The notes beneath the pieces were generated by a model. It was given only the letters and a program-made list of their open reading frames with translations, made no database searches and had not been told where the DNA came from. The position numbers and the translations under genes were made by a program. This document shows positions 1 to 40,338 of a stretch of DNA of 40,338 bases, piece by piece; the first letter of the stretch is position 1; each line of letters starts with the position of its first letter. Where the stretch lies: positions 1 to 40,338 of the forward strand of contig PFDK01000010.1 in the NCBI GenBank assembly GCA_002772645.1, given 5' to 3'. The stretch is from Candidatus Pacebacteria bacterium CG10_big_fil_rev_8_21_14_0_10_56_10 (GTDB lineage Bacteria; Patescibacteriota; Microgenomatia; UBA1400; PJMF01).

Positions 1-198
1 CATCAACCTGACTCTAGGAAGATCTAAACTTGCTTTAGCTGATCTAGCTGTATGAACTAGCACAAAGCGTAAGTATATCTTTGATGTTTTTCAGCCATGG
101 AGTATCTCGTGACCACCTCACGTTGTTTTTGTAACGTTGTCGAAGTATATCACACCGCTAGTGTTTACTTGACCTAACAAATATAGGACAATGTCACC

Positions 199-1113
199 AT
201 GACATCTCTGTCGGTGGTGGTCAACACCAAGAACGCCGCCACCAGCTTGGAAAAAGCTCTTCAGTCAGTCAAGTTTGCTGACGAGATCGTGGTGGTGGAC
301 ATGAAGAGTGATGACGGCACGGTCAAGATCGCCAAGCGCTACACCGACCAGATCTTTTCACACCGGCCTCTCGATTACGTCGAGCCGGCCCGCAACTTCG
401 CTCTCAGTAAAGCTAACGGCGACTGGATCTTGGTGATCGATGCTGACGAGGAAGTACCAGCATCGCTCGGCAAGAAAATCCGGCAGATCATCACTGACGA
501 CCAAGCGGCCGACTGCTACTATCTACCCCGTCAAAACATCATTTTTGGACAGTGGATCAAGCATACTGGTTGGTGGCCGGACCTGGTGTTGAGGTTATTT
601 CGGGCCGGGCACGTGGAGTGGCTCGATGAAATTCACTCGGTGCCGATCACTACCGGCGTGGTCAAAGAACTGGCGGCTGAGCCTGAAAACGCCATTGTCC
701 ATCACAACTACCAATCTGTTGACCAGTACCTAGACAGAATGAACCGGTACTCTACTGTTCAGGCCCGGGGCGAGCTGGAGGTAGTCAAGACTAAGAGAGT
801 CCCGGAACCGATCAGGTTTTGGCAGGAGTTTCGGGCAGAGTGGCTGAGGCGGTTGTTTGCCCAGCGTGGAGTGGAAGACGGCGCTCACGGACTGGCGTTG
901 GCCATGCTCCAGTCGTGTGGCGAGATGGCGGTCGAGCTCAAGAAGTGGCAGCAGTTCGAGTTCGTCCCGACCCAGCTGTCGCGCTCAGAACTGAGCGCCG
1001 AGCTGCGCGAGTTCCAACGGGACTTAAATTATTGGCTGGCAGACTGGGAGCTGCGCCACAGCGCCGCTTCGACAGCCTGGTGGTGGCGGCTGCGCCGCAA
1101 GTTCAAGTTCTAA
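199..1113 (+). CDS. Glycosyltransferase family 2, WaaE/KdtX-like
   Basis: ORF with SVVVNTKNAATSLEKAL, ADEIVVVDMKSDDGT and DADEEVP (GT-A nucleotide-sugar/DxD motifs); WaaE-like GWWPDLVLRLFR region. Confidence 0.9.
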   Translation: MTSLSVVVNTKNAATSLEKALQSVKFADEIVVVDMKSDDGTVKIAKRYTDQIFSHRPLDYVEPARNFALSKANGDWILVIDADEEVPASLGKKIRQIITDDQAADCYYLPRQNIIFGQWIKHTGWWPDLVLRLFRAGHVEWLDEIHSVPITTGVVKELAAEPENAIVHHNYQSVDQYLDRMNRYSTVQARGELEVVKTKRVPEPIRFWQEFRAEWLRRLFAQRGVEDGAHGLALAMLQSCGEMAVELKKWQQFEFVPTQLSRSELSAELREFQRDLNYWLADWELRHSAASTAWWWRLRRKFKF

Positions 1114-1156
1114 CCCAAAGCTGCCTAAACAACTTTGAGTACCCTTCCAACTTATC

Positions 1157-2071
1157 ATGACCCATCTTTCCACTATTATTGTTCACTACAACGCCGATGA
1201 GCTGACCCAAATCTGTTTGCGCTCGCTCCAGCAGCTCAAGACCGACGGCATTGACCACCAAGTAGTGGTGGTAGATAACGGCTCGAAAGAAGCGCTGCGC
1301 TTACCTAAAGCTTTGCGGTCTAAAGGCGTGGAAGTAATTCGCAGTGACAGTAACTTGGGATTCACCGGCGGTAACAACTTAGGATTACGGCACGCCATTG
1401 ACCACTACAAATCAGATTGGGTGCTGTTGCTCAACAACGACACCCGGCTGGCACCCGACTGTGCCAAACGGCTGCTGGCTGCTGGCCAGACAGCTGGGCG
1501 GGTGGGCATCGTTAACCCCAAAGTTTACTTTACGGCCGGTCGTGAGTTCCACGGCCAAAGCTACCGGCAAGCAGACTTAGGTAAAGTGCTGTGGTATGCC
1601 GGCGGTAGTATCGACTGGGAGCACGTCACCGCTTTTCACCGAGGCGTTGACGAGCTGGACCGGGGCCAGTTTGACCAGGACACTCAAACAGATTTTGCCA
1701 CTGGCTGCTGTTTGTTGGTGTCCCGCCAAGTGCTGGAGACAATCGGACTGCTAGACGAGCGCTTTTTTTTGTACCTGGAAGATGTGGAGTTCAGCTTACG
1801 GGCCCGCTCGGCTGGCTTCGAGATTCGTTTCTGTCCTCAAGCTAAAGTTTGGCACGACAACGCCGGCAGCAGCGATGGGGCAGGTTCGAAGTTGTCTACC
1901 TACTACCAAACTCGCAACAGGCTGTACTTTGGGGCCAAGTACGGCGGCCTCTTAACCAGGATCAATACCACTCGGTTAGGATGGCGGTTTTTGACGAGCG
2001 GCAGTTCGGCCGAGCGGGCTGGAGCGATTGACATGCTGATCGGTAGAATGGGAAAACGCTCAGTAGTATGA
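1157..2071 (+). CDS. Glycosyltransferase family 2, WbbL/rhamnosyltransferase-like
   Basis: STIIVHYNADELT, VVDNGS, NLGFTGGNNLGLRHA, LLNNDTRL, DERFFLYLEDVEFSLRARSAGF motifs. Confidence 0.9.
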   Translation: MTHLSTIIVHYNADELTQICLRSLQQLKTDGIDHQVVVVDNGSKEALRLPKALRSKGVEVIRSDSNLGFTGGNNLGLRHAIDHYKSDWVLLLNNDTRLAPDCAKRLLAAGQTAGRVGIVNPKVYFTAGREFHGQSYRQADLGKVLWYAGGSIDWEHVTAFHRGVDELDRGQFDQDTQTDFATGCCLLVSRQVLETIGLLDERFFLYLEDVEFSLRARSAGFEIRFCPQAKVWHDNAGSSDGAGSKLSTYYQTRNRLYFGAKYGGLLTRINTTRLGWRFLTSGSSAERAGAIDMLIGRMGKRSVV

Positions 2072-2907
2072 CGCACTCGGTAGCCCATCCATCCCCGGTT
2101 TCTATCACGGCGGTCGTGCTGGCCCGCAACGAGGCCGCCATGATCGCCAACTGTTTAGCAACGCTTAAGTGGTGTGACGAGATAATCGTGGTCGATAACG
2201 GCTCCAGCGACGACACCGTAGCCTTGGCCCGACAACAAGCTGGCGTCAGAGTAGTTGCTGCCCAAAGCGGCTCGTTTGCCGAGCTTAGGCAGCTGGGTGC
2301 GAAGCGGGCCAAGACCGATTGGTTGGTTTACATCGACGCCGACGAGCGAGTCACTCCCGCCCTGGCAGACGAAATCAAGCAACAACTCTCGGACAGCGCC
2401 GTTCAGGCCCTGCAGTTCAAGCGTGATAACATCATGTACGGCCGACGAATGCGCCACGGTAACTGGCAGAAAGACCTAGTCACTCGGGCATTTAGGCGCG
2501 CTTCTCTCCAGGGATGGAGCGGCATTGTCCATGAGAGCCCCCGCTACCAGGGAGATACTTGCCTGCTGGCGCAACCGCTCATTCACCTAACCCACCGCTC
2601 GACTAGTGAGAACTTGCGCAAAACCATCAGCTGGACGGCCCTGGAGGCCGAGTTACTGTATCGCTCTGAACTAGCGCCGGTAGGATTTCTGACCATGTTG
2701 CGCAAAGGGGTAATCGAGTTTGTGCGCCGCGCTTGGTGGTGGGGCGGCTGGCGCGACGGTTCGCCGGGACTAGTGGAAAGCCTGGTCCAAGGCATCAACA
2801 AAATCTTGATTTACATCCAGGTTTGGGAACTCCAACGACGGCCGACGCTGCCCGAAGTTTATGACCGTGTTGAACAAGACGTTGCTCGGCAGTGGAGACA
2901 GCGTTGA
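2068..2907 (+). CDS. Glycosyltransferase family 2, WaaE/KdtX-like
   Basis: ITAVVLARNEAAMI, DEIIVVDNGSSDDT, YIDADERV; 4-bp overlap with upstream gene. Confidence 0.9.
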   Translation: MTHSVAHPSPVSITAVVLARNEAAMIANCLATLKWCDEIIVVDNGSSDDTVALARQQAGVRVVAAQSGSFAELRQLGAKRAKTDWLVYIDADERVTPALADEIKQQLSDSAVQALQFKRDNIMYGRRMRHGNWQKDLVTRAFRRASLQGWSGIVHESPRYQGDTCLLAQPLIHLTHRSTSENLRKTISWTALEAELLYRSELAPVGFLTMLRKGVIEFVRRAWWWGGWRDGSPGLVESLVQGINKILIYIQVWELQRRPTLPEVYDRVEQDVARQWRQR

Positions 2908-2920
2908 GACGGCCAGCCGT

Positions 2921-2953
2921 TATCAAGTTGATATCAAGCCGTTATCAAGTCGA
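2921..2953 (+). repeat. Three-copy 11-bp-period direct repeat (TATCAAGNNGN)
   Basis: TATCAAGTTGA / TATCAAGCCGT / TATCAAGTCGA, starting at 2921, 2932 and 2943, in the gap just before ATG 2960. Confidence 0.8.
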
Positions 2954-2959
2954 TGTCTT

Positions 2960-4051
2960 ATGCGAATTTGTCTTTACTCACCATACTTGCCCAAACACAC
3001 CGGCGGCGGCGAGCGTTACTTGTTCGACGTAGCCCGGTGTTTACGGTCCCGCCACCGCGTCCAGGTGGCTTTTACCGGCACAGATTGGCAAGAAAACGAG
3101 ATCAGACAGCGCTACCAGCAGTTCTTGGGCTACTCGCTAGAGGGCATTGAAGTGATTTCTACCCCATTGTTTTCGCGGGCAAGCTGGTGGCGAAAACTGT
3201 GGTGGACTAAGCAGTTTGACTTGCTCTACTACCTGACGGACGGCAGTTTGTTCTGGAGCTTGGCCGGCCGCAACATACTTCACATCCAGCTGCCGCTCAA
3301 ACTTGATAAAAGCGGCTGGATAGATCGTTTCAAACTCAGCCGCTGGCACGTCAAGACCACTAACTCAGAGTTTACCAAGGAGGTAGTGACGGCCAGCTGG
3401 CCGGTTGAGATCAACTACGTCCATCCGCCGGCTATCGAGTTACCGGCCAGCTTGCCCGGCAATAAACAGCAAATTATTCTCCACGTGGGCAGGTTCTTTC
3501 GCCAGCTCCACACCAAACGCCAAGACGTGTTGGTGGAGATGTTTAGCCGGCTCAAACAGCAGCACTCTCGGCTTACCCAGGGGTGGAAACTAGTACTGAT
3601 CGGGCCAGTCGAAAACCGTGACTATGCACGGCAAGTGGCCCAGCTGGCCCGCGGTTTACCGGTGGAAGTACACCACGACGTGACCAGGGCGCAGCTAGAG
3701 CAGTGGTACCGCCGGGCAAGCCTGTACTGGCACGCCACCGGTTACCAAGTGGACGAGCGCTCACACCCTCAGTTGGTGGAGCACTTTGGCATCACTACTC
3801 TGGAGGCAATGGCCTATGGCTGTGTGCCAGTGGTAATTAATAAGGGAGGTCAGCGCGAGATCATGGCCGGTCGCCTCAGCCAGTTGTTATGGACGGACCC
3901 CGCCCAAGCAATAGAGTTAACTGCCCAGCTAATTCGCGAACCAAAGCTGAAGCAGGAGATGACCAACTTGGCCAGACGGCGGGCTAGCCAGTACTCACTG
4001 AAGTCGTTTGCCAGCACACTTGAGTTGATGGTTTCGAGGCCCGATGACTAG
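2960..4051 (+). CDS. Glycosyltransferase family 4 (GT-B)
   Basis: MRICLYSPYLPKHTGGGERYL N-terminus, ILHVGRFF, HFGITTLEAMAYGCVPVVINKGGQREI donor-site motif. ATG at 2960 preferred over the track start at 2861, which overlaps the upstream gene. Confidence 0.88.
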   Translation: MRICLYSPYLPKHTGGGERYLFDVARCLRSRHRVQVAFTGTDWQENEIRQRYQQFLGYSLEGIEVISTPLFSRASWWRKLWWTKQFDLLYYLTDGSLFWSLAGRNILHIQLPLKLDKSGWIDRFKLSRWHVKTTNSEFTKEVVTASWPVEINYVHPPAIELPASLPGNKQQIILHVGRFFRQLHTKRQDVLVEMFSRLKQQHSRLTQGWKLVLIGPVENRDYARQVAQLARGLPVEVHHDVTRAQLEQWYRRASLYWHATGYQVDERSHPQLVEHFGITTLEAMAYGCVPVVINKGGQREIMAGRLSQLLWTDPAQAIELTAQLIREPKLKQEMTNLARRRASQYSLKSFASTLELMVSRPDD

Positions 4052-5012
4052 CCCTGCTTTGTTTCCCGACCAGCCGATCAGCGTTGTCATTCCCAGTTTC
4101 AATGGCAAATCACTTCTCAAACGCCATCTGCCGGCAGTGTTCGCAGCCTTGCGAAGCCGCGACCAGGTTGTCATCGTTGATGACGCTAGCGGTGACCGGA
4201 CAGTAGAGTGGCTGACGCAGACCTATCGGCTCAAACCAAGAGAACAACCACCGGCTAAACAGCTGGGGCCGCGTTTCAAGAGTTCCCGCCGCGGTGATGG
4301 CTCGCCCCCACCGGCCGCCCAACTTTTGATGGGCAAGTATCGCTACCACCGTCAGGTCTTGGAGTTGCTGGTGGTAGCTAACACAGAAAACTTACGGTTT
4401 GCTGCTAGTGTCAACCGAGCAGTCAAGCTAGCTCGCTACAAACTGGTGTGTCTCCTTAATAACGACGTCCGGCCCGAGCCGGATTTTCTCAAACCACTAC
4501 TTGAGCATTTCCAACACCCTGAAATGTTCGCGGTGGGCTGTCTGGAAAAGGAGCAGTCTGGTACCAGTACTGAGCGGCTGAGCGGCAAGAACCGGTTATG
4601 GTTCGAGCGGGGACTGTACCGGCACAGCCGCGCTAGGGAGTTCGGCCCCGGGCCAACAGCTTGGGTGAGCGGCGGCAGTGGCCTGTTTTCCCGGCCCAAG
4701 TGGCTGGAACTGGGCGGTTATGACCCAGCATTTTACCCTGCCTACTGGGAAGACATCGACATATCATTCCGTGCCCGCCAAAGAGGTTGGCGAGTTTGGT
4801 TTGAGTCCAGGTCCGTAGTCCACCACCTGCACGAGACTACCAATAGGCCGGTTTTCGGTGACCATATAGAGCGGTTCAGCTGGCGGCATGGGCTGTACTT
4901 CACTTGGAAACACGCCAGCTGGCGGCAGCGGCTACTGTTTGTTATCTGGCAACCGTACTGGTGGCTGCTCAGATCTAGAAGTAAAATGGAGTTGGCCCCG
5001 GCAGCGCAGTGA
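4044..5012 (+). CDS. Glycosyltransferase family 2
   Basis: ISVVIPSFNGKSLL, VIVDDASGDRTVEWL, CLLNNDVRPEPDFL, GGYDPAFYPAYWEDIDISFRARQRGW. Confidence 0.9.
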   Translation: MTSPALFPDQPISVVIPSFNGKSLLKRHLPAVFAALRSRDQVVIVDDASGDRTVEWLTQTYRLKPREQPPAKQLGPRFKSSRRGDGSPPPAAQLLMGKYRYHRQVLELLVVANTENLRFAASVNRAVKLARYKLVCLLNNDVRPEPDFLKPLLEHFQHPEMFAVGCLEKEQSGTSTERLSGKNRLWFERGLYRHSRAREFGPGPTAWVSGGSGLFSRPKWLELGGYDPAFYPAYWEDIDISFRARQRGWRVWFESRSVVHHLHETTNRPVFGDHIERFSWRHGLYFTWKHASWRQRLLFVIWQPYWWLLRSRSKMELAPAAQ

Positions 5013-6670
5013 TGATGAAAAATTTCCAGTCCAGTACTTCCCGATCAGCCCCAACTTTTTCGGGCTTGCTGATAGGCGTAGTGCTACTGGCGGCAGTGTT
5101 ACGGTTGTACCAGTTGGGACGAGTGCCGGCAGGCATGACGTGGGACGAAGCGGCTATTGCCTATAATGGCTTTTCGGTAGTGACCACTTATCGGGACGAG
5201 TGGCTGGAACGCTTGCCGATTTCATTTAGGTCGTTTGGCGACTACAAGGCCCCGCTAGCCATCTACCTCAACGGGGCTGTAACTCGAGTACTGGGCCTGG
5301 AGCTCTGGGCGGTGCGGTTGCCGTTTGCGCTGGCGGGGGTGGCGGCAGTGGCCCTGATGGGAGTGATTTTGCGGCGATTAGCTGTTGACGATCCCGCTTT
5401 GAGTAGCCACAGTTTGGTACAGCCGGATAGTTTGGCGTTGGTCGGCGCGCTGCTGTTAGCGGTGTCACCGTGGCACCACCACTTTTCTCGTGCCGGGTTT
5501 GAGTCCGGACTTGCCCTAACGCTGCTGCTGGCCAGCGTCTGGGGATGGCTAAAAGCTACCGACGACCATCGCACTTACTGGGGCGTGTTGGGGTGGTTAA
5601 CGGTTAGCGCCCTGTCTGCCTCGTTGGCGATGTACGCCTACCACAGCGCTAAAATTGTGGTTCCCTTACTAGGCTTGGCACTTGGGTGGTGGTGGCGATC
5701 ATGGGTGAAGCACCACCCAAAACAGGTGTTGGCGGCGGCCGGACTAGGCGCGGTCAGCTTACTGCCCCTACTTCACGACGCAGTGGTCAAGGAAGGCATT
5801 GCTCGGTTGAGCCAAACTTCAATCTTCACGCCAGAGTTGTCTTTTGCGCAGCTGGTGTTGACGGCAGCCGGCAACTTTACCAGCCACCTGACCCCCGCCT
5901 TTTTGGTGTTTGGCCAAACTACCACCCTGCGTCACGGCGACGGTAGATGGGGGGTGCTGTTGGTGACCACTTTGCTGTTGGTAGTGGCGGCTCTGCTAGG
6001 TTTGGTTTGGCACTGGCGGCAAGGCAAAGGCATACCACGAACACTGGGCTTAGGCTTAGTTTGGGTGGGAGTAAGCTTGCTGCCGGCTGCCATCGGTTTG
6101 GAGGTACCTCACAGTAACCGAACGCTGCTGGGACTGCCGGGCGTGATTTTACTGGCAGTCGCTGGTTTACCCTTAGTAGAGCGTCTGTCCCGCCGAGTGG
6201 CCACCCAGTTGGACTGGACTCCCCACCGCACCAAACTGGCTGGGCTGAGCGTGTTGGGAATGATGCTGTTGCTGCACAGCTTGTTAACACTGTCGTACTT
6301 GCACGATTACTACACTCGGTTTGCGGCCGAGTCCGCGGCGGCTTTCCAGGAGGGTTACTTGGAGGCGTTTGAGTATGTGCTTCCCTTTGAGACAGGACAA
6401 CGAGGATCAGATATCACCAAGATAGTTTTCTCGTCGAGCTACGGCCAGCCGTACATTTATGCCTTGCTGGCCCGCGAGTCCAGTCCCTACCAGTACCACG
6501 CCGGTGATCTGATCAAGTACGAGTTTGCGGACGTGGACATAGATGACCTCAGCCGTCGGCAGGCGATAGTGGTGGCGGCGGGCAGCGACAACCTGCCGAT
6601 ATCAGAGGCCGACCACCTGATCTTAGGCAGTGACTCAAGCGTCAGGTTTGCCATTTTCATATTGGAGTAA
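5009..6670 (+). CDS. PMT/ArnT-like GT-C membrane glycosyltransferase
   Basis: Polytopic hydrophobic protein; N-terminal loop TWDEAAIAYNGFSV...FGDYKAP; TLRHGDGRWG; VPHSNRTLLGLPG; 4-bp overlap with upstream ORF. Confidence 0.85.
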   Translation: MMMKNFQSSTSRSAPTFSGLLIGVVLLAAVLRLYQLGRVPAGMTWDEAAIAYNGFSVVTTYRDEWLERLPISFRSFGDYKAPLAIYLNGAVTRVLGLELWAVRLPFALAGVAAVALMGVILRRLAVDDPALSSHSLVQPDSLALVGALLLAVSPWHHHFSRAGFESGLALTLLLASVWGWLKATDDHRTYWGVLGWLTVSALSASLAMYAYHSAKIVVPLLGLALGWWWRSWVKHHPKQVLAAAGLGAVSLLPLLHDAVVKEGIARLSQTSIFTPELSFAQLVLTAAGNFTSHLTPAFLVFGQTTTLRHGDGRWGVLLVTTLLLVVAALLGLVWHWRQGKGIPRTLGLGLVWVGVSLLPAAIGLEVPHSNRTLLGLPGVILLAVAGLPLVERLSRRVATQLDWTPHRTKLAGLSVLGMMLLLHSLLTLSYLHDYYTRFAAESAAAFQEGYLEAFEYVLPFETGQRGSDITKIVFSSSYGQPYIYALLARESSPYQYHAGDLIKYEFADVDIDDLSRRQAIVVAAGSDNLPISEADHLILGSDSSVRFAIFILE

Positions 6671-6687
6671 AAAGCCGAAAAGTAAAG

Positions 6688-8547
6688 ATGACCACATGGA
6701 GAAATCTGTTCAACCGGTTGGCTAATGACCTCACTGCAAACAAAAGGGTGGCAGTAGTGGTGATTGGCTTAGTTTTACTGGCCGGCTGGCTGAGACTGTC
6801 AAACTTATCGAGCTTGCCGCCGGCTCCTTACTGGGAAGAAGTAGCCTTGGGGTACGACGCCTACTCAATACTTAAAACCGGTCGTGACCACCACGGTCAC
6901 AGCTGGCCGCTGGTGGCATTTGAGTCGTTTGGGGACTGGAAGCCGTCGGGTTACTTTTACGCTTTAGTGCCGTTCATCGCCGTGCTGGACCTGTCGGTGC
7001 AGGCGGTCCGTCTACCGGCTGCCGTAGCCGGTTGGCTGAGCGTGATTGGTGTGGGAGTGCTGGCCTGGCAACTGGCCGATTTGTTTTTTGAGCGGCGCTG
7101 GCGCATGGGACTGACTGCGGCCGCCGTGCTGGCTGCAGCTACTTCACCTTGGGGAGTCCAGTTTTCGCGGGGGGGATGGGAAGTGACGCTGGCTACCTTG
7201 TTCATCATTTTAGGAGTAATCAGCTGGCTGAAGTTTACCGGTCGACAGTTGGCTGAACAGAGCGACCAGGCTCTGGAGGGTGTCTCGACGCGGTGGTTGC
7301 TAGCCAGCATCGCCTTTTTAGGCTTAGCGATGTATACCTACCAGGCAGCCAGATTAATAGTGCCGTTGATGGTGCCAGGCCTAGTGCTGATCTGGTGGTG
7401 GCGTTCACACGGATCGCTGTACCCGCCTCGGCCGCTCCAGCTTGGTCAAGCCTTCCTGGCTAGGCACCGGCGTCAGCTACTACTGGCGGTGGTGACCGGA
7501 TTGGTGATGACTGCCCCGATTATCATCGACTTAAACAGCCCAACCGTGTCCCAGCGCTTCACTGAGACTAGCGTTTTACATCTGCTTGAACCCATCGAGA
7601 CGAGCAACAGCATTCAGCAAGCCGCCGGCCACAGCTTGCTTTCCCGGCTGTTCGCCCATCGCTACTTAGTGTTTGGCCGAGTGATTGCCGGCCAGTTCCT
7701 GAGCCACTTTCGGCCTGATTTCTTGTTTTTAAGCGGCGATGTCAATCCCCGCCACAGCGTCCAGTTGTTTGGCCAGCTTCTCTATAGCGACGTAGTTTGG
7801 CTGACAGTCGGGGCAGTAGTGATACTTCGTCGGCGCAGCTGGGCTGGCTGGTTGCTGGGCTGGTGGTTAGTAGCCGGGATTGTGCCGGCTAGCTTGACCA
7901 GGACTGTACCTCATGCTTTACGAATCCTGCCCAGCTGGCCGGTGTGGATGTTGATGATAGCCATCGGCATGACCGAGGTGCTCAGACTGGCGCATCAGCT
8001 AATTGCTTCGCTGCCGGCACTACCCAGGCTGGCGATGCCAAAAAGGGCCGCCCTAGGGGTGTTGGCGGCGGCGGTGGTACTTGCTAACCTGGTCCAGATA
8101 GGTTGGTGGTGGCGGGTGTACAGTGGTGTCTACCCCAAACAGCACGGCCGCGAGTGGCAAGTGGGGTACCGGCAAATGGTGATTGCGATAGAGCAGTTAA
8201 GGGCCGACCACCAGCAGCTGCCGTTGTACGTCACTAGGGAACAAGGCAGACCTGCCATGTACTACTGGTTCTATACCAGGACCGACCCCAGCTTAGTCCA
8301 GACTGCTCAAGAAACCGCCCGTCTTGACCAAGGAGAGTTTCTTACTTTTAACCAGTTCTCGTTTGTCCGCTCTATGGACGAGGTTCCCGTCGGCCCGGCC
8401 ATCGTGGCGGCCTCTCCTCAACAGTGGGCTGGACTGGAACAACGGCTGGTTTCCCAGCCGGTGACTGCTCAGCCGGTGTCGATCATTGTTGACACCGCTG
8501 ACCAGCCGGTCTGGACGGTGGGACTGTTGAGCGCTGAGGTGCCCTAG
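6688..8547 (+). CDS. PMT/ArnT-like GT-C membrane glycosyltransferase
   Basis: Paralogous to 5009..6670: YWEEVALGYDAYSILKTGRD, FGDWKPSGY, GDVNPRHSVQLFGQL, VPHALRILPSWP. Confidence 0.85.
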   Translation: MTTWRNLFNRLANDLTANKRVAVVVIGLVLLAGWLRLSNLSSLPPAPYWEEVALGYDAYSILKTGRDHHGHSWPLVAFESFGDWKPSGYFYALVPFIAVLDLSVQAVRLPAAVAGWLSVIGVGVLAWQLADLFFERRWRMGLTAAAVLAAATSPWGVQFSRGGWEVTLATLFIILGVISWLKFTGRQLAEQSDQALEGVSTRWLLASIAFLGLAMYTYQAARLIVPLMVPGLVLIWWWRSHGSLYPPRPLQLGQAFLARHRRQLLLAVVTGLVMTAPIIIDLNSPTVSQRFTETSVLHLLEPIETSNSIQQAAGHSLLSRLFAHRYLVFGRVIAGQFLSHFRPDFLFLSGDVNPRHSVQLFGQLLYSDVVWLTVGAVVILRRRSWAGWLLGWWLVAGIVPASLTRTVPHALRILPSWPVWMLMIAIGMTEVLRLAHQLIASLPALPRLAMPKRAALGVLAAAVVLANLVQIGWWWRVYSGVYPKQHGREWQVGYRQMVIAIEQLRADHQQLPLYVTREQGRPAMYYWFYTRTDPSLVQTAQETARLDQGEFLTFNQFSFVRSMDEVPVGPAIVAASPQQWAGLEQRLVSQPVTAQPVSIIVDTADQPVWTVGLLSAEVP

Positions 8548-8566
8548 TTACTACCTAATAGCAAGT

Positions 8567-10375
8567 ATGCCAAGTACTATTCAAGACTTACCGACTGTCG
8601 CTACCGACTGGCTTGCCAAGCGTGGTCGGGGCCAACGGGGCCAAGCGCGCTTGGTTTGGTTGGCGTCAGGCTTGATCATCCTGCTGGCGGTGGTGTTAAG
8701 AACTTGGCGATTTGGCAGTGTGCCGACCTCACTGTATTGGGACGAGATGGCGATACTGGTTGACGCCAAGTCGGTCGCCCAATCAGGTTTAGACATGCAC
8801 GGCAATCACTGGCTGCAGACAATCTTTCCTTCCTACGGTGACTTTAAACTGCCTGTCCAGATTTGGTTGACAGCCCTGGTGGTCAAACTGGTCGGTCCGG
8901 TCCACTGGGCGGTTCGGCTGCCGAGCTTGGTGGCGGGCTTAGCCACGGTGGTGTTGGCTGGGGTACTGACAGAGCAGTTGCTCAAGCTCAGCCGCTTCCA
9001 GAGCCGCGCTCTGGCGCAGTCTGGTCGGTTCCTGGGTGTGGCTCGGTTGTTTGCCATGCTGGCAGTGGCGATCAGCCCGTGGAGCATTACCTTTTCTAGG
9101 ACAGGATTTGAAGGCCATCTCGGTCAGTTTTGGCTGGCTTTGTCAGTCTGGGCAATGCTCAAGTCATCACAGCGTTGGTGGTGGGGAGCAGTAGCCGGGG
9201 TACTGGGAGCGCTGGCCACCTACAGTTACTTTTCGGTTCGCTTTGTATGGCCGGGTGTACTGCTGGTAGTGATGGCAGTACTGATCTGGCGGCAGCTCAG
9301 TGATGCTACTGCCGGACTCTCTCTGTCGGCCCTGGGGCGAAAGGGGACGACGCTCATCCTGGTGCCGACGGCGGTGTTCTTGGCGTTGTTGGTGCCGATG
9401 CTGCGGTCACCTTGGTACCAACCCAGTAATCAGTTTAGGCTGTCTACTCCGTCGGTCCTCAACGCTAATTACGCTGTCAGCTCAAATCAGTTACGCGAGC
9501 TGGCCGGTAACACTTTTGTTGACCGGTTGATTTTCCACCGTCACTGGTTACTGCTCAGATCACTGCTGGAAAACGTAGCCGACCACCTGGACGCTTCCTA
9601 TCTGTTCTTGACTGGCGACGACAACTTGCGCCACGGTACGGGCCAACACGGTCTACACTTGGCAGTGATGTTGCCATTTTTACTGGCTGGCTTGTACTAC
9701 TTGGGCCGATATTACCGGCCAGCCTTGGTAATTCTGATGAGTTGGTGGGCTTGGTCGCTGCTGCCGGCCTCAGTGCCGCTGGATACACCTCACGCCCTGC
9801 GCTCTCTCAACGCCCTGGTGCCAACCAGTTTGATCATTGCCGCCGGACTAGCCGCATCGCTTGAGTACTTGCGTCATCGTCGCGGTCGATGTTTTTTAGG
9901 GTGGTCACAGTTGACGCTGGTTGCGGTTACGGCAGCCATCGCCTTGTCAGTCTGGCAATTCAGCTGGTTTTACTTTGGGCCGTACCCGGTGCTGTCTGGC
10001 AAGTGGTGGCAGGGTGGTTACAACCGGTTGGCTGTGGCGGCAGTGGAGCGCCGCCGCCAGGTTGACCACGTGGTGGTGATCGAGTTTGACGACCGGTTCC
10101 ATTTATGGTTGATGGCTCAGGATGCTTTCACTGCCAGGGATTTCCACAGTTGGGAGTCTCAAAACTTTAAGTTCCGCCGCTTCGACAACATTATTATTGA
10201 TGAGATCAAAGTTGTAGACGATTATCTAGATAAGTCCAACAGCTTGGTGGTGATAGGGCTGTCTCAGCAAGTGGAAAAGATGCTCCGGGACGACTTTAGG
10301 ATTGAACATCAGGAAATTATTGACGATATCCCAGGACAGCAGCCACTTCAAGTGGTTACACTCATAAAAAGATAA
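8567..10375 (+). CDS. PMT/ArnT-like GT-C membrane glycosyltransferase
   Basis: YWDEMAILVDAKSVAQSGLD, YGDFKLPVQI, GDDNLRHGTGQHGLHL, TPHALRSLNALVP. Confidence 0.85.
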   Translation: MPSTIQDLPTVATDWLAKRGRGQRGQARLVWLASGLIILLAVVLRTWRFGSVPTSLYWDEMAILVDAKSVAQSGLDMHGNHWLQTIFPSYGDFKLPVQIWLTALVVKLVGPVHWAVRLPSLVAGLATVVLAGVLTEQLLKLSRFQSRALAQSGRFLGVARLFAMLAVAISPWSITFSRTGFEGHLGQFWLALSVWAMLKSSQRWWWGAVAGVLGALATYSYFSVRFVWPGVLLVVMAVLIWRQLSDATAGLSLSALGRKGTTLILVPTAVFLALLVPMLRSPWYQPSNQFRLSTPSVLNANYAVSSNQLRELAGNTFVDRLIFHRHWLLLRSLLENVADHLDASYLFLTGDDNLRHGTGQHGLHLAVMLPFLLAGLYYLGRYYRPALVILMSWWAWSLLPASVPLDTPHALRSLNALVPTSLIIAAGLAASLEYLRHRRGRCFLGWSQLTLVAVTAAIALSVWQFSWFYFGPYPVLSGKWWQGGYNRLAVAAVERRRQVDHVVVIEFDDRFHLWLMAQDAFTARDFHSWESQNFKFRRFDNIIIDEIKVVDDYLDKSNSLVVIGLSQQVEKMLRDDFRIEHQEIIDDIPGQQPLQVVTLIKR

Positions 10376-10468
10376 CACTCTAAGGTACAATAGGGTGGTT
10401 GTACGGTCCATCAAAACCAATTCGAACCTACCTTGTGAGGCTTGAAAGTGGATGGCACGATTTGAGCT

Positions 10469-10493
10469 TGCCCTTATTTGGAAGGGTATTTTT
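10469..10493 (+). terminator. Candidate intrinsic terminator or attenuator hairpin
   Basis: TGCCCTT-ATTTGG-AAGGGTA stem-loop (7 bp including one G-T) followed by TTTTT, between the GT-C gene and the AAA+ gene. Confidence 0.35.
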
Positions 10494-10507
10494 ATACAAG
10501 AACAGGT

Positions 10508-12325
10508 ATGTCAAAAGCTGAACAATTGACAGGACAACCGCCGCCATCATCCTTAGAGCATGACTGGTTGGAAAGTGAGAATACCCACCGGGAACCACCG
10601 CTGCCAATAAATGGTTTACTATATCCTGTTGATTTGGATGACAGGCGGGTGGTTAAAGCTTTCGAGTCAGTAGTTGATAAAGTGATCTCGGAAGTAGGCG
10701 GACTACCAGCAAAAATTGAAACTGTTCAGGTGGACGACCCTCGCTCTGGCTTCCCGATTCCCAGAATAGTGATTGGTTTTAGGGTAGACGAACTCGATGC
10801 TGAGCAGCTGGCACAACTCGAGGAAGTTGCTGTACGGGTATATGGCGATGATGTCAGAGGAACAAAGACTAGGCAGGGAAAAGCGGCAAAAACTCACTTT
10901 TATCCAAAGCTAGATGCCGGGAGAGGAGAAAAGCCCTCTCTTGATTCCACGATTGGTTGGTACTTGGGAACAGAGACAGGCACTCCAAACAGATCGTATC
11001 TGGGAATTTTTGTGTACCGCCACATTGGTAAAACAGATATTGCCGCTGGTGTAGCGGCCCGCAAGGATGGTGACTGGTTTACTGAAAAAACGTTGACAGA
11101 CAACACTGGTCAGACCTATCAAGGCGGTTCGTATATTATTGAGATAAGAGAATCCGGCAAGTATACCGACCCGAACGGAGGAGTAGTAAACAGTGGTCTC
11201 TACCAAACTGATTTAGCTGAATTGGCCATCTACGTTTCAATGGTGTTGACTGGTAAAAAACTACCTCCGGTTCGTCCCGGGTTAACGTATCGAATTTATC
11301 ACCGGATGAACCAAATCGGATTAGGGCCGGACACTGAACTACCAGGTTTGGAACCGCAACTTCGCTTGGTAGAAAAAACAATGATCTTACCTTTGGCTAG
11401 CCCGGAGCTGACAGAAGCTTTGGGTGGTACGCCTAAATCTATGGGATTAATCGGTCAAGTTGGGACCGGGAAAACTCAAATTATTAAACACTTTTTAAGA
11501 CAAAACAATGGCATCATGATGGTGCCGGTAAGTGCTTATGATCTTGAAACAGAGCTACATAAAGCTATGGAGCGGAGGAGGATTCTACCCAGGGTGCGTG
11601 ACATAGCTGTCAAAGTTGAGAAACCCGTGGTGTTGGTCATAGAGGACCTAGAGTTTTTAGCCAACTCTGATAATGAAGCCAGCAATTTACTCCTGAATGA
11701 ATTGGCTGGAATTCACAACAGCGGTTACCGAGTGCTATGGACTACGAACCATCTAGAAAAAATTAATCCCCAATTACTAGAACCTGAAAGATTGGGAGGC
11801 GGACTGGTATTCTGCGGCCTGCCGACTGCGGCAGCACGAAAGTTAATCTTGGATCAACACCTAGTCGTGGCGAGCAGAACCAAAGAACTGCCGTTATTTA
11901 ACCAGGTAACGATTGGTGGTACATCCATTTCTTCTTCAGAAGCAAGGGACAAATTACTCCAAGCTCTGGCAGAGCTAACGGAGGGTTTCACTCCCCGGTT
12001 TTTAAAAGACATTGTAGTTGAGGCAATTGGTAATTTTATGCTTCGAATTTCTCTAGAAAAATGTCGTTTGGATGGTTTGACTGAGTTAGATTTAGAAGGT
12101 CAAGGTTTTAACGTAGGAGACTGGGACGAAGCACTTCAAAAAGTTCGTCGGTCTTACGATGTTGAAAGTCGTATCCGTGAAGACGAACGCTTAAGAAAAC
12201 TTACCCTGCCTGGGAGTGGAGGAAGTAGGAGCAAACTAGGATTTCCTCAAACAGCTGAAGGAAATGACGATGACGGGTCAACATTGGCAAGTCAGCTGCT
12301 GCGTGTTGCAGCTTCAGTTGACTAA
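10508..12325 (+). CDS. AAA+ ATPase domain protein with N-terminal region of unknown function
   Basis: Walker A GLIGQVGTGKTQ; Walker B VVLVIEDLEFL; second-region-of-homology-like TTNHLEKINPQLLEPERLGGGLVFCGLPTAAARKLIL. ATG at 10508 preferred over track start 10478. Confidence 0.85.
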   Translation: MSKAEQLTGQPPPSSLEHDWLESENTHREPPLPINGLLYPVDLDDRRVVKAFESVVDKVISEVGGLPAKIETVQVDDPRSGFPIPRIVIGFRVDELDAEQLAQLEEVAVRVYGDDVRGTKTRQGKAAKTHFYPKLDAGRGEKPSLDSTIGWYLGTETGTPNRSYLGIFVYRHIGKTDIAAGVAARKDGDWFTEKTLTDNTGQTYQGGSYIIEIRESGKYTDPNGGVVNSGLYQTDLAELAIYVSMVLTGKKLPPVRPGLTYRIYHRMNQIGLGPDTELPGLEPQLRLVEKTMILPLASPELTEALGGTPKSMGLIGQVGTGKTQIIKHFLRQNNGIMMVPVSAYDLETELHKAMERRRILPRVRDIAVKVEKPVVLVIEDLEFLANSDNEASNLLLNELAGIHNSGYRVLWTTNHLEKINPQLLEPERLGGGLVFCGLPTAAARKLILDQHLVVASRTKELPLFNQVTIGGTSISSSEARDKLLQALAELTEGFTPRFLKDIVVEAIGNFMLRISLEKCRLDGLTELDLEGQGFNVGDWDEALQKVRRSYDVESRIREDERLRKLTLPGSGGSRSKLGFPQTAEGNDDDGSTLASQLLRVAASVD

Positions 12326-12344
12326 ACTTTGAGTCGGCTATACT
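12318..12344 (+). promoter_or_regulatory. Candidate sigma70-like promoter for the 12397 gene
   Basis: TTGACT - 15 bp - TATACT, overlapping the stop codon of the AAA+ gene, about 50 bp upstream of ATG 12397; spacer shorter than optimal. Confidence 0.3.
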
Positions 12345-12396
12345 AAAGCCTAATGGATGAGTTTAAAGTACGATTGTTGAAATTTGTGTTAGGAAA

Positions 12397-14019
12397 ATGA
12401 TGGAGACTAGCCGCGTATTTTCTCCGCTCGTGATGCTAGTACTGATGGTAGTGCTAGGTGCTGGGCTGCGCTTTTATCGGTTGGGTAGTCTTCCATTGAT
12501 TCTCAACCGTGACGAGGCGGCCCTGGCTTACAACGCCGTCTTGCTTAATCAAACCGGTCTTGATGAGTGGCAGCGCAACTGGCCGCTGGCGCTGGAGTCC
12601 TTCGGTGACTTTAAGTTGGTAGGCTACCCGGCAGTGCTAGCGGGTGTGTTTGGGATACTTGAGCCGAGTGACTGGACAGTCAGGCTGCCGTCAGCGCTGG
12701 CCGGTATCAGCCTGATTGGGCTGACCTACCTACTGGGGCGCAGGCTAGGGCTTTACTGGCCTTATGCCTTACTGTGGTCACTGACGGTAGCCATCTCGCC
12801 AGTGTTTATGTTTTACTCGCGGATTGCTTTCGAGGCCAATCTGGCGCTAGCATTGATGGTGGCTAGCTTGGTGGTTTTTTTGTGGCCGTCTGCCAGCACC
12901 AACAAACGTCACTTGCTAGATGCCGCGGCGGCTGGGTTGTGGTTGATGGCTATGTTAACTTATAACGCCCCGCTGTTGTTAGCGCCATTCTTAATGTTGT
13001 CGCTGGTGCTGGTCAGAGGGGCTCGCCAGTTCAAGGCTTGGTTGGTGCCGGTAGTTCTGTTAACTGTGCTGGCCGGCGGCGTGTATGGGCTGCTGCGGCC
13101 CGTTACCGCTCAAAAGCAAGCGGTGACACTGCTGGGGGATGAAGCCGTTCAGTTGGAGTGGGCCGAGTATCGTTCCGGCCTGGCCAAGCCACTGCGGCCG
13201 TGGCTGGGCCAAAAGCTAGTGTTCGTCTTACCCAGATTGCTCAACAATACCCTCGGGTACGTTTCACCCGGCTTTTTAGTTACCAATGGTGGACAACACC
13301 CCTGGCACTCACTGCCCGGCCGAGGCCATTTGTACTGGCCCAGTTACTTACTGGGCTTGGGTGGAGCGGCGGTGGCGGGCTGGCGGCTGGTTAGCTGGCG
13401 GTGGACCGATCAGAGCTTAGGACATAAGCCTAGCCGTGCCCAGTTGCTGTGGATAGTGATGACGCCGGCGGCGATCTTGCCAGGGATCATCACTGTCGAT
13501 GCTCCGCACGCCACCAGGGCGTTGCTGTTCTTTGTGCTGCTGGCCGGTTGGAGCGCCTACGCTTTACAGGAATTGGCCGGTTGGCTGAAACAGTGGCGTC
13601 CCCAGTTGCCTTCCGCCCAGCTGGATCAACTGCTGGTTGGCGGCGCGGTGTTGGTGGTGCTGATCAGTTCTGTGGAGTACCTGCAGTCATACTTTACCCG
13701 TTTCGAGACTAGCCACCCGCCTTCGCTACAGATAGGATTTGACCGTCACCTTCGGCAAGTTGAGCAGCGCTATCCCGACGGGCCTATCGCCGTGGTTGAT
13801 AGTCAGGGCTTCCAGTACATTTTGACCGCTTGGTACTTGCGCTTACCACCTGATGAGTTCTTTGCGACGGTAGTTAAGCAGCAGCCAGACCAGATCGGTT
13901 TGCGCTATGGTGAAAGACTGGACCGCTACCACTTCATTGCTCATCCCGCTGACCGGAGTGAAGATGAGCGAGTTCTGGTTGAGTGGACCGGCCAAGAATG
14001 GCGCTCTCGGGTGCCGTAG
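12397..14019 (+). CDS. PMT/ArnT-like GT-C membrane glycosyltransferase
   Basis: NRDEAALAYNAVLLNQTGLDEW, FGDFKLVGY, APHATRALLFFVL; same family as 5009, 6688 and 8567 genes. Confidence 0.85.
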   Translation: MMETSRVFSPLVMLVLMVVLGAGLRFYRLGSLPLILNRDEAALAYNAVLLNQTGLDEWQRNWPLALESFGDFKLVGYPAVLAGVFGILEPSDWTVRLPSALAGISLIGLTYLLGRRLGLYWPYALLWSLTVAISPVFMFYSRIAFEANLALALMVASLVVFLWPSASTNKRHLLDAAAAGLWLMAMLTYNAPLLLAPFLMLSLVLVRGARQFKAWLVPVVLLTVLAGGVYGLLRPVTAQKQAVTLLGDEAVQLEWAEYRSGLAKPLRPWLGQKLVFVLPRLLNNTLGYVSPGFLVTNGGQHPWHSLPGRGHLYWPSYLLGLGGAAVAGWRLVSWRWTDQSLGHKPSRAQLLWIVMTPAAILPGIITVDAPHATRALLFFVLLAGWSAYALQELAGWLKQWRPQLPSAQLDQLLVGGAVLVVLISSVEYLQSYFTRFETSHPPSLQIGFDRHLRQVEQRYPDGPIAVVDSQGFQYILTAWYLRLPPDEFFATVVKQQPDQIGLRYGERLDRYHFIAHPADRSEDERVLVEWTGQEWRSRVP

Positions 14020-14115
14020 TGGCGCAAAATGGTGGTAAAGTAGGGGATAAGATGTGGCGAAGATGCACCCATATTTACAAAGTTAGTTATTACTTTATTT
14101 GGCCGTAAGTCTCGA

Positions 14116-14925
14116 ATGAAACCCCAAGTCTCGGTAGTGATGGCTACCCACAACGAAGCAGCCAACATTAAGCGATCGTTGAGTTCCGTACTAGGTATAG
14201 CTGAGGAAATTATCGTTGTCGATGGGCAGTCCAGCGACCGAACCGTGGAGCTGGCCCGCGGTTTGGGCGCCGAAGTGACCGTGGTCAGCAATAAAATCAA
14301 CTTCCACATCAACAAACAGCTAGCCATGGACAAGGCTACGGGTGAGCTAGTGCTCCAACTTGACGCCGACGAAGTTGTCGATGATCAGCTGGCCGCCTTC
14401 ATTCGCCACACGGCCAGTGATCGCTCTCGGCAACCGGCAGCTTGGTGGGTGAAGCGCCAGAACTTCTACTTAGGCAGTTGGTTGAGCAAGGGCGGCCAGT
14501 ACCCCGATCCGGTCATCCGGCTGTACCGGCGAGGCCGGGCCAAGCTTCCTCAACAGGACGTCCATGAGCAAATGGCAGTTGACGGGCAACTAGGCTGGGC
14601 CGATGGTCACCTGCTGCACTACAGCATGCCAAACCTGACGACGGCAATCACCAAGTTAAATACCTACACCAGTTTCATGGCTCGCCAGTACCACCAGGCT
14701 GGTTTAAGTGCCACTTTTTTCAACGGAGTAGTTGCCTTTACCATCCGGCCAGTGAGCACATTTGTTAGTCTCTACTGGCGCCACCGCGGCTACGTGGACG
14801 GAGTGGCCGGCCTAGTGTTCGCTTTGATGAGCGCTCTTCACCAGCCGATCGCTTTTTTGAAGCTGTGGGAACTAAGTCAACAGTCACCACAACAGAGTGC
14901 TAGCGGATTGCCCCAGCATGAGTAA
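14116..14925 (+). CDS. Glycosyltransferase family 2, WaaE/KdtX-like
   Basis: SVVMATHNEAANIKRSL, EEIIVVDGQSSDRT, QLDADEVVDD, GQYPDPVIRLYRRG. Confidence 0.9.
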   Translation: MKPQVSVVMATHNEAANIKRSLSSVLGIAEEIIVVDGQSSDRTVELARGLGAEVTVVSNKINFHINKQLAMDKATGELVLQLDADEVVDDQLAAFIRHTASDRSRQPAAWWVKRQNFYLGSWLSKGGQYPDPVIRLYRRGRAKLPQQDVHEQMAVDGQLGWADGHLLHYSMPNLTTAITKLNTYTSFMARQYHQAGLSATFFNGVVAFTIRPVSTFVSLYWRHRGYVDGVAGLVFALMSALHQPIAFLKLWELSQQSPQQSASGLPQHE

Positions 14926-15958
14926 ACCTCCCATTAGCGTTAAACTTGATACTTCGCCGCTGGGCAACGCCCACGCTCATCGCGGTATCGGTATCTATAC
15001 CCAGCTATTAGCCAACGGTCTCAAGCATCACTCGGCAGTTAAACTACTCACCGACGGTCGCCGCCCCGACATCATCCACTATCCATACTTTGATCTATAT
15101 TTTTCTACCTTGCCGCTGCGCCACTCGGTACCGAGCGTAGTGACTATCCATGATGTTATTCCGCTGCTCTTCCCGGAGCACTACCCGCCCGGGGTCAAAG
15201 GCTGGGGGCGTTACTTAAGACAGTGGCTGGCCCTGCGGCGGGTGGCGCTGGTTATCACCGACTCGGCCAGTTCCAAAATGGACATCGCCAGGCACTTAAA
15301 AGTCAGCGCCGAACACATTAGGGTCGTGCCGCTGGCCGCCAATCCGGATATTGTCGAACAGTCTCCTTCCCGCGTTGACACCGTCCGCCGCCGATACGGC
15401 ATTCCGCCCAGATACTTGTTGTACGTGGGCGACATCAACTACAACAAGAACATCCCCCAGTTAATTAAAGCCCTCAAGTACTTCGACGATAACATCACGC
15501 TGGTGTTATTTGGGAAGCACTTTGTGGCGCAAAATATACCTGAGTGGCAGGCCATCGAGCTGCAACTGGCGATGAGCAACGTTACCGAACAAGTGATCCT
15601 CGTCAACGACATCGGTGGCGACCGGCCGGACGACTTAGCTGCTTTGTACACCGGCGCGGCGGTCTACATCCAGCCGTCCTTAGCGGAGGGCTTTGGCTTA
15701 CCGGTGTTGGAGGCGATGCAGTGCCGCACACCGGTGGTCGCCAGCAACACTTCGGCTTTACCCGAGGTAGGCGGTGATCATGCCGTTTACGCCGACCCGT
15801 CGGCCGAACAACTGGCCGAGGCTATCAAGGACGTTCTTTCCTGGGGCACAACCCACCGAAACCAGTGGACGTTGGCTGCCAAAAGTTGGGCCAATAACTT
15901 TAGCTGGCCCAAAGTTGTAGAACAAACACTGGCGGTGTATCGGCAAGTATTGACATGA
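14918..15958 (+). CDS. Glycosyltransferase family 4
   Basis: RGIGIYTQLLANGL, VVTIHDVIPLLFPEHYP, YLLYVGDINYNKNI, PSLAEGFGLPVLEAMQCRTPVVASNTSALPEVGGDHAVY; ATG at 14918 overlaps upstream stop. Confidence 0.92.
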   Translation: MSKPPISVKLDTSPLGNAHAHRGIGIYTQLLANGLKHHSAVKLLTDGRRPDIIHYPYFDLYFSTLPLRHSVPSVVTIHDVIPLLFPEHYPPGVKGWGRYLRQWLALRRVALVITDSASSKMDIARHLKVSAEHIRVVPLAANPDIVEQSPSRVDTVRRRYGIPPRYLLYVGDINYNKNIPQLIKALKYFDDNITLVLFGKHFVAQNIPEWQAIELQLAMSNVTEQVILVNDIGGDRPDDLAALYTGAAVYIQPSLAEGFGLPVLEAMQCRTPVVASNTSALPEVGGDHAVYADPSAEQLAEAIKDVLSWGTTHRNQWTLAAKSWANNFSWPKVVEQTLAVYRQVLT

Positions 15959-17715
15959 CTAAGTATCTCGTTTCTGCCAGGCAGACGGGCCGGTCAGTCG
16001 CACATTTGGCAGGCCAGTTAAATTGGCGGTGGCTGGCGGCGGCACTGCTGATATCGGTGGTAGCGCTGCGAGCTTACTGGGTAAGTGGCATGCCCTTTAC
16101 CCACGATGGTGAAAATCACTTGGCCCGGTTTGCCAACTACAAGCTGGCGATCAGAGAAGGCCAGTTCCCTCCCCGGATCGCGCCCAGCTTGTTCAATCGC
16201 TACGGCTACCCGGTCTTTAACTACAACTATCCGTTGGCCAACATTTTAAGCGTCGGTCCGGGCTTTGCTAGGATCTCTTACCAAACAATCTTTAAAGTCC
16301 AAGTCTTGATGGCGGTGTCGCTGGGAGTATGGGCAACAGGCTGGTGGGTGGATCAGCTGCGCCGCGACTACGGTCCGGTCCGGCCGGCCGGTTGGTGGTC
16401 GACCAGCGCGGCGGCTCTGAGCTTGGTGAGCAGTCCGTACTTACTGTCGCTGGTGTTGTTCCGCGGCAACATTGGTGAAGTTTGGGGACTAATGCTGCTG
16501 CCAGTGATGTTCGGGTACGTCCACCGCGCTGGGCGACCACTGGGTTGGCTAAAGTGGCTGGGACTAGTTGGGGTGATGACAGCCTGGTTGTTGGCCCACA
16601 ACATCACCGTGCTGTTGGCCTCTCCGCTGTTGGCCAGCTACGTGGTCACGTGCTATCGCCGCCTGTCTGGTCAAGACTTCAAAAGAGCCTGGTTGAGGTT
16701 GGTCCGAGCTGGGACGGTGGCAGTAGCGCTGTCCGCTTGGTTCTGGCTACCGGCGGTGTTCGAGAAAGGCGAGGTAGTTCTCGGCAACGACAACTTGGTC
16801 CAGAACGCCGCCTACCATCTGCCGCGACTACAGCAGTTGATCAGCAGCCCAGTGGAGTTTGGTTTTTCTTATATTGGATCGGTAGACTCGCTCAGTTTTA
16901 GCCTGGGGCTGGCCCAGTGGCTGGTGTTGGGATTAGTCTTGGTGGCACTGATCCGGGCAGTCCGACCGGCTAAAACTCAGCCGCCGGCCCTGAGTATTGT
17001 TGGTTGGTGGGCAGCGTCGACCACCTTGCTCTTACTGTTGGCCCAGCTGCCGGCAGCCGGACCTGTTTGGGAGTACCTACCGCTGATTAAGTTCACCCAG
17101 TTCCCATGGAGGTTGACCGGATTGATAATGATCACTTTATTACCGCTGGTTGGCTGGGCCGCGGCGGCGCTGAGCACCAAGTTGAGGCTGGCGTTACTTG
17201 CTCTGCTGGTTGGCCAGTTTGTACTGCTCAGCGGCCAGCGGCCGGTAGACTACTTTACCAAAAACAACCAAGCGTACGAGGCGTTTGCCCAAAGCACTTC
17301 TACCAATAACGAAAACTTGCCGCGGACGTTTCGCTACAGTAACATCGCCGATTGGCAGCCAGCACCTAGCATTCTTGAAGGCAGCGCCAACGTGACAGTC
17401 GAGGAGTGGCGGACCCACCGCCACCGCTACTCGCTCGAAGCAGACGGACCGGTAGTGGTGACCGAACCGACGATGCGGTTTCTAGGCTGGCATACTCGGG
17501 TCGACGGTCAGCCGGTGGAGTACAGTGACTCACGGCAGATAGCCGGCAGGATAGCTTTCCAACTGCCGGCTGGCCGCCACACCGTAGAAAGCCGCTTTAC
17601 ACAGCGCACTCCAGCCAGGATGCTCGGCAATGGCGTTTCTGGGTTGGCAGTGGTTGGCGTAGGAGTAGTGACAGCTAGACGCTACCGAGAAGGGTCCCTG
17701 AGTGGTGACTGTTAG
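15955..17715 (+). CDS. Polytopic membrane protein, 6-pyruvoyl-tetrahydropterin-synthase-related (PTPS_related/GT-C-like) type
   Basis: FTHDGENHLARFANYKLAIREGQFPPRIAPSLFNRYGYPVFNYNYPL typical N-terminus; multiple TM segments; C-terminal soluble domain; ATGA overlap with upstream gene. Confidence 0.75.
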   Translation: MTKYLVSARQTGRSVAHLAGQLNWRWLAAALLISVVALRAYWVSGMPFTHDGENHLARFANYKLAIREGQFPPRIAPSLFNRYGYPVFNYNYPLANILSVGPGFARISYQTIFKVQVLMAVSLGVWATGWWVDQLRRDYGPVRPAGWWSTSAAALSLVSSPYLLSLVLFRGNIGEVWGLMLLPVMFGYVHRAGRPLGWLKWLGLVGVMTAWLLAHNITVLLASPLLASYVVTCYRRLSGQDFKRAWLRLVRAGTVAVALSAWFWLPAVFEKGEVVLGNDNLVQNAAYHLPRLQQLISSPVEFGFSYIGSVDSLSFSLGLAQWLVLGLVLVALIRAVRPAKTQPPALSIVGWWAASTTLLLLLAQLPAAGPVWEYLPLIKFTQFPWRLTGLIMITLLPLVGWAAAALSTKLRLALLALLVGQFVLLSGQRPVDYFTKNNQAYEAFAQSTSTNNENLPRTFRYSNIADWQPAPSILEGSANVTVEEWRTHRHRYSLEADGPVVVTEPTMRFLGWHTRVDGQPVEYSDSRQIAGRIAFQLPAGRHTVESRFTQRTPARMLGNGVSGLAVVGVGVVTARRYREGSLSGDC

Positions 17716-18898
17716 ATCCAGTTTGGTAAAACTGCTCGGCTGGCGTTTACTGCTGACGCTCACTGCTGCTGCTGCCCCGCTGGTGCTGGCGTACCAACCC
17801 AGCTTTCCGTACGCTGAGCTTTTTCCTGAGTGGTTTGGGGCGCCGCGCTGGGTAACGGCCTGGGCAAACTTCGACGGCGTCCACTACTACACCATCGCCA
17901 CCAGCGGTTATCTGGGTACTGGGCTGGTCCAAGCTTTTTTTCCGGCGTACCCGCTGTTGGTCCGGGCCCTCCATCAGCTGGGAGTACCGGTGCTGGCGGC
18001 GGCGCTGTTGATCTCGCACTTGAGCTTATGGGCGGCGCTGATCACTCTCCACCGGTTGATCAGGCTGGATTTCTCGACCAAGATCGCCCGTTGGAGCGTG
18101 TTGTTTTTACTGGCCTTTCCCACCAGTTTCTTTTTCGGCTCTTTCTACAGCGAGTCACTGTTTCTGTTAGCTGCCCTAGTGTCGCTCTATCAAGCCCGGC
18201 AAGGTCGATGGAGGTTGGCAGGGCTGGCGGCCGGGGTGGCCAGCGCCACCCGGATCGTGGGTATAGCCCTGGTGCCGGCTTTATTGGTAGAGCTGGCTAT
18301 TCAGGAACGGTTGCTACCTAAATACGGATACCATTTTGAGTGGCGGCCGGCGGCTTGGGCCAGAGCGGTCCAGGGATTGTTCAAGCGCCGCTGGCGGTCG
18401 CTGTGGTGGATAGCGGCCGGTGGCTTAGGCGTGTTGGGGTTCATGCTTTTTTTGTCAATTCAGTTTAATGACCCGCTCTACTTCCTGTCTGTCCAGGCGG
18501 AGTTTGGTGGTGGGCGGCAGGAATCTTTAGTAGCGTACCCGCAAGTGGTTTGGAGGTACACCAAGATTTTGACCACCGGCTCAGTCTCCGGTGTAAGGTT
18601 ATGGAGTACGGTCCAAGAAATGATTGCCGGAGTAGTGGCGGTAGTCGGGCTGGGCTTGGCGGCCCTGAAAATTCGGTGGTCCTACATACTGTTCGCTGGC
18701 ATTGCCATCCTGTTGCCTACCTTGACCGGCACCTTTTCCAGCATGCCGCGCTATATTTTAGTGGCGTTCCCGCTGTACATTGGCTTGGCGCTGGTCACCA
18801 AGTCGCGGCCTGAACTGCGCTGGACAATCTTGTCGATTTCAGGTTTACTTTTGGTGATGAACACATTATTGTTTTCCCAAGGTTATTGGGTAGCTTAA
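17702..18898 (+). CDS. PIG-V-like mannosyltransferase family membrane protein
   Basis: WANFDGVHYYTIATSGY, QAFFPAYPLLVRAL, FPTSFFFGSFYSESLFLLAAL, GLAAGVASATRIVGIALVPALLVE; GTG start. Confidence 0.78.
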   Translation: MVTVRSSLVKLLGWRLLLTLTAAAAPLVLAYQPSFPYAELFPEWFGAPRWVTAWANFDGVHYYTIATSGYLGTGLVQAFFPAYPLLVRALHQLGVPVLAAALLISHLSLWAALITLHRLIRLDFSTKIARWSVLFLLAFPTSFFFGSFYSESLFLLAALVSLYQARQGRWRLAGLAAGVASATRIVGIALVPALLVELAIQERLLPKYGYHFEWRPAAWARAVQGLFKRRWRSLWWIAAGGLGVLGFMLFLSIQFNDPLYFLSVQAEFGGGRQESLVAYPQVVWRYTKILTTGSVSGVRLWSTVQEMIAGVVAVVGLGLAALKIRWSYILFAGIAILLPTLTGTFSSMPRYILVAFPLYIGLALVTKSRPELRWTILSISGLLLVMNTLLFSQGYWVA

Positions 18899-18926
18899 TC
18901 GGGAAAAAGAAGGGAGAGTCAAGGAG

Positions 18927-19610
18927 GTGGGCAACGGCTCTATCACCCGCTCTCAAGTCTGGATCATTATCCCTGCCCATAATGAAGCTCAGTATCTTGG
19001 TCGGTTCTTGACCAAACTACATCAGGTGAGCACTCGGACCGTCGTGGTTGACGATGGCTCGAGTGATGATTCGTGGCGAATCGCCAACAACCTCAACCGG
19101 CACAATCTCAGGCACTGCGTCAACTTAGGAAAGGGCGCCGCGCTCAAGACAGGGGCAGAGTATGCTTTTGGACAGTTGGGCGCCAAAGCGGTGGTGTTCA
19201 TGGACAGCGATGACCAGCACGACCCAGCGGACCTGGACAAGTTTTTCTACCAGCTTAAACAAGGCTACCAGGTGGTGCTCGGTGTGAGGGACTTGAACAA
19301 CACCATGCCGGCCGGCCGGCGATGGGGCAACACCATCATCTCGCTGGCCGTCCGCGGACTGTTCGGTGTGTACCTGCCAGATATATTGTGCGGCTACAAA
19401 GCCGTCACCCGGGCGGCTTACCAGCGGCTGAAGTGGCGGGCCTGTCACTACGACGTGGAGCTGGAGCTGGCTGTCCGGTTGGCAACCAGCGACTTAAGCT
19501 ACACCACGGTCAACGTCAACACCATTTACCATGACTTGGACCGGGGGATGACGTCGCTTGACGCTATGCGAGTACTGTTCAACTTACTGGGGTGGAGGTT
19601 AGTGGTATGA
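18927..19610 (+). CDS. Glycosyltransferase family 2, DPM1/polyprenyl-phosphate sugar synthase-like
   Basis: IIIPAHNEAQYLGRFL, VVVDDGSSDDSW, NLGKGAALKTGAEYA, VFMDSDDQHDPADLDKF; GTG start. Confidence 0.88.
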   Translation: MGNGSITRSQVWIIIPAHNEAQYLGRFLTKLHQVSTRTVVVDDGSSDDSWRIANNLNRHNLRHCVNLGKGAALKTGAEYAFGQLGAKAVVFMDSDDQHDPADLDKFFYQLKQGYQVVLGVRDLNNTMPAGRRWGNTIISLAVRGLFGVYLPDILCGYKAVTRAAYQRLKWRACHYDVELELAVRLATSDLSYTTVNVNTIYHDLDRGMTSLDAMRVLFNLLGWRLVV

Positions 19611-19966
19611 GCATCTTTCAGGTCATCGCGGTGCTGTTTGCCCTGTTTATGCTCTACGTGGTCAACATCCACCGCCGCCGGTCGCGTTTGTCCGGTGTGG
19701 AAGTTAGTTTTTGGTACAGTACTTGGTTTTTGTTCATCGTCATTGCCTTGTTCCCCGACCTGCTACTGGAACTGTCAGGCATCCTCAGGTTCTCCCGCGT
19801 CTTTGATTTACTGGTGGTGGTCGGGATGATGGTGCAGACCGTGTTGGTGATTAGCAACTACTTGGTACAAAAGGAGAACAGACGCAAGCTGGAGGACGTT
19901 GTCCGCCAAATAGCGTTAAAAAAGTATGACAGCCGTTCCCAATCGAACTCCCAGAAAAAGACGTAA
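19607..19966 (+). CDS. DUF2304-like small membrane protein
   Basis: About 119 aa with TM segments; MSIFQVIAVLFALFMLY...SFWYSTWFLFIVIALFPDLLLELSGILRFSRVFDLLVVVGMM; lies between two DPM1-like GT2 genes, a common context. Confidence 0.75.
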   Translation: MSIFQVIAVLFALFMLYVVNIHRRRSRLSGVEVSFWYSTWFLFIVIALFPDLLLELSGILRFSRVFDLLVVVGMMVQTVLVISNYLVQKENRRKLEDVVRQIALKKYDSRSQSNSQKKT

Positions 19967-20690
19967 ACGCGTATCGGTAGTCATCCCGGTCTTTAACGAG
20001 GCGGCCACTATCAGCCAGGTGATCCACAGCGTCAAAACCTCGCCTGTCAAGGGTATCGAACTGATCGTGGTCGACGACGGCTCAACCGACGGCACCCGCT
20101 CTATCCTGCGTCGGCAGCGACGATTGATCGATGTGCTGGTCCTTCAACCTTTCAACAAAGGCAAGGGTTCGGCAGTCAAAACAGGGGTGGCCCGGGCCCG
20201 AGGAGAGGTGGTTATCATTCAGGATGCCGATCTGGAGTACGATCCCCAGGAGTATCCCAGGCTGGTCAACCCTATCTTGAGCGGCCGAGCCGACGCGGTG
20301 TACGGCTCGCGCTTTATCGGTGGTGATCCTCACCGAGTAGTCTACTTTAGTCACTTCGTGGGCAATAAGCTGCTCACCTTGCTATCGAACATCTTTACTG
20401 GACTGAACATGTCTGACATGGAGACTGGGTACAAAGCGTTCCGGCGTCAGTTAGTCCAGTCGGTGCAGTTGGATGAACCGGGATTCGGTTTCGAACCAGA
20501 AGTAACGACTAAAGTGGCGGCCAGCGGGGCGCGAATCTACGAGGTGGGCATTTCTTATCATGGCAGGACCTATCAGGAAGGTAAAAAAATTGGGCCGGCA
20601 GATTTTTTCAAAGCAGTGTGGGTAGTAATCCGCTGTGGCAGTCAAGTATGGTGGCAGAGACTGTTGTCCGCCCCGAAAGGAGCGCAGTGA
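19926..20690 (+). CDS. Glycosyltransferase family 2, DPM1-like
   Basis: SVVIPVFNEAATISQVI, ELIVVDDGSTDGTRSIL, NKGKGSAVKTGVARA, IIQDADLEYDPQEYPRLV, GSRFIGG. Confidence 0.92.
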   Translation: MTAVPNRTPRKRRKRVSVVIPVFNEAATISQVIHSVKTSPVKGIELIVVDDGSTDGTRSILRRQRRLIDVLVLQPFNKGKGSAVKTGVARARGEVVIIQDADLEYDPQEYPRLVNPILSGRADAVYGSRFIGGDPHRVVYFSHFVGNKLLTLLSNIFTGLNMSDMETGYKAFRRQLVQSVQLDEPGFGFEPEVTTKVAASGARIYEVGISYHGRTYQEGKKIGPADFFKAVWVVIRCGSQVWWQRLLSAPKGAQ

Positions 20691-21652
20691 CAACTACTAG
20701 TTTTGAGTACTATGGCTTGCGGTGCTACTTCGAGTCAAGCGATTCGCTGATGAACGAACTGGTGGCAGTCAAGTGGTCTGGTTTTAACCCAGACCGCACT
20801 CATGTCTTTGAGCAGACCCAGCTGCAGATTTTGTTCGGCGGTGACTGGCCTGACACCAGTCATCATCTGAGGCTGAGCGCCACTACTTGGACGACTGCTG
20901 AGCAGATAATTGTTGATCACGTTTACCTGGGTTCGCTCACCAGGGTGAAGATTACTTTAGCGGGCGACACTCTGGAGAGCATCCAGCTAGTGACCCAACC
21001 ATCGATGATGTTCCGGGCCGCCTCAGCATTCACTAAAAACCAGCTTCGCCGGCAGCTTTACCAAATGTTGCTCAAGTTGTACGTGGAGCAGACGCTGTTG
21101 TGGTACTTATCGTGGCGGCACAACCTGTTGTGCCTTCACGCCGCCGCCATTGAGAAAAACGGCCAAGTGGTAGTGCTGGCCGGTTTAAATGGGGTAGGTA
21201 AGACCAGCTTGGCGCTCAGCTTGGTGGCGAAAGGTTATCGATTATTCGCCGACAACTATCTGTTGATGGATGCTCACCGGGCTTTTTTGGCCCCGGACAC
21301 TGTTCGGCTTGAGGAAGACCAGGCTGCCGCTTTGCCTGGTCATGTTTCCGAAATAGCGTCATTTGGCTTCGGTAAAACCTACCTCGAGACATCGAGCTGG
21401 AGCGACCAGCGCTCCCTGCCGGTTGGCCTAGTAGCGTTGTTGATCAGAGGATCGAGCTGGGACCGTCAACCACGGTCGGCTCGTGAGATCATCAAAACAG
21501 TACAGCACCTGCAGCGTGTCCACGGAGAGGCGGTCGAGCTGACCGCCTTGTCCCAGCTGAGATTGGCGGCGACCAGTCTCAAGCTCCCCCAGACAGAGTA
21601 CGCGCTGGTCACGGTGGGGCCGCTGTCGCAACTGCCGGATGATTTACTATGA
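20687..21652 (+). CDS. HPr-kinase-like P-loop protein, paralogue 1
   Basis: LCLHAAAIEKNGQVVVLAGLNGVGKTSLALSLVAKGYRLFADNYLLMDA resembles the HprK His/P-loop/Asp layout. GTG at 20687 preceded by GAAAGGAG (20675-20682); track start 20618 rejected. Confidence 0.75.
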   Translation: MTTTSFEYYGLRCYFESSDSLMNELVAVKWSGFNPDRTHVFEQTQLQILFGGDWPDTSHHLRLSATTWTTAEQIIVDHVYLGSLTRVKITLAGDTLESIQLVTQPSMMFRAASAFTKNQLRRQLYQMLLKLYVEQTLLWYLSWRHNLLCLHAAAIEKNGQVVVLAGLNGVGKTSLALSLVAKGYRLFADNYLLMDAHRAFLAPDTVRLEEDQAAALPGHVSEIASFGFGKTYLETSSWSDQRSLPVGLVALLIRGSSWDRQPRSAREIIKTVQHLQRVHGEAVELTALSQLRLAATSLKLPQTEYALVTVGPLSQLPDDLL

Positions 21653-22248
21653 ACGTCCAGCTTGATTTCCCCTTTGTCAGGCTCAAGTTTTCTGACGCCG
21701 ACGATCGGCACAGGCGGTTTCTAGACAGTACTTTTTTCAAGCTGGACCAGCAGGGCCCGGCCGGCCGGCAACCACTGGCCGCTATTAACATCCAGGTGAG
21801 GTTCCGGCGAGTGGTTAGCGGCCGAGCTGACGCCACCACTAACAACCAAGCTGCCCCGGGCCCGAAAGGTTTTCAGTTGGAAGACGCTGTCCGGTTCCAT
21901 CACCGGCGGATGTGGGTGGCTGACACCCGTGGTTGTTGGGCGGAACTGCCGCTGGGCAGACTGAGTGAGCGGCCCAGTCATTGTTGGTTGGAAGTTGAAG
22001 CCGAGTTTGATCTGTACACCCTGCTGACGCAGGTCCTCGAGCCGCTGATGGCGGTGATGCTGGCCGGCCAAGGCGTAGCAATGGTCCATGCCAGCGCGGT
22101 GGCCAAACAAAGCTCGGCCATGGTCTATCCAGCTTGGCGACACACCGGCAAGACTCGACTGATGTTGGAGCTCACCAGCCAGGGGTTACTCACTGATGGC
22201 GGACGACTACTGTTTGCTGGCTGGCCGGCAAGTGTACTCGTACCCTAA
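21649..22248 (+). CDS. HPr-kinase-like P-loop protein, paralogue 2, N-terminal part (frameshifted)
   Basis: VAMVHASAVAKQSSAMVYPAWRHTGKTRLMLELTSQG, then unrelated LLTDGGRLLFAGWPASVLVP after the GGGG run at 22182-22185; ATGA overlap with paralogue 1. Confidence 0.65.
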   Translation: MNVQLDFPFVRLKFSDADDRHRRFLDSTFFKLDQQGPAGRQPLAAINIQVRFRRVVSGRADATTNNQAAPGPKGFQLEDAVRFHHRRMWVADTRGCWAELPLGRLSERPSHCWLEVEAEFDLYTLLTQVLEPLMAVMLAGQGVAMVHASAVAKQSSAMVYPAWRHTGKTRLMLELTSQGLLTDGGRLLFAGWPASVLVP

Positions 22249-22756
22249 GGCGATCAATCTTTTCTCGTACAACTTGCGTCAACACCCCTGGCTTAAGCAG
22301 CAGTTATCGGTACTTGATCAGGCCCGGACCAGCACTGCCATGTCGGCAACTACCGGTCTGCAACTGTTAAGCCGGAAACTACCTGGTGGGGCCCACAAAG
22401 TTGCCGCCAGGCTTGCAGAGCTATCAGAAGTGGCCAGCAACTTCAGCCTGCTGCCCAGTCAGCTGGGCATCACCACCACCGCTCAGGCAAGCATTGACCA
22501 GGTAGTGGCGCTCATCCCGGGCAGCGACAGCCGGCGCTGTCGGCTGACTGCCGAGCAGCTGGCCGAGATAGCTTATCAAACCATCCGCTACGAACACACT
22601 CGGTGGTGGAACTGGTACCGGATGTACCGTTTCTACCGGCCTGATGCCACACCTGGGAGTTTAGAGATGTTTGGGGAACGCTACCGCGGCCTGTTGGCCA
22701 AGCTGTCGGTGCCGATCAGCCGCCACACAGTGGCTGGTCAAAGTACCGACCGGTAA
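22196..22756 (+). CDS. HPr-kinase-like P-loop protein, paralogue 2, C-terminal part (+1 frame)
   Basis: Frame read upstream of ATG gives GYSLMADDYCLLAGRQVYSYPKAINLF, the expected continuation of the kinase-like domain. Confidence 0.65.
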   Translation: MADDYCLLAGRQVYSYPKAINLFSYNLRQHPWLKQQLSVLDQARTSTAMSATTGLQLLSRKLPGGAHKVAARLAELSEVASNFSLLPSQLGITTTAQASIDQVVALIPGSDSRRCRLTAEQLAEIAYQTIRYEHTRWWNWYRMYRFYRPDATPGSLEMFGERYRGLLAKLSVPISRHTVAGQSTDR

Positions 22757-22757
22757 G

Positions 22758-23501
22758 CTAAAAACTTTTGTTTGGCAGACGATGGTACTGCTTGAAGATC
22801 TGGGCCGGCGGGCCGGCGGCCACCAGCTGACCATCTACCAACAGCAACGAGCGGTCACAGAAACGCTCTACCGAGCGCTGGTCGTGGCTGACAAAAACGG
22901 TGGTAACTTGCCCGTCCTGCCTGATCTTCTCAAGCCGATCAAGCGATTTTTGCTGGAAATAATCGTCGCCGACCGCCAGTACCTCGTCGATCAGCAGAAT
23001 ATCAGCCGAGGTGTGGACAGCTATCGAGAAGCCCAGCCGCATGAACATGCCGGTGGAGTAGCGCTTGACCGGCTGGTACATATAGTCGTGCAGCTCGGAA
23101 AAATCGACGATCTGTGTGACTTTGGCTTCAATTTCCCGTCTGGACATACCCAAAATTGCCCCGTTGAGAAAGATGTTCTCGAAGCCGTTGAGCTCGTGGT
23201 GGAAGCCGGCGGTCAGCTCGATCAAGGGCGCGATCCGGCCCGTCACTTCCAAACTGCCTTGGGTGGGATAAGTCACGCCGGCGATCAGTTTGAGAGTAGT
23301 TGACTTGCCGGCGCCGTTCCTGCCGACGATGCCCACCGACTCTCCCTGATTAATCTCAAAAGATACATCCTTAAGCGAGGCCTGGGGGACAGCCCAGGGC
23401 TTTAGTCTGAGCAGTTGAGGAATGACGTCCTTGAGGGTGCGCTCCTGCTGGACCGGGTAAATCTTGGTAACTTGGGAAAACTTAGTGACGACGGGCTTCA
23501 T
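22758..23501 (-). CDS. Polysaccharide ABC transporter ATP-binding protein (TagH/KpsT/Wzt-like)
   Basis: Walker A GIVGRNGAGKSTTLKLIAGV, RYSTGMFMRLGFSIAVHTSADILLIDEVLAVGD, FVSHDQRSVERFC; short (247 aa). Confidence 0.93.
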   Translation of the reverse strand: MKPVVTKFSQVTKIYPVQQERTLKDVIPQLLRLKPWAVPQASLKDVSFEINQGESVGIVGRNGAGKSTTLKLIAGVTYPTQGSLEVTGRIAPLIELTAGFHHELNGFENIFLNGAILGMSRREIEAKVTQIVDFSELHDYMYQPVKRYSTGMFMRLGFSIAVHTSADILLIDEVLAVGDDYFQQKSLDRLEKIRQDGQVTTVFVSHDQRSVERFCDRSLLLVDGQLVAAGPPAQIFKQYHRLPNKSF

Positions 23502-23513
23502 GGTAGTGTTGGG

Positions 23514-24299
23514 TTAAACTATATCGGCAAAGTAACGTTCAGAGCGTTTGAACAGTACAAACCCACCCAGGAAAACGATTATCGACACGCCCGCCGACCA
23601 ACCAATGATATTTGTTTCAAAAGGTTGGTTGAACAAAGCGGACCGGTAGCCCTCCAGGATACCTACTAAGGGATTGAGCTTGTAGTACCACAAAAACTGG
23701 GGGGGGACCATCGAGACGGGGTAAACCACTGGGCTCATGTATAACCACAACAGCAGCAACAGATTAATTAAGTACTGGCTGTCGCGGTAAAACAAGTTGG
23801 CCGCGGCACCGATTAGCGAGATACCAACCGTCAGTAGCAGCTGAATAACCAGCAGTGGCAGTATCAGCCAGCTGGTGGCGGCCAGTTTCACCCCAAAAAA
23901 CATCAGCAGGACGGCAAAGATCACCCACGAAAAGAGCAAGTCGATCAGCTTGGAGCCGACCGCCGCGTAGGGTATCACCTCACGGGGGAACTGGACTTTT
24001 TTAAGCAGGGCGGCGCTGTTGACCAAACTGTTGGTGGCCGCCATCACTGAGTTCTGCATAAAGATCCAAGGCAGCAGGCCAGCGAACAAAAACACCGGAT
24101 AGGGAATGTCGGTCGGAAAGCGAAACACTATCGAAAACACAAAAGTGTACACTAGGATTTGGCTGAGCGGGTTAAGGATGATCCAGGCGTAACCAATGAT
24201 TGACTGTTTGTAACGGGCCTTTATGTCCCGCTGAGTGAGCTGCCGCCACAAGTACCGGTACTCTGTCAGCGGCAGCAGCAGTTGGTGTATAAACAGCAT
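23514..24299 (-). CDS. Polysaccharide ABC transporter permease (TagG/Wzm-like)
   Basis: YRYLWRQLTQRDIKARYKQSIIGYAWIILNPLSQILVYTFVFS; six-TM-type hydrophobic pattern; adjacent to ATPase. Confidence 0.93.
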   Translation of the reverse strand: MLFIHQLLLPLTEYRYLWRQLTQRDIKARYKQSIIGYAWIILNPLSQILVYTFVFSIVFRFPTDIPYPVFLFAGLLPWIFMQNSVMAATNSLVNSAALLKKVQFPREVIPYAAVGSKLIDLLFSWVIFAVLLMFFGVKLAATSWLILPLLVIQLLLTVGISLIGAAANLFYRDSQYLINLLLLLWLYMSPVVYPVSMVPPQFLWYYKLNPLVGILEGYRSALFNQPFETNIIGWSAGVSIIVFLGGFVLFKRSERYFADIV

Positions 24300-24400
24300 A
24301 GCTAACCAAAATAAAACGAGGTTGAGTTGAATTGTAGCACTGGGTGGAGAAGTTGACCCGGCTGACCAGAGTTGCTAGAACCTAGTTGATAACTTCAGTT

Positions 24401-26179
24401 ATGATCCATATACCTAAACCAAGGACCGCCACCTCCGTTATTTTCGGGGTAAACTTGGGACTGGGAGTTTGGGTGTTCCGCTCGCTGATCGCAAACGCTG
24501 CCAGCCACTTGCCGGACGCCTTTGACTACCCATTCTACACCTGGGTAGTGTTCCAGAACATCGCCCAGCTGCGCAGCTTCCAGTTGGACGGTTACTTTAA
24601 CACTAACATCTTTTATCCGTTCCAGGGTTCGCTGTTGTTCTCTGACTTACTGCTGCCGCAAAGTTTGATCGGCTGGCCGGTAGCACTGGCAGTGACCAAC
24701 CCTATAGCGGTGTTCAACGTGGTGTTCCTGGTCACTTTACTGCTCAACCTGGTGGCGGGCTGGTGGTTTTGGGGCCGGCTGATCAGCCGGCCGAGCAGGC
24801 TGCTACTGGCTACGCTGACAACATTCTTGTCGCCTTACTTCTTTAGCCAGCTGGGACATTTCCAGATGATCACTTTCTGGCCGTTCTTAGCCGGCTTAGG
24901 GCTAGTGATGGGCCGCCGGGCAAGGTGGTGGAAACCGATCTTTACCGGAGCTCTGATCACCGTGCAACTGCTGGCCAGCGTTTACTTAAGTTTGTTCATG
25001 CTGACGAGTATCGGCCTGTGGTACGCGCTGCGGCTGTGGTACCAACGCCGCCGGCTCGATCAACTCAAAGGGCTGCTGGTCAGGGGCGCCGTCACTGCCG
25101 CCGTGTTTGTCGTCACCGCTGCCCCACTGATCGCCGCCTACCTCAACATCAGGCAGGCGTACCAGATAGACCGCCATGCCGGCGAGTACGTTACTTACGC
25201 CGCCCAGCCTAGCGACGTATTTTTTTACTCTCCTCACAGCTTGGTTGGCCAAAGCGGCCTGGGCAAGGCACTGCGGCGGTTTAACAACCACGTAATGGGC
25301 GAGATCGCGGCCACTCCCGGTGTGGCGTTGGGCGGTCTGGCCATGCTGGGGCTGTTCAGGCTTAAGAAAAACAAGCGAGAGGTGGCGGTAACGTTTCCCA
25401 GTAAGTTCGAGCCGGTCTACTTTGGACTGTTAGTGGTGATCGGGTTGTTGTTCGCGTTGGGCACTCGGCTGACCGTCAACGGCGCCTACACCGGCATCCC
25501 ACTGCCGTACTTACTGGTGATCAAAGCGGTGCCCATCCTGGAACCGATCCGCTCGACGGGCCGTTGGCTGTTCATCGCCTACTTGGGATTAAGCTACTTT
25601 GCTGTCCAAGGATTGGCCAAGCTGGAAAGTAAGTTGTCACTGCCCGCCGGGCTAATGGTGGCCGGGTTAATGATTGTGTACGTGGCCGAAGTAGTACCGA
25701 CGCGCCACCACAGCATGGAGGTAGCCTCTGCGTTCTCGGGTTACGTGCCGCTGCAGCGCCACTGCCAACAGGACCCGGGTGTGCTGCTGGAGTACCCTTT
25801 AAATCAGGACGTGGTCGGTGCCAACATCGCCACCAACTTGCGCTACAAAACCACCATCATGCTCTCGTCACTGCGTCATGATTGTCAACTGGTCAATGGC
25901 TACAGCGGTTATGTTCCCGACGGCCACACGGCCCACGAAGCCGCCCTTAACCAAACCGTCAAAACAGGTGACGAAGCCGGTTGGTGGCAGTTACTAGACC
26001 AGCGTGACGTTAAGTACTTAAGACTTAATAAAGCGGCACTGGCGCCGCCCGAGGTGGCAACCGTAGAAACCTGGTTGAGCAACCGTTCACAGGTTGAGCA
26101 GTTGCACAACAGCCAAGAATATACTATTGTGAAGTTGCCGCCCAACGACGCTAACAACGCCGCCGCTCCTGGGAGCTGA
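24401..26179 (+). CDS. Polytopic GT-C-like membrane protein
   Basis: Multiple TM helices; DAFDYPFYTWVVFQNIAQLRSFQLDGYFNTNIFYPFQGSLLFSD. ATG at 24401 preferred over TTG at 24386. Confidence 0.7.
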   Translation: MIHIPKPRTATSVIFGVNLGLGVWVFRSLIANAASHLPDAFDYPFYTWVVFQNIAQLRSFQLDGYFNTNIFYPFQGSLLFSDLLLPQSLIGWPVALAVTNPIAVFNVVFLVTLLLNLVAGWWFWGRLISRPSRLLLATLTTFLSPYFFSQLGHFQMITFWPFLAGLGLVMGRRARWWKPIFTGALITVQLLASVYLSLFMLTSIGLWYALRLWYQRRRLDQLKGLLVRGAVTAAVFVVTAAPLIAAYLNIRQAYQIDRHAGEYVTYAAQPSDVFFYSPHSLVGQSGLGKALRRFNNHVMGEIAATPGVALGGLAMLGLFRLKKNKREVAVTFPSKFEPVYFGLLVVIGLLFALGTRLTVNGAYTGIPLPYLLVIKAVPILEPIRSTGRWLFIAYLGLSYFAVQGLAKLESKLSLPAGLMVAGLMIVYVAEVVPTRHHSMEVASAFSGYVPLQRHCQQDPGVLLEYPLNQDVVGANIATNLRYKTTIMLSSLRHDCQLVNGYSGYVPDGHTAHEAALNQTVKTGDEAGWWQLLDQRDVKYLRLNKAALAPPEVATVETWLSNRSQVEQLHNSQEYTIVKLPPNDANNAAAPGS

Positions 26180-27609
26180 TGTCCACCTTACCGTCTGTTT
26201 CTGTTATTATCGTTAACTATAACGGTCAACACCTGTTGCCTGGTTGTTTAGATTCGCTGCGCAAGGTCAGGTACCCCGGCTCCAAGTTGGAAGTGGTGGT
26301 GGTCGATAACGACTCTCACGACGACTCAGTCAGTTTTATCCGTCAACACTACCCGGAAGTGGTGCTGATACCAAGTGAAAGCAATCTTGGATTTGCTGGC
26401 GGTAACAACTTAGGCCTCGAGCACGCCGGCGGGGAGTGTGTCGCCCTGCTCAACTCAGACACTCAGGTTGACCCAGAGTGGCTGCGCCAACTGGTAGCCG
26501 CTTCCCAACCAGACCAAGTAGGGGTGGTCACCTCCAAACTGTACTATCACCTGCCGTACTTAGAACTGGTTATTAGCTCTCAAACCATTCACAAGGCAGA
26601 CCTTGACTACTCTGACGACTTTCGGCCCATTGGGGTGCTGATGGAGCCGGTCAACTGTCCGACAGCCGAGCTATCAGAGCAAGTTTGGTACCTGAGTGGT
26701 TTTTACGCACCCCGACAAGGCAACCTGACCACTCGCTGGACTAACGGCCAAGCCCGGGTGTTGGTGCCGTTTGAACAAACGTCCCGAGGTAAAAACGTCT
26801 ACCAGCTCACTTTTCACGGCTACCCGTTGGGCCACCCTCTGGAGAATCGCGTCAAGGTTTGGCTCGGTGACCAACTGTTGATCGACGACACATTGACCAG
26901 TAACGAAGTCAAGCAGTACCGGTTGGTGATTGGCAAACGCCAAGCCAAATCACACCTGCAGTGGTTAGTACAGAACGCCGGTAACATCGCTTTTAAGAAC
27001 GGCTACGGTCGCGACCGAGGCAGTGTGGTGTACCGCGAAGCCGAGCATGCCCTAGAGTTTTACGACTTTGATACTGAGTACTATCAACGACCACGCTCGT
27101 TGGTGGCTATGTGCGGCGCTAGCTGCCTGATCAAACGGCGGGTCATCGACGAGGTAGGGTTTTTCGACGAGTCGTACTTTATGTACTACGAGGACATGGA
27201 CTTGAGCTTTCGGATCTGGAAGCAAGGCTGGGATATCGTCTACTGCCCAAGCTCGGTGGTGTACCACGCCCACCGAGCAACAACCAGCCAGCGCAATGTC
27301 AAGTTTTTTATTGAGCTGGTGGAGCGCAACCATCTTCAGTTTACCATTAACCACTATCCGCTGAAGATAGTGATGATTCAGCTGGTTTTGTTCACTACCA
27401 AGTTGTGCTACTCCTGGCTGGCAGCTAGAGTGATGAGGGCGGTAGGTTACTTTGGACGGTACTTCGAACTGCACAGCAACAAAGCGGAAGCTCGGACCGC
27501 GGCGGCAACTTTCTTGCTTGGCCGAGCTCCGGAGTTGTTGCGGCAGCGCCAACGGCTGCTCGCCAACCAGACTAGAGGTTTTGAAGAGATGGTGGGGATG
27601 CTGTACTGA
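26179..27609 (+). CDS. Glycosyltransferase family 2 with large internal insertion
   Basis: SVSVIIVNYNGQHLL, VVVDNDSHDDSV, NLGFAGGNNLGLEHA, LLNSDTQVDPEWL, then CGASCLIKRRVIDEVGFFDESYFMYYEDMDLSFRIWKQGW about 190 residues later. Confidence 0.88.
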   Translation: MSTLPSVSVIIVNYNGQHLLPGCLDSLRKVRYPGSKLEVVVVDNDSHDDSVSFIRQHYPEVVLIPSESNLGFAGGNNLGLEHAGGECVALLNSDTQVDPEWLRQLVAASQPDQVGVVTSKLYYHLPYLELVISSQTIHKADLDYSDDFRPIGVLMEPVNCPTAELSEQVWYLSGFYAPRQGNLTTRWTNGQARVLVPFEQTSRGKNVYQLTFHGYPLGHPLENRVKVWLGDQLLIDDTLTSNEVKQYRLVIGKRQAKSHLQWLVQNAGNIAFKNGYGRDRGSVVYREAEHALEFYDFDTEYYQRPRSLVAMCGASCLIKRRVIDEVGFFDESYFMYYEDMDLSFRIWKQGWDIVYCPSSVVYHAHRATTSQRNVKFFIELVERNHLQFTINHYPLKIVMIQLVLFTTKLCYSWLAARVMRAVGYFGRYFELHSNKAEARTAAATFLLGRAPELLRQRQRLLANQTRGFEEMVGMLY

Positions 27610-29153
27610 TGGCCACTACTACCAAGCCAAAAACCGTCGCTATCTACGACCGCTGGTTGTCTTCTTTGGGAGGGGGAGAGCAGGTGGTGCTGGCTTATGC
27701 CCAGGTACTGCGTGACCTGGGGTACAACGTTAACTTGCTCACCCATCGCCACGTCAACCGCCATCAGCTAGAGAAAAAAATGGGCGTCTCGCTCAAACAG
27801 ATCAAGATTGTCTCCATGCCGGAGAGCGACCCCAGTTTATTATCAGGAGTCTCCGAGCGGTACGACATCTTTATCAACGCCTCACACTTAGATTACTTTG
27901 CCAACCGCTCTCGGCAGGGGCTGATCTCTGTGTTTTTTCCCGGCATCATCAAGATGACTATCTACGAGTACCTAAAACGGGCCTTGTTTATCCCGTCGTT
28001 TAAGAAAGCATTTATTTACCCGACCAAGTTCGAAGGTTTCTCCCACGACCAGTACCTGCACGGCCGGATCCACAAATGGTTGGGCAAGCGGTCAACGATT
28101 TCCTTCAACACTTATATCGATAAAGTTGGGTTTCAGCTTTACTTTCGCTTCATGACGCTGGCGGTGATCGACGGTATCGAGTTTTTTCGAGGTAGTCAGC
28201 GCGTTGAGCCACTGGAGCGAAGTGTTAACCAAAAAAATAACGTGGTTACCTATCGGTTCAGCCAGCTAGACAAAGGGGGGCTGACGATCGTCCTGCCGAG
28301 TGATCGCTATAGCCAGGACATCGCCATGATCTCGTTTACTATCCCTAGTGTCAGGTATCTGCTGTTTAACGTCTTTAAACGGTTCTTCCCTCGCTGGGAA
28401 ATGCGGCTCCATGGGGGACCGGGCATTACCAAGCGCGCCGACTTAGAGTCGTATCAAACCATCGTCACCATCTCCAAGTTCTGTAGAAAGTGGATCAACC
28501 GCTACTGGGGCCTGTCCAGCCGAGTGCTGTACCCACCAGTCAACACCAGCAAGTTTTTTCACTCCAAACCGAAGAAAAACATCATTATTCATGTGGGCCG
28601 GTTTTTCGTAACTGGTCACTCTAAGAAACAGCTGGAGCTGGTCAAGGCTTTCAAGAAGCTGGTCACCCACCACAATGTCAGCAACTGGCAACTGCATTTT
28701 GTGGGCAGCGTGGAACTCGGCAAACTGCACCAGCAGTACTTCCGTCAGGTCAGGAGCGAGGCCCACGGTTTCCCCGTCAAGTTTCATACCCGCGCCTCGT
28801 TTCAGGAACTGCGCAACTTGTTTGCTTCGGCCAAGATTTACTGGCACGCTACTGGCCTGGACGAAAACGAGGAAAAGCGGCCGATCGCTTTCGAGCACTT
28901 CGGCATCACCACCGTAGAGGCGATGGCGTCGGGTTGCGTGCCGGTAGTGATCAACGCCGGCGGCCAACGAGAAATCGTCACCAAAGATAGCGGCTTTACT
29001 TGGAACACCCGCGCCGAGCTGATTAACTACACCCTGAGGCTGATCAAAAGTCCGCAGTTGCTCAAGCAGTACCAACGCCAAGCGGTGCGGCGCAGCCGCT
29101 ACTTCGACATCGACAACTTCAAGAAACGCTTTACCATCATCATTAAAGGCTGA
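27609..29153 (+). CDS. Glycosyltransferase family 4 with large internal insertion
   Basis: GGGEQVVLAYAQVLRDLGYNV; IIHVGRFFVTGHSKKQLELVKAF; EHFGITTVEAMASGCVPVVINAGGQREIV; homologous to the 2960..4051 GT4. Confidence 0.87.
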   Translation: MATTTKPKTVAIYDRWLSSLGGGEQVVLAYAQVLRDLGYNVNLLTHRHVNRHQLEKKMGVSLKQIKIVSMPESDPSLLSGVSERYDIFINASHLDYFANRSRQGLISVFFPGIIKMTIYEYLKRALFIPSFKKAFIYPTKFEGFSHDQYLHGRIHKWLGKRSTISFNTYIDKVGFQLYFRFMTLAVIDGIEFFRGSQRVEPLERSVNQKNNVVTYRFSQLDKGGLTIVLPSDRYSQDIAMISFTIPSVRYLLFNVFKRFFPRWEMRLHGGPGITKRADLESYQTIVTISKFCRKWINRYWGLSSRVLYPPVNTSKFFHSKPKKNIIIHVGRFFVTGHSKKQLELVKAFKKLVTHHNVSNWQLHFVGSVELGKLHQQYFRQVRSEAHGFPVKFHTRASFQELRNLFASAKIYWHATGLDENEEKRPIAFEHFGITTVEAMASGCVPVVINAGGQREIVTKDSGFTWNTRAELINYTLRLIKSPQLLKQYQRQAVRRSRYFDIDNFKKRFTIIIKG

Positions 29154-29171
29154 GTATAGTAGCATTACTGT

Positions 29172-32100
29172 ATGCGGCGCTTGCTTAGCTGGATCGACGA
29201 CCGGGGACTGTTAGTGTGGGCGGTGGCGCTGGTGGCGTTCATCCCTCTTTTTCCTAAGATCCCGCTAGCCGATGTCATTCCCGGTTACCTGGTCAGGATC
29301 AGACTAGAAGACATACTGGTCCTGCTGGCCGGACTATGGTGGCTTGTTCAGGCCGGGCGGGGGAGACTGCGGTGGTTAAACTTAGTAGTGTTGGGCTTTA
29401 GCCTGTTCATAGTGGTCAGCGGACTGTCGCTGTTGTCGGCTGTGTTCTTGCTGGGCTGGGTGCCCCTAGAACCTCTTCATTTGTTCAAAAGCGCTCTGAT
29501 GCTGGTCCGCCACTTGGAGTACTTTAGCTTGTTCGTGATCATGTTTAGTGCGGTCCGGTCCAAACGTGACGTCAAAGTGGTGTTGGTGGTCCTGGCGTTG
29601 ACTATTGTGGCGGCCACGGTCTACGGATTTGGCCAAAAACAACTTGGTTGGCCGCTGTACTCCACCATGAACCGCGAGTTTAGCAAGGGAGTGGCGCTGC
29701 AGCTGTCTGAACACGCCCGGGTCCAGTCCACCTTTGCCGGGCCTTATGACCTATCAGCTTTCTTGGTGATAACCCTGCCGCTACTGACAGGCTTGCCGCT
29801 ACTGCTGGGCTTGGCTTTGCGGTTAAAAAATAAAGTCGTCCAGCTGGGACTGCTGCTGGTCCACTTGGCCGGACTGTGGCTGATGGCTGTCGGCGCTTCC
29901 AAGTCGGCAGTGGTAGCTTACGGCTTGGCAATGGTAGTGGTGACGCTGTTGTCTGCCAGCCGTCTTAGACGACGGTGGGTAAACTGGGCGGTAGCAGCAG
30001 TAGTAGTAGTGGTGGTGCTGACCACTTTGAGCGCGATGGTGGTCGCGTTTGGTGGCGATGCCTCCGGGCGACTAGTCAGTATCGTGGCCCACCAGCCACA
30101 CGTTCAGCGACTGCTGCCGGCCTCATTACTGGCGCGCGTCCCAACTACTTCAGACCGGCCTGAGGACGTCTACGTGGAGATGCCAGACATTGTAGAAGTC
30201 ACTACCGTGACCGACACCGGCCAGCCAGTCACCAGGCTTGTCGAACGGCAGCGCGTCTATAGCCAAAACGCTCTCAAGTACGGTCTGTCGGCAGGCATTC
30301 GGTTGGACGAACTCTGGCCTCGAGCAGTCAGCGGGCTGGTCCGAAACCCATTCTTGGGTAGCGGCTTTGGGACTCTCAACAAAGACGGTCCGGTCCACTT
30401 CACAGAAGCGGACAGCACTGACAACCAATACCTGCGGACGCTGGGAGAAACGGGCCTGTTGGGCTTTGCGACGTTTTTCGGCACAGTGCTGCTAACAGTC
30501 CGCTATGCTTGGCTGGCCCATCGGTCCCGAGACCCGTTAGTGGCCGGCTTGTCGATCGGATTTATCGGCGCGACAGTGGGCTTGCTGGCTAACGCCTTGT
30601 ACATCGACGTCTTAGTGGCGTCTAAAGTAGCGTTTACTTTTTGGGCGATGGCCGGGCTAGTGGTCAAGACATACTTCTTAGAACACCCTCAGTCAGCTCG
30701 GCGCGACACACGGCGCTGGTGGTCGCTGGTGGGCAGGTGGCTGGACCGACACTGGCCTCTGGTAGCAGCGGTCCTTATCTGGATGGTTGCCACCCACGCC
30801 GTGCCGTTCAGCCAGCGGGGTGTTATTACTAACCTGGGAGCCGCCCCCCACCAAACTGAACACCTGACTAGCGCTCGTTGCTGGCTGGAGCGCGGTAGCT
30901 GGCAGCGGTGTCGCTCCACCGTATCGATCGGCCAGGTTGGTTTATCTGAGGGGGATACCGCTGGCTTAGGCTTACCGGCCCCCAGCCCCATCTACACGAG
31001 TTGGCTGTTGCCTTTCCTGGTAGCTTTTCAGTTTCCCCAAGGATACTACTACGCCAACCTGGTACTAAGTGCATTTAGTTTGCTCCTGATGTACGCGCTG
31101 GCAGTCAGACTGTTAAATCAGCGTTGGCAGCGAATGACGGCCCTGCTAGTGTGGTTGGCTGGACTGAGCTGGATTGCCCTGCCGTTAGTACCTTCGGCCG
31201 AGAACCTGCGGCTGGTACTGGTGATGACCGCCGGCTACCTAGCGGTTAAGTTCGGGCCGCGGCCTGCCGACAACACTCGACGATGGATCCTGTGGACAGT
31301 GTTGATACTGGCGGTCATCACTCGATTCGGCGTTGGCCCGACCTCGGTGGTCTTGCTCCTTCCCTGGCTGTCTTTACTGGCAGCCGCCGTTGCCCAACCT
31401 GTTCTCATGTCAGCCCGAGTGCTGGCTGGCCGACGGCTGGCAGCCGCTGGCCGGCTTCCCTGGTCCTGGCTGGCGGTAGCGGCAACCGGCGTTGGGGCGG
31501 CGGTGATGATTACCCTGGTACCAGGCCCTCAGCTATGGCGGGTCATCAAGCTTAAGTTCCAGCCGGAACGTAATTTTTGGCAAAAGTCTGTCCTCGACCA
31601 GTTGGTGGGAGACATTTCCGCCGCCAGCCAGGACCGGCCGGCGACGCTGATCACCACCCTGGACCCATTTTTCGTCGACTTTTACCTATCGGAGCCCATT
31701 CAACTCTTGCCGTTAGCTACCGACCAGTTCCATTTTCAGCAAGCTCAGCTGGTGTGGGGACCGGAAAACTACAGCGATCTCCCCGAGCTGTACCGCCGGC
31801 AGTTGGCCCAAGGCCGGGCGTTGTTCGTGACCGACTTTAATGACAACCGCTTCCAGCGGCCGGCCGAGTTCGGGCCGCTCACTCGGCAATTTAGCCTGCA
31901 GCTGCTTGAAATTGGTTGTGATGAGCGATGTAGCCTTTACCGACTGTCCCTTCCTCAACCCTACCAACCCAGCCCGCCCGAGACGATTACTACCGCTCAG
32001 CTTGATCCAGCCAAGTTTGGTGAGGAGCTGTCGTTCATAGTCTACAGCCACCGTTTCACACCGCCCTTGGCCGGCGAGCGCAACAATACCTTGTTGTTTA

Positions 32101-32987
32101 CCAAAAAGCTGGCCGAGCTGAGCGAGCTTGGGCCCGACCTGGTGATGCTGATGGGCGATGCCCTGCACATCGCCGACGGCTCTCAACAAAAGTTGTTTTT
32201 CGAACAGATTGAGCCGACCGTTTCTTACCCGATCGTCTACACTCCCGGCAACTACGACTCGGTCGCTACCAAGTTGTTCGGGCCAGAGTTTCAGAGCTTT
32301 CGGATTGGCCCATCGGTTTTTATCACCCTGAATGGTGGTCCCAACGGGGAGTTGGGTGCCGCCCAAACTCAGTTTGCTGTCAACCAAGTGCTGGAGCTGT
32401 CTGCCGATGACACCGTTGTCAATGTGTTCGTGTTTACCCACCGCTTGAGCTGGCTGGGCCGTGACCAGCTACTCGAGCCGCTGACAGCGATCACTAATCA
32501 GCGACAGCTAACCAGCGGCGACGGGTTTGTCCAACGCCAGCTCTTTTCCCGGCTGGAAGAGCTGACGGGCAAAAGCGTCTACGTGTTTTCAGGTGATATT
32601 AGTCCTGGAAAACAACCTAGCTTGGTTTATCATCGTCCACAGGACAGCGCGGTTACCTACCTGGCTAGCGCCGTCAACTCGCGACCAAGTGACGTTTTCT
32701 TGCAGGTGTCGGTGCGTGGAGACCAGGTGACAGTCCTGCCTATCAGCTCGGACTCTCAACAGTTGGGCAATTTGGAACAATACTCTGATAAATTCTGGCA
32801 GAGCAAACTGGGGCCTGATCAAGTTCAGCCCGGTACGCCGGATAAAGTGGCAACCGGCTTGCTGTCAAGCTTACTGCCGGCGATGGGAGTGGCAGCCGGC
32901 TGGTCAATTGGCTGGTGGTTGTTGAAGTCAGGCTGGCTCGGGCGGACAACCGCGGCGCTTAAAAAGGGACTGCTGGCCGGGGTGTAA
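29172..32987 (+). CDS. Giant membrane protein: O-antigen-ligase-like / GT-C-like / metallophosphoesterase-like fusion
   Basis: N-terminal Wzy_C-like NPFLGSGFGTLNKDGPVHFTEADSTDNQYLRTLGETGLLGFATF; central GT-C-like TM region; C-terminal calcineurin-like fold pattern MLMGDALH, YTPGNYDS, FTHR. Confidence 0.75.
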   Translation: MRRLLSWIDDRGLLVWAVALVAFIPLFPKIPLADVIPGYLVRIRLEDILVLLAGLWWLVQAGRGRLRWLNLVVLGFSLFIVVSGLSLLSAVFLLGWVPLEPLHLFKSALMLVRHLEYFSLFVIMFSAVRSKRDVKVVLVVLALTIVAATVYGFGQKQLGWPLYSTMNREFSKGVALQLSEHARVQSTFAGPYDLSAFLVITLPLLTGLPLLLGLALRLKNKVVQLGLLLVHLAGLWLMAVGASKSAVVAYGLAMVVVTLLSASRLRRRWVNWAVAAVVVVVVLTTLSAMVVAFGGDASGRLVSIVAHQPHVQRLLPASLLARVPTTSDRPEDVYVEMPDIVEVTTVTDTGQPVTRLVERQRVYSQNALKYGLSAGIRLDELWPRAVSGLVRNPFLGSGFGTLNKDGPVHFTEADSTDNQYLRTLGETGLLGFATFFGTVLLTVRYAWLAHRSRDPLVAGLSIGFIGATVGLLANALYIDVLVASKVAFTFWAMAGLVVKTYFLEHPQSARRDTRRWWSLVGRWLDRHWPLVAAVLIWMVATHAVPFSQRGVITNLGAAPHQTEHLTSARCWLERGSWQRCRSTVSIGQVGLSEGDTAGLGLPAPSPIYTSWLLPFLVAFQFPQGYYYANLVLSAFSLLLMYALAVRLLNQRWQRMTALLVWLAGLSWIALPLVPSAENLRLVLVMTAGYLAVKFGPRPADNTRRWILWTVLILAVITRFGVGPTSVVLLLPWLSLLAAAVAQPVLMSARVLAGRRLAAAGRLPWSWLAVAATGVGAAVMITLVPGPQLWRVIKLKFQPERNFWQKSVLDQLVGDISAASQDRPATLITTLDPFFVDFYLSEPIQLLPLATDQFHFQQAQLVWGPENYSDLPELYRRQLAQGRALFVTDFNDNRFQRPAEFGPLTRQFSLQLLEIGCDERCSLYRLSLPQPYQPSPPETITTAQLDPAKFGEELSFIVYSHRFTPPLAGERNNTLLFTKKLAELSELGPDLVMLMGDALHIADGSQQKLFFEQIEPTVSYPIVYTPGNYDSVATKLFGPEFQSFRIGPSVFITLNGGPNGELGAAQTQFAVNQVLELSADDTVVNVFVFTHRLSWLGRDQLLEPLTAITNQRQLTSGDGFVQRQLFSRLEELTGKSVYVFSGDISPGKQPSLVYHRPQDSAVTYLASAVNSRPSDVFLQVSVRGDQVTVLPISSDSQQLGNLEQYSDKFWQSKLGPDQVQPGTPDKVATGLLSSLLPAMGVAAGWSIGWWLLKSGWLGRTTAALKKGLLAGV

Positions 32988-32992
32988 CAAAC

Positions 32993-34747
32993 ATGCCAGA
33001 CATAAGACAACCAACCAGTTCCTTAATTGCCGCCGGTCGCGGCTGGGCAGCCAACCACTGGCTGTGGCTAGTCATGTTGGTGGTGTTCGGTTTACTTCTG
33101 GCCCGTGACCCGTTCTCCACCAGGACCTTGATCGGCAACCTCGAACCTTACCCCGACACTTTCCATTACTTGGTCCCGCCCAAGTGCTGGCTGGAAGGCA
33201 GAGGCTGGCGGCTGTGTAGGCCCGGAGTGGAAGGGTTGGTGACCGACGTGCCACCACTGTACTCGATCACACTACTGCCGGTGTTACTGACTACCTCTGA
33301 TCCGCGCGTATTTTACTTCGTCAATGTCTTGCTGGCAGTGGTGGCTGCCTGGCTTTTTTACGACATCATCAACCGGCTGACTGCTAACCGGCTGATCACC
33401 GCCATCGCCCTGGGTTTATACGTGACTAACTTCTTTACTTCGTGGCTGCCTCAACTGGCTATGGCTGAAAACTTGCTCCTGCCGCTGTTGCTGTTCAACA
33501 TCTGGCTATTGATACTTCCCTGGCGGCGTTGGTCCCCGGCCCTGGCTGGGCTGGCGGTGGCCGCTCTCCATGGGACTAAGTTTGCCGCTTTGCCCAGTAT
33601 GGTGGTGTTATTTGTGGCTTTTATTGCCAAGATTTGGTTTGAGCCTCAGTACGATCAGGACAGTCAGGACCACCGTCAGGCCGTCTCCAAGCTGGTCCTC
33701 CGGGCGCGGGCCCGCTTCACACCTGGGCTGGAGTTATTCTTAGCAGCAACCGTAGTTTTTTTGGCGCTAGGCGGGTGGAAATCGGTACTGTCACTGGGAA
33801 TTATTCAAAACCTGGTAGCGGACGGTCCTACGCCCGGCAGCAGCGCCAGCTCGGCCGTCCCTTGGTACTCACCACAATACTTTAGCACCAACATCACTCA
33901 CTACTGGCGATCGCTAAGCGGCTTGCCCGCCAGGTTTTTGTGGGACATGACCCCGATCGTGCCCCGTTGGGTAGCACTGAGCGGCTGGCTGGGGTTGGGG
34001 CTGACCGCTGTCAAGTCGCGGTATCGGCTGGTGGCGGCTGTTTTAATAGCGACCATGCTGGTTCAAGCCGGCGTCCTTTCTTTGTACTTTAGCAGCGACA
34101 GCCGTTACATCCTGGTAGCCATCCCCAGCTTATTGATCGGCTCAGCCTTGTTCGCCTGGTGGTGGTGGCAGCGGCACCAGTCATTCGCCTGGAGAGCAGG
34201 AGTAGCGATAGTACTGCTGGCTGTCGGTGCCGGTTACGCCTTGAGCAACGCCGGCCGGTGGCGACAACAACTGGCCGTTAACTTTAAGTACGCCGAGACG
34301 CCGTGGTGGCTGGTGGCCTCACAACTGTTGGACCAAACTATGGCTGAACAGCCCGCCAATCGCCGCCCCATCGTGATCACCGCCATGGCACCCTACCTGA
34401 TAGACTTGTACGGCCGAGGCGGCTACGACTTACTGCCGCTCTATCAGCAACAAGACTTTCGCGGTCACAAACCGGCAGTTTGGGGGAGCCAGCACGACTA
34501 CACCGATCTGGAGGCACTTTATAGGTCACTGTTGGTCAGCAACCGGCCCGTCTACTTGGCGTCGTACGGACTGGGCAATCAGCCGGAGCTCAAGGCGGCC
34601 TTTGCTTCGATCCAGTCAAACTTTAGTCTGGAGTTGGTCAGCACAGGCTGTCATGACCTGTGCAATTTGTACCGGTTGTCGCTGCCAACCGACGGTGGCG
34701 CTCAAAGCGAGGAACGAACTGAAGATCAGGCTGAGGCGGCCCGATAG
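32993..34747 (+). CDS. GT-C-like membrane glycosyltransferase
   Basis: Polytopic; PPKCWLEGRGWRLCRPG loop and C-terminal soluble tail GCHDLCNLYRLSLP, shared with the central part of the preceding gene. Confidence 0.72.
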   Translation: MPDIRQPTSSLIAAGRGWAANHWLWLVMLVVFGLLLARDPFSTRTLIGNLEPYPDTFHYLVPPKCWLEGRGWRLCRPGVEGLVTDVPPLYSITLLPVLLTTSDPRVFYFVNVLLAVVAAWLFYDIINRLTANRLITAIALGLYVTNFFTSWLPQLAMAENLLLPLLLFNIWLLILPWRRWSPALAGLAVAALHGTKFAALPSMVVLFVAFIAKIWFEPQYDQDSQDHRQAVSKLVLRARARFTPGLELFLAATVVFLALGGWKSVLSLGIIQNLVADGPTPGSSASSAVPWYSPQYFSTNITHYWRSLSGLPARFLWDMTPIVPRWVALSGWLGLGLTAVKSRYRLVAAVLIATMLVQAGVLSLYFSSDSRYILVAIPSLLIGSALFAWWWWQRHQSFAWRAGVAIVLLAVGAGYALSNAGRWRQQLAVNFKYAETPWWLVASQLLDQTMAEQPANRRPIVITAMAPYLIDLYGRGGYDLLPLYQQQDFRGHKPAVWGSQHDYTDLEALYRSLLVSNRPVYLASYGLGNQPELKAAFASIQSNFSLELVSTGCHDLCNLYRLSLPTDGGAQSEERTEDQAEAAR

Positions 34748-35769
34748 TAGCTAATAGTTTCTGCCAGTCCTTGCTGAAACGAAACCTGGGGAGACCAGTT
34801 CAGCAACCGGCGTGCCTGAGCAATATCTGGTTGACGGCGGAGTGGATCATCAATCGGCAAAGGCTGGTGGCGCCAGCGCGGCTCACTGCCCGGATTAATC
34901 ATTCGCCAAATGGTGTCGGCTGTGTCGGCCACGGTGTGCTCGTCCGGATTGCCAATGTTGAGCGTCTGACCGGCTAATTCGCCAACGGCGCCCAGCCGGA
35001 CCAAGTACTCTACCAAGTCCGAGACGTAGCAGAAAGAACGCGTCTGGCGGCCGTCACCGAAAATACTCAACGGCTGCCGCTCCAGCGCCTGAGTGACAAA
35101 CTCCACAATCACCCGACCGTCACGCCGGTTAAGCCGGGGACCGTAAGTATTAAATATCCGCGCAATTCTGGTATCAAGGCCAAAGTCGCGGTGCAGCACT
35201 CCGCAGATGGTCTCTCCCAGCCGTTTTGATTCGTCGTAGCAAGAGCGCGGCCCGTTAGGGTTAACGTTTCCCCAGTACTCTTCGGACTGGGGATGTTGCT
35301 GAGGATTGCCGTAAACTTCAGAAGTGCTGGCGAAGATCAAGATAGCTTGGGGGTAGCGGCTCAGCAGAAAGCTACCCAGCTGGTGAGTGGCCAGCGAGTT
35401 AGCTAAGTAGGTTTCCACCGGGTAGCGCTGATACCAGTAAGGACTGGCCGGCGAGGCCAAGTGAAAAATGAAGTTAAGGCGGTCGGTGCTTGTCAAGTAA
35501 GTTTCCGGTGCCGAAATCACATCTGCTTTGATGAACTGAAGTTTTTCGGCTTGGCCGGTAACTGCTCGGCGGACCTGGTCAAGATTGTCGATGGTGCCGG
35601 TCAGCAAGTTGTCGATGGCGATGACGTTGGCCCCCAGTTTAAGAAGACGCTGACAAAGATGGGAACCGACAAAACCAGCGCCGCCTGTCACCACAACGGT
35701 GGCTTCGTTATACTCAGCTAGCTGGGGCGCAGTCTGGTCGGTCACTGTTCCTATTCTACTCGATACCAT
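34726..35769 (-). CDS. NAD-dependent epimerase/dehydratase, UDP-glucuronate decarboxylase-like
   Basis: VTGGAGFVGSHLCQRLL; FHLASPASPYWY; STSEVYGNPQQHPQSEEYWGNVNPNGPRSCYDESKRLGE; ARIFNTYGPR. ATG at 35769; TTG at 35781 is an alternative. Confidence 0.88.
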   Translation of the reverse strand: MVSSRIGTVTDQTAPQLAEYNEATVVVTGGAGFVGSHLCQRLLKLGANVIAIDNLLTGTIDNLDQVRRAVTGQAEKLQFIKADVISAPETYLTSTDRLNFIFHLASPASPYWYQRYPVETYLANSLATHQLGSFLLSRYPQAILIFASTSEVYGNPQQHPQSEEYWGNVNPNGPRSCYDESKRLGETICGVLHRDFGLDTRIARIFNTYGPRLNRRDGRVIVEFVTQALERQPLSIFGDGRQTRSFCYVSDLVEYLVRLGAVGELAGQTLNIGNPDEHTVADTADTIWRMINPGSEPRWRHQPLPIDDPLRRQPDIAQARRLLNWSPQVSFQQGLAETISYYRAASA

Positions 35770-35795
35770 CGGGCCGTCCAAGACCGTGCTAAGCT

Positions 35796-37352
35796 ATGGT
35801 GATGACCACAGAGCGGCTTATTTGGGGGATACTGGCGCTGGCGCTGGTGGTGAGACTGCCACTGCTGGGCGGGTCATTCTGGCTTGATGAAGCCGCTCAA
35901 GCGTTGGAGGTGATCAGGCCGCTTTCCCAACAGCTTGACATCGCCTTTGATTTTCAGCCACCCCTCCTTCACCTGTGGTTACACCTCTGGCAGTACTTTG
36001 GCCATCAAGAGTGGTGGCTACGGTGGTGGGGCGCAGTGTTGCCTGGCCTGGCCACCATCTGGTTTAGTTATCACTGGGTTCGAACCATCACCACCAGTAA
36101 AGTGGCCAACTGGACAGCGCTGTTGCTGGCCACCAGCTCCTTTCACCTGTTTTACTCACAGGAACTGCGGCCGTACGCCCTACCGGCCGCGTGGGCGGCC
36201 GCCGGCTGGTGGCTGTTGGTCAAGTGGTGGCAGTCCTCAATCACCGGCTCCAACCGGTACTCAGACAGACGCTATCAGCTTGGTTACGCAGTGGTGACCA
36301 TCTTCGGACTGTACAGCTCGTACTTGTACGCCTTCATCATTCCCGGACAACTGCTGGCCGGGTGGCTGACCACCGGCCGGCTGTGGCGGCGGCAGTGGGC
36401 GGCGGTGGCCCTGGCTGGACTGGCGTTCGTGCCCTGGTTGCCGATGCTCAAAGAGCAACTGGCCGCCAGCCAAGCGGTTAGGGACAGCCTGCCAGTTTGG
36501 GAAACGGTGGTCAGCATTCCACCAGCCAAGGCGCTAGCCCTAATCTTCTCCAAGTTCGTGTTTGGGGTGGTAGACGTCGAGCCCTCTTTGTTCTTTGTGG
36601 CCAGCAGTGTAGGCCTGCTGGCGTTGGTGGGCTGGTCACATTTTTGGCGCAACCGGCACGACTTAGTTTCCTTGGGGGGGCGGTTGGTGGCGCGGTGGCG
36701 CGGTGGCGCGGGCCAGTCGGGACTGTCCCGCCAGCAACACGGTTGGCTGGTGCTAGTATTGGCGGTGGCCCTACCGATCTTGCTGGCCTGGCTGTTCTCG
36801 TTTGCGGTGCCAATCGTCCGGCCGAAGCGACTACTGCTAGTACTGCCGGCATTTTTCGGCTGGTTGAGCTGGCCACTGGGGTACAAGAGCGCCGGTCGGG
36901 CGGCGGCGGTGGTGCCGGCAGTACTGCTGGTGCTAAATGTGCTCGGTTTAAGTCAATATTGGGCCCGGCCAACCTTGCAGCGTGAGAACTGGCGACAGCT
37001 GCACCGCCTAGTTAGTGACCGCTATCCAACATCCGACTCGATCGTGGTGTTTGCTTTCCCCGATCCGCTGGCACCCTGGCAGTGGTACGATCGCGGCGCC
37101 TACCAGACCGTCAGTAGCGGCCGGCTCAACATCGGGCAAGTTGATAATCTGCGCGGTCGGCTCGAGCCCATCGCCAACTCCAACTACGTCATCACCTTTG
37201 ACTACTTAACCGACCTGACCGACCCCGATCGCCGGTTGCTCCGGGAAATTGAGGCTTTTAACTTTAAAGAAGTAGAAGTAATCGACCAGCCCGTCATTGG
37301 CTTCACCCGGGTGTTTGCCCAACCGCAGCGGCTGTTATCGACCAACCAGTAG
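35796..37352 (+). CDS. GT39/ArnT-like GT-C membrane glycosyltransferase
   Basis: FWLDEAAQALEVIRPLSQQLDIAFDFQPPLLHLWLHLW; SQELRPYALPAAWAAAGWWLL; multiple TM helices. Confidence 0.85.
   Translation: MVMTTERLIWGILALALVVRLPLLGGSFWLDEAAQALEVIRPLSQQLDIAFDFQPPLLHLWLHLWQYFGHQEWWLRWWGAVLPGLATIWFSYHWVRTITTSKVANWTALLLATSSFHLFYSQELRPYALPAAWAAAGWWLLVKWWQSSITGSNRYSDRRYQLGYAVVTIFGLYSSYLYAFIIPGQLLAGWLTTGRLWRRQWAAVALAGLAFVPWLPMLKEQLAASQAVRDSLPVWETVVSIPPAKALALIFSKFVFGVVDVEPSLFFVASSVGLLALVGWSHFWRNRHDLVSLGGRLVARWRGGAGQSGLSRQQHGWLVLVLAVALPILLAWLFSFAVPIVRPKRLLLVLPAFFGWLSWPLGYKSAGRAAAVVPAVLLVLNVLGLSQYWARPTLQRENWRQLHRLVSDRYPTSDSIVVFAFPDPLAPWQWYDRGAYQTVSSGRLNIGQVDNLRGRLEPIANSNYVITFDYLTDLTDPDRRLLREIEAFNFKEVEVIDQPVIGFTRVFAQPQRLLSTNQ
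36686..36709 (+). repeat. Short tandem repeat (GGTGGCGC)x3
   Basis: Three perfect contiguous 8-bp units, just downstream of a G7 run (36674-36680), inside the 35796 GT-C gene. Confidence 0.85.
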
Positions 37353-37385
37353 CCCCAAGCAGTCCTGGCAAGCTACAATAGCGCT

Positions 37386-38519
37386 ATGTCCCTTGATGTC
37401 GGCATCGATCTGTCGTCGCTGGTGTACCGGCGGGGCGTGTCGCGGTACACCGGCAATCTGGCCCGGGCCCTGGACCGTCAACCAGGTATCAAGCTCCACG
37501 TTTTTGGGTCATCACTGCGACAGCGCCGCCAGTTGCAGTTGCTAGTTAGCGAGTACCTGCCCAACTTGCCAGCCGAGCGGCTGGCGTTGCGGCGACTGCC
37601 TCCGAGCGTTCTGCGCCTGTCTTGGAAGTTGGGGTACCGGCGAGTGCGTTCGATCTGGCCAAAGTTGTCGGTTTTTCACTCGTGGGACTGGCTCCAGCCA
37701 CCCGATACCGACCTACCACTGGTCTCGACCGTCCACGACCTGGCAATCTTGAAGTTTCCCGAGACCGCCCATCCCCGGGTCCTCAAAGCCCATCAGGAAT
37801 CCTGGCGAATCCTAAAAGAGCGGCGGGCCCAGCTGACTACCGTCAGCAGGGCAACCAAACAGGACCTGATTGAGCTGTTGGGCTTCAGCGAACAGCGCGT
37901 CCACGTGACTTCATCTGCATTGCCGCAAGAAAGCATCGACGTGACCGAGCGTCTTAGCGAAGAGCAGTACCAGCAGTTGGTCCGCCAGTGGCGGCTGGAC
38001 CAACCTTTTATATTGTTTGTCGGTACGCTGGAACCCAGAAAAAATGTGGAGCGATTGATCCAGGCGTGGCAGCCGCTGCGAGATGATTTTCAACTGATAC
38101 TGGCCGGAGCGGCGGGCTGGCAAGAACTGCCGGCGGCGGACCGACATCCTCAACTGCGCTGGTTGGGACAAGTCAGCGACCAGCTACTGGCCGTCCTGTA
38201 TGAACAAGCCCAGCTGTTAGCATATCCCAGCCTGTACGAAGGTTTTGGCTTGCCTATTCTGGAAGCTTTTTATCACGGCACGCCGGTAGTGACGTCGGCG
38301 GCCGGCGCCTTGCCCGAAGTGGCGGGTAACGCCGCCGAGCTGGTCAACCCCGAGTCCGTCGAGAGTATCCGCCAGGGGATAGTAACCGTTTTGGAAGAAT
38401 CAGCCGCCGCTCAGCGCCAGCGGTTAAAGAAAATGGTTTTGCGGCTACAGTTATTTGACTGGCAGTACGTCGCTGAGCAGACAGTCCAGGTGTACCAACA
38501 AGCAGTATCGTTACCGTAA
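37386..38519 (+). CDS. Glycosyltransferase family 4
   Basis: RGVSRYTGNLARAL, STVHDLAILKFPETAH, FILFVGTLEPRKNVERLI, PSLYEGFGLPILEAFYHGTPVVTSAAGALPEVAG. Confidence 0.92.
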   Translation: MSLDVGIDLSSLVYRRGVSRYTGNLARALDRQPGIKLHVFGSSLRQRRQLQLLVSEYLPNLPAERLALRRLPPSVLRLSWKLGYRRVRSIWPKLSVFHSWDWLQPPDTDLPLVSTVHDLAILKFPETAHPRVLKAHQESWRILKERRAQLTTVSRATKQDLIELLGFSEQRVHVTSSALPQESIDVTERLSEEQYQQLVRQWRLDQPFILFVGTLEPRKNVERLIQAWQPLRDDFQLILAGAAGWQELPAADRHPQLRWLGQVSDQLLAVLYEQAQLLAYPSLYEGFGLPILEAFYHGTPVVTSAAGALPEVAGNAAELVNPESVESIRQGIVTVLEESAAAQRQRLKKMVLRLQLFDWQYVAEQTVQVYQQAVSLP

Positions 38520-38520
38520 A

Positions 38521-39756
38521 ATGGCCGACTCACTTCATGTTGCGATCGACGGCAACGAGGCCAATGTCACCCACCGGGTGGGTAGTAATGTTTATGCTTT
38601 CGAACTGCTTGGTAGGCTAGCTGCTATCGTTAGCGACCAGCCGCGTTTGAAGGTAACTGTGCTGCTGGCTGACCAACCAGCGGCGGACCTGCCGCCGCCG
38701 AGCCAGCGCTGGCAGTATCAGCAAGTTACTCCCCGCCGGCTGTGGACCCAATGGGGATTGCCGTTGTACCTCTATCGTCACCGCCAGCGGTTCGATGTTT
38801 TTTTTACACCAGGACACTACGCACCGCGTTTCTGCCCGCTGCCGTACGTTTCGTCGGTACTGGACTTGGCTTTCCTGTACTTTCCCGAGCAGTTCCGTCG
38901 TAGCGACTTGCTCCAGCTCAAGCACTGGACACGTTACAGCGTTAAGCACGCCGCCAAGGTACTCACCATCAGTCAGTTCACCAAAAAAGACATCATCAAG
39001 CATTACCGGCGCGACAGCCAAGACATCACGGTAGCGTATCCCAGTGTGGAGCTTAGCTCCAAGCCTACCGCCGCCGATACTTCCCGGGCCCGCCACCGCT
39101 ACCGGCTGGGGGACCACGACTACCTAGTGAGCGTCGGCACGCTCCAGCCGCGCAAAAACCTGATCAGGTTAATCGAGGCGTACGAAGGCCTGCGGCGCCA
39201 GCTGGCCAGCTTGACGGCCAAGCCGGACAGGACCAAGCAGCCCGGCAATCTCAAACTGGTACTGGTGGGAAAAATTGGCTGGCTGGCCGAGCCCATCCTG
39301 AAGCGAGTGGCTTCCTCCGGTTTCAGGGATGACATCGTCTTGACCGGCTACGTCGATCAAGCCGACAAGCTGGCCTTGATCAAAGGTGCCAGCTGCTTGA
39401 GCTTAGTGGGACTGTACGAAGGCTTTGGCATTCCCGCTTTGGAAGCCTTACGGCTCAAAACGGTGCCAGTGGTGTCGTCTACCACTAGTTTGCCGGAAGT
39501 AGTGGGCCAAGCCGGCATCACTGTTGACCCCTGCAGTACCAACGCTATCCAGCGTGGTCTGTTCAAGGCAGTCACCCTAACGGACCGGCGGCAAACGCGG
39601 TATCATCAACTAGGCCGTGCTCAGGTTGAGTTGTTCTCGGGGGAGCAGTCCGCTCGGGCCGTGCTGAGAACAATCCTGACGGCCGTTCCCCAACATCCTG
39701 TTAAAGATGACATCGTCCACCACCTCCGCCTCACCACTAATAGTACTGGGCATTGA
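38521..39756 (+). CDS. Glycosyltransferase family 4
   Basis: VSVGTLQPRKNLIRLIEAY, LVGLYEGFGIPALEALRLKTVPVVSSTTSLPEVVG; ATG at 38521 directly after upstream stop. Confidence 0.92.
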   Translation: MADSLHVAIDGNEANVTHRVGSNVYAFELLGRLAAIVSDQPRLKVTVLLADQPAADLPPPSQRWQYQQVTPRRLWTQWGLPLYLYRHRQRFDVFFTPGHYAPRFCPLPYVSSVLDLAFLYFPEQFRRSDLLQLKHWTRYSVKHAAKVLTISQFTKKDIIKHYRRDSQDITVAYPSVELSSKPTAADTSRARHRYRLGDHDYLVSVGTLQPRKNLIRLIEAYEGLRRQLASLTAKPDRTKQPGNLKLVLVGKIGWLAEPILKRVASSGFRDDIVLTGYVDQADKLALIKGASCLSLVGLYEGFGIPALEALRLKTVPVVSSTTSLPEVVGQAGITVDPCSTNAIQRGLFKAVTLTDRRQTRYHQLGRAQVELFSGEQSARAVLRTILTAVPQHPVKDDIVHHLRLTTNSTGH

Positions 39757-40222
39757 TCCCGGGTTCGACCGAATGGGCTGGGCAGTCGGCCGGGTCGAGC
39801 TGGGCGAGCCCGTTGACCAACTAGGGTACGGCTGTGTCCAAACAAACTCCACAGACAGTATTGATCGGCGCTATGTTCAGCTAACAAGACATCTTCAGGA
39901 CTTGATCGATCGGTTCCGGCCCGCAGAGCTAGCCATCGAGTCGGTTTTTTTCAGCAAAAATACCAGGACCGCCCTGAGAGTCAGCGAGGCCCGAGGCGTA
40001 ATCATTGGCCGCTGCCTCGACAACCGGCTGGCCATGTTCGAGTACACGCCCACTCAAATTAAACAAGCAGTGGCCGGACACGGTCGGGCCGACAAACAAG
40101 CCGTCACTAAAATGGTCTGCACACTGCTTGGTCTAGCCACTCCACCGCAGAGCGACGACGCCGTTGATGCCCTGGCGGTGCTCTTGACACACTCGACGGC
40201 GAGGACTATGGTGCTGGTGTGA
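39707..40222 (+). CDS. ruvC: Crossover junction endodeoxyribonuclease RuvC
   Basis: IVLGIDPGFDRMGWAV, LAIESVFFSKNTRTALRVSEARGVI, YTPTQIKQAVAGHGRADKQAV, DDAVDALAVLLTH. Confidence 0.95.
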   Translation: MTSSTTSASPLIVLGIDPGFDRMGWAVGRVELGEPVDQLGYGCVQTNSTDSIDRRYVQLTRHLQDLIDRFRPAELAIESVFFSKNTRTALRVSEARGVIIGRCLDNRLAMFEYTPTQIKQAVAGHGRADKQAVTKMVCTLLGLATPPQSDDAVDALAVLLTHSTARTMVLV

Positions 40223-40338
40223 TTGGATATCTTCGGGGCGAACCGCTGGTGATCGGCCGGGAACTATGCCTGGTTTCCGGGGGAGTGGGGTACCGAGTGG
40301 CGGTCCCCGACTCAGTGCTGGCAACTGCCCGGAACGAT
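40219..40338 (+). CDS. ruvA: Holliday junction helicase subunit RuvA, 5' fragment (runs off window)
   Basis: GTG start overlapping ruvC stop (GTGA); translates to (M)IGYLRGEPLVIGRELCLVSGGVGYRVAVPDSVLATARND, RuvA-like N-terminus with GGVGYRV; not in the ORF track. Confidence 0.88.
   Translation, partial: MIGYLRGEPLVIGRELCLVSGGVGYRVAVPDSVLATARND

Follow-up and report, generated by a model that had tools for sequence, protein, structure and literature searches.

Ligases of the Wzy_C/WaaL superfamily are among the closest described relatives of the protein analysed here, and a catalytic His has been proposed for the WaaL and PglS enzymes (PMC12800693). How surface glycans are built and attached in the ultra-small Patescibacteria is largely unknown, despite the long gene clusters that these bacteria carry for it. 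The GT-C glycosyltransferases and the calcineurin-like metallophosphoesterases also enter the comparison. Inactivated calcineurin-like domains serve non-catalytically in eukaryotic DNA polymerase B subunits and in Vps29.

The window, the whole stretch of 40,338 nt that was analysed, comes from a patescibacterial draft genome of 0.95 Mb in 29 contigs, 93.8% complete. Within a long glycan-assembly cluster it contains a fusion ORF that the first-pass annotation had described as one uninterrupted 1271-aa frame, running from a Wzy_C/O-antigen-ligase-like N-terminus (to about residue 500) through a GT-C-like membrane part to a C-terminal calcineurin-like region. The frame and the order of its parts were borne out by Pfam profiles, homology to the downstream neighbour and predicted fold. 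That order had been called unusual, and a full-text literature search, with most subscription papers outside its reach, likewise found no published description of this fusion or of the second ligase fusion treated below. The features considered are as follows.

27609..29153, plus strand: upstream neighbour, a GT4-type glycosyltransferase (PF00534), separated from the fusion ORF by an 18-base gap
29172..32987, plus strand: whole fusion ORF, 1271 aa, ATG start, internal stops absent; full three-part homologues exist
29172..30701, plus strand: module 1, residues 1–510, a polytopic Wzy_C/O-antigen-ligase-like domain orthologous to stand-alone ligases of about 540 aa
29868..30479, plus strand: PF04932 (Wzy_C) match, residues 233–436, by Pfam profile
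30738..31961, plus strand: module 2, residues 523–930, a shortened GT-C-like part homologous at both ends to the 584-aa neighbour, whose D55 is here a His
31569..31961, plus strand: soluble C-terminal GT-C subdomain, residues 800–930, with Cys916 and Cys920 invariant
31974..32756, plus strand: module 3, residues 935–1195, a calcineurin-like fold with a degenerate metal site, from Pfam, predicted fold and motif columns
32856..32936, plus strand: C-terminal extension, residues 1229–1255, a possible weak TM segment not present in other fusions
32993..34747, plus strand: downstream neighbour P0002, a stand-alone GT-C glycosyltransferase of 584 aa beginning 5 bases after the fusion, EPYPD motif intact, related to module 2

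Other features of the window were noted in passing. An ABC-2 exporter pair on the minus strand (22758-24299; ATPase PF00005 and permease PF01061), oriented opposite to most of the cluster, suggests ABC-dependent glycan export. An AAA ATPase gene within the cluster (10478-12325, plus strand) has a GC content of 0.46–0.49 against about 0.56 and is possibly a later arrival. Consecutive ORFs in the cluster occupy 20618-22756 (plus strand); the first matches PF07475 (HPr-kinase-like) only weakly, below the cut-off, and the second and third have no Pfam match.

Domain composition of the fusion protein

Module 1 is by far the best conserved of the three modules. The fusion protein matches PF04932 with an E-value of 4.1e-9 (36.8 bits; cut-off 31.7), as expected from the ligase-like N-terminus first proposed, and stand-alone orthologues of about 540 residues in other genomes of the order, with 42–46% identity, end where module 2 starts. 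The motif STDNxYLRxLGETG, or a close variant, is present in all members of the ligase subfamily that were compared; as far as a reading of this motif establishes the correspondence, its Asp (STDN) appears to replace the proposed WaaL/PglS catalytic His throughout the subfamily. That the ligase module is catalytic we infer from its family.

Related ligases were seen elsewhere. A second paralogue lies downstream of the window in the same genome (L045:2989-4902, plus strand), and further large Wzy_C frames of that genome, L047 and L048 (804 and 965 aa), have tails that look TPR-like instead of modules 2 and 3. An Omnitrophota bin (L127) and an entry titled TM6 (L107) carry this Microgenomates-type ligase, by mis-binning, mislabelling or transfer.

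Module 2 is related to P0002 over its N-terminal half (residues 523–678, E 3e-13) and again over its C-terminal soluble part (residues 805–928, E 9e-18). A Pfam scan of P0002 gave no match above any cut-off. Its predicted structure, built from a shallow alignment and with a mean pLDDT of 64.8, matches ALG12, DPY19, ArnT, ALG9, STT3 and AftB (best E 7e-5), and 13 of its 13 best PDB matches are GT-C-fold enzymes or complexes containing one. The GT-C-like character claimed for the middle part is thus upheld through this homology.

The calcineurin-like domain was not detected when the whole protein was scanned with Pfam and became visible only when cut out: residues 935–1195 alone match PF00149 (Metallophos) with an E-value of 1.2e-4 and a score of 23.1 bits, above the Pfam cut-off of 21.5. 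An NCBIfam search gave nothing useful, and a PDB sequence search with the module 3 profile returned weak matches only (GpdQ, E 0.58; SbcD/Mre11, about 0.7), which made a comparison of folds necessary. In the model of residues 505–1271, also from a shallow alignment (mean pLDDT 64.5, soluble blocks mostly 70–90), the best Foldseek matches of module 3 in the PDB were Rv0805 (E 2e-7), purple acid phosphatases and GpdQ, with E-values of 2e-7 to 2e-5 and a probability of 1.00. Two proteins in the same list, Vps29 and the Pol alpha B subunit, have this fold in an inactivated form; a viral structure library gave generic calcineurin-like matches only. Structure prediction agrees with the profile match in giving the C-terminal region a calcineurin-like fold, as the first-pass annotation had supposed.

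A TM segment had also been placed after this region and was not confirmed: residues 1229–1255, approximately, fall below the hydropathy threshold, are modelled with a pLDDT under 50 and have no counterpart in the other fusions compared. The closest non-fused relative of module 3 (E 3.9e-27) is a stand-alone calcineurin-like protein of 368 aa, L163:1294-2400 (minus strand), with an apparent signal sequence and, at the place of the fusion's extension, a clear C-terminal TM segment. This protein connects module 3 to canonical stand-alone phosphoesterases. A phmmer search with L163 as query gave no matches, and no other phosphoesterase was found in the genome of the window as a donor of module 3.

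Active-site residues of modules 2 and 3

The GT-C motif [ED]P[YF]PD is kept in 15 of 15 stand-alone relatives, a count that excludes the unrelated ORFs L065_1848, L071_1854 and L072_3. Its Asp is kept in 3 of 11 fusions (G013 and the sister pair G001/G021) and gone in the other 8. The window's module 2 has a His at this conserved acidic position of the first outer loop and thus lacks the residue expected of a catalytic GT-C. Most fusions are also without the AEN motif and without 100–150 residues of the GT-C membrane part. The G013 fusion, which is spread over two contigs (L010 and L044) that probably belong to one gene, keeps EPYPDTFHY and a GT-C part of near full length, and is an apparent intermediate in GT-C decay. 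Two Cys pairs, Cys570/Cys580 and Cys916/Cys920, are invariant in the fusions.

Recognisable motifs of module 3 are YSHR (958–961), GD (995–996), PGNYD (1025–1029), FTHR (1088–1091) and SGDIS (1140–1144). A complete two-metal site (DxH, GDxxD, GNHD/E, H, GHxH) occurs in no fusion: the DxH Asp is missing in all, GHxH is complete in none, and the GD Asp alone is nearly constant. In the window the DxH Asp is a Ser and both GHxH His are gone, leaving four of the seven usual metal ligands (His960, Asp996, Asn1027 and His1090), with which its module 3 may have weak or altered activity. Since every fusion lacks part of the metal-binding site, module 3 is best called a pseudo-phosphoesterase. L163 has an intact GNHD and GDTGG instead of GHxH, and the alteration of the metal site may therefore predate the fusion.

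Recurrence, origin and constraint

The soluble part of modules 2 and 3, fused or as a piece at a contig end, occurs in 12 of 42 genomes of the family and 8 of 22 genera, counts taken from drafts in which some fusion copies are cut by contig ends. The fusion was found in none of 46 other genomes of the order, and no further fusion turned up when sampling was widened to 374 genomes of the class and 380 of the phylum, matches outside the family being stand-alone or weak and partial. Frames with all three parts are present in the window, G015/L099, G021/L087, G006, G054/L092, G055/L079 and L090, and also in G020 and G011, where the contig border truncates the 5′ end. Seemingly split homologues in G001, G013 and G018 were rejected as such, every break being a contig end, and homologues are accordingly not always divided into separate genes. 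A 29-contig draft could have produced a chimeric frame by misassembly; since the same architecture recurs in other genera and independent genomes, including contigs of 1.17 Mb (L079) and 378 kb (L099), the fusion is neither chance nor misassembly, and we give an assembly artefact practically no weight.

A quick ML tree built from 82 ligase domains groups the fused ligases into a single 12-row clade (SH-aLRT 99); the sole tail-less row of that clade, L042, is truncated where its contig ends. On the simplest reading of this tree the fusion would have arisen once. Wherever both are seen, the stand-alone GT-C and the fusion share strand and contig, which makes the stand-alone GT-C a natural candidate partner; it is 5 bases downstream in the window, overlaps upstream in L092 and G013, and is about 4–5 kb away in L079 and L090 and 11 kb away in G015.

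Four within-clade comparisons gave proportions of nonsynonymous differences of 0.10–0.37 against 0.68–0.81 for synonymous differences in all three modules, with w at 0.04–0.22 where dS was finite. As dS is near saturation in most of these comparisons, purifying selection is to be read qualitatively, as evidence of constraint and not of its strength. In one close pair the appended modules are 46–58% identical, against 73% for the ligase.

Members of the same ligase subfamily are fused to a different, intact GT-C in Gottesmanbacteria and related bins (L112, L113, L115, L116, L118-L120, L122, L123, L134-L136, L144, L146, L147 and L152). These proteins are mostly 1030–1060 aa long, and the GT-C, with the motif DWHSWRQADT and PMT_2 matches of up to E 9e-17, follows after residue 500 or so. 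Judged by its separate clade in the ligase tree, this fusion is of independent origin, and it suggests that ligase and GT-C activities act side by side in the pathway.

Role of the appended modules

In our view modules 2 and 3 are pseudo-enzymes on the extracytoplasmic side that the ligase has retained for docking or regulation. The loss of catalytic residues combined with purifying selection makes a non-catalytic extracytoplasmic arm their most likely role, and retention of the three-part protein across at least 8 genera indicates that the dead parts probably took on a new, non-catalytic job. We assign a probability of about 0.55 to the full proposal, a catalytic ligase with a non-catalytic extracytoplasmic arm composed of modules 2 and 3. 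A location of both modules outside the membrane would be consistent with GT-C topology, the two invariant Cys pairs and the signal/TM anchor of L163. A ligase of the Wzy_C/WaaL kind would have gained a GT-C copy from the same locus and a secreted calcineurin-like domain, and would have done so only once, in an ancestor shared by some of the family. The ligase, the only part expected to be catalytic, would take a glycan off its undecaprenyl-diphosphate carrier and attach it to an acceptor on the outside of the membrane, as membership of its family suggests. The shortened GT-C membrane bundle would hold the arm in place and set its orientation. Binding of the acceptor, the glycan or a partner enzyme, for example the stand-alone GT-C, would fall to the GT-C soluble subdomain and the pseudo-phosphoesterase. 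The more specific history, in which the ligase recruited two whole enzymes, both active sites died and the remains were reused in one lineage of Patescibacteria as a fixed extracytoplasmic arm for recognising acceptor or partner, has in our estimate slightly less than an even chance.

Other roles can be weighed against the same residues. The first-pass annotation had suggested that polymer transfer is coupled to processing of the lipid-phosphate carrier, giving a three-activity enzyme whose calcineurin-like domain dephosphorylates the carrier after transfer. Such coupling would suit the fold, the probably extracytoplasmic location and the four ligands kept in the window, and is not supported by the rest of the site: the Asp of the first motif, a Ser in the window, is missing in all fusions, none has the five-motif set, and the GT-C Asp is lost as well in 8 of 11. 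With no full set of metal ligands in any fusion and the GT-C Asp lost, an active carrier phosphoesterase is very unlikely; known calcineurin-like phosphatases of lipid precursors, of the LpxH type, moreover act in the cytoplasm. Were module 2 still to transfer sugar, with the calcineurin part alone as a spacer, the protein would resemble the independent Gottesmanbacteria fusion with its intact GT-C, and the Asp retained by G013 and the G001/G021 pair would be explained; the His of the window, and the absence from most fusions of the AEN motif and of 100–150 membrane residues, make this improbable.

It is also conceivable, if doubtful, that the appended modules are functionless, decaying passengers. 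They diverge faster than the ligase in the close pair compared, their active sites are lost, their length varies, and among the fusions only that of the window has the last segment. This reading is opposed by an open frame that persists in 8 genera from a single origin, by strong suppression of nonsynonymous change, and by the invariance of the cysteines, GD and fold-forming positions. We therefore prefer the ligase with a non-catalytic arm. If the appended parts are indeed binding pseudo-enzymes, the protein would clearly exemplify the serial decay of enzymes into a scaffold, one apparent intermediate of which (G013) is preserved. In joining two further extracytoplasmic enzyme folds to a ligase, the fusion provides a defined, testable target.

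Compared with GT-C glycosyltransferases (ArnT, ALG9/ALG12, STT3, AftB; Pfam PMT/PMT_2), P0002 shares the fold, and each end of module 2 is homologous to P0002; module 2 differs in its smaller length, in the loss of the conserved Asp and in following a ligase within one protein. Module 3 shares its fold and residual motifs with calcineurin-like metallophosphoesterases (PF00149; Rv0805, purple acid phosphatase, GpdQ) and differs from them in its incomplete metal site and its attachment to a polytopic ligase. DNA polymerase B subunits and Vps29 also retain a calcineurin-like fold without catalysis, as a protein-interaction part; they are cytosolic or nuclear and have no close sequence relation to the fusion, and the comparison is one of function only. 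The Gottesmanbacteria fusion has in common the ligase subfamily followed by a GT-C module, but belongs to a separate clade, has another GT-C with an intact motif and has no calcineurin-like third module. With the Wzy_C/WaaL superfamily, including the PglL/PglS-type O-oligosaccharyltransferases, the fusion shares the PF04932 match, a polytopic membrane domain and conserved loop motifs; it departs from them in carrying, on our reading of the motif, an Asp where the proposed catalytic His stands, and in adding about 760 residues that make up two further modules.
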